The translations under genes were made by a program, and so were the position numbers. DNA of 64,000 nt, from positions 3,658,001 through 3,722,000 of the forward strand of contig NZ_CP048817.1 of NCBI RefSeq assembly GCF_014171475.1. Direction: 5' to 3'. Positions 1-64,000 of this stretch are shown one piece after another (the stretch's first letter is position 1; every line of letters begins with the position of its first letter). The notes under the pieces are model-generated. The model was given only the letters and a program-made list of their open reading frames with translations, did not search any database and was not told the origin of the DNA. The DNA comes from Sphingomonas sp. So64.6b (lineage in GTDB: Bacteria > Pseudomonadota > Alphaproteobacteria > Sphingomonadales > Sphingomonadaceae).

Positions 1-1038
1 ATCTTCCTGCAAGGTCGTGCCCAATTGGCGTAACATATCGCCCAATTTGCCGCTCATCGCAGCATTGGGGTCGCGTGCGACCTTGAGCAGGCTGGCGCGA
101 GCGCTTTCCCACATGCCGTCGAGCCAAAGCTGCATCGCGGGATTATCGATCAGGTCGGCCTTGAGCGCCTCGACCTTGGCGCGCATCTTCGGGTCGTATT
201 GCAGGTCATAGGCAAGCACCTCGAGCCCTTCCTCCGCCTTGGCGCGCAATGGATGATCGGGATCGTCGGCCATGTCGTTGACCAGCCCGTCGAGCCCGGA
301 AATGATCTTATCGGCGAGCGTCTCGTCGAGACCGGTCCAGCGCAGGACCGACCCGGCGCGTTCATGCACCATCGCACGCACCAGATGTTCGTTCGAGCTG
401 AGCACCTGCGCCGCCCAGCGGATAATCCCGTCGAGCAGCGGCAAATGACGTTTCTCGGCAATCGCCGCGGTCAGCGCCTGGCCAAGCAACGGCGAAACCT
501 CGAGCGTGCGCAACCGCTGACCGATCGCCCCTTTGACCATGCCACCGAGACGCTGCGGGTCGAACGCCTCAAGCATGTTCGCGACCAGTCCGGAGGCGCC
601 ACGCCGCAACCGCCCCTCGCTGCCGGCCGGTGCGGAAAGCCAGCGCCCCGCCGCCGAGGCGACATCGAGCTGCCGCATGCGCCGCGCGACCACGCCGGGA
701 ATGAGGAAATTGTCACGCAGGAACTGCGCCAGCGTATCGCCGATGCGGTCCTTGTTGCGCGGGATGATCGCGGTGTGCGGAATAGGCAGGCCGAGTGGGT
801 GGCGGAACAGCGCGGTCACCGCGAACCAGTCGGCCAGCCCGCCGACCATCGCCGCTTCGGCAAAGGCGCGAATAAAACCGATCGCCGGATGCCCCCCCAT
901 TGATGAAGCATCGAGCGCGCGGGTCGCGAGGAACACTGCCGCCATCGCAACGAGCAGGCCGGTGGCAACGATTCGCATCCGACGCAGCCCCGCAGGCACG
1001 GCTTCTGCGTTGCGGGATGCGCGGGCGAGCAGCTTCAT
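1..1038 (-). CDS. DUF445 family membrane protein (YjiN-like), 3' end outside window
   Basis: The reading frame is open from the ATG at 1038 to the left edge (346 codons), so the C-terminus is missing. Residues about 21-40 form one membrane segment. It is followed by the conserved DUF445 core GGLADWFAVTALFRHP near residue 66 and IPRNKDRIGDTL near 92, then a long helical region. The family is found widely in bacteria; its members are inner-membrane proteins of unknown biochemical role. The gene lies downstream of and co-directional with the RND efflux operon, separated from it by a terminator-like hairpin, so it is probably expressed separately. The family call rests on the N-terminal motif and on overall length. 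Confidence 0.85.
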   Translation of the reverse strand, partial: MKLLARASRNAEAVPAGLRRMRIVATGLLVAMAAVFLATRALDASSMGGHPAIGFIRAFAEAAMVGGLADWFAVTALFRHPLGLPIPHTAIIPRNKDRIGDTLAQFLRDNFLIPGVVARRMRQLDVASAAGRWLSAPAGSEGRLRRGASGLVANMLEAFDPQRLGGMVKGAIGQRLRTLEVSPLLGQALTAAIAEKRHLPLLDGIIRWAAQVLSSNEHLVRAMVHERAGSVLRWTGLDETLADKIISGLDGLVNDMADDPDHPLRAKAEEGLEVLAYDLQYDPKMRAKVEALKADLIDNPAMQLWLDGMWESARASLLKVARDPNAAMSGKLGDMLRQLGTTLQED

Positions 1039-1044
1039 GGGTGA

Positions 1045-1070
1045 AACAATCCCCGAAACCGGGGATTGTT
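1045..1070 (-). terminator. Hairpin after the RND efflux operon
   Basis: A perfect 11-bp stem (arms AACAATCCCCG and its complement) closes a 4-base loop, 25 bases after the RND permease stop. On the minus strand it is followed by a short TTTC stretch, not a long T run, so it is a moderate candidate for a terminator. It also sits 7 bases upstream of the DUF445 start codon, so it could influence that gene's translation instead. Confidence 0.55.
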
Positions 1071-1094
1071 CAAGTGCGAAGGCCTTTTAACACG

Positions 1095-4000
1095 TCACTC
1101 TGCGGGATGCGGGAGGTCATCACCGGACTTTGGCCCGCCGATCCGTGTCGGTGCGGACGGCAAATGCGGCCGCGGATCATGGTCGATCACCGGCATGCCG
1201 TCGTCGCCCGGCTTATAGGTCAACAGGCCGCGACGCAGCTTCGGTCCGATCCATTTCTCGACCCCGACCGCGAGGCTGAAGCTGGCCGGCACGATCAGCA
1301 AGGTGAGGATCGTCGACAGGGTCAAGCCGCCGATCACCGTGATGCCCATCGGCGCGCGCCAGGAGCCATCGCCGCCCAGCGACAAGGCGGTCGGGACCAT
1401 GCCGGCGACCATCGCGACCGTGGTCATGACGATCGGCTGAGCACGCTTGTGCCCGGCATCGATGATCGCGGTTGAAACATCGACGCCCTTCTCGATCTCC
1501 TCGAGCGCGAAGTCGATCAGCAGGATCGAATTCTTGGCGACGATGCCGAGCAGCATGAGCAGACCGATGAACACCGGCATCGACAACGGATTGCCCGTCA
1601 CGAGCAGCGCGATCAGTCCACCGAGCGGCGCCAGCAGCAACGAGCCCATGTTGACCAAAGGCGGCAAAACGCGGCGATAAAGCAGCACCAGCACCGCGAA
1701 CACCAGGCCGACGCCGGCAATCACCGCCGTAATGAAGTTGCTGACCATCTCCGCCTGCCATTTGGTCTGGCCGAGCGTCAGTTCGCCGACGCCGATCGGC
1801 AGGTTCTTCATGGTTGGCAACGCGTGGATCTTGGTTTGCGCCGTACCGCTGACTACGCCCGGGGCAAGGTCGGTGCCGACGGTGATCTGACGCTGCTGCG
1901 CGACGCGTTCGATTTTGGTCGGTCCGGCGCCGAAGCCGATATCCGCAATCACATTAAGCGGAACAGAACCACCCGTAGCGGTGGCGACCGGTAGATTCTG
2001 AATCGTCGACAGGCGTTCGCGCGCATTCTCGTCGAGCGCGACACGGATCGGCACCTGGCGATCCGACAGCGAGAATTTCGCGCTGTTCTGGTCGATATCG
2101 CCCAGTGTCGCGATGCGGATCGCATTCGATAGCGCTGCCGTCGTGACGCCGAGATTGGCAGCCAGGTCGAGCCGGGGCTTGATGACGATCTCCGGTCGCT
2201 GGAGATCACCGCTGATCCGCGGCGCGACGAGCTCCGGCAGCTGGGCCATTTCGCGTACGAGCTTGACCGCCGTGTCGTTGAGCAGCTTGGGATCGTCGCC
2301 ACCAAGCACGATGGTCAATGCGCGACCACTGCCGCCCCAGCCATTTTGCGAACGGAAGGTGACGCGCGCATCGGCAATCGCGTTGAGCTTTGGCGCGAGT
2401 TTCTGTTCGAACTGGGTGCTGGTCAGGCCCTTGTCCTTGTTGAACAGCGCGACCACCCGGCCATTGCCGACAAAGGAGCGCGAATAGACCGATTTCACCG
2501 CCGGCTTTTCCGCCGCGAGGATATCGGCGACCTGCTTGACCACCTTGCTGGTCTGTTCGAGCGTCGTGCCCGGCACCATCTCCACCAGCGCCGTTGTCGC
2601 GTCCTGATCCTGTTCAGGCTGGAAGGTCATCGGCAGGAAATATCCGCACACCACGGTGAGCGCGAGTGCGGTCACCCCGCCGACCACCGCCGACCAGCGA
2701 TGCCGGAGCGTCCATTTGAGCGTGGCGAGATAGCCATGCATCAGCCGCCCCTCGCCATGTTCGGCATGGCCGAAGGCTTTCAGGAAATAGGCCGCGATCA
2801 TCGGCGTCAAAAGGCGCGCGACGGCAAGGCTCATCAGTACCGCGGCGACGACGGTCAGGCCGAAATTCTTGAAAAACTGACCCGACACGCCGGGCATCAA
2901 ACCGACTGGCAGGAACACCGCGACGATCGCCATGGTGGTGGCAAGCACGGCGAGACCGATCTCGTCCGCGGCGTCGATCGACGCCTGATAGGCGGTCTTG
3001 CCCATGCGCATGTGGCGGACGATATTCTCGATCTCGACGATCGCGTCATCGACCAGCACGCCGGCCACGAGGCTGAGCGCAAGTAGGGTCAACTGATTGA
3101 GGTTGAACCCCATCAATTCCATGAACCAGAAGGTTGGGATTGCCGACAAGGGAATGGCGAGCGCGGAGATGACCGTCGCGCGCCAGTCACGCAAGAACAG
3201 GAACACCACCAGGACCGCGAGCAGCGCGCCTTCGATCAACGCTTCGATCGCGCTGTGATATTGCGATTCGGCATATTGGGTTTCGTTGAAGATCAGCTGG
3301 AACTGGACCTTCGGGTTACGCTTCTGCAGGTCCGCCAACTTCTTCTCGGCGGCGTGGAACACGGCCACGTCCGACGCGCCCTTGGCGCGCTGGAAATCGA
3401 AGGTGACGACTTGCTTGCCGTCGAATGACGATTCCGAACGCTGTTCGGCATAAAGGTCGCGCACGCGCCCGATATCGGCAAGGCGCACGGTTCGTCCGCC
3501 GCCGACCGAGATCTGCGTCTGGCCAAGTTCATAGGCATTCTTGGCGTTGCCGAGCACACGGACCGATTGCTCCGATCCGGCAATCTCCGCACGGCCGCCG
3601 GCGGCGTTGAGATTGACCTGGCGAAGCTGTTGATTGACCTGACTCGCTGTCAGCCCTTGCGCCTGCAGTTTGAGCGGATCGAGGATGATACGAATTTCGC
3701 GACTGACGCCGCCGTTGCGGCTGACCGTCGCCATGCCGGGAACCGATAACAGCTCCTTGCTGACATTATTATCGATGTACCAGCTAAGCTGTTCGATCGT
3801 CATGTCGGAGGTGATCGCGGAATAGCTGGCGAGATCGTTGCCGCTGGTGTTCGCACGATAGATTTGCGGCTCGAGAATACCGTCGGGCAGGTCGCTGCGA
3901 ATCTGCGTGATCGCGTCGCGAATATCGATCACGGCCCGATCGATCGGCGTGCCGATATTGAGCTGGATCTGCGTGACCGAGCTGCCCTCGGTCACGGTCG

Positions 4001-4253
4001 AGCTGATCTCGTCAATCCCCTGCAAGCTGCGCACGGCGGATTCGACGCGCTGCGTGACTTGTGTCTCAAGCTCGGTCGGTGCGGCGCCCGGTTGGCTGAT
4101 CACGACGATCGCCATCGGGAAATCGATGTCCGGGTCGTTGTTGACCTGCATGCTCATGAAACTGAAGACCCCGGCGATCGACAGCGCGATGAACAGCACG
4201 ATCGACGGCACCGGGTTGCGGATCGACCAGGCCGAGATGTTCCGGAAATTCAT
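1095..4253 (-). CDS. Efflux RND transporter permease subunit (AcrB/MdtB type)
   Basis: This 1052-residue protein is the proton-driven inner-membrane pump of a tripartite efflux system. It has the usual length and order: first membrane segment at residues 10-35 (SIRNPVPSIVLF), porter domain, then a bundle of membrane segments. Near residue 400 the motif GVLVDDAIVEIENI carries the paired Asp of the proton relay. A second porter and membrane half follow (GIVAKNSILLIDFALEEIE near 930). It begins 5 bases after the stop of the adaptor gene, so the two form an operon. No outer-membrane TolC-like gene is in the window. The substrate cannot be told from sequence; RND pumps of this subclass export drugs, dyes or metals. 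Confidence 0.93.
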   Translation of the reverse strand: MNFRNISAWSIRNPVPSIVLFIALSIAGVFSFMSMQVNNDPDIDFPMAIVVISQPGAAPTELETQVTQRVESAVRSLQGIDEISSTVTEGSSVTQIQLNIGTPIDRAVIDIRDAITQIRSDLPDGILEPQIYRANTSGNDLASYSAITSDMTIEQLSWYIDNNVSKELLSVPGMATVSRNGGVSREIRIILDPLKLQAQGLTASQVNQQLRQVNLNAAGGRAEIAGSEQSVRVLGNAKNAYELGQTQISVGGGRTVRLADIGRVRDLYAEQRSESSFDGKQVVTFDFQRAKGASDVAVFHAAEKKLADLQKRNPKVQFQLIFNETQYAESQYHSAIEALIEGALLAVLVVFLFLRDWRATVISALAIPLSAIPTFWFMELMGFNLNQLTLLALSLVAGVLVDDAIVEIENIVRHMRMGKTAYQASIDAADEIGLAVLATTMAIVAVFLPVGLMPGVSGQFFKNFGLTVVAAVLMSLAVARLLTPMIAAYFLKAFGHAEHGEGRLMHGYLATLKWTLRHRWSAVVGGVTALALTVVCGYFLPMTFQPEQDQDATTALVEMVPGTTLEQTSKVVKQVADILAAEKPAVKSVYSRSFVGNGRVVALFNKDKGLTSTQFEQKLAPKLNAIADARVTFRSQNGWGGSGRALTIVLGGDDPKLLNDTAVKLVREMAQLPELVAPRISGDLQRPEIVIKPRLDLAANLGVTTAALSNAIRIATLGDIDQNSAKFSLSDRQVPIRVALDENARERLSTIQNLPVATATGGSVPLNVIADIGFGAGPTKIERVAQQRQITVGTDLAPGVVSGTAQTKIHALPTMKNLPIGVGELTLGQTKWQAEMVSNFITAVIAGVGLVFAVLVLLYRRVLPPLVNMGSLLLAPLGGLIALLVTGNPLSMPVFIGLLMLLGIVAKNSILLIDFALEEIEKGVDVSTAIIDAGHKRAQPIVMTTVAMVAGMVPTALSLGGDGSWRAPMGITVIGGLTLSTILTLLIVPASFSLAVGVEKWIGPKLRRGLLTYKPGDDGMPVIDHDPRPHLPSAPTRIGGPKSGDDLPHPAE

Positions 4254-4258
4254 ATCGA

Positions 4259-5443
4259 TCAGCTCCCGGTCTTAGCGGCGCTCTTGGCGACGATCGGCGT
4301 CACTTTCTGCCCTGGATTGAGGAACGCGCCGGCCGACACCACGACCCGCTCGGTACCGGCCAGCCCGGAGGCGACCGCAACTCCCGAATCGGACACCGCG
4401 CCGACCTTGACGTCACGCCGTACCACCTTGTCATCCTGGCCGATGACATAGACGAAATTGCCGCGATCGTCACTCAGCACCGCCGATTCCGGCAGTTGCG
4501 GCGAAGTCGCGGCGCCACTGGTGATCTCTGCTGCGGCGAAACCGCCCGGACGAAGCGCCGGATTATAGGTCAGCGCAATACGGGCGGTGCCCTGGCGGGT
4601 CTGTGGATCGATGATCGGCGACACCTGCCACACTTCGCCGGCGAAGCTTTCCTTGCCGCCGACCGGCGTCACTTTCGCGCGTACGCCAACGCCGAGCCCG
4701 GCAAGATCGGTCTCGCTGAGCGCCGCCAGCATTTCCATTTCGCCGCCCTTGGCCATGCGGAACAGGACGCCAGAGCCCGAGCTCACGATCTGACCAGGTT
4801 CGACGCTACGCGTCAGCACCAGACCGGCGGCGGGCGCGCGGATGTCGAGACGGCCGGTACGGGCATTCTGCTCGCTCAATGTCGCCTGGGCGACACGGAC
4901 ACGCGCCAGCGCCGCATCGCGGGTCGCCGCCTTGCGCTCGAGATCGGCCTTGGAAATGAAGCCGCGATTGACCAGCTGTTGTGCACGGTTGAGTTCGGAC
5001 TGGGCGATCGCCGCATCCGAACGTGCCACGCTGATCTGCGCCGCCAGGGATGCCGCCGTCTGGGTCTGCACCGAACGGTCGACCGTGGCGAGCACCTGCC
5101 CCGCGCCGACCCACTGGCCGGGTTCGACCAGCACGCGCGTTACCATGCCACCTTCTCCGGCGACGCCGACGGGCATTTCGCGTCGTGCGGCAAGCGAGCC
5201 GGTGGCTGACAGGACACGCGGCACCAGCGTGGTGCCGGGGATCATGACGGTCACATTGGGCAATTGCTCGACATGCTTTTCCTCGGGCTTCTTGCCGAAG
5301 CCGAAAGCGAACCAGGCGGCCACGGCAAGCAGCAGCACGACCACCGCGCCGACGATCCACCAGATCAGGTTGGAGCGCGGCGCTCCGCTACCGGGAAGCG
5401 CCAGCCGTCCGTCATTTTCGAACGTCGCCGATTCGTAGTTCAT
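4259..5443 (-). CDS. Efflux RND transporter periplasmic adaptor subunit (membrane fusion protein)
   Basis: The 394-residue adaptor bridges the RND pump to an outer-membrane channel. The open frame continues upstream to 5641, but the ATG at 5443 is preferred. It begins MNYESATFEND, has GGGGAAAG about 9 bases upstream, and places a single membrane anchor (LIWWIVGAVVVLLLAVAAWF) near residues 28-50. Lipoyl-like halves flank a coiled-coil hairpin (QISVARSDAAIAQSELNRA and the following 60 residues), followed by the beta-barrel domain (VEPGQIVSSGSGVLF). An alternative start is the ATG at 5470. It is the first gene of the operon with the permease, transcribed from the 240-bp divergent gap before the GlsB-like gene. 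Confidence 0.92.
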   Translation of the reverse strand: MNYESATFENDGRLALPGSGAPRSNLIWWIVGAVVVLLLAVAAWFAFGFGKKPEEKHVEQLPNVTVMIPGTTLVPRVLSATGSLAARREMPVGVAGEGGMVTRVLVEPGQWVGAGQVLATVDRSVQTQTAASLAAQISVARSDAAIAQSELNRAQQLVNRGFISKADLERKAATRDAALARVRVAQATLSEQNARTGRLDIRAPAAGLVLTRSVEPGQIVSSGSGVLFRMAKGGEMEMLAALSETDLAGLGVGVRAKVTPVGGKESFAGEVWQVSPIIDPQTRQGTARIALTYNPALRPGGFAAAEITSGAATSPQLPESAVLSDDRGNFVYVIGQDDKVVRRDVKVGAVSDSGVAVASGLAGTERVVVSAGAFLNPGQKVTPIVAKSAAKTGS

Positions 5444-5683
5444 CTGGTCCACTTTCCCCGTCCCGGCCATCCGCTGGCCCAAATTCCGTGGGACTGTATT
5501 AGCGAAATAAGTCACCGACCTCAATAGGCCGTTTTCACCGGCGCGCGGCCTGCCCTTTTTTGCGTCTCGCCGCAAGCGGGACCAACCGTTGCGGTAAAGA
5601 AACGGGTTGCATTGATCAGCCTTGAGGAGGACGTTCCGCACGGACTCGCGACGCAGCGGGCCGATTAAGATGGGAGTGAAGCG

Positions 5684-5947
5684 ATGCTCGCAAGTGGAAT
5701 CATCGGGTGGTTGTTGATCGGCCTGGTGGCCGGCATTCTCGGCAAGATTATCATGCCCGGCAAAGATCCGGGCGGCTTTATCGTCACGATTCTGATCGGC
5801 ATCGCGGGCGCGTTGCTCGGCGGCTATCTCGCGCCGATGCTCGGCTGGCAGCCCAATGCGGTGTGGGAACGCTATGCCGCGGCGACTGCCGGTGCCGTGA
5901 TATTGCTGGCGCTGTACCGTCTGGTGATGACGCGCCGCGTGCGCTGA
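5684..5947 (+). CDS. GlsB/YeaQ/YmgE family stress-response membrane protein
   Basis: An 87-residue, very hydrophobic protein with about three membrane segments. It carries the family pattern WLLIGLVAGILGKIIMPG at the N-terminus, then IVTILIGIAGALLGG. Members of this transglycosylase-associated family are small inner-membrane proteins linked to general stress; their mechanism is unknown. A clear Shine-Dalgarno GGGAG precedes the ATG. A second member lies 0.9 kb downstream on the other strand (6838-7092), with a SIMPL gene between them. Codon use matches its neighbours. Confidence 0.9.
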   Translation: MLASGIIGWLLIGLVAGILGKIIMPGKDPGGFIVTILIGIAGALLGGYLAPMLGWQPNAVWERYAAATAGAVILLALYRLVMTRRVR

Positions 5948-6059
5948 TCCAATCGCCCGTTCGTTCAGTTTATCTGTTCGTTCAGCTTAGGTTGGCCCGC
6001 GCGGCGTCAGATTATGTCACGCGGGCCAATCGGCCTGAAATACGACGGGAGTTTTTAAA

Positions 6060-6779
6060 ATGAAGTTGATCGCGTCCGCATTGGCGCTCGCCGCGCTGCC
6101 ACTTGCCTCCGCCCCCGCAAGCGCGCAGGTCGTGCCGCAGATGCTGCCAGATGGTACCATATTGGATGTAACGGCCACCGGCCAAACGACGCGCGTGCCG
6201 GACATCGCGACGATTCGCGCCGGTGTGGTGACTCAGGCGGCGACCGCCGGCGCTGCGCTTGGCGACAATGCGCAGGCGATGGCCCGCGTCCTCGCCGCGC
6301 TGAAGCGCGCCGGGATCGAGGCGCGCGACGTGAACACCGCCAATGTCGGACTCAGCCCGCAATATCGCTACGCCGAGAATCAGGCGCCGGTGATCACCGG
6401 ATATCAGGCGACCAACACCGTGTCGGTGCGGTTTCGCGACATCGCCAAGTCGGGCGCGATTCTCGACGCGCTGGTCAAGGAGGGTGCGAACCAGATCGAC
6501 GGCCCCAATCTGGCGATCGACAAGCCCGACACCGCGCTCGACGAGGCGCGCACCGATGCGGTCAAACGCGCCCGCGCGCGCGCCGAACTCTATGCGCGTG
6601 CCGCCGGCCTGACCGTGTCGCGGATCATATCGATCACCGAAAATGGCGAGAATGCGGGCGGGTCGCCGCAGCCGCCAATGCTCTACGCACGCGCCAAAGA
6701 GGCCGATGCCTCGACTCAGGTCGCGGCGGGTGAAACCAACGTGACGGTGGCCGTCAATGTCCGTTTCCTGCTGAAATAA
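6060..6779 (+). CDS. SIMPL (DUF541) domain periplasmic protein
   Basis: 239 residues with a cleavable signal peptide (MKLIASALALAALPLASAPASA), then one SIMPL domain. Recognisable elements are VTATGQTTRVPDIATIRAGV after the signal, the long central stretch YQATNTVSVRFRDI, and the closing repeat VTVAVNVRFLLK. The family has been tied to oxidative-stress tolerance and to outer-membrane or periplasmic locations in other bacteria, without a defined activity. GGGAG lies 8 bases before the ATG. The gene is monocistronic and ends in a strong bidirectional hairpin. Confidence 0.88.
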   Translation: MKLIASALALAALPLASAPASAQVVPQMLPDGTILDVTATGQTTRVPDIATIRAGVVTQAATAGAALGDNAQAMARVLAALKRAGIEARDVNTANVGLSPQYRYAENQAPVITGYQATNTVSVRFRDIAKSGAILDALVKEGANQIDGPNLAIDKPDTALDEARTDAVKRARARAELYARAAGLTVSRIISITENGENAGGSPQPPMLYARAKEADASTQVAAGETNVTVAVNVRFLLK

Positions 6780-6783
6780 CGAA

Positions 6784-6814
6784 ACGGGCCGCCCGACGGT
6801 GTCGGGCGGCCCGT
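6784..6814. terminator. Bidirectional terminator hairpin
   Basis: A perfect 14-bp GC-rich stem (arm ACGGGCCGCCCGAC) with loop GGT sits between the convergent SIMPL and YeaQ-like genes. There is no T run on either side, as is common for sphingomonad hairpins. Its position between two convergent stops supports a terminator role. Confidence 0.7.
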
Positions 6815-6837
6815 GATGTTCGCCTCTGACGGTCGTT

Positions 6838-7092
6838 CTAGCGAACGCTGCCGCGACGGACCAGATTGACGATCGCGAGCAGGATCACCGCACCGATCAG
6901 CGAATAGAGGAATGTAGTGACAGTGATCACCTGATTGATGCCGCCGCCAAACAGGAACGATGCGATTACCGATCCGATGATACCGACGACGATGTTCAGG
7001 ATGATGCCCTGTTGCCCGTCTGTGCGCATGATCATGCTGGCGAGCCAGCCACAAACGCCACCAACAACGAGCCAAACGATAAGACCGACCAT
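6838..7092 (-). CDS. GlsB/YeaQ/YmgE family stress-response membrane protein, second copy
   Basis: 84 residues, all membrane-like, starting MVGLIVWLVVGGVCGWLASMI and containing the family's GIILNIVVGIIGSVIASFLFGG. It is a clear paralogue of the protein at 5684-5947 but not a recent duplicate: the shared glycine pattern is kept while most other residues differ. It is convergent with the SIMPL gene. Function is unknown beyond the family's association with stress. Confidence 0.9.
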   Translation of the reverse strand: MVGLIVWLVVGGVCGWLASMIMRTDGQQGIILNIVVGIIGSVIASFLFGGGINQVITVTTFLYSLIGAVILLAIVNLVRRGSVR

Positions 7093-7186
7093 AATACCCT
7101 CCGTTGACGCCCATCGATTGGGCTGACGGGGGGAAAGACTCGCCAGACGGGGAATTTGTTCCGGTAGCGGTTTTAAATTGGGCCGA

Positions 7187-7486
7187 TCAGTATTTCTGCT
7201 GCCGCTCGTAAAGCGAGCGATAATGCTGGATCCGCGTGACGCGCAGGCCGGGCATACCCGAGCGATCGATCGCCCGCTGCCAGCCGGCGAATTCCTCCAC
7301 CGTCAGATTATAACGTGCACAAACCTCGTCAACCGTCATCAGGCCGCCATTCACCGCGGCGACGACTTCGGCCTTGCGGCGCACGACCCAGCGTGTCGTT
7401 TCGGGTGGGGGCAGGCTGTCCAGGGTCAGCGGCTCGCCGAGCGGACCGATCACCTTGGCTGGACGTATTTTCTGGTTCTCGATCAT
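7187..7486 (-). CDS. sciP: SciP-type DUF1153 transcriptional regulator
   Basis: 99 residues from the ATG at 7486. The core is RPAKVIGPLGEPLTLDSLPP, then TTRWVVRRKAEVVAAV and a helix-turn-helix-like stretch (LMTVDEVCARYNLTVEEFAG), then WQRAIDRSGMPGLR. This is the conserved pattern of DUF1153. In Caulobacter the family member SciP is a small CtrA-inhibiting protein that helps time the cell cycle and motility genes; the same role here is inferred. The frame is open further upstream, but homology begins at MIENQ. The 103-bp gap before it separates it from a small unknown gene on the same strand. Confidence 0.85.
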   Translation of the reverse strand: MIENQKIRPAKVIGPLGEPLTLDSLPPPETTRWVVRRKAEVVAAVNGGLMTVDEVCARYNLTVEEFAGWQRAIDRSGMPGLRVTRIQHYRSLYERQQKY

Positions 7487-7589
7487 TCTCAACCTCGATC
7501 GGGGCGGGGGGCCCCCTCTCATCAATTCACTAACGGCATTTACGCTGCGGACTTGAACACGGGCTAAAGCGGCTCGGTAAACAGCGTCT

Positions 7590-7820
7590 TCATATCTCTC
7601 TCCAGCGGATGATCGCGCTGGCCATCCCGACATTGAACGCGCCATGCAGCGGTGCGAACAGATTGGCGGCGACGGCCGGCGTTTCGATCAGGCGCGACTG
7701 GAACAGAGCGGTTGGGCTTGCCGCTTGTCGCGCGGTGATCCCGACCATCATCACCGCCAGATCGGCCGGCAGGATGGCGACGGAAGCGTCGTGCTCGAAA
7801 CGGGAAAAGCTTAAATCCAC
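7590..7820 (-). CDS. Small hypothetical protein
   Basis: A 76-residue frame from a GTG at 7820 to a TGA, on the same strand as sciP. It has high G/C at third positions like real genes here, and a moderately hydrophobic body (ADLAVMMVGITARQAASPTA). I recognise no domain. The Shine-Dalgarno is weak. An open frame of similar length exists on the opposite strand, so coding status is uncertain. Its position just upstream of sciP, in a gap otherwise lacking a gene, is the main argument for it. Confidence 0.45.
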   Translation of the reverse strand: MDLSFSRFEHDASVAILPADLAVMMVGITARQAASPTALFQSRLIETPAVAANLFAPLHGAFNVGMASAIIRWREI

Positions 7821-7956
7821 TCAGGCGCCCTACGAAAGAATCAGCGTTGGACAGCCTTGATAGACGCTGAGGTCTAAAGGTGAGGTAAAGCCGCGCGAAA
7901 TCCTTTGGAAAGCATGTGTTTTGCAATGGGACACCCCACCCCCTATGTGCGGCGAC

Positions 7957-9081
7957 ATGATCACCGAAGGCGATTTTCAGCTCGGACCCGAGCTCAAGGG
8001 CAAGCGTATCGTCGTCGCCATGTCGGGCGGCGTGGACAGCTCGGTCGTCGCCGCCCTCGCTGCGCGCACCGGTGCTGAGACGATCGGCATCACGCTGCAG
8101 CTCTATGATCATGGCGAAGCGGTCGGCCGCGCCGGCTCCTGTTGCGCGGGCCGCGACATCCGCGATGCGCGCGCGGTGTGTGACCGGCTCGGCATTGCGC
8201 ATTATGTCTATGACCATGAATCGAGCTTTCGCGCCGATGTGATCGACGGCTTTGCCGATGAATATCTTGCCGGACGCACGCCGATTCCGTGCGTACGCTG
8301 CAATATGGGGCCAAAATTCACCGACCTGTTCGGCATGGCGCGCGACCTTGGTGCGGATTGCCTGGCGACCGGCCATTATGTCCGCCGTATCGAGGGGCCG
8401 AACGGTGCCGAACTGCACCGCGCGGTCGATCCGGCGCGCGACCAGAGTTATTTCCTGTTCGCGACGACGCAAGCTCAGCTCGATTATCTGCGCTTTCCGC
8501 TGGGCGGCCTGCCCAAGGCACGCGTACGCGAACTGGCCGCGGAACTGGGCCTCGGTGTCGCGGCCAAGCCGGATAGCCAGGATATCTGCTTCGTGCCCGA
8601 CGGCGATTATGCCTCGCTGGTCAAGAAGCTGCGGCCCGAGGCGGATACCAGTGGCGACATCGTCGACGAGGCGGGGCGCAAGCTCGGCGAGCATCGCGGC
8701 CTGATCCATTTCACCGTCGGCCAGCGCCGCGGGCTGGAGATCGGCGGCACACCTGAGCCGCTTTATGTCGTACGGCTCGACCCCGATACGCGCCGCGTCG
8801 TGGTCGGCCCGCGCACCGCGCTGGCGGTCGATGCCGCGCGTCTGACCGAGATCAACTGGATCGGTGGCGATCATGTCGGCCCGGTGACGGCCAAGGTGCG
8901 GTCGATGGCGAAGCTGGTCCCCGCCCGGCTGGAGCAGGATCGAGTGAGGTTCGATGCGCCGGAATATGGTGTCGCACCGGGTCAGGCCGCCGTGCTTTAT
9001 GCCGGTGATCGTGTTCTGGGCGGCGGCTGGATCGCGGAAACCGAGCGGGCCGAACTCGCCCTCGAACCGGCCATCGCCTGA
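7957..9081 (+). CDS. mnmA: tRNA-specific 2-thiouridylase MnmA
   Basis: The enzyme thiolates uridine 34 of the Lys, Glu and Gln tRNAs, taking sulfur from a persulfide relay and using ATP. With the ATG at 7957 it is 374 residues, typical for the family. The PP-loop SGGVDSS is at residues 23-29. The two catalytic cysteines are visible in the TPIPCVRCN region and in [18 protein letters not shown] and a C-terminal beta-barrel domain follow. The frame continues up to a TTG at 7921 with an ATG at 7945; none of the three starts has a good Shine-Dalgarno. It stands alone, convergent with the next gene. Confidence 0.95.
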
Positions 9082-9087
9082 GACTCC

Positions 9088-9441
9088 TCAGCGCAGCTTC
9101 AGCGGCACACCTTTAAACGGCTCGGGCTGGCAGCCGAGCACGGGATCGAAGCGCGCCGAGCGGCTGGCGACCAGCGGCACCCAGGCGGTGACGGTCCGCG
9201 TCGTCGGATCGTCGGACAGCTGGATCGCCGCCATGCCGGGTTCGAAATCGGCGCGGCAGTTCCTCAGGTCGCGATTGCCGATATAACGGCAAGCGCAAGC
9301 GACGCGCGCGGCGTAGGCGGTGCCAAGCTCGAGCTGCGGCGTCATCGCGCGGGCATAGAGCCAGCCGCCGCCGAGCAGTGCCGCGAACAGCACCGCAATG
9401 GCCGATAGAATCCAGACCTTGCGGGAACGCCTTGCCTTCAT
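9088..9441 (-). CDS. Membrane-anchored hypothetical protein
   Basis: 117 residues from the ATG at 9441. A basic N-terminus (MKARRSRK) is followed by one membrane anchor (VWILSAIAVLFAALLGGGWLY). The outside part carries four cysteines (VACACRYIGNRDLRNC and GCQPEP), which could form disulfides in the periplasm. I do not recognise the family. It is divergent from the serine hydrolase at 9467 with only 25 bases between the starts, so the two may be co-regulated. Confidence 0.7.
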   Translation of the reverse strand: MKARRSRKVWILSAIAVLFAALLGGGWLYARAMTPQLELGTAYAARVACACRYIGNRDLRNCRADFEPGMAAIQLSDDPTTRTVTAWVPLVASRSARFDPVLGCQPEPFKGVPLKLR

Positions 9442-9466
9442 CGGTGCGCACCCTATCGTTACGGCG

Positions 9467-10579
9467 ATGATGCGCAAGCTCGCCTTCGCCGCCCTGCTGC
9501 CGCTGTTGCTGGCGGGGGCGGATAGCGGCGCGGAACATCCCGCCTATTCGATCGGCTCATGCACCGGCGCCAATCTCGGCCGCTCGCTCGAACCGGTGAA
9601 AAGACTGTTCAGCGACCATCCCGAAACCCGCGCGGTACTGATCACCACTGACGGATGCCCCGCGCTGAAGGCTTATGCCCCCGGCTATTCCGACAATAAT
9701 CGCTTCATCAGCTGGTCGATGGCCAAGACGATCACCGGCATGCTGGTGGGCGAACTGGTCGGCGATGGCCGCCTGTCGCTCGATGCGCCGGCGCCGGTCG
9801 CCGAATGGCACAAGCCGGGCGACCCGCGCGCGGCGATCACGCTGCGCCACTTGCTCAACATGTCGTCGGGCCTCGCCCATGTCGAAGTCGGCGATCCGGT
9901 CGAGCGGTCGGATACCAACCAGACGCTGTTCGTCGCCTATACCGGCAACATGGCGGCAGCAGCGATCGGCCATAAGCTGGCAAGCAAACCGGGATCGACT
10001 TTCCAGTACAGCTCGCTGACCACGCTGATCTTGGCCGAGATCGTCACCCGAACGCTGACCGACAGCCGCGACCCGAAAATCCGCGCGGCCGCCTATACCG
10101 ACTTTGCCCGGCAGCGCCTGTTTCGCCCGGCCGGGATCCGAAGCGCGGTGCTCGAATTCGATGGCGCGGGCACACAGATCGGCGGATCGATCCTGCATAT
10201 GAGCCTTGCGGATTGGGGCCGGATCGGCGGCCTGCTGCTCGACGGCAAGGCAGCGGACGGCACGCAGGTCATCGCGCCGGACTGGCTCGCCTTCATGAAG
10301 ACGCCGGCACCGACCAACGCCGAATATGGCGGCCAGACCTGGCTCAACCGCCCCGGCGGGGCCGGCGGGCATAGCGCATTATTCCCGGGCAAGGGCCCCG
10401 CCACGGCGGTCGCGGCCGACGGGCATCTCGGCCAATTGGTCATCGCCAGCCTCGACAGCGGGCCGGGTCGCGGCGTGGTCGTGGTCAGGCTCGGCAATAC
10501 GCCCGACAGCAGCAACCCCGCGCTGATGCAGACGCTCGGCGATGTGGTGGCGGGGTTCGATCGACCGAGGGGACACTGA
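9467..10579 (+). CDS. Serine hydrolase, class C beta-lactamase family
   Basis: About 370 residues starting with a signal peptide (MRKLAFAALLPLLLAGADSGA). The penicillin-binding-like fold is supported by the SxxK motif in FISWSMAKTITGML, the Tyr motif in FQYSSLTTLILAEI, and a final HSALFPGKG stretch near the usual third motif. The family includes esterases and D-aminopeptidases as well as beta-lactamases, so the substrate is open. Two adjacent ATGs (9467, 9470) are possible starts. It is followed after 2 bases by a small secreted protein, suggesting coupled translation. Confidence 0.85.
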   Translation: MMRKLAFAALLPLLLAGADSGAEHPAYSIGSCTGANLGRSLEPVKRLFSDHPETRAVLITTDGCPALKAYAPGYSDNNRFISWSMAKTITGMLVGELVGDGRLSLDAPAPVAEWHKPGDPRAAITLRHLLNMSSGLAHVEVGDPVERSDTNQTLFVAYTGNMAAAAIGHKLASKPGSTFQYSSLTTLILAEIVTRTLTDSRDPKIRAAAYTDFARQRLFRPAGIRSAVLEFDGAGTQIGGSILHMSLADWGRIGGLLLDGKAADGTQVIAPDWLAFMKTPAPTNAEYGGQTWLNRPGGAGGHSALFPGKGPATAVAADGHLGQLVIASLDSGPGRGVVVVRLGNTPDSSNPALMQTLGDVVAGFDRPRGH

Positions 10580-10581
10580 TC

Positions 10582-11031
10582 ATGACGGCGATAATCGCGG
10601 CACTCCTGCTTCAGGCAGCGACGCCCTCACCCGAAGCCGAAGCGCTGGGCCGCCGGCTTGCCGAGAATGGGGCGCTGGCGGCCATGCTTCCGCTGGTCAG
10701 CGCCAGGGAGACCGAGGAACTGGTGACGGCGCAAGCCGGCCTGAGTGCGGCGGAGAAGGACGACCTGCGCGCCACCGCCATAGCGATTGCCGCCAAGGGC
10801 ATCGACACGCTGCTTGCCGCCGAAGGCCATGCCTTTGCCGCCGCGCTATCGCTCGACGATCTGCGTCAGCTCGTCGCGGCGGCACAGAGCGAAGCGGCGA
10901 AACGCCAGCGCGCGGCAATGCCTCGGGTGATCGCAAGCACGATGCAGGCAGCGGGGTCAGTCGATTTCAAGGGCGAGACGCTCGCCGCCTTCTGCGCGAA
11001 GACCGGCAAGGCCTGCCCGACGAAGAAATAG
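10582..11031 (+). CDS. Small secreted hypothetical protein (DUF2059-like)
   Basis: 149 residues with a short hydrophobic start (MTAIIAALLLQAA) and a helical, Ala-rich body; the segment FAAALSLDDLRQLVAAAQSE resembles DUF2059-type periplasmic proteins, though I would not assign it firmly. Two cysteines near the end (FCAKTGKACP) may pair. Its start is 2 bases after the stop of the serine hydrolase, so the two are one transcription unit. It converges on the PhzF-like gene with only 16 bases between. Confidence 0.65.
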   Translation: MTAIIAALLLQAATPSPEAEALGRRLAENGALAAMLPLVSARETEELVTAQAGLSAAEKDDLRATAIAIAAKGIDTLLAAEGHAFAAALSLDDLRQLVAAAQSEAAKRQRAAMPRVIASTMQAAGSVDFKGETLAAFCAKTGKACPTKK

Positions 11032-11047
11032 GCCCGGCGCCCATTTC

Positions 11048-11842
11048 TCAGTCCAGGAAGAAAGTGCCCTCGATCACCGTTATGCACTTGCCGCCAAGGA
11101 TCACGCGGTCGCCGTCAAGGCGGCAGGTCAAATGCCCACCCCGTGCGCTTGCCTGAAAGGCGGTGAAGCTGTCGCGTCCGAGGCGCTTCGCCCAATAGGG
11201 GGTCATCACCGCATGCGCGGAGCCAGTCACCGGATCCTCGTCGATCGAATAGGCCGGCGTGAACACGCGGCTGGCCACATCGGTCTTATCGCCGGGTGCC
11301 GAGACGACCGCGACGATCTGTCCGGCAGCGGCGAGCGCGCGAAGGTCCGGCGCAATCCCGCGCACCGCCGCCTCGTCCGCAAGGATCACCAGCGCATAGC
11401 CCTTGTCGTACCACAATGTCTCGACTGGCGAGACGCCCAGTGCCGCGACGATCTCGGGCATGTCCTTGGCGACCGGAGCCCATGCCGGCAGCCCGAGGGC
11501 ATAACCGTCGCCATCGCGGGCGACCTCCAGCACACCGGCCTGGCGGGTACGGAACGTGACTTTTTCGATCGTGCTGTCCGACGACAGCACGAAATGGCCG
11601 CTGGCGAGCGTCGCATGGCCGCACAATGCGACTTCTGCCCCCGGCGTGAACCAGCGCAATTCGAAATCAGCCGCGCCACTGGCATCGGGAATCAGGAAAG
11701 CGGTCTCGCTGAGGTTATTCTCGCTTGCGATGCGCTGCAGCACATCATCATCGAGCCAGGCGGTCAGCGGCATCACCGCCGCCGGATTGCCCTGGAACGC
11801 CAGCGCGGCAAAGGCATCGATCTGCACGAACGGAATTCTCAC
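11048..11842 (-). CDS. PhzF family isomerase-like protein
   Basis: 264 residues with the DapF-like fold of the PhzF family. The N-terminus FVQIDAFAALAFQGNPAAV is characteristic. The catalytic Glu is in ENNLSETAFLI near residue 45, and EVALCGHATLASG and SIDEDPVTGSAHAVM are the other family signatures. Outside phenazine producers these proteins are isomerases of unknown substrate, and no other phenazine genes are nearby. Its ATG overlaps the stop of the upstream CDF gene by 4 bases, so it is the third gene of a pdxH-CDF-phzF operon. Confidence 0.93.
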   Translation of the reverse strand: MRIPFVQIDAFAALAFQGNPAAVMPLTAWLDDDVLQRIASENNLSETAFLIPDASGAADFELRWFTPGAEVALCGHATLASGHFVLSSDSTIEKVTFRTRQAGVLEVARDGDGYALGLPAWAPVAKDMPEIVAALGVSPVETLWYDKGYALVILADEAAVRGIAPDLRALAAAGQIVAVVSAPGDKTDVASRVFTPAYSIDEDPVTGSAHAVMTPYWAKRLGRDSFTAFQASARGGHLTCRLDGDRVILGGKCITVIEGTFFLD

Positions 11843-12783
11843 AGGCGTTTCCCGAACCAGTGCGGCGTGACATCCGCTTCGACCAATGGATTGTCGGTAT
11901 CGACATGCCCTTCCGGATCGAGATGGATCAGCACCTCGACCTTGGGATAGGCGGTCCGCAATGCGCGCTCTACCCCTTCGACGATGTCATGCGCGGCGAT
12001 CATCGTCAGGTCGCGGCCGACCTCCATATGGAATTGCGCGAAATCATGGCTGCCCGACCGGCGGGTGCGGAAATCATGGATGCCCTTGATGCCCGGCTGG
12101 CGTGCGGCGACCTCGATGAACCGGGCGCGCTGATCCTCGGGCCATTCCTTGTCCATCAACTGGTCGATCGCGTTGCTCGACGCGCGGAACGCGCCCCAGG
12201 CGAGCCATAGCGCGATGGCGATGCCGATCAGCGGATCGGCGCCATGCAAGCCGAAATACTGATCGAGGACCAATGCCGCGATGACCGATCCGTTGAGCAG
12301 CACGTCCGACTGGTAATGGACATTGTCAGCCATGATTGCGACCGACCCGGTGCGGCGGATGATGCGGCGCTGATAGGCCAGCAGGACGACCGTCGCGAGG
12401 ATCGCGACGACCGACACGAGGATACCGAAATCGGCATCCTCGTTCGGCGTCGTGTCACCAAAGCGCAGCACCGCGCGCCAGGCGATGCCGGCGGCCGAGG
12501 CGGTGATCAGCATGACCTGGAACAGCGCCGCCAGCGCCTCCGCCTTGCCATGGCCGAAGCGGTGATCGTGATCGGCCGGCTCGGCGGCAAGCTTCACGCC
12601 GTACAATGTGACCAGCGAAGCGAGCAGATCGAGCCCGGTATCGGCGAGCGACCCGAGCATCGCCACCGACCCGGTATGCCAGGCGGCGAACCCCTTCAGC
12701 AGCAGTAGGAAACACGCCATGCCGACGCTGGCGAGCGCGGCCCGCACGGCGAACGGAATGGCGCGGCGCTGATCCTCGGTCAT
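11839..12783 (-). CDS. Cation diffusion facilitator family transporter
   Basis: 314 residues: six predicted membrane segments in the first 215 residues, then a cytoplasmic ferredoxin-like domain. Metal-site residues are seen in DTGLDLLASLV (segment 2) and NVHYQSDVLLNGSVIA (segment 5). The cytoplasmic histidine-rich motif DHRFGHGKAEALAALF is also typical. CDF proteins export Zn2+, Fe2+, Co2+ or Mn2+ by proton antiport; the ion is not decidable here. The gene overlaps pdxH upstream and phzF downstream by 4 bases each, indicating translational coupling. Confidence 0.92.
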   Translation of the reverse strand: MTEDQRRAIPFAVRAALASVGMACFLLLLKGFAAWHTGSVAMLGSLADTGLDLLASLVTLYGVKLAAEPADHDHRFGHGKAEALAALFQVMLITASAAGIAWRAVLRFGDTTPNEDADFGILVSVVAILATVVLLAYQRRIIRRTGSVAIMADNVHYQSDVLLNGSVIAALVLDQYFGLHGADPLIGIAIALWLAWGAFRASSNAIDQLMDKEWPEDQRARFIEVAARQPGIKGIHDFRTRRSGSHDFAQFHMEVGRDLTMIAAHDIVEGVERALRTAYPKVEVLIHLDPEGHVDTDNPLVEADVTPHWFGKRL

Positions 12784-13370
12784 GGGTAGAGCAGCCCTTC
12801 GGTCCAGCCATCACCCCCATCGCTACCGACCCGCATGAACAGGCGGCGCTCGTGCAGCCGATGTTCGCGGTCCTGCCAGAATTCGATACGCAACGGGCTG
12901 ACGCGATATCCCGACCAGTGCGGCGGGCGCGGCACATCGCCACCGGCGAAACGCGCCTCCATTTCGGCAAAGCGCGCCTCGAACGTCTCGCGCGCGTCGA
13001 GCGGCCGCGACTGATCCGACGCCCAGGCGCCGAGCTGCGAATCCCGCCCGCGCGTGGCGAAATAACTGTCCGCCTCCGCATCGGTCACCGGCGCGACATT
13101 GCCCTCGATCCGAATCTGCCGGCGCAGCGATTTCCAGTGGAACAGCAAGGCCGCCTGGCTATTGGCGGCAAGGTCGTCGGCCTTGCGGCTTTGCTGATTG
13201 GTGTAGAACACGAAACCGTCGCGGCCATGCCCCTTGAGCAGCACCATGCGCGCCGCCGGACGCCCGTTTCCATCGGCGGTGGCAAGCGCCATCGCGTTCG
13301 AATCGTTCAACTCGGTTTTGCGCGCTTCGGCATACCAGCTGTCGAACAGGGCAAAAGGATCGGTGGCCAT
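12780..13370 (-). CDS. pdxH: Pyridoxamine 5'-phosphate oxidase
   Basis: 196 residues, the family's normal size. This FMN enzyme oxidises pyridoxine or pyridoxamine phosphate to pyridoxal 5'-phosphate. Visible motifs are AARMVLLKG near residue 40, the FMN-binding stretch FVFYTNQQSRKADDLAAN, FHWKSLRRQIRIEG, and the C-terminal signature WSGYRVSPLRIEFWQDRE followed by RLHERRLF. It is the first gene of the operon with the CDF and PhzF-like genes and is divergent from ku with a 120-bp gap. Confidence 0.95.
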   Translation of the reverse strand: MATDPFALFDSWYAEARKTELNDSNAMALATADGNGRPAARMVLLKGHGRDGFVFYTNQQSRKADDLAANSQAALLFHWKSLRRQIRIEGNVAPVTDAEADSYFATRGRDSQLGAWASDQSRPLDARETFEARFAEMEARFAGGDVPRPPHWSGYRVSPLRIEFWQDREHRLHERRLFMRVGSDGGDGWTEGLLYP

Positions 13371-13490
13371 GTCCGGCCTTTAGCGAAGCTTTGCCACGCG
13401 CGAAACCTGCACAGCCATAGCGAACGGAACGACTCCGCTGCTCAGGGATTGAATCGGCCTCGCAATGAATGAATCGGGGAAGGAAGCGGT

Positions 13491-14387
13491 ATGGCCGCAC
13501 GCGCCTATTGGCAGGGACAGATCAGGCTCGCGCTCGTCTCGATCCCGGTCGAGATTTATACGGCAACCAAATCGGGCGCGCAGATCAGCTTCAAGCAGAT
13601 CCATGAGCCGACCGGCAAGCCGATCCATTACGAGAAGGTCGTGACGGGAGTCGGCCCGGTCGACACCGATGAGATCATGAAGGGGTTCGAATACCAGAAG
13701 GGCAATTTCGTCCTGCTCGAACAGGACGAGATCGACGCGGTGAAGCTCGAATCGAAAAAGACGCTCGAGCTGACCCAGTTCGTCGACGCCGACGAGATCG
13801 ACGTGCTTTATTATGAAAAGCCCTATTTCGTAGTGCCCGCCGACGATCTCGCCGAGGAAGCGTTCATCGTGTTGCGCGAAGCGCTCAGGCGATCGAAAAA
13901 GGTCGGGCTCGGCCAGCTCGCGATGCGCGGGCGCGAATATATCGTCAGCCTGAAACCGTGCGGACGCGGCATGGTATTGGAGACACTGCGCTACGCCGAT
14001 GAGGTCAACAAGGCGCAAGCCTATTTCCGCGATATCCCCGACACCAAGCCCGATGCAGATCTGATGGATCTGGCCGAGGCGCTGATCGCGAAGAAATCGG
14101 GATCGTTCCATCCGCAGGAATTCCACGATCGTTATGTCGACGCGCTGAAGGACCTGATCGAACGCAAACGCAAATCCAAGGGCGGCAAGATCATCGAGGA
14201 GAAGGACGACGATTCGTCGAAGCGCTCCGGGTCCAACGTGGTCGACCTGATGGCGGCGCTCAAGAAATCGATGGAGAAATCGGGCGGATCGACGAGCAAG
14301 GCCGCGCCGGCAGCTAAGAAAACGCCTGCAAAAAAGGCGCCGACCAAAGCGCCAGCGAAGCGCGCGCCGGCGAAGAAGCGTGCCTAA
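13491..14387 (+). CDS. ku: Ku homodimeric DNA end-binding protein (NHEJ)
   Basis: 298 residues. Bacterial Ku binds double-strand ends and recruits LigD. The Ku core is clear: WQGQIRLALVSIPVEIY near residue 6, then KQIHEPTGKPIHYEKV, and KALRRSKK-like ends in FIVLREALRRSKKVGLGQLA. The C-terminus from about residue 260 is a Lys/Ala/Pro-rich tail (KKTPAKKAPTKAPAKRAPAK), a DNA-binding extension common in this family. GGAAGG precedes the ATG. The ligD gene follows, but it is frameshifted, so the pair may not be fully functional. Confidence 0.96.
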   Translation: MAARAYWQGQIRLALVSIPVEIYTATKSGAQISFKQIHEPTGKPIHYEKVVTGVGPVDTDEIMKGFEYQKGNFVLLEQDEIDAVKLESKKTLELTQFVDADEIDVLYYEKPYFVVPADDLAEEAFIVLREALRRSKKVGLGQLAMRGREYIVSLKPCGRGMVLETLRYADEVNKAQAYFRDIPDTKPDADLMDLAEALIAKKSGSFHPQEFHDRYVDALKDLIERKRKSKGGKIIEEKDDDSSKRSGSNVVDLMAALKKSMEKSGGSTSKAAPAAKKTPAKKAPTKAPAKRAPAKKRA

Positions 14388-14417
14388 CGCCCCCTCCCGT
14401 CACCCAAGCCCCCTCTT

Positions 14418-14501
14418 CCGTCACCCAAGCGAAGGCTGGGGTCTCATTCCGCGAGCGCGAGCACCGTTTCAGGGAGATCCCAGCCTTCGCTGGGATGACG
14501 G
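14418..14501. repeat. Inverted pair of palindromic intergenic repeats between ku and ligD
   Basis: Two 28-bp arms (14418-14445 and 14474-14501) are near-perfect reverse complements sharing the core CCCAGCCTTCGCTGGGA-like sequence, with 28 bases between. Each arm also folds on itself. This is the REP-doublet (REPIN) form. It fills most of the ku-ligD gap. Confidence 0.8.
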
Positions 14502-14522
14502 GACAATGGCGAGGGCGTCATA

Positions 14523-16923
14523 ATGGCCAGGTCCCCCGATCCACTCGCGCTGTACAACGCCAAGCGCGACTTCGCGAAAACCGCTGAACCCGCGGGCACG
14601 CTCGCGCCGGGTCACGGCAATAGCTTCATGGTCCAGAAGCACGACGCCAGCCGGTTGCACTGGGACTTTCGCATCGAAGTCGACGGCGTGCTCAAAAGCT
14701 GGGCGGTAACGCGCGGCCCGAGCCTCGACCCCGACCAGAAACGTCTCGCGGTCCGCACCGAGGATCACCCGATGTCCTATGCGACGTTCGAGGGGACGAT
14801 CCCGGCGGGCGAATATGGCGGCGGCACGGTAATGCTGTGGGATCGCGGCACCTGGGCGCCGATCAAGGGCAAGAGCGCCAGCGATCTTGACAAGGGTCAT
14901 CTCCATTTCGTGCTCGATGGCGAGCGCATGAAGGGCGAATGGCTGCTCATCCGCCTGCGCCCGCGCGGTAAGGAAAAGGGCGAGAACTGGTTGTTGCGCA
15001 AGATCGACGATGCCGAAGCGGGCGGGGCGGACACGCTGGTCGAAACCGCGCTGACCAGTGTGAGCACCGGCCGCACGATGGTCGAGATCGCGGAAGGGAA
15101 GAAGGCGAAGAAAATCCTCCCCCGCCGGGGGAGGATTTCAGACGCCCCAGCTCTGCACCCTTGTCGACACCGTACCCACCGGCAGCCAATGGCTGCACGA
15201 GGTCAAATATGACGGCTATCGCGCGCTGATCTCGATCGCGCAGGGCAAGGCCAGGGTCTTCACCCGCACCGGCCTAGACTGGACCGACAAGTTCGCGGCG
15301 ATCGCCAGAGCCGCCGCTAAACTCCCGGTAAAAAGCGCGCTGATCGACGGCGAGATCGTCGCGTTCAAGGACGGCAAACCCGATTTCTCCACGCTGAAGG
15401 ACGCCATATCCAACGACGGCGACATGACCCTGTTCGCCTTCGACCTGCTCGAACTCGATGGTGAGGATTTGGCCGCCCTGCCCAACGTCCAGCGCAAGGA
15501 CCGGCTGCGCCCGCTGATCGATGGCGCCGATGCGCGCCTGCAATATTCCGAGCATATCATCGGCAGCGGCGAGCAGTTGTTCGCGACGATGTGCCGCGAA
15601 GGTTATGAAGGCGTCGTCTCCAAACTCGCCGATGCGCCGTATCGCGGCCAGCGCACCAAGGCGTGGCTCAAGACGAAGTGCATCCAGCGGCAGGAATTCG
15701 TCATTGTCGGATGGACACCAAGCGACAAGTCGCGCGGCTTTCGCGCGCTGTTGCTCGGCGTAAACGGACCGGACGGCTTCGTCTATGCCGGCAAGGTCGG
15801 CACCGGTTTCAGCACCGAGATGATGATGGAGTTGAGCGCGAAACTCAAGAAACTCGAGCGCAAATCGCCGACCGTGAAGGCCCCCCGCGCGGCGGTGCGC
15901 GGCGCGCATTGGGTGACGCCCAATTTGGTCGCCGAGATCGCCTTTGCCGAAACTACGCCCGACGGCGTGCTGCGTCATTCGAGTTTTCTCGGCCTGCGCG
16001 AAGACAAGGCGGCGGAGGATGTGGTGGCCGAAACGCCAGCCGCGACGCCCGAGGCGGCCGAAATCCATGTGACGGTGAGCAGCCGCGACCGGCTGATCTT
16101 CCCGGATTCGGACGTCACCAAGGGCGATCTCGCCGATTATTATGCGCAGCTCGCGCCCGCCATGCTGCCCTGGACCGCGAACCGTCCGATCAGCCTGGTG
16201 CGCTGCCCGCAGGGTCGCGGCAAGCGCTGCTTCTTCCAGAAGCACGATGCGGGCGCGTTCGGCGAGCATGTCCATCAGGTGCCGATCCGCGAGAAGGACG
16301 GATCGATCGAGGATTATCTCTATGTCGACACCGCCGACGGACTGGTCATGTGCGTGCAGATGGGCACGATTGAATTCCATGGCTGGGGTTCACCGGTCGC
16401 CACGCTGGAAAAGCCTGATCGACTGGTGTTCGACCTCGATCCCGATGAGGGCCTCGACTTCGAGATCGTCAAAAAGGCGGCGGCCGACCTGAAGGAACAC
16501 CTGGCCGAACTGGGGCTGACCAGCTTCCCGATGCTGACCGGCGGCAAGGGCGTGCATGTGATCGTGCCGCTCAAACCCGATGCCGAATGGCCGGCGGTCA
16601 AGGATTTCGCCGACCGTTTCGCCCGCGCCCTGGCCGAGGCTGAGCCCGAACGCTTCGTCGCGACCATGTCCAAGGCCAAACGCAAGGGCCGCATCTTCAT
16701 CGACTGGCTGCGCAACCAGCGCGGCAGCACCGCGATCATGCCCTATTCGGCTCGTGCGCGATCGGGCGCGCCAGTCGCAGCGCCGGTCACCTGGAGCGAG
16801 TTGCGCGATCTCGATCGCGCCAACCGCTGGGGCGTGCGCGACGCCGCCGAGCTGGTCGAACGCGCCAATTCGCGCGCCCTTGCCGGCTGGGGAACCGCCG
16901 ATCAGGTGCTACCGGATTTGTGA
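14523..16923 (+). pseudogene. ligD: ATP-dependent DNA ligase D, frameshifted in the interdomain linker
   Basis: LigD seals and processes ends bound by Ku. The order here is 3'-phosphoesterase, ligase, then primase-polymerase. The first frame (14523 to 15212) encodes the phosphoesterase (HDASRLHWDFRIEVDG) and then runs off-frame. The second frame is open from 15064 to 16923. It holds the ligase with the nucleotidyl Lys motif LHEVKYDGYRA and the polymerase with RLVFDLDPDEG. The switch needs a net +1 shift and falls at the palindrome 15112-15138, in the flexible linker. The first ATG in the second frame (15424) lies after the ligase Lys, so no active ligase is made without frameshifting. A sequencing error in the C5/G5 runs is the main alternative. 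Confidence 0.85.
15112..15138. repeat. Palindrome inside ligD at the frameshift point
   Basis: Perfect 12-bp arms (AAATCCTCCCCC and its complement) around loop GCC. The same type of sequence occurs as intergenic palindromes elsewhere in this window, for example 17059-17079. Flanking coding sequence resumes in a different frame on the far side, so the palindrome looks inserted, or mis-sequenced, in the linker of ligD. Confidence 0.85.
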
Positions 16924-16932
16924 CCCCTTATT

Positions 16933-17086
16933 CCTCCCTCGCGGAGCGGGGGAGGGGGACCATGAGCCAAAGGCGAATGGCGGAGGGGGCCGGGCCGCAG
17001 GCGCAACGCCTGTGGAGAGCGCCCCCTCCACTACCCGCTGAAGAAGCGGGTGGTCCCCCTCCCCCGGTTCCCGGGGGAGAATTAAG
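16933..17086. repeat. Inverted pair of G-rich palindromic repeats after ligD
   Basis: The left unit (about 16933-16999) and right unit (about 17010-17080) are inverted relative to each other and share an identical 15-mer, GGGGGAGGGGGACCA (16948-16962, complement at 17051-17065). The right unit has a perfect 9-bp hairpin at 17059-17079 and a second hairpin around the ACCCGCT/AGCGGGT arms. The layout (outer hairpin, G-rich spacer, inner hairpin, G-rich end) matches the DUF559-associated repeats. It fills the gap between the convergent ligD and oxygenase genes. Confidence 0.75.
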
Positions 17087-18517
17087 TTAAGCCGCCAGCC
17101 AGTTCCCGTGAAAGCCCGGTGGAACCCGATGCGGCAAATGAATGCTCGCCACCGGCTCTCCCGCGAAGGACCGGGCATCGAGGATGACCAGATCAGTCGT
17201 CTGACGCGGCAGGTCGACGACCAGACCGATGACCCATCCCTCGTCCTCGGCCGCGTCCTCACGCGCCGGTACGAAGACAAACTCACCCGGATACCGTCCA
17301 GTGCCGAAGTCATGCACCTCGCGCGTCCCCGTCTCCAGGTCGTGCTTCAAAATGAAAGTCTCGCCGATAAAGCTGTCGTCCTTCGCCGGCAGGCCAAGCG
17401 TATAGGCATAACGATAAGGCTGGCCGAAGCGGCGCTCGTCGGGGCGGGGAAATTCCTGCGGCGTGGCGTCGATCGTACGGCGCTCGACCGTGCCGGCCAC
17501 CGGATCGATCGTCCAGCGCTCCAGCCCACGCGACATGGCGTCCGGGCCGACCGTGCTGTCGGCGAACATCGTGTCATAGACCACCGCGTCCATCACCACC
17601 CGGCCATCGGGCAGGTCGAACGCATTGGCGACGTGGAATATATAACTGGGGTCGACATCGACCCAGATCGTCTCGTCACCCCGGCCATCCCGTGGCAACA
17701 GCCCGATCCGTGCCTGATGATCGGGGTTCCAGCGATAGGGAAAGCTGTGGCCGGCGATCAGCGACTTCATCGAGAAGGTCACCGGCAGGTCGAGGATCAC
17801 CGCGAACCGCGCGGTGATCGCGCAATCATGGATCGACGGCCCATGCTTCACCTTGATCGGCTCCTCGCGCACCACCAGCCCTTCGGGTGAAAGAACCACA
17901 TGGCGGATCGTCTCAGGGTCGGTCGCTTCATAAGCGATCGCATGCTGCTCGCCGGTCAGCGGATCGCGGTGCGGATGCGCGGTGAAGCTGCCGGTCAGCG
18001 TGTCGTCGAACGGGTTGTAGGTCTGCTCGTCGAGCGTGTCGGACAGCTCGACCGGATAGCTCCCCGCCTCGACCAGCGCGAAAGTGCGGCCGGCGATCGC
18101 CAGTATATTGGTGTTGACCGTATCGAATCCGCCATGACGCGGCCCCGGCGCTGGAGGCTCGCCCAGCCCATCGGCAGCGCGGCGCGACCGGATCCAGCGG
18201 TTGCGATACCAGAGCGCCTTGCCCTCCCGGATCGCCACGCCATGCACCATGCCGTCACCGGTGAACCAGTGATAACCGGCGGGATCGGGCGCGACCGGGT
18301 TCGGGCCGATGCGCAGATAACGCCCATCGAGAATCGCCGGAATCGTGCCGGTCACCGGCAGATCCTCCAGCGTCACTTCCTCGGCCATCGGCTGGTGGAT
18401 GCCGGTCAGAAAGGGATGATCGATATCGGTATCGAGCCGTTTGCGGTTGAATTCGGCGACAACGCCGATGCTCTTGGTCACCGTGCTGCGGATTGCGGTT
18501 TCGATCATGCCTGCCAT
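17087..18517 (-). CDS. Carotenoid oxygenase family protein (carotenoid/stilbene cleavage dioxygenase)
   Basis: 476 residues. Enzymes of this family use a non-haem iron held by four histidines to cleave a C=C bond in carotenoids, stilbenes or lignin-derived stilbenes. The four blocks are visible: [43 protein letters not shown], and VPPGFHGNW at the extreme C-terminus. The substrate-entry N-terminal segment [16 protein letters not shown] is also typical. GGGAGG lies 8 bases upstream of the ATG. It is divergent from a TetR gene with a 69-bp gap holding an operator-like repeat, so TetR control by a substrate-like ligand is likely but inferred. Confidence 0.93.
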
Positions 18518-18551
18518 TATGGCCTCCCAATGACGGGTTATATGTCTACAA

Positions 18552-18594
18552 GTTGACGGTGTTCACATAAAGCGTAAAAGGTAACAGTGTCAAC
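18552..18594. promoter_or_regulatory. Operator-like inverted repeat in the oxygenase/tetR divergent promoter
   Basis: GTTGACGGTGTT (18552-18563) and AACAGTGTCAAC (18583-18594) are reverse complements at 10 of 12 positions, centred 31 bases apart (three helical turns). The second half covers the GTG start of the tetR gene. Sites of this kind usually bind the adjacent TetR regulator, giving autoregulation and control of the divergent gene. Confidence 0.5.
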
Positions 18595-19180
18595 ATTAGA
18601 ATCGCCTGCCCCCAAAAAAGCCTATCATCACGGTGATCTGCGTGCGGCGCTGATCGATGCCGGCCTCACCTTGCTGGAAACCCGCGCTGGCCAGGGAAAT
18701 GGCGATGACCTGTCGCTGCGCGAGGTGGCGCGCGCGGTCGGGGTAAGCGCGACGGCGGTCTATCGTCATTTTCCCGACAAGGGTGCGTTGATGGCGGCAC
18801 TCGCGGCCGAGGGGCTGGCGCGGCTGGCGGTCGTGCAGCACGCGGCGTCGGATGCGGCCGGCGGCGGCGTCGCCGGGTTCGGCGCGACCGGTGCGGCTTA
18901 TGTCCGGTTCGCGCTCGCCAATCCCGCCTTGTTCCGGCTGATCTTTGCCAATCCAGCCTCATTCCACCTGCACCCCGACGGACAGGAGGACGACGCGATG
19001 GCGTTCCTGCGCGCCAATGCCGCCTTGCTGGCGAAGGGAAAAGGCGGCGATGCGCAAGTAATCGCGCTCCAGGCTTGGGCGATCGCGCATGGACTGGCGA
19101 TGCTGATGCTCGACGGTCAGGTGCCGGTCGACGACGCGTTGATCGATCGGGTGATCGACACGGACGCTATCTCGGGCTGA
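18587..19180 (+). CDS. TetR/AcrR family transcriptional regulator
   Basis: 197 residues from a GTG. The N-terminal helix-turn-helix is plain: DLSLREVARAVGVSATAVYR followed by HFPDKGALMAAL, at about residues 40-70. The C-terminal helical domain contains YVRFALANPALFRLIFANPA, the pattern of the TetR_C WHG-type subfamily. It lies divergent from the carotenoid oxygenase gene and probably represses it, with a ligand related to that enzyme's substrate. AAAGG lies a few bases before the start. There is no downstream partner. Confidence 0.92.
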   Translation: MSTLESPAPKKAYHHGDLRAALIDAGLTLLETRAGQGNGDDLSLREVARAVGVSATAVYRHFPDKGALMAALAAEGLARLAVVQHAASDAAGGGVAGFGATGAAYVRFALANPALFRLIFANPASFHLHPDGQEDDAMAFLRANAALLAKGKGGDAQVIALQAWAIAHGLAMLMLDGQVPVDDALIDRVIDTDAISG

Positions 19181-19629
19181 TCCACGGTTGGTGCCGCAAT
19201 CCGCGTGTTCGATTCACATCGCTCTCGGGCGTCGTCATGTATGGGCGCGTCGCACATAAGCTCATCCGACGGACCCTTTGAATCGACCAGATATGGGAAT
19301 CGACCAGGCCATGACGCTCCTCACCATTTCCCGATTTTCCCGTAAGCGAGCGACATTTTTCCCGTCGCGCCGTGTCGGTTTTCCCGCAGTTTTTCCCGTG
19401 GTTTCCCGTAGAATTCGCAAAAAAGCATCTTCCCGTAAAACCTCCCGTCGCTACGGGAACTCGAACTGCGTCTGGGCATGAAATACGCTGCGATTTCAGC
19501 GCGGATCGCGACTCAAATCAGAATCGCCGCTGGCGGTTGGAACAGCCGCGCTTGCGACAAGCTTGTTGCACCCGCGAAGGGATTGTGGTCGAGTCGCCAT
19601 GAAGTGCGGGGAACGACGATGGCGCGGAT
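19181..19629. other. 449-bp gap without a gene
   Basis: No convincing coding frame is present on either strand; the short frames are arginine-rich products of the TTCCCGT repeats. Contents: an 11-bp direct repeat GAATCGACCAG (about 19281 and 19297), the TTCCCGT cluster at 19327-19459, then unremarkable sequence up to the ATP-grasp gene. The GC content of the cluster is visibly lower than that of the flanking genes. Confidence 0.6.
19327..19459. repeat. Cluster of eight TTCCCGT-like words plus one inverted copy
   Basis: Copies with the core TTTCCCG lie at 19327, 19335, 19356, 19379, 19390 and 19402, with shorter ones at 19430 and 19443 and an inverted ACGGGAA at 19453. Spacing is irregular (8 to 28 bases), so this is not a tandem repeat or CRISPR. 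Each copy is preceded by a T run of 1-5. It could be an array of protein-binding sites upstream of the ATP-grasp gene or a decayed repeat. Confidence 0.6.
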
Positions 19630-22155
19630 ATGTCCAACACGCGGCCCCGATGGGCGCAGCCGATAGAGCCGATGGCCAGCCTCGCCGCACCTTCCCTGCT
19701 TGATCCGGGCACGCATGCCGCGCGCTGGATCGCGGACTATTGCGGACAGAAACTCCAGGGTGACGTGCTCTGCGCAAAGGCCGACGATCCGGCCTGGACC
19801 GCGATGTTCGAGGAACTGGCGGCGGTCGCGGGCGACGATCTAGCGCATGCGCGTGAGCGCGTGCAGCGCCATGCCGAGGATATCGGCACCGGTTTCCGCA
19901 TCATCGGCGAGAGCGAGGAGCGCCCCTGGCCGGTCTCGCCCGTCCCGTTGCTGATCGATGGCGAGGAATGGCGCGGCATCGCCGCCGGCGTGGTACAGCG
20001 CGCCGAGCTGATGGAGACCATCCTCGAGGATCTCTATGGCGATGCGAAGCTGGTCGAGCGCGGACTGATCCCCGCCGCGCTGATCGGCGGCAGCCCGTTC
20101 TTCCTGCGCCCGATGGCCGGGTTGGTGCCACCCGGCGGTTATCAACTGCATTTCGTCGCGATCGATCTGGGGCGCGGGCCGACCGGCGAGTGGCGCGTGC
20201 TCGCCGATCATCTGCGCGCGCCGGCCGGCGCGGGTTACGCGCTGGAGAACCGGCTGGCCGTGTCGAGGACACTGGGCGGGCTGCAGTCGCGGCTCAATGT
20301 CGAGCGCCATGCGCCGTTCTTCGCGGCGTTTCGTGAGGGGCTGGCGGCGGTTTGCCGGCGGGTCGAACCGCGTATAGGCCTGCTCACGCCGGGCCGGTTC
20401 AGCCCAAGCTATACCGAACAGGCCCATCTCGCGCGCTATCTCGGGCTGTTGCTGGTCGAGGGCGCCGACCTCGCGGTGCTTGAGGACAAACTCTATGTCC
20501 GCACGATCGGCGGGCTCAAACGCGTCGATGCGCTGTGGCAACGCAGCGATCCGCGCATGCTCGATCCGCTCGCGTTCGATTCGCATTCGAAGATCGGCGT
20601 TCCCGGACTGATCGACGCGATGGCCGCCGGCGAAGTGGTCATCTCCAACGCACCTGGCGTCGGCGTACTCGAATCGCCGGCGTTCGGCGCGTTCCTGCCC
20701 CAGCTCGCAATGCGCCTGACCGGGCGTGACCTGTTACTGCCCAATATCGCGACCTGGTGGTGCGGTCAGGACAGCGAGCGCGCGCGGGTCATCGAGGATT
20801 TCGACGCAATGCTGATCGGCCCGGCCTTCGGCGTGGCGCCGCTTGGGCTGTCCGATGGCCAGCCAAAGCCGGGATCGGAGATCACCGGCGCGGCGCGCGC
20901 GGCGTTGATGGCGGATATGGCGCAGCGGCCGCAGGATTATGTCGGACAGGAGATCGTGCGCCTGTCGACCATGCCGGTGGTCGCAGACGCGGCACTGGTC
21001 GCGCGGCCCTTCACCCTGCGTGTCTTCGCGGCGCGCGGCGCGGACGGCGCCTGGACGGTGATGCCCGGCGGTTTCGCACGCATCGGCGAGCATCCCGATC
21101 CGCGCGCGGCGGTGATGGGGGAGGGCAGCTGGTCGGCCGATGTCGTGATCCATGGCGATGACGCCGTCGCGCCCGTATCGCTCCTGCCGACCACCGAATC
21201 GGTCCATGTCCGGCGCAATCCCGGCACCTTACCGAGCCGCGTCGCGGACAATTTCTTCTGGCTTGGCCGATATCTCGAACGCGGCGAGGCGCTGCTCAAC
21301 GTGATCCGCGTGATGCTCGGCAATTCGATCGATGCCGATGCCGGCGCGGCGCTCGGGCCGCAGACGGTCGGCCGGCTGGTCGGGCTGGTCGTGAATGGCG
21401 GTGGCGCACCGCACCCCGCCAGCCTGCGTCGTGCCGACCTTGCCGCCTTCACCCGCACCGCGCTGGAGGCCGAGCAACGCTGGCACAGCGTGCGCGCGAT
21501 TAACCGGCTGGCGTGCGGCATTGGCCAGGGCTCGCGCGACCGGCTCTCCGCCGACATGGTGCGTTTGCTCGATGCGCCATTCCCGACGCGAGGCGGCATG
21601 CTCGACCGCGCCGGATCGCTGCAACGCCGCTACGCCGCGCTATCGGGCCTGTCGGCCGAGCATATGGGGCGGACCGCCGCTTGGCGTTTCCACGACCTTG
21701 GACGGCGCATCGAACGCGCGCTGGCGATCACCCGCGCCTTGCGCGCCTTTGGTATGCCGCAGGGCAGCGTCGACGACCTGTCCACCCTGCTCGATCTGGC
21801 CGACAGCCAGATCAGCTATCGCCAGCGTTATCTGACCGGGATCGCCCGGATTCCGGTGGTCGACCTGGTCGCACTCGACCCGGGCAATCCGCGCGCGCTG
21901 GCGTTCCAGATCGACCATATCTGCGAGCATGTCCGCGCGCTGCCGGTGCTCGAGGATGACGGCATGGACGAACCGCAACAGGCGATGGCCGCCGGGCTCG
22001 TCGCGATCGTCTCGACCGCGACCGCGGTGAACCTGACTGAGGAATCGCTCGGCGATCTGGAGCGTCGCTTGTTCGCGCTCTCCGATGCGATCGCGCGGCG
22101 TTATTTCCTGCAAGGCGCGGAACCCCTGCGCGCGGCGGGGATGACGCTGGCGTGA
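19630..22155 (+). CDS. Circularly permuted ATP-grasp / alpha-E domain fusion protein
   Basis: 841 residues. The first ~480 are a circularly permuted type 2 ATP-grasp domain (GFRIIGESEERPWPVSPVPL, then EDLYGDAKLVERGLIPAALI, later NAPGVGVLESPAFGAFLPQL and PNIATWWCGQ). The last ~310 are an alpha-E helical domain (LPSRVADNFFWLGRYLERGE, then SQISYRQRYLTGIARIPVVD). In many bacteria these are two adjacent genes, placed with a transglutaminase and predicted to ligate amino acids or tag peptides. Here they are fused, with the transglutaminase next. The start is either 19630 or the ATG at 19672; neither has a good Shine-Dalgarno. Confidence 0.9.
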   Translation: MSNTRPRWAQPIEPMASLAAPSLLDPGTHAARWIADYCGQKLQGDVLCAKADDPAWTAMFEELAAVAGDDLAHARERVQRHAEDIGTGFRIIGESEERPWPVSPVPLLIDGEEWRGIAAGVVQRAELMETILEDLYGDAKLVERGLIPAALIGGSPFFLRPMAGLVPPGGYQLHFVAIDLGRGPTGEWRVLADHLRAPAGAGYALENRLAVSRTLGGLQSRLNVERHAPFFAAFREGLAAVCRRVEPRIGLLTPGRFSPSYTEQAHLARYLGLLLVEGADLAVLEDKLYVRTIGGLKRVDALWQRSDPRMLDPLAFDSHSKIGVPGLIDAMAAGEVVISNAPGVGVLESPAFGAFLPQLAMRLTGRDLLLPNIATWWCGQDSERARVIEDFDAMLIGPAFGVAPLGLSDGQPKPGSEITGAARAALMADMAQRPQDYVGQEIVRLSTMPVVADAALVARPFTLRVFAARGADGAWTVMPGGFARIGEHPDPRAAVMGEGSWSADVVIHGDDAVAPVSLLPTTESVHVRRNPGTLPSRVADNFFWLGRYLERGEALLNVIRVMLGNSIDADAGAALGPQTVGRLVGLVVNGGGAPHPASLRRADLAAFTRTALEAEQRWHSVRAINRLACGIGQGSRDRLSADMVRLLDAPFPTRGGMLDRAGSLQRRYAALSGLSAEHMGRTAAWRFHDLGRRIERALAITRALRAFGMPQGSVDDLSTLLDLADSQISYRQRYLTGIARIPVVDLVALDPGNPRALAFQIDHICEHVRALPVLEDDGMDEPQQAMAAGLVAIVSTATAVNLTEESLGDLERRLFALSDAIARRYFLQGAEPLRAAGMTLA

Positions 22156-22170
22156 CGGCAGCTCACTCAG

Positions 22171-22258
22171 CCGCTCGCCCTGAGCTTGTCGAAGGGCCGT
22201 TCTTCTTCTCTCCAGCCGGGGAAAAAGAACGGTGCTTCGACAAGCTCAGCACGAACGG
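22171..22258. repeat. Inverted pair of CCTGAGCTTGTCGAAG-type palindromic repeats
   Basis: Arms 22171-22204 and 22225-22258 are reverse complements over most of 34 bases, sharing GAGCTTGTCGAAG/CTTCGACAAGCTC, with 20 bases between. This sequence type is a common dispersed intergenic palindrome in sphingomonads. It lies between the ATP-grasp and transglutaminase genes, ending 21 bases before the latter's ATG. Confidence 0.85.
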
Positions 22259-22279
22259 AGATGGGCGGGCGTTCACCTC

Positions 22280-23158
22280 ATGATCTACGATATCCGCCAC
22301 ATCACCCGCTTCGATTATGGCGCGAACGTCAAGTTCGCGCGCTGCAATCTGCGTCTCAAGCCGATCCACTGGTCGGGCCAGGTGCTTGAAAGCTATCGCC
22401 TGAGCATCTCGCCCTCGGGCCGCTGCGCGCCGGCCCGCGCGGAAGCCGGTCTCGCCAATGTCATGCGGTTGGTGGTCGAGGAGCCGGTGCGCCATCTCGT
22501 CATCGAAAGCGTGTCGCGCATGACGGTCGACCGGCCGGTGCCGATGCCCTCGCGCGATGATCCGACACTGGCGCAGATCGCCGATGCCGCGCGCGCCAGC
22601 CGCGATGCGTCGCCGGCCGGCCCGGCGAGTTACATGTTCCCCTCGCCGCTGATCCCGCTCGACCGCGATATCGCCGAGTGGTGCGCGATCGATCTCGATC
22701 CCGACCGGCCCTGTCTCGACGCGGCGATCGCGCTCGCGCGCCGGATCCAGGAGGAGTTCGAATTCGACGCCGAGGCGACCCTGGTCGACACCGTCCCGCA
22801 CGAGGCGTTCGAGAAACGGCGCGGCGTGTGCCAGGACTTCGCACAGATCATGATCACCGGCCTGCGCGCCGCCGGCCTGCCCGCCGCTTATGCGTCGGGC
22901 TATATCCGCACCATCCCGCCGCCCGGCCAGGAACGGCTGGTCGGCGCCGACGCGACTCATGCCTGGGTGCTGTTATGGTGCGGGCCCGATCTTGGCTGGG
23001 TCGGGGTCGACCCGACCAACGGCATCTGGATGGCGGGCGATCACATCGTCATGGCGATCGGCCGCGACTATGCCGAGATCGCGCCGATCGACGGCATCGT
23101 GCTCGGATCGGGCGCGCAGAAGATGGACGTGAGCGTCGATGTCGCGCCACTCGCCTGA
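22280..23158 (+). CDS. Transglutaminase-like cysteine peptidase family protein
   Basis: 292 residues from the ATG at 22280; the frame upstream lies in a repeat and is not coding. The N-terminal beta domain (MIYDIRHITRFDYGANVKFA) is followed by the transglutaminase core. The catalytic Cys is in RRGVCQDFAQIMI, His in GADATHAWVLLW, and Asp in WVGVDPTNGIW. These bacterial proteins sit beside the ATP-grasp/alpha-E genes and are thought to be peptidases or amide-processing enzymes in the same pathway. The role is inferred from this association. Confidence 0.9.
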   Translation: MIYDIRHITRFDYGANVKFARCNLRLKPIHWSGQVLESYRLSISPSGRCAPARAEAGLANVMRLVVEEPVRHLVIESVSRMTVDRPVPMPSRDDPTLAQIADAARASRDASPAGPASYMFPSPLIPLDRDIAEWCAIDLDPDRPCLDAAIALARRIQEEFEFDAEATLVDTVPHEAFEKRRGVCQDFAQIMITGLRAAGLPAAYASGYIRTIPPPGQERLVGADATHAWVLLWCGPDLGWVGVDPTNGIWMAGDHIVMAIGRDYAEIAPIDGIVLGSGAQKMDVSVDVAPLA

Positions 23159-23250
23159 TTCATCACGCCTTATTGGAGCCGGGCGAATTGCACTTGGCCC
23201 ATTCATCCCCCAAATAGGTCGCGGAATACCAAACGCATTCGGGGAATGAA

Positions 23251-24198
23251 GTGGCCGATCCTTACGCAACGCTTGGCGTGCCGCGCACCGCCAGCGAGGC
23301 AGACATCAAGAAAGCCTATCGCAAGCTCGCCAAGGAGCTGCATCCCGATCGCAACAAGGACAACCCCAAGGCGAGCGAGCGGTTTAGCCAGGCGACCAAC
23401 GCCTATGACCTGCTCAACGACAAGGACAAGCGCGCGCGCTTCGACCGCGGCGAGATCGATGGCGAGGGCAATCCGGCATCGCCCTTTGGTTTCGGCAGCG
23501 GCGGCGGCGGCCAGGGCGGATTCAAGCCGGGCAGTGGCGGTGGCGGCGATTTCGGCTTTGGTGGCGACCCGTCGGACGTCAACGACCTGTTCGAAGGCCT
23601 GTTCGGCGGCAGCTCCGGGCGTGGCGGCGGTTTCGCCAGCGGCTTTGGCGGATTCGGCCGCAAGCCTCAGCCCAAGGGCGCCAACATCGCCTATAAACTC
23701 ACCGTGCCGTTCGTCGACGCGGCGACACTTGCACCGCAGCGTATCGCGCTTGCCGATGGCAAGACGATCGACCTGAAACTGCCCGCCGGCGTGGAGAACG
23801 GCACGCAGATGCGGCTTGGCGGCAAGGGTCAGGCAGGGCCGGGCGGCACCGGCGACGGCATCGTCACGATCACCATCCAGCCGCATCGTTTCTTCAACCG
23901 GGTCGGCGACGATGTGCGGATCGATTTGCCGATCAGCCTGTCGGAAGCGGTACTCGGCGCGTCGGTGCGCGTGCCGACGGTCGAGGGCGCGGTGATGTTG
24001 ACCGTCCCTGCCGGCTCGACCTCGGGCAAGACGTTGCGCCTGCGCGGGCGCGGTTTCCACGGCAAGGGCGGGACGCGCGGCGATCAGCTGGTCACCTTGA
24101 TGGTCGACTTGCCGGTCGGCGACGATGCGCTGGTCGAGTTCGTGCGCGGCTGGAAGGATCGCGACACGGGGAACCCGCGTAGTGGGATGGGCGTCTAG
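23251..24198 (+). CDS. DnaJ C-terminal domain co-chaperone (CbpA-like)
   Basis: 315 residues from a GTG with GGGGA 6 bases upstream. The J domain is complete (YATLGVPRTASEADIKKAYR, then HPDRNKDNPKASERF) and carries the HPD needed to stimulate DnaK. A Gly/Phe-rich linker occupies residues ~65-135. The C-terminal substrate-binding domains follow (GANIAYKLTVPFVDAATL, LRGRGFHGKGGTRGDQLVT). The CxxCxGxG zinc fingers of true DnaJ are absent, so this is a type II, CbpA-like protein. It ends 6 bases before the yihY gene, probably starting a DnaJ-YihY-FabI operon. Confidence 0.9.
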   Translation: MADPYATLGVPRTASEADIKKAYRKLAKELHPDRNKDNPKASERFSQATNAYDLLNDKDKRARFDRGEIDGEGNPASPFGFGSGGGGQGGFKPGSGGGGDFGFGGDPSDVNDLFEGLFGGSSGRGGGFASGFGGFGRKPQPKGANIAYKLTVPFVDAATLAPQRIALADGKTIDLKLPAGVENGTQMRLGGKGQAGPGGTGDGIVTITIQPHRFFNRVGDDVRIDLPISLSEAVLGASVRVPTVEGAVMLTVPAGSTSGKTLRLRGRGFHGKGGTRGDQLVTLMVDLPVGDDALVEFVRGWKDRDTGNPRSGMGV

Positions 24199-24204
24199 GG
24201 TTAC

Positions 24205-25173
24205 GTGAAGGAAATATCACCCGAATCCCCCGAGGAGCGCCGCAAGAGGCATGGGGAAGGGCGGCTCAAGCTGAGCCGTCACCTCGCCTTTGCACGGCCC
24301 GGCAGCTACACGCGCGAAGTGATCAAGCGCGTTGCGATCGGCACCTATAGCGACGGCTTCGTCCATGCCGGCAACCTCGCCTATCTCTCGCTATTGACGC
24401 TCTTCCCTTTCTTCATCGTCGCCGCCGCGGTCGCGCAGCTGTTCGGACGCACCGACGAAGGGCTGCACACGGTCAATGCATTCCTGCGTACCGTACCGCC
24501 GAGCGTCGCCAATGTGCTGCAGACCCCGATCCACGACGTGCTCACCGCGCGTTCGGGCTCTTTGCTGTGGTTCGGCGCGCTGGTCGGTCTATGGACCACG
24601 GCGAGCTTTATCGAGACGATTCGCGACATCCTGCGCCGCGCGTACGGCGTGCAATTCATCCGGCCTTTCTGGCAGTATCGCCTCTGGTCGATCGGGCTGA
24701 TCCTCGCCTCGCTGATCCTGGCGTTGGTCGCGTTCAGCTTTCAGGTCATGCTGCTCGCGGTCGAACAGTTCATCCTGCGCGTGCTGCCGTTCGCCGCCGA
24801 TGCCGCCAGCATCGTGTCGCTGAGCCGTATCGCACCGGCCGTCGCGCTGTTCGTCGCGCTCTACATGCTGTTCTATTCGCTCACCCCGCGCCGCTATCGC
24901 GAGAGCAAATGCCCGAAATGGCCGGGGGCGGCGTTCACCGCCGGATGGTGGCTGCTGGTCACCGCCTTGTTGCCGCCGATCCTCAGTACGCTCGGCAGTT
25001 ATGATCTGACTTATGGCAGTCTTGCCGGCGTGATGATCGCGCTGATCTACTTTTTCTTTGTCGGCCTGGGTCTTGTTGTCGGTGCGCAGTTGAATGCGGC
25101 TCTAGCCGAGGGCGATGATGACGGAGTAGAGGAGGACGGCCAAGGCGACATACAGGAGGCGACGGCGGCGTGA
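24205..25173 (+). CDS. YihY/virulence factor BrkB family membrane protein
   Basis: 322 residues from a GTG. About six membrane segments; the family hallmarks are YSDGFVHAGNLAYLSLLTLF near residue 50, PIHDVLTARSGSLLWFGALV, and TAGWWLLVTALLPPILSTLG with TYGSLAGVMIALIYFFFVGL near the end. BrkB proteins are inner-membrane proteins once labelled RNase BN in error; their true role is unknown. The C-terminus is acidic. The stop overlaps the GTG of fabI by 4 bases, so translation is coupled. Confidence 0.9.
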   Translation: MKEISPESPEERRKRHGEGRLKLSRHLAFARPGSYTREVIKRVAIGTYSDGFVHAGNLAYLSLLTLFPFFIVAAAVAQLFGRTDEGLHTVNAFLRTVPPSVANVLQTPIHDVLTARSGSLLWFGALVGLWTTASFIETIRDILRRAYGVQFIRPFWQYRLWSIGLILASLILALVAFSFQVMLLAVEQFILRVLPFAADAASIVSLSRIAPAVALFVALYMLFYSLTPRRYRESKCPKWPGAAFTAGWWLLVTALLPPILSTLGSYDLTYGSLAGVMIALIYFFFVGLGLVVGAQLNAALAEGDDDGVEEDGQGDIQEATAA

Positions 25174-25973
25174 ATGATTTGATGAAGGGCAAGCGCGGGC
25201 TGATCATGGGGCTCGCCAATGATCGCTCGCTCGCCTGGGGTATCGCCAAGAAATTGAGCGAAGCCGGCGCGGAACTGGCGTTCAGCTATCAGGGCGAAGC
25301 ACTGGAGAAGCGCGTGCGTCCGCTCGCCGAACAGCTTGGCGTGGCGCGGCTGTTCGATTGCGACGTCTCCGACATGGCGAGCCTCGATGCATGCTTCGAA
25401 AACCTCGCCGCGGAATGGCCGACGATCGATTTCGTCGTTCATGCGATCGGTTTTTCCGACAAGAACGAACTGCGCGGCGGTTATGTCGATACCAGCCTCG
25501 ACAATTTCCTGATGACCATGAACATCTCGGTCTATTCGTTCGTCGCGGTGTGCAAGCGCGCGGCCGCGATGATGCCGGACGGTGGGTCACTGCTGACGCT
25601 CAGCTATTACGGCGCGGAAAAGGTCATCCCGCATTACAACGTCATGGGCGTGGCCAAGGCGGCGCTGGAGACCAGCGTGCAATATCTCGCGGTCGATCTC
25701 GGCCGCGACAATATCCGCGTCAACGCGATCTCGGCCGGCCCGATCAAGACGCTCGCCGCATCGGGCATCGGCGATTTCCGCCTGATCCTGAAGTGGAACG
25801 AGTTGAACTCGCCGCTGAAGCGCAACGTCACGATCGAGGATGTCGGCGGTGCTGGGCTCTATTTGCTCAGCGACCTGGCGAGCGGCGTGACCGGTGAGAC
25901 GCACCATGTCGATGCCGGTTACAATGTGATCGGCATGAAAGCCGAGGACGCGCCGGATATCGCGCTGGCGTAA
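25170..25973 (+). CDS. fabI: Enoyl-[acyl-carrier-protein] reductase (NADH) FabI
   Basis: 267 residues. FabI performs the last reductive step of each fatty-acid elongation cycle and is the triclosan target. It begins GKRGLIMGLANDRSLAWGIA, the FabI-type nucleotide-binding loop, and has the catalytic Tyr-x6-Lys in HYNVMGVAKAAL. AISAGPIKTLAASGIGDF precedes the flexible substrate loop. The start is a GTG overlapping the yihY stop. The TAA stop is the first part of the palindromic repeat that begins the DUF559 cassette, so the ancestral downstream neighbour is probably aroC. Confidence 0.96.
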   Translation: MNDLMKGKRGLIMGLANDRSLAWGIAKKLSEAGAELAFSYQGEALEKRVRPLAEQLGVARLFDCDVSDMASLDACFENLAAEWPTIDFVVHAIGFSDKNELRGGYVDTSLDNFLMTMNISVYSFVAVCKRAAAMMPDGGSLLTLSYYGAEKVIPHYNVMGVAKAALETSVQYLAVDLGRDNIRVNAISAGPIKTLAASGIGDFRLILKWNELNSPLKRNVTIEDVGGAGLYLLSDLASGVTGETHHVDAGYNVIGMKAEDAPDIALA

Positions 25974-26032
25974 AACCCCTCTCCCTGAAGGGGAGAGGGA
26001 GGGGCCCATGCGCAGCATGGGAGGGTGAGGGG
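25972..26032 (+). repeat. Left palindromic repeat of cassette 1
   Basis: Outer hairpin with arms CCCTCTCCC/GGGAGAGGG, a GAGGGG spacer, an inner hairpin CCCATGC-GCA-GCATGGG, then AGGGTGAGGGG directly before the DUF559 ATG. The last stretch serves as that gene's Shine-Dalgarno. Confidence 0.9.
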
Positions 26033-26455
26033 ATGAAGCGACCACCGGGCGACGAGGCGCTGGAGCGCCAACGACGGCTCAGGCGTGAAGCCACCGAACC
26101 GGAATTACTGCTCTGGAAACATCTGCGCGGGCGCAGATTAGCGGGACTGAAATTTCGCCAGCAGGTTTGGTTGTGCGGCTACATCGTCGATTTCTTCTGC
26201 GCTGAGGCAAAGCTTGTCATTGAGCTGGATGGTGCCACGCATACAGAAGATGGTGCCAAGACCTATGATGATCGGCGAACCGCCGTCATAGCGGGCGAAG
26301 GTTATCGGGTATGTCGTTTCTGGAACAATGACGTGATGCAGAATATCGAGGGTGTCGTGCAACAAATCGAAGCAATCATAAAGGGCACCAACCCCTCACC
26401 CTCCCACCGCTTCGCGGCGGGCCCCTCCCTCTCCCCTGAAGGGAGAGGGTTTTGA
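26033..26455 (+). CDS. DUF559 domain protein (Vsr/PD-(D/E)xK-like nuclease fold), cassette 1
   Basis: 140 residues. The DUF559 core spans residues ~12-115: [20 protein letters not shown], then the putative active-site stretch [20 protein letters not shown] with a following His (ATHTED), and [15 protein letters not shown]. Asp and Glu in VDF and IELDG match the PD-(D/E)xK-like pattern of Vsr-type endonucleases. Activity has not been shown for most members. The last ~20 residues (from TNPSPSHRF) are read out of the right-hand repeat. Its TGA overlaps the aroC TTG start by 3 bases within TTGA. It is a homologue of the protein at 35062-35448. Confidence 0.9.
26390..26453 (-). repeat. Right palindromic repeat of cassette 1 (inverted copy)
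   Basis: Reverse complement of the left repeat over its whole length. The inner hairpin differs in sequence (arms CCCGCCGC/GCGGTGGG) but keeps full pairing with one G-T pair. The outer arm GGGAGAGGG (26441-26449) lies just before the TTG of aroC and acts as its ribosome-binding site. Confidence 0.9.
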
Positions 26456-27519
26456 GCTTCAATACTTTCGGCCGCGTCTTCCGCTTCACCACCTGGGGGG
26501 AAAGTCACGGCCCTGCCTTGGGCGCGATCGTCGATGGCTGCCCACCAGGGCTGGCGCTGACCGAGGCCGATATCCAGCCTTTCCTCGACAAGCGCCGACC
26601 GGGCACGTCGCGTTTCACCACGCAGCGTCAGGAACCGGATCAGGTGCGTATCCTGTCGGGCGTGTTCGAGGGCAAGACGACGGGCACGCCGATCAGCCTG
26701 ATGATCGAGAATGTCGATCAGCGCTCAAAGGATTATTCGGAGGTCGCGCTGGCCTATCGCCCCGGCCATGCCGATTACGCCTATGACGCCAAATACGGCT
26801 TTCGCGACTATCGCGGCGGCGGGCGGTCGTCGGCGCGCGAGACGGCGGCACGGGTCGCAGCGGGAGCGGTCGCGCGGCTGGCGATCCCCGAGGTCAAGAT
26901 CCGCGCCTGGGTCGAGGCGATCGGCGGCGACGCGATCGACCCGGCCAATTTCGATCCCGACCAGATCGACGCAAACCCGTTCTTCTGCCCTGATGCGACC
27001 GCCGCCGCGCGCTGGGAAAAGCTGGTCGATGCCGCGCGCAAAAGCGGATCGTCGCTCGGCGCGGTGATCGCGTGCGAGGCAACCGGCGTCCCCGCCGGCT
27101 GGGGCGCGCCGCTCTATGCCAAGCTCGATGCCGAACTCGCCGCCGCATGCATGAGCATCAATGCGGTAAAGGGCGTCGAGATCGGCGACGGCTTCGATGC
27201 GGCCCGGCTGCGCGGGGAGGAAAATGCCGACGCGATGCGCCCGGGCACTGATGGTCCCGAATTCCTCGCTAATCATGCCGGCGGTATCGCCGGTGGTATC
27301 GCGACGGGCCAGCCCGTCCGCTTGCGCGTGGCGTTCAAGCCGACCAGTTCGATCCTGACCCCGGTCGAGACGATCGACCGCAATGGCGGGGCAACCGAGA
27401 TCGCCACCAAGGGCCGCCATGATCCATGCGTCGGTATCCGCGGCGCGCCAGTGGTCGAGGCAATGGTCGCACTGGTGCTCGCCGATCAGAAATTGCTCCA
27501 CCGCGCGCAATGCGGGTGA
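26452..27519 (+). CDS. aroC: Chorismate synthase
   Basis: 355 residues. The enzyme converts EPSP to chorismate using reduced FMN, the last shikimate step. Signatures: [16 protein letters not shown] near residue 17, [20 protein letters not shown] near 120, and [19 protein letters not shown] near 330. The start is TTG at 26452: it gives the normal family N-terminus [20 protein letters not shown], and the next in-frame ATG is about 80 codons in. The TTG's first two bases belong to the DUF559 cassette repeat, which also gives the Shine-Dalgarno GGGAGAGG. The start was probably ATG before the cassette arrived. Confidence 0.95.
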
Positions 27520-27686
27520 CGGCCGGCGGTATTTTCGGCCTGCGCTGACCCGGCTCCCCAGCGCAAGCCGGGAACCGTTTTCATCATCCCGGCTCGCCTC
27601 CGTTGGTCGCCACCCTTTCCGTGGTCCGTGTTCGGCGGCCTTCGCGGCTTGCTTGGCAGTTTCGAGACGCAGCAGTTTCGGAGCAG

Positions 27687-27752
27687 TTTCGGGGACACAA
27701 TACTAATCTATTGAGTATTGTGTCCCCGAAATAGATTGTGTCCCCGAAATAG
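27687..27752. repeat. GGGGACACAAT-type inverted repeat with a third half-copy
   Basis: Perfect 18-bp arms (TTTCGGGGACACAATACT at 27687-27704, complement at 27714-27731) around a 9-base loop, followed by another half-copy (27735-27752). GGGGACA-containing palindromes of this type often flank IS200/IS605-like REP-associated transposase genes; no such gene is present here. It lies in the 275-bp gap between the convergent aroC and EF-hand genes and may also terminate transcription. Confidence 0.85.
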
Positions 27753-27794
27753 AACGCCGGACTTGTTCTGGCGTGGCGAGGGAGGTGCTGGTGG

Positions 27795-28316
27795 TTAATT
27801 CACGCCCCCGGTTGCGCCATCCGCCGTCGCGGCACGCTGCGCCGCTTGAGCCGCCTGCTTGACCTTCACCGCCGCGACATCGGCCGCGGTGATGGTGCCG
27901 TCCTGGTCGTCATCCATGCCGGCAAAGGCGCGCGCGCCGGAGGCGTCATATTCCGCCTTTTGCATCTTCTGGTCCTTGTCGGTGTCGAGCACACCGAAGC
28001 GAACATGAGTCTGGCGGGTTTGGCGCTGACGTTCCTCAGTCCGTTTTTCCGCGTTCAGGCCCGATGCGGCGAGATGCTGTTCCAACCGGGCGGAATATTC
28101 GGCGAGATATTCCGCGTCGGACACCCAGCCATCGCGATTGGCGTCGGTCGCCGCGAAGCGCGCGGTGCGCGCCGCGTCGAATTCGGCGCGGGTCACCTGG
28201 CCATCGCTGTTACTGTCATAATCGGCGATGAAGTCCTTGCCGTCATGCGGTGCGGCGGCAACCGGCGCGGCAAGGGTGATGGCGGCGAGCACGGCAACGG
28301 CGAAGATCGATTTCAT
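27795..28316 (-). CDS. Secreted EF-hand calcium-binding protein
   Basis: 173 residues with a signal peptide (MKSIFAVAVLAAITLAAPVAAA). Four EF-hand-like loops follow: DYDSNSDGQVTRAEF, ATDANRDGWVSDAEY, LDTDKDQKMQKAEY and MDDDQDGTITAADV. The third lacks the usual Gly at position 6 and may bind weakly. The tail is Ala/Gln-rich. AGGAG precedes the ATG. It lies 30 bases downstream of the DUF4198 gene on the same strand, so the two are probably co-transcribed. A role in calcium buffering or sensing in the periplasm is inferred. Confidence 0.88.
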   Translation of the reverse strand: MKSIFAVAVLAAITLAAPVAAAPHDGKDFIADYDSNSDGQVTRAEFDAARTARFAATDANRDGWVSDAEYLAEYSARLEQHLAASGLNAEKRTEERQRQTRQTHVRFGVLDTDKDQKMQKAEYDASGARAFAGMDDDQDGTITAADVAAVKVKQAAQAAQRAATADGATGGVN

Positions 28317-28346
28317 GGTGATAACTCCTGTTGAAATGGCGCGCGG

Positions 28347-29162
28347 TCAGGCCGCGTCGAAAGCAAGGGTGTAGGTGTAGCTGCGCCACGGGGTCTCCGC
28401 GCCGGCCGGTGCCGCCGCGCGATGGCGCGCCAGAATGAGATAGGTGCCGGCATCGTCCGGCTTGAGCGTGAAGCGGCCGGCGGCATCGCTTTTCGCCGTC
28501 GCCGCGATCTTGCGCCCGTCATGGACGCCCGCGCTGCGGAACAGGGTTATGTCCGCACCGGCGAGCGGCTTGCCGTCGAACAGCAGTACGAAATCGGCCG
28601 CGCTGCCCGCGCTGATGCTGTTCGGATGCGTCACGGCCTGAATCTCCAGCGCGGTGCCGACCGGCTTTAGCGCCCCCTGTGTAATGTCGCCGCGCGTCAC
28701 ATAAGCATCGGCCAGGGTCATGCTCTGCACCTCGACCGGCGTCGCGCCGGCTGGCGCCGGGCCGCCATTCTCGGCACGCATCACCCATTTCCCGTCCTCG
28801 CGGTACATCGTCGCCTTGCGACCGGCGCGCTGACCGGTGGTGATGCGATAGGTGCCGTCCCCCTTCAGGTCGGCCTCAAAGACCGACAGGTCACGCAGAT
28901 AGGTGACCGGGCCGACATCCCCTCGCGCACCGTCCGGCCGGAGCAAATGGAACGGCGCGTCGCGCATCGCCACTTCCGGCACAAAGGCGTCCTCCGCGAA
29001 GGACGATTCGACCGTCACATGATCGTCCTTGCCGACGTCGAACACGGTCGGAAGGACATAGGGCATATGGGCGCTGGCAATGCCCGCACCCAGACTCACA
29101 CCCACACTCAGAACGGCCACGATCGACACGATTCTGGCGGCGGAACTCATCAATCGCTTCAT
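28347..29162 (-). CDS. DUF4198 domain periplasmic protein
   Basis: 271 residues from the ATG at 29162, with GGGGAGAA before it. A signal peptide (IVSIVAVLSVGVSLGAGIASA) is followed at once by HMPYVLPTVFDVGKDDHVTV, the DUF4198 opening, and ends with a domain of the type GRFTLKPDDAGTYLILARHR. Members are periplasmic and are often encoded with TonB-dependent receptors for nickel, cobalt or haem iron. It is divergent from the receptor gene across a Fur-like box, so it likely belongs to the same iron-responsive locus. The molecular role is unknown. Confidence 0.85.
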   Translation of the reverse strand: MKRLMSSAARIVSIVAVLSVGVSLGAGIASAHMPYVLPTVFDVGKDDHVTVESSFAEDAFVPEVAMRDAPFHLLRPDGARGDVGPVTYLRDLSVFEADLKGDGTYRITTGQRAGRKATMYREDGKWVMRAENGGPAPAGATPVEVQSMTLADAYVTRGDITQGALKPVGTALEIQAVTHPNSISAGSAADFVLLFDGKPLAGADITLFRSAGVHDGRKIAATAKSDAAGRFTLKPDDAGTYLILARHRAAAPAGAETPWRSYTYTLAFDAA

Positions 29163-29192
29163 GTTTTCTCCCCATCTGGACGCGCTGATATA

Positions 29193-29217
29193 GATATTGA
29201 GAATCACTTGCAATATC
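29193..29217. promoter_or_regulatory. Fur-like box in the divergent promoter of the TonB receptor locus
   Basis: GATATTG (29193-29199) and CAATATC (29211-29217) are perfect inverted arms around an 11-base centre. The centre contains TGAGAATCA, the usual heart of Fur boxes (GAGAATCATT-like). It lies between the DUF4198 gene and the TonB receptor gene, so iron repression of both is a fair inference. Confidence 0.6.
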
Positions 29218-29290
29218 ATTTACGCGCTGTATGGCATCGCCCGTCGAGGCTGACCATCGCTTCAGCCCGCGGGATTTTTGGGGACATCAG

Positions 29291-31402
29291 ATGACGAACA
29301 GGAAAGCGCCGCTCCTTGCCGGGATCGCATTGATGGTATTTTCGGCACCCGCCGTTGCGCAGGAAAGCGCGACCGCAGACCCGCAGTCGGCGGAGGATGA
29401 GGGCGCCGGAACGACGCAATTGTCGCTTGATCGGCTGGTCATCTCCGCCGGTACCGAAAAGGTGGCGATCGACACGCCGCAGGCGGTCACTGTGCTGGAT
29501 CAGGACGATATCGACCAGACCCAGGCAAGTACGATGGGCGATTTGCTGGAAGGGATTCCGGGCGTGAACGTCCAGGGCGGCGTCGGCGCGCTGGGACAGG
29601 GTTTCAACATTCGCGGCATGGGCACGGCGATCGGTGATTCGGACAATCGCATCCTGATCACGGTCGATGGCGTGACCAAATTCTACGAACAATATCGCAT
29701 GGGCGCGTTCTTCAGCGAACCCGAACTGTACAAGCGAGTGGAGGTGCTGCGTGGCCCGGCTTCATCGACTCTGTACGGCGCCGGCGCACTGGCCGGGGTG
29801 ATCAATTTCACCACCAAGGATGCGTCGGACTTTCTCAAGGACGGGGATCCACTGGCAGTCCGGCTGAAGGCGGCGACCGAAACCAATGCGGAGGGTCATA
29901 CCCTGTCGGGTATTGTCGCGATCGAACCGCTGAACGGCGTGGAATTGCTCGGCAATTACAACTATCGGCGCAGCGAGGATTATAAGGACGGCAATGGCAA
30001 TGTGGTTCCGGCCTCCTCCGCACAATCCGATAATTTCCTGCTCAAGGGTCGCGTCTCGATCGGCGGCAATCGCAAGCACGCCATCTCGGCCTCGTATCAG
30101 GACTGGGTCAGCGACGGGCCGCAAGTCTATGATCAGATTTCGGCGGCGACCGGCAGTTCGCTGATGCGTCGCCGGGTCCATGACAGGACCGCCGTGCTTG
30201 GTTATGTCAATGATTTCGACGGCAGCAAACTGCTCAACGTCGAAGCACAGCTCTCCTACACCAACACGCTGGTGCATCAGACCGAGACGACGTTCCTCGG
30301 CGCCAATCTCGAACATTCCGATTTTTCCTACAAAGGTTGGCAAGGCCGGCTGCAGAACACCAGCAAGTTCGACCTGGGTGGTGACTGGACCAGTTTCCTG
30401 ATCGTCGGTGCGCAATGGAACGAGCAGCAACGCCGCAATCCGCGCGTCGCCTTTAACGGCACGGTGACGCCGGGTGCCGGGACGCACCCCGAAGGCGACA
30501 TGACCAAATACGGCCTGTTCGCTCAGCTCGAAATCTCCTGGGGCGACAAGCTGATGATCATTCCCGGAGCACGGATCGACTGGACCGACCTGAAGCCCGG
30601 CGCCACGTTGGTCGGCGGTACCGTCCTGACCAGTCGCGTGAAGGACAGCGGCGTTTCACCCAAGATCGCGGCGATCTATTCGCTGACCGACTGGTTCGGT
30701 CTGTTCGGATCGGTCGCGCGTACCGTCCGGATGCCCAATATCGACGAAATCTTCACACGCAGCGTCACGCGTCCGTCGAACCCCAATCTGCGCCCCGAAA
30801 CATCCGATAATTACGAGGCGGGCTTCACCCTGTCGTTCGACGGCCTCGCCGGACGGACCGACAAGCTGCGGCTGAAGACCACCGTGTTCCGCAACAATGT
30901 GAAGGACCTGATCATCAATGCCGCCGACGCCGTCGGCACGCCCTATTTCACCAATATCGGCCGATCGCGCTTCACCGGTGTCGAGGTCGAAGCCGAATAT
31001 GGCATTGGCGGCTTCTTCGCGCGCGGCAACATGTCCTTCACCAACGGCAAGGACCAGCTGACGGGCAATTATCTGAACACCATTCCGGCCAATGATTATC
31101 GCCTGACGCTGGGTTATGCCGATGCCAAGACCGGCCTGTCGGGGGGCTGGACCGGCGAGTTCGCCGAGCGCCAGGACAAGGTGACTACAGGTAGTTTCTC
31201 GTCAGCGGGATCGGGGCTGTCGACACCTGGCTATAACGTCCATAATTTGTTCTTCGCGTTCAAGCCGCGCAGCGGATCGGCCGAGGGGTTCGAATTCCGC
31301 ATCGCGGCCGACAATGTCTTCGACGCAGCGTTCCGCCGTCATCTGTCGTCGCTCGCTGCCGAAGGGCAGTCCTTCAAGTTCACCGTCGCGAAAACCTTCT
31401 AG
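29291..31402 (+). CDS. TonB-dependent outer-membrane receptor (iron/haem-uptake type)
   Basis: 703 residues from the ATG at 29291. Signal peptide (APLLAGIALMVFSAPAVAQ), then the plug domain (AVTVLDQDDIDQTQASTMGD, IPGVNVQGG, FNIRGMG, VEVLRGPASSTLYGAGALAG), then the beta-barrel ending in an aromatic residue (FKFTVAKTF). The segment RTVRMPNIDEIF followed by PSNPNLRPETSDNYEAGF resembles the FRAP/NPNL box of haem receptors, so haem is a plausible substrate, though other chelates are possible. A TonB gene follows 6 bases later. The Fur-like box upstream fits iron regulation. Confidence 0.9.
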   Translation: MTNRKAPLLAGIALMVFSAPAVAQESATADPQSAEDEGAGTTQLSLDRLVISAGTEKVAIDTPQAVTVLDQDDIDQTQASTMGDLLEGIPGVNVQGGVGALGQGFNIRGMGTAIGDSDNRILITVDGVTKFYEQYRMGAFFSEPELYKRVEVLRGPASSTLYGAGALAGVINFTTKDASDFLKDGDPLAVRLKAATETNAEGHTLSGIVAIEPLNGVELLGNYNYRRSEDYKDGNGNVVPASSAQSDNFLLKGRVSIGGNRKHAISASYQDWVSDGPQVYDQISAATGSSLMRRRVHDRTAVLGYVNDFDGSKLLNVEAQLSYTNTLVHQTETTFLGANLEHSDFSYKGWQGRLQNTSKFDLGGDWTSFLIVGAQWNEQQRRNPRVAFNGTVTPGAGTHPEGDMTKYGLFAQLEISWGDKLMIIPGARIDWTDLKPGATLVGGTVLTSRVKDSGVSPKIAAIYSLTDWFGLFGSVARTVRMPNIDEIFTRSVTRPSNPNLRPETSDNYEAGFTLSFDGLAGRTDKLRLKTTVFRNNVKDLIINAADAVGTPYFTNIGRSRFTGVEVEAEYGIGGFFARGNMSFTNGKDQLTGNYLNTIPANDYRLTLGYADAKTGLSGGWTGEFAERQDKVTTGSFSSAGSGLSTPGYNVHNLFFAFKPRSGSAEGFEFRIAADNVFDAAFRRHLSSLAAEGQSFKFTVAKTF

Positions 31403-31408
31403 TCGCCG

Positions 31409-32146
31409 ATGAAGAGGTCAGTCCGCCTTGGTTTGCCCGCCATCTGCTCGCTGGCGATCAACGGGCTGTTACTGATCGGGCTGCTTCAGCTCGGCATCGG
31501 TCAGCAACGGTCGCGCCAGGACCAGCCCAGCCTGACGGTCATGTCATTGGCCGTGCCGCTGGGGGTGGAAGACGCGCCGGAAGATCGGCAGGTGGAACAA
31601 CAGCAGCCGGCTCAACCCACTACGCCCGATCCGCCGCCGATCCCGTCGCCGGACATTGCTTCCGCTCCATCGTTACCGCTGCCGGTCATGCGACCAACCG
31701 CGCCGTCCGTTGCATCGGCCCCGCCCGCCCCGACACCCGAACCGGCCGTGGCAGCGGCATCAGCCGCGGCACAACCAGCGACGGCAGCGGGGGCGACGCT
31801 TTCCGCGCCGCGCAAGGGCGCTGCGGATGGATTGAAAGCCAATGCGCCCGCCGGCAACAGCCGCAGCTATGCGGCCAAAGTCCGCTCCTGGCTTTATGCG
31901 CACAAGACCTATCCACGGCGGTCGCGGATGCGGCGCGAGGAAGGCGTCGTCCGCGTTCGCTTCGTTCTCGACCGGCAAGGCCAGTTGCTGGAGGGGCAGG
32001 TAATCGGCAAATCCGGCTTTGCCGCGCTTGATGAGGAAGGGCAGGCGATGCTTTCTCGCGCGTCACCCTATCCCGCCGCTCCGCAAGACATATTGGGCAG
32101 TCGCATCGAATTCACCGTTCCGATCGAATGGCAATTGCCCGCCTGA
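31409..32146 (+). CDS. TonB family energy transducer
   Basis: 245 residues. One N-terminal membrane anchor (AICSLAINGLLLIGLLQLGI), then a Pro/Ala-rich periplasmic span (residues ~60-150), then the TonB C-terminal domain (KTYPRRSRMRREEGVVRVRF, GFAALDEEGQAMLSRASPYP). It delivers proton-motive energy to the receptor encoded just upstream. ExbB and ExbD are not in the window and must be shared from elsewhere. The gene is the last of the two-gene plus-strand unit. Confidence 0.9.
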   Translation: MKRSVRLGLPAICSLAINGLLLIGLLQLGIGQQRSRQDQPSLTVMSLAVPLGVEDAPEDRQVEQQQPAQPTTPDPPPIPSPDIASAPSLPLPVMRPTAPSVASAPPAPTPEPAVAAASAAAQPATAAGATLSAPRKGAADGLKANAPAGNSRSYAAKVRSWLYAHKTYPRRSRMRREEGVVRVRFVLDRQGQLLEGQVIGKSGFAALDEEGQAMLSRASPYPAAPQDILGSRIEFTVPIEWQLPA

Positions 32147-32404
32147 CAGTGCCGACGAAGGCCCTATATTCGCCTGCAAACAGTCGGCGCAGCGAACACC
32201 CGTCAGCCCGCGAAATGACCGCGATACCGGTGCCCGCCGGGCGAAAACAGCTCTATCCGGTTCGATGCGCCCAAGAACTTGGCTAATTCCCCGATAACCT
32301 GTTGGAGTCGTACGGCAGGGCGAGCAACCATGTCGGACCATATCGGGCGCTAAGCCGTTCCTTTGATGACGCCAAATTAGGCGGCATAACGGGAGCTGAA
32401 CAAC

Positions 32405-32617
32405 ATGCGTATCGCAACGATAATGAGTGTCGCCGTCCTGAGTCTATCGTCCGCCGCACTGGCGACGATGACGACTGCGCCGGGCCAGTCGATGACCAAC
32501 AACGTCACCAGCAACACCACCGAAACGCCGATGGCCAACGACATGCCGATGGACAACACCGCTACGCCGACCACCAACACGGTCGATCCGGCAGCCAACA
32601 GCACTGAACCGAAGTAA
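32405..32617 (+). CDS. Small secreted Asn/Thr/Pro/Met-rich protein
   Basis: 70 residues: a signal peptide (MRIATIMSVAVLSLSSAALA), then a low-complexity mature part with repeats of the type NTTETPMANDMPMDNTATPT. GGGAG stands about 10 bases upstream of the ATG and a strong hairpin follows the stop, both supporting a real gene. I recognise no domain. It may be a periplasmic or surface peptide. Confidence 0.65.
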   Translation: MRIATIMSVAVLSLSSAALATMTTAPGQSMTNNVTSNTTETPMANDMPMDNTATPTTNTVDPAANSTEPK

Positions 32618-32622
32618 CACCG

Positions 32623-32651
32623 ACCGGTCCTTCGCGGCGCGAAGGACCGGT
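32623..32651. terminator. Bidirectional terminator hairpin
   Basis: A perfect 13-bp stem (arm ACCGGTCCTTCGC) with loop GGC lies between the convergent small secreted protein gene and purA, ending 4 bases from the purA stop. It has no T run. Confidence 0.75.
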
Positions 32652-32654
32652 ATG

Positions 32655-33944
32655 TCAGTCCGCGAAGGGATCGCGGACCAGGATCGTGTCTTCGCGTTCC
32701 GGGCTGGTCGATACCAGCGCGACCGGACAGCGGATCAACTCCTCGATCCGGCGGATATATTTGATCGCCTGAGCTGGCAGTTCGGCCCAGCTCCGTGCGC
32801 CTGCGGTGGTTTCGCTCCAGCCGGGCATGGTTTCGTAGATCGGTTCGACCTGCGCCTGATCCGCCGCGTGCGACGGGAAATAGTCGAGCGTTTCGCCGCC
32901 GAGCCGGTAGCCGGTACAGATTTTCACTTCGTCGAACCCGTCGAGCACATCGATCTTGGTCAGCGCGATGCCGGTGATGCCGCCGACCGCCGCCGATTGC
33001 CGTACCAGCACTGCATCGAACCAGCCGCAGCGGCGCTTGCGCCCGGTGACGGTGCCGAATTCATGCCCACGCTGTCCCAGCCGCTCGCCGGTCTCGTCCT
33101 CGAGCTCGGTCGGGAACGGGCCCGAGCCGACCCGCGTCGTATAGGCCTTGGCGATCCCCAGCACGAAGCCGACCGCGCCGGGTCCAAGGCCTGATCCGCC
33201 GGCCGCCGTGCCGGCGATCGTGTTGGACGAAGTGACGAACGGATAGGTGCCGTGATCGACGTCGAGCAGCACGCCCTGCGCGCCCTCGAACAGGATGCGC
33301 CGTCCGCGCGATCGCGCTTCGTTGAGGTTGCGCCACACCGGCTTGGCGAAGGACAGAACGAAATCGGCGATCGCGCGCAATTCCTCGACCAGCGCGGCAC
33401 GATCGATCGGCGGCTCGCCGAACCCTGCACGCAGCGCGTCATGATGCGCGGTGAGGCGGTCGAGCTGCGCATCGAGCGCATCGAGATGCGCCAGGTCGCA
33501 CACGCGGATCGCGCGCCGGCCGACCTTGTCCTCATAGGCCGGGCCGATGCCGCGCCGCGTCGTGCCGATCTTGCCTGCGCCGCTGGCGTCCTCACGCAGC
33601 GAATCGAGATCGCGGTGGAACGGCAGGATCAGCGCGCAATTGTCCGCGATCATCAGCGTATCGGGCGAGATCGACACGCCCTGTGCGGTCAGCTTCTCGA
33701 CTTCCGCCTTCAGATGCCAGGGATCGAGCACCACGCCATTGCCGATCACCGACGGCGTGCCGCGCACGATGCCCGAGGGCAGCAGCGACAGCTTGTAGAC
33801 TTTCTCACCGACCACCAGCGTATGGCCGGCATTATGCCCGCCCTGAAAACGGACCACGACATCGGCCTGCTCGGCGAGCCAGTCGACGATCTTGCCCTTG
33901 CCTTCATCGCCCCATTGGGCGCCGATGACCGCTACATTTGCCAT
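32655..33944 (-). CDS. purA: Adenylosuccinate synthase
   Basis: 429 residues. It condenses IMP and aspartate with GTP, the first committed step to AMP. The N-terminus [20 protein letters not shown] contains the GTP-binding loop and catalytic Asp. [34 protein letters not shown] and [20 protein letters not shown] are the other family signatures. It starts 9 bases after the hisZ stop and is the last gene of the serC-serA-(DUF559)-hisZ-purA run. Confidence 0.97.
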
Positions 33945-33953
33945 GACAGATCC

Positions 33954-35060
33954 TTAGAGTGGGCGGGCTTCGCTGCCGACCAATATGTGAGTGCAGAGTT
34001 GCGCTTCCGGCGTATCGCCGGCCTCGAGCGCGGCGACGGCGACCCAGCCCTGGCCGCGCATCATCGCGGACAGCGCAGGATCGGTACCGAGCGGCACGAA
34101 CAGGCGACGGCGGTCGATCGGGCCGAGCCCCGCCGCGACGATCGCATCGGCATAAAGCGAGAAGCCGATCGCCGCTTCTTCGGCGCCGTCCTCATGCACG
34201 ATGGTATAGCTGCCGCCACGCCCGATCTCGCCGAGCACGCCATCGGCGAAGATCGAAAAGCCAAGCCAACTCTGAAATTCGAAGCCGTGCCGCTCAGTCG
34301 GGTCGAGCGTCAGCGCGACGCGGCCCTTGAGCGCTTCGGCGATGCTCCACAGCCCGTCGAGCCGCGAGGTCAGCGCCCCGCCGGCATCGAACGCGCACAG
34401 CCGGTTATGCGCCGCCTCGAACGGTCCAGCCGCCTCGATCAATGGCAGATAGTCCGGCGCGATCGCCGCGACCCCGCCGGCGTCCTTGGCATCGAGCCGG
34501 TCGCGCAGCGCATCGATCCGGCCGGCATCGACCGGGAACGGCCCGGCGGCGAGGATATCGACCAGGTCGGGCAAGGTGAAATCGATCGACACGCCGGCAA
34601 CGCCCGCCGCAGCCAGTGCCTCGACCACGACCTCGACAATCTCGCGCGCTGCCGCGATAGTATCGAGGCCGATCAGTTCGCAGCCGATCTGGCGCAGTTC
34701 GCGCTCCGGGCGAAGCTGCGACGCACGCAGCTTGAGCACCGGCCCCGCATAAGCGAGCCGCACCGGGCGCGGGTGGTGCCCCATGCGCGTCGCGGCGATG
34801 CGACCGATCTGCGCGGTCATGTCGGGGCGGATCGCCAGGGTGGCCTGGCTCACCGGATCGACGAAACGCACCGCATCCTGGGCCCGCGCCGATTTGAGCC
34901 GGCCCGCCAGCCCTGCCTCGAATTCGGCCAGCGCCGGATCGACCCGCTCATAGCCATGCGCATGGGCCGCCCCGAGGATTGCCTGTTCGAGACGCGCGGC
35001 AGCATCGGCGAACGGCGGCAGCCGGTCGCGAAAACCTTCGGGGAGCAGTGCGTGAGTCAT
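33954..35060 (-). CDS. hisZ: ATP phosphoribosyltransferase regulatory subunit HisZ
   Basis: 368 residues from the ATG at 35060. HisZ is a HisRS-like protein that has lost synthetase activity and is needed for the short-form HisG in histidine synthesis. Seen: LPEGFRDRLPPFADAAARLE, then FVDPVSQATLAIRPDMTAQI and IGCELIGLD; the tRNA-binding domain is absent. The open frame extends upstream into the repeat, but MTHALLPEGF is the family start. The Shine-Dalgarno GGGGAGAGGG is provided by the cassette repeat 6 bases upstream, and the DUF559 stop is 1 base before the ATG. Confidence 0.92.
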   Translation of the reverse strand: MTHALLPEGFRDRLPPFADAAARLEQAILGAAHAHGYERVDPALAEFEAGLAGRLKSARAQDAVRFVDPVSQATLAIRPDMTAQIGRIAATRMGHHPRPVRLAYAGPVLKLRASQLRPERELRQIGCELIGLDTIAAAREIVEVVVEALAAAGVAGVSIDFTLPDLVDILAAGPFPVDAGRIDALRDRLDAKDAGGVAAIAPDYLPLIEAAGPFEAAHNRLCAFDAGGALTSRLDGLWSIAEALKGRVALTLDPTERHGFEFQSWLGFSIFADGVLGEIGRGGSYTIVHEDGAEEAAIGFSLYADAIVAAGLGPIDRRRLFVPLGTDPALSAMMRGQGWVAVAALEAGDTPEAQLCTHILVGSEARPL

Positions 35061-35061
35061 C

Positions 35062-35448
35062 TTAAGCCCTCTCCCCTCCGGGGAGAGGGTTTGGGAGAGG
35101 GGCAGTCCCAAGCGCAGCGGCAATGGCCAGGAGCACCCCTTCCACATTCGACATGACGTCGGAATTGTTGAACCTGATCACCCGATAACCCTGTTGTTCA
35201 AGCCACGCAGTGCGCCGCGCATCATATGTCCCGTTGCCCGCATGGCTGTCGCCGTCAACCTCGATAATCAGCTTGCGCAATCTGGCTGCGAAATCGACGA
35301 TATACGGACCGATCACAACCTGCCGAGAGAATTTGACGCCATCGAAGCGTCTGGCTCGCAGCGCCGTCCATAATTCGCGCTCCGGCTGCGACATCTCACT
35401 GCGCATCGCCTTGGCGCGCTTGAGCAATATCTCGTCTGTTGCCGGCAC
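35062..35448 (-). CDS. DUF559 domain protein (Vsr/PD-(D/E)xK-like nuclease fold), cassette 2
   Basis: 128 residues from a GTG whose Shine-Dalgarno GGGAGAGGGG lies in the flanking repeat. Core: SQPERELWTALRARRFDGVK, then GPYIVDFAARLRKLIIEVDG and SHAGNG, then GYRVIRFNNSDVMSNVEGVL. It shares the catalytic-type VDF ... IExDG ... H pattern with the protein at 26033-26455; the two are clearly homologous but not recent copies. The final residues (APLPNPLPGGERA) are read from the repeat, and the TAA is 1 base from the hisZ start. GC is about 54% (65 of 120 counted at 35221-35340), lower than hisZ and serA. Confidence 0.9.
   Translation of the reverse strand: MPATDEILLKRAKAMRSEMSQPERELWTALRARRFDGVKFSRQVVIGPYIVDFAARLRKLIIEVDGDSHAGNGTYDARRTAWLEQQGYRVIRFNNSDVMSNVEGVLLAIAAALGTAPLPNPLPGGERA
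35064..35106 (+). repeat. hisZ-side repeat of cassette 2
   Basis: A 10-bp stem (35067-35076 with 35080-35089, loop TCC), then TTTGGGAGAGGGGCAGT. The GGGGAGAGGG complement on the minus strand is the hisZ ribosome-binding site. Confidence 0.88.
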
Positions 35449-35491
35449 AGCCCCTCTCCCAACCCTCTCCCCGGCGGGGAGAGGGCTTTAG
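35449..35491 (-). repeat. serA-side repeat of cassette 2 (inverted copy)
   Basis: Reverse complement of the hisZ-side repeat with a few changes (loop base, one T, CTTTAG for CTTAAG). Its inner end directly precedes the GTG of the DUF559 gene. Confidence 0.88.
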
Positions 35492-35495
35492 CAGA

Positions 35496-37073
35496 TCAGA
35501 ACGACAACCCCATCGCGGTGCGCACGCCAGACAGACCGCGCACCTTGGCGAGCAGCTCCTGCGTTACCGGTTCGTCGACCGACAGCAACAGGATCGCTTC
35601 GCCGCCGGCATTGCGCCGGCCGAGATGGAAAGTGCCGATATTGACCTCTGCCTCGCCGAGCAGCGAGCCGAGCCGGCCGATGAAACCGGGCGCATCCTCG
35701 TTGACGACATAAAGCATGTGGCCGGCAAGGTCGGCCTCGACCTTGATCCCGAACAGTTCGACCAGACGCGGCGCGGCGTCGCCGAACAAGGTGCCCGCGA
35801 CCGAACGGTCGCCGGCCTCGGTCTTCACCGTCACGCGAAGCAACGTATGGTAATCGCCTTCGCGGTCATGCCGCACTTCGCGCACGTCGATGCCGCGTTC
35901 CTTGGCAAGGAACGGCGCATTGACCATGTTGACCGTGTCGGTGTGCACGCGCATCAGGCCGGCGAGCACGGCGGAAGTGATCGGCTTCTGGTTGAGCGAT
36001 GCCGCCGCACCCTCGACTTCGATCGCGATCCCCGACAGCGCGCCATGCGCTAGCTGACCGATCAGCGAGCCGAGTTTCTCGGCCAGCGCCATATACGGCT
36101 TCAGCTTGGGCGCTTCCTCGGCCGACAGGCTCGGCACGTTAAGCGCGTTGGTGACGCCGCCCGACATGAGATAATCGGCCATCTGTTCGGCGACCTGGAT
36201 CGCGACATTGACCTGCGCTTCGTTGGTCGACGCACCGAGATGCGGCGTGGAGACGAAGTTGGGCGTGCCGAACAAAGGCGATTCCTTGGCCGGCTCAGTC
36301 ACGAACACGTCAAGCGCGGCGCCGCCGATATGGCCCGAATCGAGCCCGGCCTTGAGCGCCGCCTCATCGATCAGCCCGCCGCGCGCGCAGTTGATGATGC
36401 GTACGCCCGGCTTGGTTTTGGCGAGATTTTCCGCCGACAATATGTTGCGCGTCTGATCGGTCAGCGGCGTGTGCAGCGTGATGAAATCGGCGCGCGCGAG
36501 CAATTCGTCGAGCGTGACCTTCTCCACGCCCATCTCGATCGCGCGCTCCGGGGTCAGGAAAGGATCGAACGCCACCACCTTCATGCGCAGGCCGCGCGCG
36601 CGGTCGGCGACGATCGAGCCGATATTGCCGGCGCCGATCAGGCCGAGCGTCTTCGACGTGAGCTCGACGCCCATGAAGCGGTTCTTCTCCCACTTGCCCG
36701 CCTGGGTCGAAGCATCGGCCTCGGGCAGCTGGCGCGCGAGCGCGAACATCAGCGCGATGGCATGTTCGGCGGTGGTGATCGAATTGCCGAACGGCGTGTT
36801 CATCACCACCACGCCCTGTGCCGACGCGGACGGGATATCGACATTGTCGACGCCGATTCCGGCGCGGCCGATGACCTTCAAATTCTTCGCCGCGGCGAGG
36901 ATCGCCTTGGTCACCTTGGTCGAACTGCGGATCGCGAGCCCGTCATAATTGCCGATGATCGCGATCAGTTCTTCGGGGGTCTTGCCGGTGATCTCATCGA
37001 CCTCGACGCCGCGTTCGCGGAAGATCTGCGCGGCTTTGGGATCCATCTGGTCGGAGATGAGGACTTTAGGCAT
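35496..37073 (-). CDS. serA: D-3-phosphoglycerate dehydrogenase
   Basis: 525 residues, the long form with two C-terminal regulatory domains. It oxidises 3-phosphoglycerate in the first step of serine synthesis. Signatures: IGRAGIGVDNVDIPSASAQG, NAD loop LGLIGAGNIGSIVADRARGL near residue 143, DFITLHTPLTDQTRNIL, and GGAALDVFVTEPA. An intervening domain follows residue ~320 and an ACT domain lies at the end (YVVNEDAPGFIGRLGSLLGE). AAGGAAAT precedes the ATG. It lies downstream of serC, separated by an inverted repeat pair, and upstream of DUF559-hisZ-purA. Confidence 0.97.
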   Translation of the reverse strand: MPKVLISDQMDPKAAQIFRERGVEVDEITGKTPEELIAIIGNYDGLAIRSSTKVTKAILAAAKNLKVIGRAGIGVDNVDIPSASAQGVVVMNTPFGNSITTAEHAIALMFALARQLPEADASTQAGKWEKNRFMGVELTSKTLGLIGAGNIGSIVADRARGLRMKVVAFDPFLTPERAIEMGVEKVTLDELLARADFITLHTPLTDQTRNILSAENLAKTKPGVRIINCARGGLIDEAALKAGLDSGHIGGAALDVFVTEPAKESPLFGTPNFVSTPHLGASTNEAQVNVAIQVAEQMADYLMSGGVTNALNVPSLSAEEAPKLKPYMALAEKLGSLIGQLAHGALSGIAIEVEGAAASLNQKPITSAVLAGLMRVHTDTVNMVNAPFLAKERGIDVREVRHDREGDYHTLLRVTVKTEAGDRSVAGTLFGDAAPRLVELFGIKVEADLAGHMLYVVNEDAPGFIGRLGSLLGEAEVNIGTFHLGRRNAGGEAILLLSVDEPVTQELLAKVRGLSGVRTAMGLSF

Positions 37074-37093
37074 GGGAATTTCCTTATTCTATC

Positions 37094-37218
37094 GCCCTCG
37101 CCCCTCCGGGGAGAGGGCAGACGAGCGGATGCGAAGTCGGGAGAGGGGCAGTGGGAAGCGGCAGCCTTTATGACTGCCCCTCTCCCAACCCTCTCCCCGG
37201 AGGCGAGAGGGCTTTAAG
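37094..37218. repeat. Inverted repeat pair of the DUF559-cassette family, without a gene
   Basis: Left unit 37094-37152 and right unit 37173-37218 are inverted copies of the repeats that flank the DUF559 gene at 35062-35448, ending inward in the same GGGGCAGT, with only 20 bases between. The right unit overlaps the serC stop codon TAA. The left unit is a longer subtype with an extra ~20 bases. The pair lies between serC and serA and looks like an empty form of the cassette. serA here has its own Shine-Dalgarno. Confidence 0.88.
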
Positions 37219-38380
37219 AAGCCTTGACCGAGGCGTAGGCCCAGTCGAGCCATGGGCCGAGCGCGACGATATCCGCCGTATCGACCGTCGCGCCGCACCA
37301 GATGCGCAGGCCCGGCGGGGCATCGCGATAACCGGCGATATCATACGCCGCGCCGGCCTTTTCGAGCAGCCCGGCGAACGACTTGATCATCGCCTCGTCG
37401 GCGCCTTCGACGGTCAGGCAGACGCTGGTCTTCGACCGCGATGCGGGATCGGCGGCGAGGTGCCCGAGCCAGGAGCGCTCGCTGACGAGTCGGTCGAGCG
37501 CCGCCGCATTGGCATCGCTGCGCGCGATCAGCCCGTCGGCGCCGCCGACCGACTTCGCCCATTCGAGCGCCGAAATGGCGTCCTCGACCGCAAGCATCGA
37601 CGGCGTATTGATCGTCTCGCCCTTGAACACGCCTTCGGCCAGCTTGCCCTTCGAGACGAGGCGGAAGACCTTGGGCAGCGGCCATTTCGGCGTGTAATTT
37701 TCGAGCCGTTCGACCGCACGGGGGCCGAGGATCAGGACGCCGTGTCCGCCTTCGCCGCCAAGCACCTTCTGCCAGGAGAAGGTCGCGACATCGATCTTGT
37801 CCCACGGAATGTCATAAGCGAACACCGCGCTGGTCGCGTCGGCGAAACTCAGGCCGGTGCGGTCATCGGCGATCCACTCGCCATTCGGCACGCGCACGCC
37901 CGATGTGGTGCCGTTCCAGGTGAACAGCACATCGCTCGACCAGTCGATTTGGGTCAGATCGGGGAGCTGGCCATAATCGGCGCGGACCACCGTCGGGTCG
38001 AGTCCAAGCTGCTTGACCGCATCGGTCACCCAGCCTTCGCCGAAGCTTTCCCAGGCGAGCGCGGTGACCGGCTTGGCGCCCAGCATGGTCCACATCGCCA
38101 TTTCGAACGCGCCGGTGTCGGAACCGGGAACGATGCCGATGCGGTGCGTGTCGGGGAGCCGAAGCAGTTCGCGCATCAGGTCGATGCAATATTGCAGCCG
38201 GGTCTTGCCGATCTTCGAGCGATGCGAGCGCCCAAGCGATTCGGTGGCGAGATTCGCGGCGGCCCAGCCGGGAGGCTTGGCGCAGGGACCGGAGGAAAAA
38301 TAGGGACGCGCAGGGAGAACAGCGGGCTGTTCGAGTTGCACAGGCAGAGCCTGCGCGGGAGGCGCAGATAGTTCAGTCAT
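37214..38380 (-). CDS. serC: Phosphoserine transaminase
   Basis: 388 residues from the ATG at 38380, which has AAGGAGA upstream. It transaminates 3-phosphohydroxypyruvate with glutamate, using PLP. Features of the alphaproteobacterial SerC type: RPYFSSGPCAKPPGWAAANL near residue 25, GSDTGAFEMAMWTMLGAKPV, FTWNGTTSGVRVPNGEWI, and the PLP Lys in FSWQKVLGGEGGHG. The frame extends upstream through palindromic repeats and is not coding there. It heads the serC-serA-hisZ-purA run and has a structured 5' leader. Confidence 0.95.
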   Translation of the reverse strand: MTELSAPPAQALPVQLEQPAVLPARPYFSSGPCAKPPGWAAANLATESLGRSHRSKIGKTRLQYCIDLMRELLRLPDTHRIGIVPGSDTGAFEMAMWTMLGAKPVTALAWESFGEGWVTDAVKQLGLDPTVVRADYGQLPDLTQIDWSSDVLFTWNGTTSGVRVPNGEWIADDRTGLSFADATSAVFAYDIPWDKIDVATFSWQKVLGGEGGHGVLILGPRAVERLENYTPKWPLPKVFRLVSKGKLAEGVFKGETINTPSMLAVEDAISALEWAKSVGGADGLIARSDANAAALDRLVSERSWLGHLAADPASRSKTSVCLTVEGADEAMIKSFAGLLEKAGAAYDIAGYRDAPPGLRIWCGATVDTADIVALGPWLDWAYASVKAS

Positions 38381-38441
38381 GTAGTCTCTCCTTACAGAGA
38401 GCACGCGCGGCGTTGGGACCGCGTGGCCCGTCGACGGCCCT
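38381..38441 (-). ncRNA. Putative structured serC leader
   Basis: Just upstream of serC the transcript can form a hairpin CTCTC-TGTAAG-GAGAG that covers part of the Shine-Dalgarno AGGAG (38386-38401), preceded by a stem CACGCG/CGCGTG (38402-38407 with 38420-38425). A serC leader RNA motif is known from other alphaproteobacteria and has a similar placement; I cannot confirm that this sequence matches its consensus. Confidence 0.4.
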
Positions 38442-38464
38442 AGCGATATGGCGTCGCGTGTCAA

Positions 38465-38535
38465 TCGACCTTTGGTCGAGCCCAAGCTTCGATCGACCTT
38501 TGGTCGAACCCAAGCTTCGATCGACCTTTGGTCGA
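38465..38535. repeat. Three 28-bp-spaced copies of a 15-bp palindrome
   Basis: TCGACCTTTGGTCGA occurs at 38465-38479, 38493-38507 and 38521-38535, with nearly identical 13-base spacers containing CCCAAGCTTCGA. Each copy is a 6-bp inverted repeat around TTT. The array lies between the divergent serC and extensin-like genes, where it could be an operator array or a tandem duplication. Confidence 0.8.
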
Positions 38536-38598
38536 ACAATGCCGTCCGTCGGGCGCTGCGTTCTGGCGGCGTTCAGCAAGCCACGCTATCGCGGCCGG

Positions 38599-39267
38599 GT
38601 GAAACGCGCGTTACTCCTCATTTTGCCGCTGCTTCTTTCAGGCTGCCTGTTCGGTGGTGGTGACGATGATCGCCCGCCGCCGCGTCGCGCCGGATCGCGG
38701 CCGGCCACGCTGAACATGCCGACCTCAAGCGAAACCAGGGCATGTTATGCCGATCTGGCACGCGACAATATTCAGTACAGCCCCCTGCCGGACCACGATT
38801 TCGGTGGCGGCTGCAAGGTGGTCGGTGCGGTCCAGTTGATCGATATCGGCCTGCCCGTCACCAATTTGAAGGCGATGCGCTGCGGCCTCGCCCGCGCTTT
38901 TACCGGCTGGGCGCGTAACGGCGTCGCGCCCGCCGCGCGGCAGATACTCGGCAGCGATCTGGTACGGATCGAGACTTTCGGCACCTATGTCTGCCGCAAT
39001 ATCGTCGGCAGTGCGGGCAACAGCGGCAAGCTGTCCGGGCACGGTATCGCCAATGCGGTGGATATTTCCGCCTTCATCCTCAGCGACGGCCGCCGCATCA
39101 GCATCGAACAGGGCTGGCGATCGAACGATCGCGACGTGAAGACCTTCCTGCGCACGATCCAGACCTCGGCATGCAAGCGCTTCGGCACGGTGCTCAGCCC
39201 GGATTATAATGCCGTGCATTACAACCACCTGCACCTCGAGGCCGATAAGGCCAAATTTTGTCGTTGA
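38599..39267 (+). CDS. Extensin-family lipoprotein
   Basis: 222 residues from the GTG at 38599, which gives a classic lipoprotein signal (VKRALLLILPLLLSGC). An ATG at 38539 would give a 20-residue longer N-terminus. The mature part has the extensin-like C-terminal domain: DHDFGGGCKVVGAVQLIDIG, AFTGWARNGV, SGHGIANAVDISAFILSDGR, and HYNHLHLEADKAKFCR. The His and Asp pattern resembles D,D-peptidase-like folds, so a cell-wall role is plausible. Several conserved Cys can form disulfides. A hairpin follows the stop. Confidence 0.85.
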   Translation: MKRALLLILPLLLSGCLFGGGDDDRPPPRRAGSRPATLNMPTSSETRACYADLARDNIQYSPLPDHDFGGGCKVVGAVQLIDIGLPVTNLKAMRCGLARAFTGWARNGVAPAARQILGSDLVRIETFGTYVCRNIVGSAGNSGKLSGHGIANAVDISAFILSDGRRISIEQGWRSNDRDVKTFLRTIQTSACKRFGTVLSPDYNAVHYNHLHLEADKAKFCR

Positions 39268-39300
39268 GTTTGAAATCCGCGAAAGAGCGAATTTCAAAAC
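39268..39300 (+). terminator. Hairpin directly after the extensin-like gene
   Basis: Arms GTTTGAAATCCGC and GCGAATTTCAAAAC pair with a 6-base loop. A second perfect hairpin, GCGCTTT-GCTCT-AAAGCGC (39325-39343), follows it and ends 4 bases before the next ATG. The first is a likely terminator; the second could affect translation of the LOG-family gene. Confidence 0.5.
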
Positions 39301-39347
39301 AAATACGCCCGCTTCAAACGCCTGGCGCTTTGCTCTAAAGCGCTTGG

Positions 39348-40232
39348 ATGAGTGATACACATGTTCCGTCGCGGGTCTTTCCGCGCGCCCGCCAGGATGC
39401 CGAAACCGCCAAGACCGGCATCAGCACCCCCCAGACCGAGAACCCGGCCTATAAGCTCGCCTTTCAGGATATGGATTTCCTGTTGCGCGAGGATCTCCGC
39501 CCGGTCCGTTTCCAGCTCGAGCTGCTCAAGACGCAATTGGTGCTCGACGAAGCCAATATCGCCTCGACCTTCGTCTTTTACGGATCGGCGCGAATCCCCG
39601 AACCGGCCAAGGCGCAGGCGCTGCGTGAACTGGCGCAAGGCGAAGAGGCGATCCGCATCGCCGACAGCCTGATCGCCAAGTCGAAATATTACGAGGTGGC
39701 GCGCGAACTCGCCCGGATGGTCAGCCAGTTCCCGCGCGATACCGAAGGCAAACGCCATTTCGTCGTCTGCTCCGGCGGCGGCCCGTCGATCATGGAAGCG
39801 GCCAATCGCGGTGCTGCCGATGTCGGCCAGGAATCGATCGGCCTCAATATCGTGCTGCCGCACGAACAGGCGCCCAACCCCTATGTGACGCCGTCCTTAA
39901 GCGTTCAATTCCACTATTTCGCGCTGCGCAAGATGCATTTCCTGCTCCACGCCCGCGCGCTTGCCGCGTTTCCCGGCGGGTTCGGCACGTTCGACGAATT
40001 GTTCGAATTGCTGACCTTGATCCAGACCGGCAAGATCGCACCGATCCCGGTGCTGCTCTATGGCCGCGACTTCTGGACCAAAGTGGTCAATTTCGAGGCG
40101 CTGGTCGAGGAAGGCGTGGTGTCGGCGCGCGACCTGCACATCTTCAAGATCGTCGAGACGGCCGAGGAAGGCTGGCAGGTCGTACGCGACTTCTACCGCG
40201 AACGTCCCGAGAGCGGCGTGGTATTGGAATAG
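39348..40232 (+). CDS. LOG family protein (TIGR00730-like nucleotide 5'-monophosphate phosphoribohydrolase)
   Basis: 294 residues. Rossmann-fold core with FVFYGSARIPEPAKAQ near residue 64, VCSGGGPSIMEAANRGA near 142, and the signature PGGFGTFDELFE near 208, which marks the LOG (lysine decarboxylase-like) family. These enzymes split nucleoside 5'-monophosphates to base and ribose phosphate; some make cytokinins. The N-terminal ~60 residues are an extension seen in the long proteobacterial form. It is monocistronic and convergent with the cytochrome gene across a repeat pair. Confidence 0.88.
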   Translation: MSDTHVPSRVFPRARQDAETAKTGISTPQTENPAYKLAFQDMDFLLREDLRPVRFQLELLKTQLVLDEANIASTFVFYGSARIPEPAKAQALRELAQGEEAIRIADSLIAKSKYYEVARELARMVSQFPRDTEGKRHFVVCSGGGPSIMEAANRGAADVGQESIGLNIVLPHEQAPNPYVTPSLSVQFHYFALRKMHFLLHARALAAFPGGFGTFDELFELLTLIQTGKIAPIPVLLYGRDFWTKVVNFEALVEEGVVSARDLHIFKIVETAEEGWQVVRDFYRERPESGVVLE

Positions 40233-40262
40233 CCTCGGCAAAGCGCGCTCGGTCAAATAAAG

Positions 40263-40372
40263 CCGCTTCCCCGGCGAAAGCCGGGGCCCAGTCGAGAAAC
40301 AGACGGTAACGGCTGCAGCGTTCCGTTATTTTGGCCATTGCGACTGGACCCAGGCCTTCGCCGGGGAAGCGG
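40263..40372. repeat. Inverted repeat pair between convergent genes
   Basis: Arms 40263-40294 and 40341-40372 are reverse complements at 29 of 32 positions, sharing the CTTCCCCGGCGAA core. Each arm carries a self-complementary centre. This is another REP doublet, of a family distinct from the DUF559-associated one. Confidence 0.88.
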
Positions 40373-40396
40373 GTTCTTTAGGCGCCCGCTATCCGA

Positions 40397-41059
40397 TCAA
40401 TGCGCGTTTGCAGCTGGATCAACCGACGGCGCACCGGGAGCCAGCGTCGCCTTGTTCGCCAGGTCCTCGGTGGGGTCGGGCGCCTTGGCGCCGGGCGTCG
40501 CGGGGGTTGCCGGAGCGGCAGCCGTTGCCGCCGCCGGCGCTGCCGGCAGCGGCAGGTTCGAACCCTGCTGATTGAGATAGGCGATCACATTCGCCCGGTC
40601 CTGTGCATTGCCCAGACCGGCAAAGGTCATCTTGGTGCCATTGGCGAACTTGCGCGGGCTGGTCAGCCACGCGTTCATTTCGTCAAAGCCCCATTTGCCG
40701 CCATGCGATTTGAGCGCGTCGGAGAAAGCGAAGCCCGCCTTACCCTCGGCAATGCCTTCACCGAGCGTTCCGTACAGATTCGGGCCGATACCGTTGGCGC
40801 CGCCCTGAGCGATCGTGTGGCACGCCGTGCACTTCTTGAACACGTCGGCGCCCTTGGCCGGATCGGCGGTCGCAAGCAGCGTCGCGATCGGCACTTCCGC
40901 CGCACCGCCGCCGCCCGCGGCCTCCGCGCCCTCGATCGGATAACCCGGCTTTTCGGGTGCTTCGGCGTGGTACACCATGCCGCCGACGATCGACAGCCCC
41001 AGCGCCGCGCCGCAAGCCGCCAGCACCCAGCCCGCGATCGTGTTCGTCCTGTTGTCCAT
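40397..41059 (-). CDS. Membrane-anchored class I cytochrome c
   Basis: 220 residues from the ATG at 41059. One N-terminal anchor (WVLAACGAALGLSIVGGMVY), then a c-type domain with the haem motif CTACH in KKCTACHTIAQGG and the axial Met in GTKMTFAG. After the domain comes an Ala/Pro-rich tail of ~55 residues (AAPATPATPGAKAPDPTED). The layout matches the cytochrome c552/CycM type that carries electrons from the bc1 complex to terminal oxidases in alphaproteobacteria. It is divergent from pheA. Confidence 0.92.
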   Translation of the reverse strand: MDNRTNTIAGWVLAACGAALGLSIVGGMVYHAEAPEKPGYPIEGAEAAGGGGAAEVPIATLLATADPAKGADVFKKCTACHTIAQGGANGIGPNLYGTLGEGIAEGKAGFAFSDALKSHGGKWGFDEMNAWLTSPRKFANGTKMTFAGLGNAQDRANVIAYLNQQGSNLPLPAAPAAATAAAPATPATPGAKAPDPTEDLANKATLAPGAPSVDPAANAH

Positions 41060-41156
41060 TATGCCGTCTTGCCCCTGTCTTGTCATAGGCCGGAAAGTTG
41101 GCTTCCTTTAGATTCGCGTTGCCGACACCGCAAGCGGCGCTTAAGCGCGCGGCCTC

Positions 41157-42047
41157 ATGGAAAATTTCGCTGCTCCCGCCCGCCCGATCGTGGCGATGAT
41201 GACCGAGGCCGCCGCCGCCGCCCCCGAGCGCGCGGTCGCCTTTCAGGGCGCGCCTGGCGCGAATTCGCATGTCGCGGCGATGGAAGCCTTTCCCGACGGC
41301 CTGCCCTTGCCCTGTTTCGATTTCGCCGACGCGATCGACGCGGTGCGTGATGGCCGCGCCGATTGCGCGATCATCCCGATCGAGAATTCACTGCACGGCC
41401 GCGTCGCCGACATGCATTTTCTGCTGCCCGAATCGGGGCTGGTGATCACCGGCGAGCATTTCCTCGGCATCAAGCACGCGCTGATGGGTGTCGGCACGCG
41501 CGACGAAGTGCGCGAGGCGATGAGCCATCCCCAGGCGCTCGGTCAATGCCGTCACTGGCTGCGCGAGCAAGGTATCTCGGCGATCGCCTATCCCGATACC
41601 GCGGGGGCGGCGGCGGTGGTCGCTGAATTGAACGATCCCAAGGTGGCGGCGCTCGCCCCGCCGGGCGCGGCGGCGATCTATGGCCTCAACCTGCTCGCCG
41701 AGAATCTGGCCGATGCCGATCACAATACGACGCGTTTCGTCGTACTCGCGCGTGCCGGGCATGAGGCGATCGGCGACGGACCGTGGATGACGACGCTGAT
41801 CTTCGAAGTCCGCAACGTGCCCGCCGCGCTCTACAAGGCGATGGGCGGCTTCGCGACCAATGGCGTCAACATGACCAAGCTGGAAAGCTATCAGCGCGGC
41901 GGCAGCTTCGCGGCGACGGAGTTCTATGCCGATATCGAGGGCAGGCCCGGCGACCCGGGCCTCGACCGCGCGTTGGAGGAACTGGGTTTCCATACCAAAT
42001 GGGTGCGGCTGTTGGGCACGTACCGGCAGGCACGGACGCGGGGGTAA
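41157..42047 (+). CDS. pheA: Prephenate dehydratase
   Basis: 296 residues. It converts prephenate to phenylpyruvate for phenylalanine synthesis. The catalytic domain starts at RAVAFQGAPGANSHVAAME; PIENSLHGRVADMHFLL and the catalytic-type DHNTTRFVVLAR are plain. An ACT regulatory domain follows (TTLIFEVRNVPAALYKAMGG, then NMTKLESYQ), consistent with feedback by phenylalanine. There is no chorismate mutase domain. The first 24 residues are Ala-rich; an internal ATG (MMTEAA) is an alternative start. Confidence 0.95.
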   Translation: MENFAAPARPIVAMMTEAAAAAPERAVAFQGAPGANSHVAAMEAFPDGLPLPCFDFADAIDAVRDGRADCAIIPIENSLHGRVADMHFLLPESGLVITGEHFLGIKHALMGVGTRDEVREAMSHPQALGQCRHWLREQGISAIAYPDTAGAAAVVAELNDPKVAALAPPGAAAIYGLNLLAENLADADHNTTRFVVLARAGHEAIGDGPWMTTLIFEVRNVPAALYKAMGGFATNGVNMTKLESYQRGGSFAATEFYADIEGRPGDPGLDRALEELGFHTKWVRLLGTYRQARTRG

Positions 42048-42106
42048 GATCGCGTCTTAGACGGGTCCGTAGTTAGGCCTTAGCAAAATTTTGACCCTTT
42101 CTGCGC

Positions 42107-42550
42107 ATGTTCCGGCGCATGAAACGAGCGACATTGAGTGAAGCGGCCTGGCTCGGCGGTTTCGTGGGGCTATGGGCATCTGAAGCTGCTATTTTCTGTT
42201 TCGTCGAAACCGACGCGTCTTTGGCGGTCAGGTATCTGCTCGCAACGTCGCCGGCCTGGCTCGCGGCAATATTCTTCAACCTGATCAGATTATATCGAAC
42301 ATCTGTTCGGCCGCCGCAACTCGACCCGTCGAAATTCGCGCGAGGAGCATGCGTCACTGCGCTCGTGCTAGCCGTCGCCTTGGCATTTTCCCAAAGCGTC
42401 GGGTCGAACGATCCGCGACATGCGCCGCTCTGGGCATTCTCTCTTCTCCTGTTCAGCCTGGGAAGCGCAGCCGTCCTGGGATCGATAACGACGCTGGCTC
42501 AGCACGGATTATGCCGCGTCCTGCGAAGCGACGCCGACAACCACCCGTAA
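42107..42550 (+). CDS. Hypothetical membrane protein
   Basis: 147 residues with about four predicted membrane segments (WLGGFVGLWASEAAIFCF, YLLATSPAWLAAIFFNLI, VTALVLAVALAF, FSLLLFSLGSAAVLGSI). No family is recognised. Base composition is visibly less GC-rich than pheA and nudC, a possible sign of transfer. It lies just after pheA and convergent to nudC. The start could be 42107 or the ATG at 42119. Confidence 0.6.
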   Translation: MFRRMKRATLSEAAWLGGFVGLWASEAAIFCFVETDASLAVRYLLATSPAWLAAIFFNLIRLYRTSVRPPQLDPSKFARGACVTALVLAVALAFSQSVGSNDPRHAPLWAFSLLLFSLGSAAVLGSITTLAQHGLCRVLRSDADNHP

Positions 42551-42566
42551 TCGGACAGAGGGCTGG

Positions 42567-43430
42567 CTACCCCGCCGCCCAGGCCGTCAGCAGTGTGTGT
42601 GCGATCGCATAGGGCGGCGGCGCCAGGAACGAGCCTTCGCCGCCCGCCAGCACGCGACGCACTTCCTCACGCGAAACCCAGATCGCGTCTTCCAGCTCGT
42701 TGGTGTCGAGCGTGATCGCATCATGCTCCGCCATGCCGACACAGGCGATCATCAGCGACGACGGGAACGGCCAGGGCTGGCTGGCGATGTAACGCACATC
42801 GGTCACGCGCACGCCGGCTTCCTCCATGATCTCGCGCGCGACCGCCTCCTCGATCGATTCACCGGGTTCCAGGAACCCCGCCAGCGCCGAATAGCGCCCA
42901 GCCGGCCAAGCCGGCTGGCGTCCGAGCAGTGCGCGGCCGTCATGCTCGGCGATCATGATCACCACCGGGTCGACGCGCGGGAAATGTTCGGCGTGACAAT
43001 TCGGGCAGTTGCGTCCCCAGCCGGCGCGGAACATCGCCGTCTGCGTCCCGCAATTGGCGCAGAATTGATGTCGGCTGTGCCAGTCGAGCACGCTACGCGC
43101 CGCGGCATAGGTTGCCGCTTCGCCCGGCGCGAATTGATCGAGCAACCCGAACAGCCGCATCGATCGGGCGGTCGGCGCCCGCATGCCGGGGGTGAACGCG
43201 GCGAAATACGGCTTGTCGCCGTCAAGCCCGAGCAGCACCAGTTCGGCATCCTCGGGCGCCTCGGCCAGGCTGGTCCAGCCGAGCCGCCCGGCATCGTCGA
43301 GCTCGGGTTCGAAATTCTCCAGCTTGAGCAATTTCGCACGCCAGTCGCCGGTCGCCGCCGCAAAGGCTTGCGTGTCGTGGCGCAGGCGGTCGGCACGGTC
43401 GAGCGTGCCGCCAGTAAATCCGGGAATCAC
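42567..43430 (-). CDS. nudC: NAD(+) diphosphatase (NADH pyrophosphatase, RNA de-NADding enzyme)
   Basis: 287 residues. It has the NudC-type zinc ribbon (HQFCANCGTQTAMF and RNCPNCHAEHFPRVDP) near residue 130, then the Nudix box GFLEPGESIEEAVAREIMEE and the NudC signature SQPWPFPSSLMI. It hydrolyses NAD(H) and removes NAD caps from RNA. Its start overlaps the stop of the upstream serine hydrolase gene by 4 bases. It is the last gene of a mutY-hydrolase-nudC operon. Confidence 0.95.
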   Translation of the reverse strand: MIPGFTGGTLDRADRLRHDTQAFAAATGDWRAKLLKLENFEPELDDAGRLGWTSLAEAPEDAELVLLGLDGDKPYFAAFTPGMRAPTARSMRLFGLLDQFAPGEAATYAAARSVLDWHSRHQFCANCGTQTAMFRAGWGRNCPNCHAEHFPRVDPVVIMIAEHDGRALLGRQPAWPAGRYSALAGFLEPGESIEEAVAREIMEEAGVRVTDVRYIASQPWPFPSSLMIACVGMAEHDAITLDTNELEDAIWVSREEVRRVLAGGEGSFLAPPPYAIAHTLLTAWAAG

Positions 43431-44755
43431 GGGCGCTTCTTCTCCAGATCGGTCTTGAATGCGGTGAGCACCTCAGTGCGCAGCGGCCATTTGTCGCCCG
43501 GGAAATAATTGACCATCACCGTACCGCGCACCTGATGCGCGGGATCGACGAACGCGACCGTGCCGGCAGCACCACCCCAGCCATAAGTGCCCTTGGCCGG
43601 TCCGCCCGGCGTGTCCGCGATCGCCACCGAGCCGCCCGCGCCAAAGCCCATCGGCTGAGACGTGCCGCCGGTTGCGGTGGCCGCGCCGGGAAAAAACACA
43701 CCCGCCGGCATCAGGTTCGACATGGCGAGCCTGGCGGTGTCCGCCTTCATCACGCGCACGCCGTCGAGTTCGCCGTAATTCTGCAGCATGTGCAGGAAAC
43801 GGTCATAGTCGCGCGCCGACATGACCAGCCCGGCGCCGCCATAGGGAAAGCTCGGCGGCTTGAGCCAGGCCGAGGTCGCGGCGGGATCCAGCGGCGCGCG
43901 GTTCTCGCCGACGATGATATAATTGCTCGACAGGCGCCCAAGCTCGCTCTCCGGCACCGTCCAATAGCTCGAATTCATCTTCAGTGGATCGAAGATGCGC
44001 TTCTGCACGAACGAATCGAAGCTCATCCCGCTGGCCACTTCGATCACCCGGCCCATCACGTCGAGCCCGATCGAGTAGCTCCATTTGGTGCCAGGATCGG
44101 CGATCAGCGGCACGCTCGCGACGCGGTTGGCGAATTCCTCGAGCGTCGCCGGACGGGTCTTGCGCGATTCGACCTCAAGCGCGGCGTTAACCGCGGCGGG
44201 GGTCAGGCCAAGCCGTTCATACTCCTTGAGCAACGGTCCCTTGGTGACGATCGTGTATCCAAGACCCGCAGTATGCGTCAGCAAGTTGCGGATCGTGATC
44301 GGCCGCGTCGCCGGACGGCTATCGAGGCTGTCCGGGCCGATCTGCACTTTCATGTTCTTGAATGCGGGGATGAAGTCGGAAAGCGGCTGGTCGAGCGACA
44401 TTTTGCCGTCCTCGATCAGGATCATCGCCGCCATACCGGTGATCGGCTTGGTCATCGAATAGACCCGCCACAGGCTGTCCGGCCCGGCCTTTGCGGCGGT
44501 CGCTTCGTCGCCGATCTTGCCCGCGCTCAGAAACATGGTCGGCCGGTCGCGATAACCGAATGCCGCGACGATGCCGGGCATCTTGTTGTCCGCGACATAG
44601 GAATCGAGCAGCGCCTGGGTTCCCGGCAATGGCGACACGGCAGCGGCGGCAACCAAGGGCTGGGTCTGGGGTGCCGCCTCACGCGCAAACACCGCGCCCG
44701 TCGCGAGCAGCGCCAGCGCACCCGCCGAAACCATGTACCACCGCACAGCCTTCAT
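43427..44755 (-). CDS. Serine hydrolase, class C beta-lactamase family
   Basis: 442 residues from the ATG at 44755 with AGGAGGG upstream. Signal peptide (WYMVSAGALALLATGAVFA), then the hydrolase: SxxK in RVYSMTKPITGM, the Tyr motif in KWSYSIGLDVMGRVIE, and a C-terminal GTYGWGGAAGTVAFVDP. This EstB/PBP-like group includes esterases and D-stereospecific peptidases; no substrate can be given. The start overlaps the mutY stop by 4 bases and the stop overlaps nudC by 4 bases, so the three are coupled. It is unrelated in detail to the hydrolase at 9467. Confidence 0.88.
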   Translation of the reverse strand: MKAVRWYMVSAGALALLATGAVFAREAAPQTQPLVAAAAVSPLPGTQALLDSYVADNKMPGIVAAFGYRDRPTMFLSAGKIGDEATAAKAGPDSLWRVYSMTKPITGMAAMILIEDGKMSLDQPLSDFIPAFKNMKVQIGPDSLDSRPATRPITIRNLLTHTAGLGYTIVTKGPLLKEYERLGLTPAAVNAALEVESRKTRPATLEEFANRVASVPLIADPGTKWSYSIGLDVMGRVIEVASGMSFDSFVQKRIFDPLKMNSSYWTVPESELGRLSSNYIIVGENRAPLDPAATSAWLKPPSFPYGGAGLVMSARDYDRFLHMLQNYGELDGVRVMKADTARLAMSNLMPAGVFFPGAATATGGTSQPMGFGAGGSVAIADTPGGPAKGTYGWGGAAGTVAFVDPAHQVRGTVMVNYFPGDKWPLRTEVLTAFKTDLEKKRP

Positions 44756-45792
44756 ATTGCCCTCCTGATCCCGGCCGCCGCCTTGGCGAACACCGTCGGC
44801 AGTCCCGCCGACTCGATATCCGCCACCGGCCACCATTCGCCCGCGTTCGAATGCTCCCGCAGACGCGCGACCGCAAGGGCGAGTTCGAGCCGAAAATGCG
44901 TGAAGACATGTGCGACGCTGGTGTCGAGCAATGTCCAGTCGGCGGCAAAGGGCCGGTCGGCAAGTCCCGGCGGCGCGTCCGCCCATGGCCCGGTGGGCAG
45001 CGCACGCATCCCGCCGAGCAAGCCACGCGGCGGCCGGCGCACCAGCAGCACCTGATCCCCGTGCTCGGCCCAGAAGATCGTACCGTAACGCTGCGGCCGC
45101 GCGGCCTTGGCCGGCTTGACCGGAAAGGTTTCCGGCGCCCCTCTTGCAAAGCCGGCGCACTGACCGACCAGCGGACAAGCCAGACATTTGGGGCTGCGCG
45201 GAGTGCAGATCGCCGACCCCAGATCCATCATCGCCTGGGCGAAATCGCCCGGCCGCCGGTCCGGCGTTATCGAATCGGTAGCGATACGGATCGCCGTGCG
45301 CGCGGCGGGCAATGGCTCACCGATCGCGAACAATCGCGCGACGACGCGCTCGACATTGCCGTCGACCACCACCGCGCGTTCGCCAAAGGCGATGCTGGCG
45401 ATCGCCGCGGCGGTATAGGCACCGATCCCGGGCAACGCGCGCAATTCGGCTTCGTTGCCGGGAAACAGGCCGCCATGCCGCTCGACCACGACCCGCGCGC
45501 AGGCCACCAGATTACGCGCCCGCGCATAGTAACCCAAACCCGCCCAGGCGGTCATCAGCTCGCTCTCGTCGGCGGCGGCGAGGCTCGCAAAATCGGGCCA
45601 GCGCGCAGTGAAAAGGTCGAATTTCGGCCGCACCGTCGCGACCGTCGTCTGTTGCAGCATGATTTCCGACAACCACACCCGATACGGATCGGGCGCCGGC
45701 GCACCAGGCGGCGATCGCCACGGCAAATCGCGCGCATGGCGATCATACCAGGCCAATAGCGGTTCTGCGACGGATCGGGGCTTTGCGGGCAC
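44752..45792 (-). CDS. mutY: A/G-specific adenine glycosylase
   Basis: 346 residues from a GTG at 45792. MutY removes adenine mispaired with 8-oxoguanine. The N-terminal domain has WLSEIMLQQTTVATVRP, the helix-hairpin-helix LRALPGIGAYTAAAIASIAF with the catalytic Asp in VVVDGNVERVVAR, and the 4Fe-4S cluster spaced C-x6-C-x2-C-x5-C in CTPRSPKCLACPLVGQC. The C-terminal Nudix-like domain recognises 8-oxoG. The open frame extends upstream but overlaps the divergent dciA promoter. Starts of mutY and dciA are 26 bases apart. Confidence 0.94.
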   Translation of the reverse strand: MPAKPRSVAEPLLAWYDRHARDLPWRSPPGAPAPDPYRVWLSEIMLQQTTVATVRPKFDLFTARWPDFASLAAADESELMTAWAGLGYYARARNLVACARVVVERHGGLFPGNEAELRALPGIGAYTAAAIASIAFGERAVVVDGNVERVVARLFAIGEPLPAARTAIRIATDSITPDRRPGDFAQAMMDLGSAICTPRSPKCLACPLVGQCAGFARGAPETFPVKPAKAARPQRYGTIFWAEHGDQVLLVRRPPRGLLGGMRALPTGPWADAPPGLADRPFAADWTLLDTSVAHVFTHFRLELALAVARLREHSNAGEWWPVADIESAGLPTVFAKAAAGIRRAI

Positions 45793-45818
45793 GGCATCGC
45801 TATGGCATGGAAGGCGTG

Positions 45819-46361
45819 ATGAGCAAGCGCGGCGTTCCCAAGTCCGAGTCCGAACCGCAACGCGGCGGCCGCGCCCGTGCGGTGTCGGAGCTGCTGCCCG
45901 ACGCCGGGCGCGCCGCATTCCGCCGCTTCGGCTTCGTGCAGAGCGCCGTGGTCAGCCGCTGGGGCGACATTGTCGGCGCGCGCTATGCCGGCGTGTCGGC
46001 ACCCGAATCGATCCGCTTTCCGCAGGGCAAGAAATCCGAAGGCACGCTCAATCTGGTGGTGCGCGGCGCGCACGGCACGATGATGCAGCATATCGCGCCC
46101 GAGATCATCGAACGGGTCAATCGCTTCTTCGGTTATGCCGCGATCGCGCGCGTGCAGATGCGCCAGGGCGATGTGCCGGCACCGCGCCCGCGCCCTGCGC
46201 CGCCGTCACTGAAGCCGATACCGGTCGAGCTCGGCGCGAGCCTGCGCATGATCGCCGATCCGGAATTGAAGGCAGTGCTCGAGGCACTCGCGGCGGGTGT
46301 CGCGGCGACCAAGGGACCGCCGGTCGTGGGGAGCCCAATCAAGGTGAGGCGGGACGAGTGA
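45819..46361 (+). CDS. dciA: DciA family protein (DUF721), predicted DnaB helicase loader
   Basis: 180 residues from the ATG at 45819 with GGAAGG upstream. The DUF721 domain covers residues ~25-110: FVQSAVVSRWGDIVGARYAG and GTLNLVVRGAHGTMMQHIAP. DciA loads the replicative helicase in bacteria lacking DnaC or DnaI. The C-terminal part (VPAPRPRPAPPSLKPIPVEL and on) is Pro-rich and less conserved. The stop TGA shares its last A with the ATG of the next gene. The mutY/DUF721/thioredoxin/smc order is common in alphaproteobacteria. Confidence 0.85.
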   Translation: MSKRGVPKSESEPQRGGRARAVSELLPDAGRAAFRRFGFVQSAVVSRWGDIVGARYAGVSAPESIRFPQGKKSEGTLNLVVRGAHGTMMQHIAPEIIERVNRFFGYAAIARVQMRQGDVPAPRPRPAPPSLKPIPVELGASLRMIADPELKAVLEALAAGVAATKGPPVVGSPIKVRRDE

Positions 46362-47077
46362 TGCGAAGATTGATTACCCTGTTGCTGGCCCCATTGCTGA
46401 CATTGGTGCTGGCGCCGTTGATGGTGAGTGCTGTCGCGGCACCGCGCGACTGGACCAGGGTCGCCACGCAAACGGCGAGCGGTTCGTTCGTGATCGGCAA
46501 TCCCAAGGCGAAGGTGAAGCTGATCGAATATCTCAGCTACACCTGCCCGCACTGCGCGCATTTTTCGAATGAATCCTCGGCGGTGCTGAAAGGCAAATAT
46601 GTTCGCTCGGGCTCGACCAGCGTCGAATTGCGCCACGCAATTCGCGACAAGCTCGACCTGGCGGCGGCCGTCGTCGCGCGCTGCACCGGCACCGCCGGCT
46701 TCTCGGCGACGACCGACGCGATCTTCGCAGCGCAGGGCGAATGGGGCCCGCGCGGTGATCAATTCGAACGCATCAACGGCAGCCGCATGGCGCTTTATTC
46801 GGAAAGCGCGCGACTGCGCGCGCTCGCGGATGGCTCGGGGCTGAGCGATATCGGCCGCGCCAAGGGGCTGAGCAACGCGGCGCTCGATGCCTGTTTCGCC
46901 AATACCGCCGAGCTGCTCAAGATCGCGGTGATGACCGACGCGTCGTGGAAAGCGATCAACGCCGCTGCCGGGCCCGAAGGCGGCGGCACGCCGAGCTTCG
47001 TGGTCAACGGCAAGCCCCATACCAAGACCGAATGGGCCGGGCTCGACACGGTATTGCGGGCAGCCGGTGCCAAGTAA
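46361..47077 (+). CDS. DsbA family thiol-disulfide protein
   Basis: 238 residues. A signal peptide (LITLLLAPLLTLVLAPLMVSA) is followed by a thioredoxin-fold domain with the active site CPHC in LSYTCPHCAHF near residue 62, and a cis-Pro in GGTPSFVVNGKPH. It should oxidise or shuffle disulfides in the periplasm. The start overlaps the dciA stop by 1 base. A second DsbA-like gene follows 37 bases later. Confidence 0.9.
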   Translation: MRRLITLLLAPLLTLVLAPLMVSAVAAPRDWTRVATQTASGSFVIGNPKAKVKLIEYLSYTCPHCAHFSNESSAVLKGKYVRSGSTSVELRHAIRDKLDLAAAVVARCTGTAGFSATTDAIFAAQGEWGPRGDQFERINGSRMALYSESARLRALADGSGLSDIGRAKGLSNAALDACFANTAELLKIAVMTDASWKAINAAAGPEGGGTPSFVVNGKPHTKTEWAGLDTVLRAAGAK

Positions 47078-47114
47078 TTTATGATTTCGTGATTCTTCCT
47101 GGAGTGTGATCGTG

Positions 47115-47858
47115 ATGAAGTTTCGTCTTGCAAGCGCGTTGATCGTCCCATTGGCCGTCCTGGCGGGCTGTGGCGGCGGCGATGCCACCGGCAATATCTC
47201 AGCGCCCGCCACTCCGATCGCGACGGTCGCCGCGCCGGCCGGCAAGAATTGGAGCGAAACGGTCGCGGTAACCGCAGAGGGCGGTTATCGCGTCGGCAAT
47301 CCCGACGCGCCGCTGAAGCTGGTCGAATATGGCTCGCGCACCTGCCCGACCTGTGGCGCATTCGGCCGTGAAGGCACGATGCCGTTGATCAACAATTACG
47401 TCTCGACCGGCAAGGTGAGCTTCGAGTTCCGCGACTTCCTCGTCCATGGCGCACCCGATCTCGCCGCCGCCCTGCTCGGCACCTGCGGCGGACCGCAGCC
47501 CTTCTTCCCGCTGCTCGAACAGATGTACCAGAATCAGCAAAGCTATCTCGACAAGCTGCAAGCGATGTCGCCCGAGATGCAGGCCAAGTTCCAGACCATG
47601 AAGCCCAATCAGGTGGCGACCGCGCTCGCCGAGCAGATGGGCCTGATCGAGTTCGTCAAGCAGCGCGGCATCCCCGAGGCCAAGGCGCGCGCTTGCCTCA
47701 ACGACCAGGCCAAGCTCGAAGCGGCAGCCAAGCTGAGCGACGATGCCAGCGCATCGGGCAAGGTCACCGGCACGCCGACCTTCATCCTCAACGACCAGAA
47801 GGTCGATGCGGTCAGCTGGAGCCAGCTTGAGCCGATCCTGAAGGGCGCGGGCGCCTGA
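47115..47858 (+). CDS. DsbA family lipoprotein thiol-disulfide protein
   Basis: 247 residues from the ATG at 47115. The N-terminus is a lipoprotein signal with lipobox LAGC, then a linker, then the thioredoxin domain with CPTC in YGSRTCPTCGAF near residue 75 and cis-Pro in GTPTFILNDQKV. It is a divergent tandem paralogue of the preceding protein, but membrane-anchored by lipid and with a different active-site dipeptide (PT versus PH), so the two probably differ in redox potential. A GTG at 47106 is an alternative start. Confidence 0.9.
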   Translation: MKFRLASALIVPLAVLAGCGGGDATGNISAPATPIATVAAPAGKNWSETVAVTAEGGYRVGNPDAPLKLVEYGSRTCPTCGAFGREGTMPLINNYVSTGKVSFEFRDFLVHGAPDLAAALLGTCGGPQPFFPLLEQMYQNQQSYLDKLQAMSPEMQAKFQTMKPNQVATALAEQMGLIEFVKQRGIPEAKARACLNDQAKLEAAAKLSDDASASGKVTGTPTFILNDQKVDAVSWSQLEPILKGAGA

Positions 47859-47893
47859 TCTCAGGCAATCATCCGCGGGGGGCGGTGGTCTAG

Positions 47894-50800
47894 GTGCAGA
47901 TCAAGCGGCTCAGGCTGTCCGGCTTCAAGAGCTTCGTCGATGCCGCCGATTTGCGCATCGAGCCCGGGCTGACGGGGATCGTCGGCCCAAATGGCTGCGG
48001 CAAATCCAATCTGCTCGAGGCGCTGCGCTGGACGATGGGCGAGACCTCCGCCCGGTCGCTGCGCGGCGCGGGCATGGAGGACGTGATCTTCGCCGGCACC
48101 GCGACGCGGCCGGCGCGCGAGTTCGCCGAGGTCTCGCTGCTGATCGAGGATGCCGGGTCCGAGGAAACCGAGGTGGTGCGCCGGATCGAGCGCGGCGCCG
48201 GCTCGGCCTATCGGATCGACGGGCGCGACGTGCGTGCGAAGGATGTCGCGCTGCTGTTCGCCGACGCGGCGACCGGCGCGCATTCGCCCGCTTTGGTCAG
48301 TCAGGGCCGGATCAGCGCGGTCATCTCGGCCAAGCCGGCCGAGCGCCGCGCGATGCTCGAAGAGGCGGCGGGCATTGCCGGCCTGCATGTCCGGCGCAAG
48401 GACGCCGAGCAGAAGCTACGCGCGACCGAAGCCAATCTCACCCGGCTCGACGAGGTCATCGCCGATCAGGACGCGCGCGCCGCCGCACTGAAACGCCAGG
48501 CGCGTCAGGCCGAACGCTACCGCACCTTGTCCGATCAAATCCGTGTCGCCGAAGCTCGCATGATCTTCGCCCGCTGGCGCGATGCGGCGGCGGCGGCGGA
48601 TGCGGCCAAGGCCGAGGCCGCGCTGGCCGAAACGCGGGTGAGCGAGACGGCGGAAAAACAACGCGCCGCCGCCGCCTATCAAACCGAGGCGACCGATCGC
48701 CTGGCGACGGCGCGCGCCGCTGCGCTCGCCGCGCGCGACCGGGCGAGCGAGGCGGGCCACCGGCTCGCCAGCCTGCGCACCGAAAAGGCGACGATCGAAC
48801 GGCGGCTGACCGAACTGGCCGACAACCGTGCCCGACTGATCGACGACCGCGCGCGAGAAGGCGCTTTGGCCAATGATGCGGCCGAGGCACTGGCGCGCTT
48901 GGCCGAGGAAGCCAAAACGCTTGAGGCCAGCATCGCCGAGGCGACCAGGCGCACGCCCGAACTCGATACCGTGCTGGCCGAAGCCGAACGCGCCGCGCGC
49001 GATGCCGAGGTCGCACTGGCCCAGGCGCTCGCGGCACAGGCAAGCGAAGCCGCCGAGGCGCGCGTGGCCGAGGCAGCGCTGGCGGCGGGCCGGTCGCGGG
49101 TCGAGCGGAGCGAGCGCGACCTCTTGCGCGTGACGTCGGAGGGCGCCGCGCTGGGCGATGCCGCGCCATTGCTCGCCGAACGGACCCGCGCCGCCGAGGC
49201 GCGCGCCCAGGCGCTGCGCCACGCCGAATCGGCACGCACCGCACTGGCCCGCGCCGATGCCGGTGAGCGCTCGGCGATCGACCAGCGCGACCGCGCGCAA
49301 TCGGCGCGCGCGGCCGCTCATGCCGAACTCTCCGCGCTCGACAGCGAAGCGGCGGCACTGGTCAAGGCGACGCGCGCGAGCGGGCGCGAACGACTGCTCG
49401 ATCAGGTCCGCGCCGATCCGGGTTATGAACGCGCGCTCGCCGCGGCACTGGGCGACGATCTCGAAACCGGGCTCGATTCGTCAGCCGAGCGCTTCTGGGC
49501 CGGCGCCGAAACGCTGCCCGGCGATCCGTCTCCACCGGCCGGCACCGTCGCGCTCGCCAAGCATGTCGCCGCACCACCCGCTCTGGCCCGGCGCCTGGCG
49601 CAGATCGTCGTCGCGGACAGCGATGACGGCCAGCCGCTTGCGGTCGGCCAGCGGCTGGTGACGATGGGCGGCATATTGCGCCGCTGGGACGGTTATGTCG
49701 CCAAATCAGGTGGTGCGGCGGCGGCCGAGCGGCTCGAACGGATGAACCGGTTGCGCACGATCGAATCGGCGCGGCCCGCCGCGGTGCGCGCGGTCGATTC
49801 GGCCGATGGCGAACTGGGCCGGATCGACGAAGCGATCACCGAGGCACGCCGCGCCGCGGCCGATGCGCGGCGCGTCCTCGAAGCCGCCGAAACCAGCGCG
49901 CGCGACGCTGGGCGCGCCGAAGACAAGGCGGCGGCCGCGCTGGAACGGATCGAGACGCAGCGCGCCGATCTCGAATCGCGGCGCCAGCGCATCGCCGCCG
50001 AACTGGCCGAGGCGCAAGCCGAACTCGACCGCGCGATGCGCGACAAGGCGGCGCTGCCCGACGGCAGCGCGACCCGCGACCGCGTCGCCACGCTGTCGGG
50101 CGAGGCGGAAACCCGGCGCACCGCGGTGGCGACCGCGCGCGCCGAACGCGCCGGGCTTGAACGCGCCATCGCGCAGGATCGCGACCGGCTGGCGAGCGGT
50201 ACCGGCGAAGCCAAGGGTTGGCGCGCCCGCGCCGGTGAGGCGGCTCGGCGCATCGGCGACATGGACAAGCGCGAGGGCGAATTGACCGCCGAGGCCGAAA
50301 CACTCGCCGACCGGCCCGACACGCTCGACAAGGACATCGCCGCACTCGACGCGACGCATGGCACGGCGCGCGCCGAGGCCGAGACCGCGCAGGGGGTCGA
50401 GCGCGAGGCCGAAGGGATTTTGCGTGAGACCGATGCCGTGGCCCGCCTCGCCGGCGAGGCGCTGGCCGAGGCACGCGAAGCGCGCGCCGGTGCGGCGGCG
50501 CGCGCGGAAAATCAGGAGCTGCGCCGGGTCGAGATGGGCCGGCTGTCGGGCGAGCGTTTCGAATGCCCCGCCCCGGTGCTGCCCGAGCGGGTCGGTTTCC
50601 CGGTCGATACGGTGCGCAGCCCGACCGAGGAATCAAGCGCACATGAACGGCTGACGCTGGAGCGCGAGCGGATCGGCCCGGTCAATCTCGTCGCCGAAAG
50701 CGAACTGGCCGAACTGGAAGCCGCGAGCATTGGCAACAGCGCCGAGCGCGACGAGCTCGGCCAGGCGGTCAACCGGCTGCGCGGGTCGATCGGCACGCTC

Positions 50801-51298
50801 AACCGCGAGGGGCGGCAACGCCTGCTTGCCGCGTTCGAGGCGGTCGACGGGCATTTTCGTCGCCTGTTCACCACATTGTTCAACGGCGGCAGCGCGCATC
50901 TTGAGCTGATCGATTCGGACGATCCGCTTGAGGCGGGTCTTGAGATCATGGCGCAACCGCCGGGCAAGAAACTTCAGTCGCTGACGCTGTTGTCGGGCGG
51001 CGAGCAAGCGCTCACCGCGGTCGCGCTGATCTTCGGCCTGTTCCTGACCAACCCGGCGCCGATCTGCGTGCTCGACGAAGTCGACGCCCCGCTCGACGAC
51101 GCCAATATCGAGCGTTTCTGCGACTTGCTCGATGCGATGACCCGCGAAACCGCGACGCGTTACCTGATCGTCACGCACAATGCCGTGACGATGAGCCGCA
51201 TGCACCGCTTGTTCGGCGTGACGATGATCGAGCAGGGCGTGAGCCGGCTGGTCTCGGTCGATCTCGGCGGCGCGGAAAACCTGTTGGCGGCGGAATAG
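47894..51298 (+). CDS. smc: Chromosome segregation protein SMC
   Basis: 1134 residues from a GTG. SMC forms the ATP-driven coiled-coil condensin. Walker A GPNGCGKSNLLEALRW is at residues ~32-47. Two long Ala/Glu/Arg-rich coiled coils flank a hinge at ~500-620 (GYERALAAALGDDLETGLDS, ALARRLAQIVVADS). The C-terminal half-head has the ABC signature LSGGEQALTAVALIF and Walker B PICVLDEVDAPLDDANIERF. The ScpA/ScpB partners are not in the window. It closes the dciA-DsbA-DsbA-smc run. Confidence 0.96.
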   Translation: MQIKRLRLSGFKSFVDAADLRIEPGLTGIVGPNGCGKSNLLEALRWTMGETSARSLRGAGMEDVIFAGTATRPAREFAEVSLLIEDAGSEETEVVRRIERGAGSAYRIDGRDVRAKDVALLFADAATGAHSPALVSQGRISAVISAKPAERRAMLEEAAGIAGLHVRRKDAEQKLRATEANLTRLDEVIADQDARAAALKRQARQAERYRTLSDQIRVAEARMIFARWRDAAAAADAAKAEAALAETRVSETAEKQRAAAAYQTEATDRLATARAAALAARDRASEAGHRLASLRTEKATIERRLTELADNRARLIDDRAREGALANDAAEALARLAEEAKTLEASIAEATRRTPELDTVLAEAERAARDAEVALAQALAAQASEAAEARVAEAALAAGRSRVERSERDLLRVTSEGAALGDAAPLLAERTRAAEARAQALRHAESARTALARADAGERSAIDQRDRAQSARAAAHAELSALDSEAAALVKATRASGRERLLDQVRADPGYERALAAALGDDLETGLDSSAERFWAGAETLPGDPSPPAGTVALAKHVAAPPALARRLAQIVVADSDDGQPLAVGQRLVTMGGILRRWDGYVAKSGGAAAAERLERMNRLRTIESARPAAVRAVDSADGELGRIDEAITEARRAAADARRVLEAAETSARDAGRAEDKAAAALERIETQRADLESRRQRIAAELAEAQAELDRAMRDKAALPDGSATRDRVATLSGEAETRRTAVATARAERAGLERAIAQDRDRLASGTGEAKGWRARAGEAARRIGDMDKREGELTAEAETLADRPDTLDKDIAALDATHGTARAEAETAQGVEREAEGILRETDAVARLAGEALAEAREARAGAAARAENQELRRVEMGRLSGERFECPAPVLPERVGFPVDTVRSPTEESSAHERLTLERERIGPVNLVAESELAELEAASIGNSAERDELGQAVNRLRGSIGTLNREGRQRLLAAFEAVDGHFRRLFTTLFNGGSAHLELIDSDDPLEAGLEIMAQPPGKKLQSLTLLSGGEQALTAVALIFGLFLTNPAPICVLDEVDAPLDDANIERFCDLLDAMTRETATRYLIVTHNAVTMSRMHRLFGVTMIEQGVSRLVSVDLGGAENLLAAE

Positions 51299-51589
51299 CG
51301 CGCGCAACCCCGAATCGCGTTCGGTCCATGTTGGATGTCCTATATCTCCTTTGGACCGAAGCGCTGCCTTCCGCCGTCAGATTTATATAAACACTTGATA
51401 TATCGAAAGGAATTTCAGTTCTTCATTGTGACGGCGGCGGCGAAACGGAACATTACCGGTGTCCTATATCTCCCGCCATTCGCTCGCTCGCCGGGCGGCG
51501 ATTCAACCATAGCGCAGCATCTGGTCTGACAGTCGTTGCCGGACTCGTCTGGCTCGCTCTTTCTTATCGCTGGAACGGTATTGCCGCAG
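51299..51589. other. 291-bp AT-richer gap after smc with direct repeats
   Basis: No convincing gene; a 64-codon frame (51335-51529) lacks a Shine-Dalgarno and recognisable features. Contents: an imperfect inverted repeat around CGGTCCA...TGGACCG (51322-51358), a 14-bp direct repeat TGTCCTATATCTCC at 51336-51349 and 51460-51473, and between them an AT-rich segment near 51382-51425. It lies between convergent smc and a minus-strand membrane protein gene. Confidence 0.55.
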
Positions 51590-52000
51590 TCAGGCCGCGC
51601 GTCGGCGGCGCCGGCTCTCGGCATAACTCCACGCCGTCAGCCCGATGCCGAGCAGCGCGGGCAGCGTCACCGCGGGAAAATCCCGCGGGAAGGCGGAAGG
51701 CGAACAGATGCCGACCGCGATCTCCCACAAATGGAACAGCGCATGGCCCGAATACCAGATCGTCGCCATCGCCCAGAGCAGCAGACGCAAATCGGTGCGG
51801 AACGCACCCACCATATAGGCGCCACCGGTCATCACGAAGATGATCCCGATATCGCGGATGAAATGCTGATTGAACGCGCCGGTCGAAGTCACTCCCGGCA
51901 CCGCGAAATACCAGTCGAGCGGCGCGGCGAGCATGAACATGCCATTTGCCGCCATGCCCAGTCCGAGGAGTGTCGCAACGACGATGCAGGGCATTCTCAT
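51590..52000 (-). CDS. Hypothetical four-segment membrane protein
   Basis: 136 residues from the ATG at 52000. About four membrane segments (IVVATLLGLGMAANGMFMLA, DIGIIFVMTGGAYMVGAF, LLLWAMATIWYSGHALFHL, TLPALLGIGLTAWSYA). The family is not recognised. It starts 26 bases after the stop of the ECF41-type sigma factor gene, so it is probably the third gene of that operon. Its frame was chosen because the other two minus frames give arginine-rich nonsense. Confidence 0.7.
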   Translation of the reverse strand: MRMPCIVVATLLGLGMAANGMFMLAAPLDWYFAVPGVTSTGAFNQHFIRDIGIIFVMTGGAYMVGAFRTDLRLLLWAMATIWYSGHALFHLWEIAVGICSPSAFPRDFPAVTLPALLGIGLTAWSYAESRRRRRAA

Positions 52001-52026
52001 GGCTCGGATTGTCCTTTGATGGTCGG

Positions 52027-52935
52027 TCAATGCGGCAATCCGGACTGCCCCTCGGTGGCCAGCGCCAGTGCGACATGTTTCAGCTTGTCGGGATTGCGCA
52101 TGACATAAATGCCCGCGATCCGGCCGTTTTCGATCGCCAGCGCGGTGGTCTGCAGGATTTCGCCGCGCTCGCTGCTGACATAACCGGGCAGGCCGTCGAT
52201 CCACACCGGGCGGATCATCACCATCCCCTGTTCGCCGAACTTGCGATACAGGCCGGCGAACAGGCGCAGCATGCGATCGATGCCGATGATCGGATTGCGG
52301 AAGGCGAGGACACGGCCGCCGCCGTCGGAATGCAGCACGACATTGTCCGCGAGCAGCGCCTGCAATGCCTTGGTGTCGCCACTGCGCGACGCGGTGAAGA
52401 ACGCTTCGGCGATGCGGTCGGCTTCCTGTTGGTCGACCGGGAAGCGCGGACGCGCGTCATGGACATGCTTGCGCGCCCGCACCGCGAGCTGGCGCACCGC
52501 GCCCGCATCGCGATCGAGCGTCGTCGCGACGTCGTTCAACGCGACGCCGAACACGTCGTGGAGCAGGAATGCCGCCCGCTCCAGCGGCGACAGCCGTTCG
52601 AGCGCCAGCATCAGCGTCATGGTCAGGTCGTCGGCGGGCTCGTTTTCCTCGGCCGGATCGAACAGCGGTTCGGGCAGCCATTCGCCGACATAGGTTTCGC
52701 GCCGCACCCGCGCCGATTTCATGACATCGAGGCACAGCCGCGTGACGATCCGCGACAGAAAGGCGGCGGGATGATCGACCACACCGTCGAACCGGCGCCA
52801 GCGCAGCCAGGCGTCCTGCACCACATCCTCGGCTTCGCCGACCGAGCCGAGCATGCGATAGGCGAGGCGCAGCAACCGCGGCCGCTGCGCCTCGAATGGG
52901 TCGGTGACGCGATCAGGCCGCGACACGCGCCGCAT
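52027..52935 (-). CDS. ECF41-type RNA polymerase sigma factor with SnoaL-like C-terminal domain
   Basis: 302 residues, longer than an ordinary ECF sigma. Sigma region 2 (LLRLAYRMLGSVGEAEDVVQ, DAWLRWRRFD) and region 4 (LSPLERAAFLLHDVFGVALN) are followed by a SnoaL-like domain. The ECF41 signatures are all present: WLPEP in the linker, HSDGGGRVLAFRNPIIG, and YVMRNPDKLKH. In ECF41 factors the C-terminal extension replaces an anti-sigma factor. The typical neighbour, a carboxymuconolactone decarboxylase-like gene, is directly upstream. Starts overlap by 23 bases, so the true start may be the GTG at 52908. Confidence 0.9.
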   Translation of the reverse strand: MRRVSRPDRVTDPFEAQRPRLLRLAYRMLGSVGEAEDVVQDAWLRWRRFDGVVDHPAAFLSRIVTRLCLDVMKSARVRRETYVGEWLPEPLFDPAEENEPADDLTMTLMLALERLSPLERAAFLLHDVFGVALNDVATTLDRDAGAVRQLAVRARKHVHDARPRFPVDQQEADRIAEAFFTASRSGDTKALQALLADNVVLHSDGGGRVLAFRNPIIGIDRMLRLFAGLYRKFGEQGMVMIRPVWIDGLPGYVSSERGEILQTTALAIENGRIAGIYVMRNPDKLKHVALALATEGQSGLPH

Positions 52936-53377
52936 CCACCGGGTGCACCGCGCGCAATCCGATCTGCAGCCGGTTCCACAGATTGATCGCGCCGATCAGC
53001 AGCGTCAGCTGGACCTGCTCGGCCTCGTCGAAATGCTCGGCAAGCGGCGCGAAGTCGCTATCCGGCGCGCCGGTATCGGCAACCCGGGTCAGTGCCTCGG
53101 TCCAGGCCAGCGCGGCACGTTCGCGATCGCTGTACAGCGGCGATTCGCGCCATGCGTTGAGCAGGTAGAGGCGCATCTCGGTCTCGCCATGCGCGCGCGC
53201 ATCCGTCGCATGCATGTGCAGGCAATAGGCGCAGCCATTGATCTGCGACGCGCGCATCTTGACCAGCTCGCATAGCGTATGGTCGAGGCCGCTGGCCTGG
53301 ATGCTTGCCTCAAGCGCCATCATCGCCTTGATCCCGTCGGGAGCGGATTTGAACGGGTTCTTGATACGGGGAGTCAT
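52913..53377 (-). CDS. Carboxymuconolactone decarboxylase/AhpD-like protein
   Basis: 154 residues from the ATG at 53377 with GGAGAAG upstream. The AhpD core contains the redox motif in NGCAYCLHMHATDARAHGET near residue 50, with CxxC and the nearby His; these proteins act as alkylhydroperoxidases or related reductases. It is the expected partner of an ECF41 sigma factor, whose regulon usually contains such a gene. Earlier in-frame ATGs exist (53389, 53416) but have weaker upstream sites. Confidence 0.88.
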   Translation of the reverse strand: MTPRIKNPFKSAPDGIKAMMALEASIQASGLDHTLCELVKMRASQINGCAYCLHMHATDARAHGETEMRLYLLNAWRESPLYSDRERAALAWTEALTRVADTGAPDSDFAPLAEHFDEAEQVQLTLLIGAINLWNRLQIGLRAVHPVDAARVAA

Positions 53378-53539
53378 GATCTTCTCCATCAGTGCACCAT
53401 GCACCATCGTATCCAAGACGAGATAGCAAAGCCCGGTGTGACATGCCCCGCGGAAAAAGATCCTGCCTTTGTCGTCGGGCCAATCCGGAACAGTTGCACC
53501 TATCGATGGTTTTCACTCCGTAACAATGGAGGAACGATC

Positions 53540-53674
53540 ATGCCTGAAGTCCGGAGTGACGAACGCGTCGTCGTCGAACGCAGCACTTTCAACGTCGCCA
53601 ATATCATCATCGCCATCGCCGTATTATTGGTGGCGTTGGGCGCTCTCAAATATTTCGGCGTCTCGCCGATCTGA
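53540..53674 (+). CDS. Small single-span membrane protein
   Basis: 44 residues from the ATG at 53540, with a strong GGAGG 7 bases upstream. A charged N-terminus (MPEVRSDERVVVERSTF) precedes one membrane helix (VANIIIAIAVLLVALGALKY). It has no recognisable domain. Size, clear Shine-Dalgarno and composition suggest a real gene of the small membrane-protein class. It stands alone between a divergent AhpD-like gene and the radical SAM gene. Confidence 0.7.
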   Translation: MPEVRSDERVVVERSTFNVANIIIAIAVLLVALGALKYFGVSPI

Positions 53675-53782
53675 CCCGGTCGGGCCGGCGCGCGTCCGCG
53701 TCGCCGGCCGCGACGCCAAACTATTGACCATACTGAAAAATATGGCCTGATTGATATCGATCAGTCGACTTGCGTGCCGCAA

Positions 53783-53797
53783 GAACATATGTCGAAC
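53783..53797. promoter_or_regulatory. LexA (SOS) box, alphaproteobacterial type
   Basis: GAAC-N7-GAAC (53783-53786 and 53794-53797) is the exact reverse complement of the alphaproteobacterial LexA consensus GTTC-N7-GTTC. It ends 2 bases before the ATG of the radical SAM gene, so LexA binding here would block transcription through the start. DNA-damage induction is inferred. Confidence 0.7.
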
Positions 53798-53799
53798 AT

Positions 53800-55047
53800 A
53801 TGGCGCAGCTCGACGTTCAGAAAAAGCTCGAAATCCTCGCCGACGCGGCCAAATATGATGCGTCATGCGCCTCATCGGGCACGGTCAAGCGCAGCTCGCG
53901 CGACGGCAACGGGCTCGGCTCGACCGATGGCGGCATGGGCATTTGCCACGCCTATGCGCCGGATGGCCGATGCATCTCATTGCTCAAGATTCTGCTGACC
54001 AACAGCTGCATCTTCGACTGCCATTATTGTATCAACCGCAAGAGCAGCAATGTGCGCCGCGCGCGCTTCACCGCGCCGGAAGTGGTGCAGCTCACCCTCG
54101 CCTTTTACCGGCGCAATTATATCGAGGGGCTGTTTCTTTCCTCCGGAATCATCCGCTCCTCCAATTATACGATGGAGCAGATCGTCGAGGTCGCGCGGAG
54201 CTTGCGCGAAGATCACCATTTTCGCGGTTATATTCATCTCAAGACGATCCCCGACGCCGACCCCGAGCTGGTGCGTCAGGCCGGGCTCCATGCCGATCGC
54301 GTTTCGATCAATGTCGAATTGCCGACCGCGAGCGGTCTCAAACGGCTCGCGCCGGAAAAATCCGAGATGCGCATCGAGAGTGCGATGACCGACATGAAAT
54401 CGGCGATCATCGATACCGCCGATGCGAGCCGAAAATACCGCTCCGCGCCAAAATTCGCGCCGGCCGGGCAATCGACGCAGATGATCGTCGGCGCGGACGC
54501 GGCGACCGATGGCGACATCGTGCGCAAGGCATCCACATTGTACGACCGCTTCGGGCTCAGGCGGGTCTATTATTCGGCCTTTTCGCCAATTCCCGATGCC
54601 AGCGCGATCCTGCCGCTGCAGCGACCGCCATTGATGCGCGAACATCGCTTGTATCAGTCGGACTGGCTGATGCGTTTCTACGGCTATGCCCCGGGTGAGG
54701 TCGTCGCGGCGACCGATGAGGCGACCGGCATGCTGCCGCTCGACATCGATCCGAAGCTTGCCTGGGCGCTCAAATTCCGCGGTTCGTTCCCGGTCGATGT
54801 CAACCGCGCACCGCGCGAAATGTTGCTGCGCGTTCCCGGACTGGGGGTGAAGGCGGTCAATTCGATTCTCACCGCGCGGCGCTGGCGCCGGCTTCGGCTC
54901 GAGGATATCGGTCGGCTGACTGTGTCGATCGTCAAGATGCGCCCGTTCCTGATCGCCGACGACTGGCGCCCCGGCGCGCTGACCGATCAGGCAGGATTGA
55001 AGACGATTGTCACGCCGAAGCCGAAACAGATGGAGCTTTTCAACTGA
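53800..55047 (+). CDS. Putative DNA modification/repair radical SAM protein (UDG-linked family)
   Basis: 415 residues from the ATG at 53800. The radical SAM cluster motif is CxxxCxxC in NSCIFDCHYCINRKSSNVRR near residue 75. The N-terminus has the family motif GTVKRSSRDGNGLGSTDGGM. Near the C-terminus is a helix-hairpin-helix, MLLRVPGLGVKAVNSILTAR, which would bind DNA. The family (TIGR03916) is usually encoded beside a UdgX-type glycosylase with a DUF4130 domain; here that gene is at 59529. The SOS box at the start supports a repair role. An upstream TTG (53770) would read through that box. Confidence 0.9.
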   Translation: MAQLDVQKKLEILADAAKYDASCASSGTVKRSSRDGNGLGSTDGGMGICHAYAPDGRCISLLKILLTNSCIFDCHYCINRKSSNVRRARFTAPEVVQLTLAFYRRNYIEGLFLSSGIIRSSNYTMEQIVEVARSLREDHHFRGYIHLKTIPDADPELVRQAGLHADRVSINVELPTASGLKRLAPEKSEMRIESAMTDMKSAIIDTADASRKYRSAPKFAPAGQSTQMIVGADAATDGDIVRKASTLYDRFGLRRVYYSAFSPIPDASAILPLQRPPLMREHRLYQSDWLMRFYGYAPGEVVAATDEATGMLPLDIDPKLAWALKFRGSFPVDVNRAPREMLLRVPGLGVKAVNSILTARRWRRLRLEDIGRLTVSIVKMRPFLIADDWRPGALTDQAGLKTIVTPKPKQMELFN

Positions 55048-55250
55048 TCATGGCCGGCAAGCCGCGGCGGCGCCCGGCCCGCCGAAATAGGCTATTGACC
55101 ATAAAATAGTTATCGCTAGGTTTTTTGCCGATGCCGGAACATGTCGGCACGGATGCGGAATTGGTCAGAGCCAAAGGCTCCGGTTCGGTCTGAAAAATGA
55201 TCGTCATCGACGTGGGCCGAACCCGCGCATGACAATAGAGGAGCTATACC

Positions 55251-56444
55251 ATGAAGCTTATCCTGCCGTTTGCGGCGCTAGCGATCATTGCATCGCCCGC
55301 GCTGGCCAAGACCGTCACTGTCGCACCCGGCGCCGATGCGCAGTCGCGGCTGCAGGGTGCGCTGATCGAGGCGACGCCGGGCGACGTGATCGAGATCGGC
55401 GCGGGGCGCTTCGAGCTGACCGACGGCCTGTCGCTCGATGTCGATAAGGTTACCGTGCGCGGTGCCGGACCGGACAAGACGATCCTCAGCTTCAAGGGTC
55501 AATTGGGCGCGGGCGAGGGTTTGCTCGTCACATCCGACGATGTCGTGCTGCGGGGCTTCGCGGTCGAGGATTCGAAGGGCGACGGGATCAAGACCAAGGG
55601 CGCCGACCGGATCGTCTACAAGAATGTCCGCGTCGAATGGACCGGGGGGCCCAAGGAAACCAACGGCGCTTACGGCATCTATCCGGTCGAGAGCAGCGAC
55701 GTACTGATCGATTCGGTGATCGTGAAAGGCGCGTCCGACGCTGGCATCTATGTCGGCCAGTCGAAGCGGATCATCGTGCGCAACTCGCGCGCCGAGGGCA
55801 ATGTCGCCGGGATCGAGATCGAGAACAGCCGTAACGCCGACGTTTATGGCAACACTGCGACGCACAATACCGGCGGCATCCTGGTGTTCGACCTGCCCAA
55901 TCTGCCGGTGATGGGTGGCGGCGACATCCGCGTGTTCAAGAATATGGTGGTCGACAACGACACGCCCAATTTCGCGCCTAAGGGCAATATCGTCGCCACC
56001 GTGCCGACCGGCACGGGCGTGCTGGTGATGGCCAACGACAATGTCCATGTCTTCGACAATGATCTGTCGGGCAATGGCACCGCGAACGTGATGATCATCG
56101 GTTATCCCAAGACCTTTACCGACGCGCGCTACAACCCGTTGCCGCGCGGCATAGCGGTCGGCGGCAATCGTCACGGCAAGGCCGGCTTTGCGCCGAAACT
56201 GCCCGGCGGCGATCAGCTCGCCGCAGCGTTTGGCGGGTCGCTTCCGCCGATCCTGTGGGACGGCACTGGCGACAAGGCCGACCTGGCGGTGACCGACAAG
56301 GTCGCGGTGCTCGGCCTGGGTCTCGCGCTTGGCGCACCGCCGGAGACGGCCAAACCGGCACCGGCCGACCTGTCCAAGGGCACGACCAAGCCACAGCCCG
56401 CCAAGGTCGTCCTGCCCGAAGCGATGGAGGCGGCCGCGCGGTGA
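55251..56444 (+). CDS. Secreted parallel beta-helix protein (TIGR03805-like)
   Basis: 397 residues with a signal peptide (LILPFAALAIIASPALA) and GAGGAG upstream of the ATG. The rest is right-handed beta-helix, with rungs such as GVENSRNADVYGNTATHNTG-like segments (IEIENSRNADVYGNTATHNT) and MANDNVHVFDNDLSGNGTAN. Proteins of this type are encoded with a diheme cytochrome, as here, and the two are thought to function together in the periplasm or on the surface; the job is unknown. The stop overlaps the GTG of the cytochrome gene. Confidence 0.88.
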   Translation: MKLILPFAALAIIASPALAKTVTVAPGADAQSRLQGALIEATPGDVIEIGAGRFELTDGLSLDVDKVTVRGAGPDKTILSFKGQLGAGEGLLVTSDDVVLRGFAVEDSKGDGIKTKGADRIVYKNVRVEWTGGPKETNGAYGIYPVESSDVLIDSVIVKGASDAGIYVGQSKRIIVRNSRAEGNVAGIEIENSRNADVYGNTATHNTGGILVFDLPNLPVMGGGDIRVFKNMVVDNDTPNFAPKGNIVATVPTGTGVLVMANDNVHVFDNDLSGNGTANVMIIGYPKTFTDARYNPLPRGIAVGGNRHGKAGFAPKLPGGDQLAAAFGGSLPPILWDGTGDKADLAVTDKVAVLGLGLALGAPPETAKPAPADLSKGTTKPQPAKVVLPEAMEAAAR

Positions 56445-57505
56445 AGCTTGCCCAGCATATCGCCGCGACCGTCTCGGCCTGTGCCGCGCTTGTCATCCTG
56501 GGCGCGGCCGTGGAGGACGCGCGCGGTGTAAACGACGCTGCGATCATCGGCGACGGCTATCCGGCGAAATTGTCGGAGTTCCACTTGTTCACCGACATCG
56601 CAGCCCGGACACCGGCGCCGCGCGTGACGTCCTATACGCTCAACACGCCGCTCTTCTCCGACTATGCCGAGAAGCAGCGCTACCTTTATGTCCCGGGCGG
56701 CAAGATCGCTGCCTATGATCCGGACAAGGTCATCGACCTGCCGGTCGGCTCGGCGCTGGTGAAGACTTTCGGCTATCAGCAATCGGGCAAGTTCAAGGCG
56801 CTCGAGACCCGGCTATTGTTGCACCGCGCGAGCGGCTGGGTCGCGATTCCCTATGTCTGGAACGCCGACGGCACCGACGCGGTGCTCAAGCGCGCCGGCA
56901 CGCGCATCCCGGTGACCTTCACCGATCCGTCGGGGCAGAGCCGCACGATCAGCTATTCGGTGCCCAACCAAAACCAGTGCAAGGATTGCCACGCGCTGTC
57001 GGGCGCGATCACCCCGATCGGGCCGAAGATTCGCAACCTCAATGACGGCAAACAGCTTCAGGCGCTGCTCAAAGCGGGCATGATCGATCGCTTGCCGGCC
57101 GATGCCCCGCGTCTGGCACGCTGGGACGATGCGGCCACCCCGCTTGCCGACCGCGCGCGCGCCTATCTCGAAACCAATTGCGCGCATTGCCACAACCCCA
57201 ATGGCGCGGCGTCCAATTCGGGCCTCTATCTCGACTGGAAGCAAGCCGACGCCAATGCGCGCGGCATCCTCAAGCACCCGGTCGCGGCGGGGCGCGGCAG
57301 CGGCAGCAACGAGTTCGACATCGACCCCGGCCATCCCGAACGCTCGATCCTGATCTTCCGCATGGAAAGCACCGATCCCGGCATCGCCATGCCCGAACTG
57401 GGCCGCGCGACCGTCCATGCCGAGGCGATCGCGCTGCTCACGCGCTGGATCAGCGATATGCCAACCGATGGCAACCGGACCGGGGTGAAAGCGACTCGCA
57501 ACTGA
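56441..57505 (+). CDS. SO2930-family diheme c-type cytochrome
   Basis: 354 residues from a GTG overlapping the beta-helix stop. A hydrophobic export signal (IAATVSACAALVILGAAV) is followed by a domain with PRVTSYTLNTPLFSDYAEKQ and VWNADGTDAVL. It has two haem motifs, CKDCH (in NQCKDCHALSG) and CAHCH (in NCAHCHNPNGAASN). This and the beta-helix protein are a conserved two-gene unit; the redox partner is unknown. Confidence 0.9.
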   Translation: MKLAQHIAATVSACAALVILGAAVEDARGVNDAAIIGDGYPAKLSEFHLFTDIAARTPAPRVTSYTLNTPLFSDYAEKQRYLYVPGGKIAAYDPDKVIDLPVGSALVKTFGYQQSGKFKALETRLLLHRASGWVAIPYVWNADGTDAVLKRAGTRIPVTFTDPSGQSRTISYSVPNQNQCKDCHALSGAITPIGPKIRNLNDGKQLQALLKAGMIDRLPADAPRLARWDDAATPLADRARAYLETNCAHCHNPNGAASNSGLYLDWKQADANARGILKHPVAAGRGSGSNEFDIDPGHPERSILIFRMESTDPGIAMPELGRATVHAEAIALLTRWISDMPTDGNRTGVKATRN

Positions 57506-57556
57506 AACAAGCGACGCGCCGATCGGTTCTCCTGTTTGACCCGACAGGAGATTTTC

Positions 57557-58042
57557 ATGGCCGACGCCCGCATCTTTGCCGATCTCAAAGCCGACCATGA
57601 CCGCCACCGCGCGTTGCTGGCCAGGATCGACGATACATCGGGCGCTGGCGATGAGCGCGAAACCCTGTTCGAAGCGTTCCGAATCGAAGTCTCCGCGCAC
57701 GCCGCGGCCGAAGAGGAGTCGCTCTATGCGACGATGCTGGCCAACCCCGAGCTGCGCGACGATGCGCGCCATTCGGTCTCCGAGCATAAGGAGATCGACG
57801 ACTATTTCGGCGAGCTGGCCGAGATCGAGACCGCATCCGACGCCTGGCTGACCAAGTTCAAGGAAATGCGCCACCGCTATGAGCATCATATCGACGAAGA
57901 AGAGGAAGAGATGTTCCCAGCCGCCGCCAAGGAACTGAGCGGTGACGAGGAAGCAAGGCTCGCCAACATATTCGAGACGCGCAAGCCGAAGGAACTCGAA
58001 CGCGCCGAAGCGACCCCGGCAGGTAGCGACGAACGCGATTAG
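57557..58042 (+). CDS. Hemerythrin domain protein
   Basis: 161 residues from the ATG at 57557 with CAGGAG upstream. A four-helix hemerythrin HHE domain: KADHDRHRALLARID, EVSAHAAAEEESLYATML, SEHKEIDDYFGELAEIE and HRYEHHIDEEEEEMFPAA supply the His and Glu iron ligands. Such proteins bind O2 or NO or guard against them. It ends TTAG, overlapping the stop of the convergent glycosyltransferase by 4 bases. Confidence 0.9.
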   Translation: MADARIFADLKADHDRHRALLARIDDTSGAGDERETLFEAFRIEVSAHAAAEEESLYATMLANPELRDDARHSVSEHKEIDDYFGELAEIETASDAWLTKFKEMRHRYEHHIDEEEEEMFPAAAKELSGDEEARLANIFETRKPKELERAEATPAGSDERD

Positions 58043-59481
58043 GCGATCGCCGGTTGCCGTCTCCGGCTGTCGCTCATTCGCGCCCAGTGGGGCACCGCGA
58101 CGGCCACAGCGATCAATATGAACGGCGTGAGGAACTCGCGGTGACGCTCGCCGAATTCGAACCACATGCCGAACAGCATGAGCTGTACGACGCAGGCCGC
58201 CAGCAACGCCGCCAGTGCCGCGATTGCCGGGTCACGTCGAAGGCGGAGCGCGGCGGCGCCTCCCGCCAGGGTCAGCAAATGCGCGCCATGCGAAACCGGC
58301 AGCAGCAGCGCGCCGATCGCGGCGGAGATTGGCGGATTCATCGCGGCCAGGCGCACCACGCCGAATTCGCCGATCGCCACCGCGCGAACGAACTTGGCGA
58401 TGGTGATCCGCACGAAACCGACCGGGTGCTGAACGATCCATTCTTGGGCCAACCCCGCCGCCGCTTTGCCGAAGGTGATTTCAGGCAGGCCGCGCAATTG
58501 CTCGGGCGGCGGCAGCCAATTGCCCGTCGCATCGGCATTATTGCCGATCCACAGACTGTAACCGGCCGAGCTGGTCAATGGCACGAAAGCGCCGAGCACG
58601 ACCAGATTGCGGATCCACCAGGGCAGCATGACTGCCACGGCGATCAACGCCGCCGGCATACCGATCGTCATGACGCGGCGCAGGCCGATGCCGGGGATCA
58701 ACACCAGCCCGAACAGCAAGGCAAGCATCGCCTCACCCGGCTGAGTCAGGGCAAGCAAGGCAGCCGGCAAGCCGATCGCCAGGGCGTCACGCCAGCGTCG
58801 CGCATCACGCGCAGCACGCAACCAGCCAAACGCAAGCGCCAGGACCAGCAACACGCTCAACCCCTCTTTCTGCGCGAGCGGGGCGGAGAACAGCACCGAA
58901 GGAAGGATGAGATAGACCAGCGCCGCGGCGATCCCAGCGCGCCGCACGCCGAGAAAGCTCGCCAGCCGGACGATCGACCATGCTGCGCCGAGGTCGATCA
59001 GCGTCGACAGCGCCAGCAGCGAGGGCGTCGAGAAACCAACAACCGCACCCCAGCCCGCCAGCACGATGCCATAGAGCGGTGGGAACAGCGCGTAGCAGGC
59101 GACGCCCATGAACGGCTCATCGACCACCAGGCCGCGTCCGGCGATCAAATTGTGCGCGAGCACGAGATACCAGTGCGAATCCCCGGGCGACACGCGCGGC
59201 GCTGCGAACCAGGCGCTCCCCAGCCGGAGGCCGATGGCAATGACCGCAAACGCGATCCATTCGGTCCGCAGCCGATGGCGGATCGTGGTGGCAAGCGCCC
59301 ACAGCGCGGTGAGGCTCCATGCGACAAAGATGGCGACCCCGCCCGGCGACGCGCCCCAGCGGACCATCAAGCCCGGCGTCGAAAACACGCCATAAGCAAG
59401 CAGGACCAGCAGCAGCATCGCCATGGCGCCGCGCGAGCTTCGATCGAAAGCGGATTGCACAATCGTCACGGTACTCGCCAT
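58039..59481 (-). CDS. Polytopic membrane glycosyltransferase-like protein (ArnT/PMT family)
   Basis: 480 residues with about 11-12 membrane segments. The first external loop carries GDSHWYLVLAHNLIAGRGLV, the acidic GT-C motif region of the ArnT/PMT_2 family, and a later membrane-proximal loop has PPEQLRGLPEITFGKAA. These enzymes move sugars from polyprenyl carriers to lipids or proteins at the periplasmic face; donor and acceptor are unknown. It is divergent from udgX with a 47-bp gap. Confidence 0.75.
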   Translation of the reverse strand: MASTVTIVQSAFDRSSRGAMAMLLLVLLAYGVFSTPGLMVRWGASPGGVAIFVAWSLTALWALATTIRHRLRTEWIAFAVIAIGLRLGSAWFAAPRVSPGDSHWYLVLAHNLIAGRGLVVDEPFMGVACYALFPPLYGIVLAGWGAVVGFSTPSLLALSTLIDLGAAWSIVRLASFLGVRRAGIAAALVYLILPSVLFSAPLAQKEGLSVLLVLALAFGWLRAARDARRWRDALAIGLPAALLALTQPGEAMLALLFGLVLIPGIGLRRVMTIGMPAALIAVAVMLPWWIRNLVVLGAFVPLTSSAGYSLWIGNNADATGNWLPPPEQLRGLPEITFGKAAAGLAQEWIVQHPVGFVRITIAKFVRAVAIGEFGVVRLAAMNPPISAAIGALLLPVSHGAHLLTLAGGAAALRLRRDPAIAALAALLAACVVQLMLFGMWFEFGERHREFLTPFILIAVAVAVPHWARMSDSRRRQPAIA

Positions 59482-59528
59482 GCACCCGTGATGGTTAGGA
59501 CGGCTTTAAGAGCAATGGCGTTCAAGCG

Positions 59529-60929
59529 ATGAGGATCGTCACGCTTGCCGAACCCGACGATTTCGACGGCTGGCGCGATGCCGCGCGATGCTTGCTCGCC
59601 GAATCGGTGCCGCCAGACGAGGTGATCTGGCAGGTCGGCGATTTCGGCGGCGACTTGTTCGCCGCCGAGGCCGAGCCGCAAGGCCCCGCCATCGCGTCCG
59701 GTTTCTCAGTGTCGCGCGCCTTTCTCGACCTGGCGCGCAGCGTGGTGCCGCACCTCGACCCGGAGCGGTTCGCGCTGCTTTATGATCTGCTGACACGGAT
59801 GCGCGTCCAGCCAAAACTGATCGAGGATCGCGCCAACTCGTTGGTTCGTCGGCTCGACCATCTCGCCGCACAGGTGCGCCGCGATATCCACAAGATGCGT
59901 GCGTTCCTGCGTTTCCGCGAAATGCCGAACCGGGACGGAGGCGGGGATGGTACGCGCTTTATTGCCTGGTTCGAACCCGAGCATCACATCGTCCGCGCCA
60001 ATGCGGCCTTCTTCGTCAACCGCTTCGCATCGATGCGCTGGTCGATCCTGACGCCGGACCTGTCGATCCACTGGGACGGCGCGACGCTTAGCGAGGGTCC
60101 GGGCGCACAAAAGGGCGATGCGCCGGACGGCGATCCGGTCGAGGATGTGTGGAAGACCTATTATGCCTCGATCTTCAATCCGGCGCGCGTGAAGATCGGC
60201 GCGATGCTGAAGGAAATGCCGAAAAAATATTGGAAAAACATGCCTGAAACCGCGTTGGTGCCCGGCCTGATCGCAGCGGCGCAGGCGCGGGAGAGTGGCA
60301 TGATCGAGACGGCGCGCGCCAGTGTCGGCGGCAATATCCAGGTCGCATGGAAGGCACTGCGCGACGAGGCGGCGGGCTGTACGCGCTGCCCCTTGTACCG
60401 GGACGCGACCCAGACCGTGTTCGGCGAAGGCCCGGTCGATGCGGCGCTGATGTTCGTCGGCGAGCAGCCCGGCGACCAGGAGGATCTGGCCGGCAAGCCC
60501 TTTGTCGGCCCGGCGGGCCAGATGTTCGATCGCGCGCTGACCGAGGCCGGGGTCGACCGCGCGAGCGTCTATGTCACCAACGCGGTCAAGCATTTCAAAT
60601 TCGAGCAGCGCGGTAAGCGGCGCGTTCATTCCAAACCCGGTGCGGGCGAAATCGAGGCATGCCGCTGGTGGATCGACCAGGAGCGCGCACTGGTGAAACC
60701 CCGGGTGACGGTCGCACTTGGCGCGACGGCGGCGCGCAGCCTGTTCGGCAAGGTGATGACGATCGGCCGCGAACGCGGACGGGCGCTGGAATTGCCCGAT
60801 CAAGGCGGCGAGGCCTGGATCACGGTGCATCCGAGCTATTTGCTGCGTTTGCCCGACGAAGCGGCGAAGGAGGAAGAGTTCGCCCGATTCGTCGAGGATT
60901 TGAAGATGGCCGGGGAGCGAGCTTCCTAG
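59529..60929 (+). CDS. udgX: UdgX-type uracil-DNA glycosylase fused to a DUF4130 domain
   Basis: 466 residues. The first ~260 residues are the DUF4130-type (TIGR03915) domain associated with the radical SAM protein. The rest is a family-4-like UDG with a 4Fe-4S cluster (AAGCTRCPLYRDATQTVFGE) and the active-site motif VGEQPGDQEDLAGKPFVGPA. The loop KRRVHSKPG matches the KRRIH loop whose His in UdgX bonds covalently to the abasic sugar left by uracil. It thus likely binds uracil-DNA tightly and covalently. It has no SOS box at its own start. Confidence 0.92.
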   Translation: MRIVTLAEPDDFDGWRDAARCLLAESVPPDEVIWQVGDFGGDLFAAEAEPQGPAIASGFSVSRAFLDLARSVVPHLDPERFALLYDLLTRMRVQPKLIEDRANSLVRRLDHLAAQVRRDIHKMRAFLRFREMPNRDGGGDGTRFIAWFEPEHHIVRANAAFFVNRFASMRWSILTPDLSIHWDGATLSEGPGAQKGDAPDGDPVEDVWKTYYASIFNPARVKIGAMLKEMPKKYWKNMPETALVPGLIAAAQARESGMIETARASVGGNIQVAWKALRDEAAGCTRCPLYRDATQTVFGEGPVDAALMFVGEQPGDQEDLAGKPFVGPAGQMFDRALTEAGVDRASVYVTNAVKHFKFEQRGKRRVHSKPGAGEIEACRWWIDQERALVKPRVTVALGATAARSLFGKVMTIGRERGRALELPDQGGEAWITVHPSYLLRLPDEAAKEEEFARFVEDLKMAGERAS

Positions 60930-60987
60930 CCCGCTTTAGAAGAAAATCTCTTCCCTTTCGTCTCTACCTCCCCCATCGCCCGAGCCC

Positions 60988-61620
60988 ATGATCGAGCACA
61001 TCCTGGGCATCCTCGCCACTTTCACCATCTGGGTCATCTCCAGCGGCGGCTATCTCGGCATTGCGCTGCTGATGGCTATCGAATCGGCGTGCATTCCACT
61101 GCCGTCCGAAATCATCATGCCGTTCGCCGGCTATCTCGTCTCGACCGGGCATTTCGACCTGTATCTGGCGGCGACCGCCGGCGCGATCGGCTGCAATATC
61201 GGCTCGATCCCGGCCTATGAGCTGGGCAAGCGCGGCGGCCGCCCCGCGATCGAGCGCTGGGGCCGTTATGTCCTGATCGGCCCGGGTGAGCTCGACGCCG
61301 CCGACCGTTTCTTCGCGCGCTTCGGCAATTCAGCCGTGCTGATCGGCCGGCTGCTGCCGGTGATCCGCTCGTTCATCGCCTTTCCCGCCGGCGTGGCGCG
61401 AATGAAGTTGCTGCCGTTTCATATATATACCTTTGTTGGATCATGGCCGTGGTGCTTCGGCCTTGCCTGGCTCGGCATGGTGCTGGGTGAAAAGTGGAAC
61501 AGCGACCCGCGTCTCAAGGCCGCGTTCCACAGCGCCGATGCGCTGATCGGCGTGGTGCTGGTTGCGGGTATCGCCTTTTATATCTGGCACCGCGTGCGCG
61601 GAATGAAGCGCAAGCCCTAA
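60988..61620 (+). CDS. DedA family membrane protein
   Basis: 210 residues with about five membrane helices. DedA/VTT signatures: ESACIPLPSEIIMPFAGYLV near residue 25, GAIGCNIGSIPAYELGKRGG, and GRLLPVIRSFIAFPAGVARM. DedA proteins transport undecaprenyl phosphate or other lipids and help keep the proton motive force. It is preceded by a 58-bp gap and its stop overlaps the convergent DJ-1/PfpI gene by 4 bases. Confidence 0.92.
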   Translation: MIEHILGILATFTIWVISSGGYLGIALLMAIESACIPLPSEIIMPFAGYLVSTGHFDLYLAATAGAIGCNIGSIPAYELGKRGGRPAIERWGRYVLIGPGELDAADRFFARFGNSAVLIGRLLPVIRSFIAFPAGVARMKLLPFHIYTFVGSWPWCFGLAWLGMVLGEKWNSDPRLKAAFHSADALIGVVLVAGIAFYIWHRVRGMKRKP

Positions 61621-62315
61621 ACCGGCGGCATCCGCGCGGCGAGCGCCAGCGTGCGTTCGTCGCGATCCGGCGCGCCGCGCGCAGCCAGCGCGTGATAGCG
61701 AGCGAGCGTCGCCGCATCGGCACGATCGGGCGATCCTGAATCGAACGGCGGCGCGGGATCATATTCAAGACTGAGCTGGACCAGCCGGGCATGATCCTCG
61801 CCGCGAATGGCGGCGGTCAGCGCCAGACCGAAATCGATGCCCGCCGTCACCCCGCCGCCGGTGACGCGATTGCGGTCGAACACCACGCGGTCATGCACCG
61901 GGATCGCGCCGAATGCGGCAAGATGCTGGTGCTGCGCCCAATGCGTCGTCGCGCGGTAGCCGCGCAACAACCCCGCCGCACCGAGCAGCAATGCCCCGGT
62001 GCAGACGCTGGTCACCCAGGTCGCGCCAGCCGCCGCGGAGCGCACCCAGGCCATCGTCGCGTCATCCTCGCTCGCAGCGGTGACACCAAAGCCGCCCGGC
62101 ACGCAAAGGATGTCCGGCTGGCTCACGGTCGCGAACGTCGCGGTCGGCAGCAGCGCGAAGCCTGCATCGGTAACCACCGGGTCGAGCGTCCCGGCGACAA
62201 GGTCGATCGTCACATTGCCGAGCCGCGACAGCACTTGGGCAGGGCCGGTCAGATCGAGTTGCGTGACGTTTGGGAAGAGCAGAAAGGCGACGCGGATCGG
62301 GGACAGTTCGACCAT
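61617..62315 (-). CDS. DJ-1/PfpI family protein (isonitrile hydratase-like)
   Basis: 232 residues. The class I glutamine amidotransferase-like fold is seen in VAFLLFPNVTQLDLTGPAQV and in the nucleophile elbow WVTSVCTGALLLGAAGLLRG near residue 100 (catalytic-type Cys), followed by YRATTHWAQH. This arrangement matches the isonitrile hydratase (InhA) group, without the AraC domain of regulators. Reaction and substrate are uncertain. It precedes an 85-bp gap and is followed by the convergent dedA. Confidence 0.88.
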   Translation of the reverse strand: MVELSPIRVAFLLFPNVTQLDLTGPAQVLSRLGNVTIDLVAGTLDPVVTDAGFALLPTATFATVSQPDILCVPGGFGVTAASEDDATMAWVRSAAAGATWVTSVCTGALLLGAAGLLRGYRATTHWAQHQHLAAFGAIPVHDRVVFDRNRVTGGGVTAGIDFGLALTAAIRGEDHARLVQLSLEYDPAPPFDSGSPDRADAATLARYHALAARGAPDRDERTLALAARMPPV

Positions 62316-62400
62316 GGGAGTCTCTCCTTATGCGGTGAGGTTGCCCAGGCGAGCGGCGTGGATCGGTCCCGCTTCCCCGTGGTGCTCCACGCTTCGCCAG

Positions 62401-63879
62401 TCACGCGACCGTCGTTGGATTACCCTCGGCTGGTGCGTCCGACAAGGCCGCGGCACGGATCAGGAACCACAGCAAGGGCAGCGCAAGCGCGAGATACAGG
62501 CCCAGCCCGAAGGCGCGCTGCCATCCCCACCAGTCGCTCGGCAGGGTGGTGATCCTGAGGGTCAGGAAATGCGTCATTACCGGGTCATAGACCGGAAAGC
62601 TGAACCCATGCGGCGCGGCGATCTCCGCTGCGGCGATGGCCAGGTTGATGAACATGCTTAAGGCCATCAGCCCGGCGAACCAGCGCCGCCCGATCCGGCC
62701 CGATGCCTGCCAGAGCGACGCGAGGCCGAGCACGAGGAAGCCGAGCGCGGGCACGGAATGGCGTGGCCCGGTCGAATGGCCGCCGTCCCAATAATAATAG
62801 GAGGAATTATACAACAGCACGATGATCGTGATGGCCAGCGCGAGCCAGCCAAGATCGCGGGTTTCGGGCTTTCGAATCAGCCGGGACAAGCCGAACGGCG
62901 CAAGCAGCAGGATCGGCGCGACGTAGATCAGCCCACGCTCCGGCCCGGCGATGATCTGCGCCAGCACCTCGATATGCGGATAGGTCAGGCCGAACAGGCC
63001 CTGCTCCATCCCCTCGAAGCCGACCACGCCCTGATAACCGACCTTGAACGGCACGCCAAAGGCGATCTCGTTGTAAATCACCATCGGCACCAATGCGACG
63101 AGCCCCGCAGCGGCGGCCAGACCGGCGAGTTTCAGGCGCCCGGACCATGACATGTCGCGCGTGCGCCAGATCGCCCAGACGCCGATCGCGAATCCGGGCA
63201 GGGCGGCGGGCAGCTCAACCACGATCGCCCAGCCAAGCGCGCCGCCGAGCATCAGCGGATAGCGCCAGCGACCAAGCTCGCGTGGTCCGGAGGTGCCGCG
63301 CCACACCGCCCAGGTCGCGATCAGCAACAATGCGCCGACCGGCGCATGTCCAAACAGCGTGGTCGACCAGCCCCAGGCGGGTGTCGCCAGGGCATAAGCC
63401 AACGCCGCGACCAGGCCCGCTTTGACATTGCCGGTGATGCCGGTTGCAAGATCGAACAACAATACCGCCGCGAAGCCGATCAGCACTGCGACTGTCGTGG
63501 CGACCGCCAGGCGCAAACGCAATTTCACGAAAGCTTCGAACCGCGCATCGCCGAAATCGGGTGGATGATTATCCGCCCGGTCACCCGTCAACAGGTCCGC
63601 GACCCATACCGCCGGCATCGCCATCAGCGTCATGCCCGGTGTCTTGTCGGTATAATAGTGACCGCCGAACTGCGCCTTGTCGATCGTCATAGGGTGAAAT
63701 TCATCGATCGTCGCGTCGCCCTGTTCGACCAATGAGATCGCGGCGAACAGCCGAGTCGAATTGTTCGGATTGAACGGCCACGACCCGAACCAGATGCATG
63801 ACAGCCAGACGAGCAGGAACAGCCCGACCGCGATTCCATGCGGCGCCCGCACAATTGACGTCTCTTTCACGCGGATCAA
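62401..63879 (-). CDS. Polytopic membrane protein, possibly GT-C glycosyltransferase
   Basis: 492 residues with 10-12 membrane segments. The first external loop has GGHYYTDKTPGMTLMAMPAV, a motif seen in ArnT-like membrane proteins, preceded by acidic residues (VEQGDATIDEFHP). No other signature is seen. The start is the TTG at 63879, overlapping the upstream stop as TTGA, or the GTG at 63870. It is co-directional with the fragment at the right edge, so an operon is likely. Function is not known. Confidence 0.7.
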   Translation of the reverse strand: MIRVKETSIVRAPHGIAVGLFLLVWLSCIWFGSWPFNPNNSTRLFAAISLVEQGDATIDEFHPMTIDKAQFGGHYYTDKTPGMTLMAMPAVWVADLLTGDRADNHPPDFGDARFEAFVKLRLRLAVATTVAVLIGFAAVLLFDLATGITGNVKAGLVAALAYALATPAWGWSTTLFGHAPVGALLLIATWAVWRGTSGPRELGRWRYPLMLGGALGWAIVVELPAALPGFAIGVWAIWRTRDMSWSGRLKLAGLAAAAGLVALVPMVIYNEIAFGVPFKVGYQGVVGFEGMEQGLFGLTYPHIEVLAQIIAGPERGLIYVAPILLLAPFGLSRLIRKPETRDLGWLALAITIIVLLYNSSYYYWDGGHSTGPRHSVPALGFLVLGLASLWQASGRIGRRWFAGLMALSMFINLAIAAAEIAAPHGFSFPVYDPVMTHFLTLRITTLPSDWWGWQRAFGLGLYLALALPLLWFLIRAAALSDAPAEGNPTTVA

Positions 63880-64000
63880 CCGAACAGCCAGGTGCCGAGC
63901 AGCCGCCCGAACGGCAATGTGAAGAACCCGGCGATGATCAGCGCGCCGAGCACCATACCGCGCACCGCCCTCCGGTGACGCACGAGATTATGCGTGCGCG
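63876..64000 (-). CDS. C-terminus of a hydrophobic protein cut by the right edge
   Basis: The last ~41 residues of a minus-strand gene, ending RGMVLGALIIAGFFTLPFGR followed by LLGTWLFG and TGA. This looks like a terminal membrane segment. The family cannot be told. Its TGA overlaps the TTG start of the next gene. Confidence 0.6.
   Translation of the reverse strand, partial: RTHNLVRHRRAVRGMVLGALIIAGFFTLPFGRLLGTWLFG

Follow-up and report, generated by a model that had tools for sequence, protein, structure and literature searches.

Inverted triplex-type repeats around DUF559 genes, and their dispersed gene-less copies, in Sphingomonas genomes

In the chromosome of Sphingomonas sp. So64.6b, the gap between fabI and aroC is filled exactly by a pair of inverted repeats and the DUF559 gene enclosed by them. 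This raises the question of how gene and repeats are related, and of whether the unit reached this place as a mobile element. We have examined it in the window (the whole 64,000-nt stretch of DNA that was analysed), in the source genome, in 61 sampled genomes of the genus and in wider samples from the class and the phylum. The reading that we favour, and judge to be probable, is that of a RAYT-free analogue of the REPIN-RAYT systems, in which the dispersed triplex repeats would be cleaved and mobilised by a cognate, resident Vsr-like nuclease.

The unit between fabI and aroC

An earlier note on this DNA had described inverted repeats that run from the fabI TAA to the aroC TTG, and the repeat search agreed. 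The outer arms (25973-26007/26419-26453, 35 nt) were 91% complementary and the inner arms (26018-26035/26389-26406, 18 nt) 94% complementary, with the TGA stop of the DUF559 gene overlapping the aroC TTG start at 26452 (Table 1). As the note had also read it, the repeats supply the ribosome-binding site and about the last 20 codons of the gene, and the unit has a low GC content (0.52-0.55 vs about 0.58-0.67 around it). The repeat-encoded C-terminus was predicted to be disordered (pLDDT < 50 at 122-136). The window holds a second DUF559 unit, flanked by ORFs that we take to be serA-like and hisZ-like, and a gene-less inverted pair.

Table 1. Coordinates of the two DUF559 units and of the gene-less repeat pair in the window
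Feature	Position	Strand	Basis or remark
fabI, upstream neighbour	25170..25973	+	ORF, homologous in L198-L277
Left triplex-motif half	25977..26031	+	family A covariance model (R1) match; third-strand match 1.0
Left half, outer hairpin	25977-25999		
Left half, inner hairpin	26005-26021		
Left half, purine tail	26019-26032		
Ribosome-binding site AGGGG	26028..26032	+	from repeat tail; read from sequence
DUF559 (PF04480) gene, Vsr-like PD-(D/E)XK nuclease, 140 codons	26033..26455	+	
Right triplex-motif half, inverted; encodes DUF559 C-terminus	26393..26449	-	R1 model match
aroC, downstream neighbour	26452..27519	+	ORF; TTG start overlaps DUF559 stop
Repeat arm, second DUF559 unit (repeat type differs from first unit)	35061..35094	+	inverted-repeat search
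Second DUF559 domain	35110..35424	-	PF04480, E 6.3e-38
Other repeat arm, second DUF559 unit	35458..35491	-	inverted-repeat search
Gene-less inverted pair, repeat type of second unit, REPIN-like	37094..37212	.	

The product matched Pfam PF04480 with 127.2 bits, against a curated cut-off of 20.6 (E 3.1e-37). A structure model, a fold search and residue conservation gave a PD-(D/E)XK/Vsr-like fold with catalytic-type residues, the conserved positions being E24, Q44, D53, E64, D66, H70, D79 and R82. The dN/dS values lay between 0.08 and 0.30 in 10 pairs of relatives, and the gene is under purifying selection. The catalytic domain of I-Bth0305I was the second-best PDB match, by fold and by sequence, and N. 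gonorrhoeae NGO0050 (PDB 3hrl), E. coli YcjD and Caulobacter VsrA are members of the DUF559 family too. Two other identities were tried and rejected. PADLOC matches that would make the product part of a defence system were weak, reaching 2.9e-5 at best for the window protein, and the matches to phage or plasmid cargo comprised 3 phage and 40 plasmid records, every one below 60% identity.

The window repeats belong to family A, in which each half begins with an outer hairpin made of a pyrimidine and a purine arm; a purine linker then leads to the inner hairpin, and the half closes with a purine tail. We have aligned 72 distinct halves, collected with a regular expression that fixed the outer arms, a CC and the tail. 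The inner stem varied (25 different 5' stems) yet stayed paired, with at least 5 pairs in 71 of the 72 halves and at least 7 pairs in 67, the latter vs 5% when the core was shuffled. The inner loop was GNA in 56/71 halves. When the tail is read in reverse, it fits the purine arm by the triads G.GC, A.AT and T.AT. Over 186 of 212 genus halves (the rest being without a hairpin of 7), the best third-strand match averaged 0.94 vs 0.75 in shuffled downstream sequence, and it reached 0.88 or more in 87% of the halves vs 9% of the shuffled ones. The halves thus have the hairpin and antiparallel purine third strand of PIT/TM elements and, judged by their sequence, follow the grammar of these published intrastrand-triplex motifs. 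A terminal GTAG tag was absent from the 72 aligned family A halves, where the letters GTAG occurred in a few inner loops only; the other repeat types were checked for the tag by eye only.

The repeats might be merely transcription or translation devices of the DUF559 gene, that is, terminators and ribosome-binding sites, which would be compatible with an outward-facing hairpin and its trailing TTTT (26427-26453) as well as with the repeat-derived ribosome-binding site. We consider this explanation very improbable. Gene-less pairs lie far from any DUF559 gene, the left repeat is apparently read as coding in the sufB-sufC slot described below, and E. coli motifs of the PIT/TM kind had neither promoter nor terminator activity in an earlier study, according to PMC4666352.

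Flanking repeats and chromosomal slots

All eight DUF559 genes of the source genome had inverted repeat flanks, by eye and by repeat search, with flank scores of 19-44. The weakest pair (L007) had 15-nt arms that were 87% complementary, and the repeat sequence differed from gene to gene. DUF559 was present in 57 of the 61 sampled genus genomes. A flank score of at least 18 was obtained for 35 of 37 genus loci (8 own and 29 best matches elsewhere) and for 37 of 40 loci drawn at random from about 90 further ones; among wider best-match loci, it was obtained for 19/27 in the class and 15/30 in the phylum. For comparison, the scores of 266 shifted control windows had their 95% and 99% points at 18 and 22 and peaked at 34. 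A mismatched-flank control, pairing the left flank of one locus with the right flank of another, gave a mean of 17.4, a 95% point of 28 and a maximum of 260, and was set aside, as its score is raised by orthologous loci and by repeat types in common. The raw flank score does not separate the flanks of a given gene from same-type flanks elsewhere.

The triplex grammar was found on both sides, in inverted orientation, of 81 of 106 genus DUF559 genes and on one side of 21 more. These 106 are distinct proteins from 77 genome-search loci (L001-L008, L042-L110), loci similar to that of the window (L168-L197) and ten named loci. In the class sample, 14/27 genes had the motif on both sides and 9 more on one. 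The phylum sample had just 6/30 with both and 18 more with one, which counts against the reading that we favour. Shifted controls never carried the motif on both sides (0/209 genus, 0/52 class, 0/56 phylum) and carried it on one side in 1, 0 and 5 cases, respectively. The wider loci displayed the same flank pattern in many sequence variants. The inverted triplex-type flanks of DUF559 genes are therefore real and general; the earlier note had proposed to look for such flanks at other DUF559 genes.

The position of these genes was far from scattered. Both fabI and aroC flank 27 of the 30 best matches (30 top-scoring genomes, L168-L197, window copy included); L197 has about 0.8 kb extra before aroC. 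When loci were grouped by homology of both flanks, 83 of the 106 genus genes fell into nine slots, including fabI-aroC (28), yqeY-dnaG (18), sufB-sufC (5) and pntAA-pntAB (3). These slots also hold 55 of the 77 loci that were fetched neither by similarity to the window gene nor via a named neighbour. On the protein tree, a quick one with 43 of 103 inner branches unresolved, the slot labels needed 9 changes (minimum 8, shuffled mean 48.9, 0/200 shuffles as low), the 23 genes without a slot partner not being counted. Slots 1, 3, 4, 6 and 7 took one change each, slots 0, 2 and 8 two, and slot 5 three. Within the fabI-aroC slot, DUF559 distances correlated with fabI-aroC backbone distances (Mantel r 0.66, 0/2000 permutations as high). 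Slots and tree together suggest that the fabI-aroC placement is mostly an inherited position and not recent targeting.

Inheritance in place does not mean that the slots are static. L180 differs from L174 and L173 by backbone distances of only 0.075 and 0.077, and by DUF559 distances of 0.50 and 0.49; close relatives thus carry alleles that are half different, and replacement within the slot occurs. A survey of 58 named fabI-aroC junctions (80 loci fetched, L224-L231 covered in part) revealed a DUF559 gene in at least 7, and in at least 16 a gap of no more than 99 nt without repeat, the cassette-free junctions that the note had suggested looking for. One junction held a gene-less pair (L213), another a gene-less pair of a different type (L223), three held solo repeats (L211, L266, L271) and others unrelated genes. 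The inverted repeats expected of an IS or MITE are present. A clean empty-versus-filled site with exact ends, or a target duplication, was found at none of the three junctions fabI-aroC, sufB-sufC and E. coli ypfG-tkt, and this counts against the favoured reading.

Two side observations concern these gaps. The fabI-aroC and sufB-sufC gaps of close relatives contain many unrelated small genes (L204-L206, L208, L389-L416). At several sufB-sufC loci (L378, L388, L393, L400, L402, L404, L411), the start of the DUF559 frame seems to lie upstream of the left repeat; as judged by eye at some of these loci, the frame seems to run on through this repeat, which would therefore be coding there.

We have weighed whether the unit is a mobile or homing cassette, as the earlier note had proposed, in which gene and repeats would move together and DUF559 would cut a site that is still empty or holds a repeat without the gene. 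The likeness to I-Bth0305I would fit, and so would the finding that one and the same junction may be empty or contain a solo repeat, a gene-less pair or the gene. The very different alleles of close relatives (L180 vs L174 and L173) point the same way, as do type D, E and G genes, which lie at several loci and have no slot partner there. Empty junctions do exist, yet the DUF559 genes are slot-bound: 83/106 of them, and 55/77 of those fetched neither by similarity to the window gene nor via a named neighbour, sit in nine slots with nearly the minimum number of changes, and the gene keeps pace with its fabI-aroC backbone. Such a cassette seems to us distinctly improbable, and hopping of the gene was rejected for the genus since contexts and protein tree do not support it. 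It is the gene-less pairs of repeats that are dispersed.

We have then compared the repeat types with the protein tree. For the 87 genes with a type, the seven types needed 7 changes, where 6 would be the minimum and shuffling gave 46.5. With one gene per slot plus the singles (28 genes), 7 changes were needed vs 18.8 shuffled (0/500 as low). The types are regular expressions defined after seeing the flanks, and the 19 of 106 genes that remained untyped were dropped. The data strongly support that the repeat type follows the DUF559 protein lineage. This bears on a further alternative, a passive hotspot in which repeat-bearing short gaps collect small genes, DUF559 included, with no functional link. 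The many unrelated small genes at the sufB-sufC and fabI-aroC junctions of relatives agree with it. The inverted motif pair was seen in 0/209 shifted windows, the cospecificity is strong, and no inverted pair was seen by eye around unrelated genes at the junction ends, so that we find this alternative hardly credible.

Gene-less copies and the role of DUF559

The family A covariance model identified 39 halves in the source genome, 29 of them in close pairs. The tails pointed inward in 13 of the 15 pairs and outward in two. Eleven of the inward pairs had spacers of 21-42 nt, and the remaining two (361 and 436 nt) held DUF559 genes. A second family, type E, was detected by pattern search, with 28 matches in the source genome, up to 212 in one genome and, for the backward-pattern control, 0 in all 61 genomes. 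Its close pairs in four genomes had inward tails in 23 of 24 cases; pairing covered 28/28, 12/12, 17/17 and 22/24 matches of these genomes, with G046, G058 and part of G018 left out. Here, 21 inward spacers measured 32-80 nt and two (377 and 385 nt) again held DUF559 genes. Evenly spaced stretches of the genome amounting to 1.2 Mb contained 21 matches to eight repeat types vs 1 in the reversed sequence. Two of the 21 were those of the fabI-aroC unit, and the tails were inward in 5/5 close pairs. This organisation, with two inverted halves, a short spacer and dispersed sites, is REPIN-like, and its dependence on the gene is a correlation only.

The copy number of R1 repeats followed the number of DUF559 genes across the 61 genus genomes (Spearman 0.73), and that of type E did so more loosely (rho 0.45), in both cases with kinship ignored and with each gene-bearing unit adding two copies; high R1 counts may be low because at most 92 candidates were scored per genome. 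The four DUF559-less genomes had R1 counts of 0, 0, 0 and 0 and type E counts of 0, 0, 0 and 1, the single copy (in G058) counting against the favoured reading. So do the 17 type E matches of G031, none of which adjoins either of its two DUF559 genes. A general hairpin-plus-tail scan found 12 instances in 1.2 Mb of the source genome and none in two DUF559-less genomes, of which 0.4 Mb each were scanned, with mirror controls of 0 throughout. G054, which has a type E gene (L078), contained 11 type E matches and no R1 repeat. Eleven genomes had at least 12 R1 copies and no type E, and five had at least 9 type E and at most 3 R1 copies; the repeat families therefore expand separately.

RAYT enzymes are rare in these genomes, Y1_Tnp (PF01797, RAYT family) being present in 4/61. 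The earlier note had set the unit apart from RAYT systems, and both this rarity and the PF04480 product bear it out. A RAYT acting as a hidden mobiliser was rejected on the same count and because such repeats do not bracket any of the three Y1 loci examined among the four of the source genome; one of these three (L040) has a single 9-letter match nearby. As side observations, the Y1_Tnp loci L040 and L041 have repeats of their own like CGATTACGGTGACA, apparently another REP system, and the DUF559-less genome G006 has a strong Y1_Tnp match (G006:C77:7225-7581, E 5.2e-42), with neither triplex-type family matched.

Outside the class, E. coli ycjD lies between sapF and fabI (spanning query at least 80% covered in 3333/5426 genomes) and has triplex-type repeats only downstream, in the stretch read. 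One of these downstream repeats occurs in 5089/5426 E. coli genomes (median 3 copies), with 1 copy in CFT073. The O157:H7 strains H169 and H182 have 3-4 copies, and ycjD is absent from the one O157:H7 strain examined. This counts against the favoured reading, and therefore either the repeats persist for some time after ycjD is lost or they have other sources. The sapF-fabI gap held efflux genes in five ycjD-less strains examined (PMC12817139, in excerpt), so that it offers no empty site. Strains differ in the ypfG-tkt gap (L418-L421, L386), which carries a triplex repeat in some and a classical REP-like sequence in others, the triplex-repeat version being at least 80% covered in 811/5426 genomes. 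As a further observation, the N. gonorrhoeae DUF559 locus (L376) has several purine-tailed hairpins with similar letters on both sides.

A gene framed by repeats, together with extra copies in the genomes that carry it, suggests that the enzyme may be the partner of the repeats, and we regard DUF559 as their likely mobiliser. A unit comprises two triplex-motif halves, inverted and with tails inward. Units with DUF559 in the spacer (about 360-440 nt) mostly occupy a few conserved chromosomal slots, and units without it (spacer about 20-80 nt) dispersed sites. The enzyme may recognise its cognate repeat once this has folded, in DNA that is single-stranded or extruded, and may nick or cut it, as Vsr-like enzymes do; host repair or replication would then, at a low rate, place copies of the gene-less unit at new sites. 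DUF559 itself is inherited in place, is absent in many cases and at times gives way to another allele in its slot.

DUF559 could instead be a guardian, a host repair nuclease that resolves hairpin or triplex lesions of its repeats; the gene would stay beside them and coevolve with them because repeat-rich genomes need it, and the repeats would spread by other means, such as replication slippage or recombination. By itself, this accounts neither for the location of the gene between two repeats of one lineage-specific type nor for the constancy of the repeat type of a DUF559 lineage across different loci, and we regard it as unlikely.

The mobilising role that we favour may reach further. It is possible, if short of probable, that DUF559 proteins across Pseudomonadota form another class of REP-type mobilising enzymes, evolved independently of the first, and that the PIT/TM repeats, in E. 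coli too (through YcjD), have their missing source in them. If so, single-domain PD-(D/E)XK nucleases would recognise and disperse intrastrand-triplex DNA, each lineage its own sequence, and the REPIN-RAYT way of life, with a resident gene and a population of short repeats, would have arisen again with an unrelated enzyme. This would suggest a role for a family still named a domain of unknown function. A lineage-specific nuclease partner makes the origin of the repeats a testable question.

Comparison with known systems

Vsr very-short-patch repair endonucleases nick T:G mismatches and are usually linked to a cytosine methylase. The DUF559 gene of the window stands alone between fabI and aroC, with no methylase adjoining. 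The same solitary position, and the slot-bound inheritance of the family, set it apart from the I-Bth0305I type, which we take to be EDxHD homing endonucleases. Gonococcal NGO0050 and E. coli YcjD belong to the same family and have repeats of this kind nearby, and Caulobacter VsrA, another member, has been studied as a repair enzyme. In a literature search limited to part of the published papers, none was found that links DUF559 to these repeats, in line with the note, for which no DUF559 system of this type was known to have been described.

The PIT/TM elements of E. coli, with the consensus CCCTCNCCCN3-6GGGNGAGGGN3GGGNGAGGG (Holder et al. 2015, PMC4666352), are intergenic and sometimes occur in inverted pairs. 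According to the same paper, no transposase or integrase lies near them, and a partner gene was not reported. In Enterobacter sp. 638, the palindrome of the E. coli PIT/TM sites occurs in 100 copies (PMC2869309, in excerpt). Both groups share the pyrimidine and purine arms and the third strand of purines, whereas the families described here vary in sequence and type A has an extra hairpin in the second loop.

The closest likeness is to REPIN-RAYT systems. A RAYT gene is present as a single copy and passes down vertically, and REPINs are more numerous in those E. coli genomes that have one (PMC8049555, in excerpt). In the excerpted text of PMC8049555 and PMC3733652, as with DUF559, a vertically inherited resident gene is flanked by repeats, gene-less inverted pairs are dispersed, and repeat copies are more numerous where the gene is present. 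The two differ in that the DUF559 enzyme is of the PD-(D/E)XK and not the HUH/Y1 type, its repeats are built to a triplex grammar and lack a terminal GTAG tag, and one genome harbours several DUF559 lineages, each with its own repeat type.
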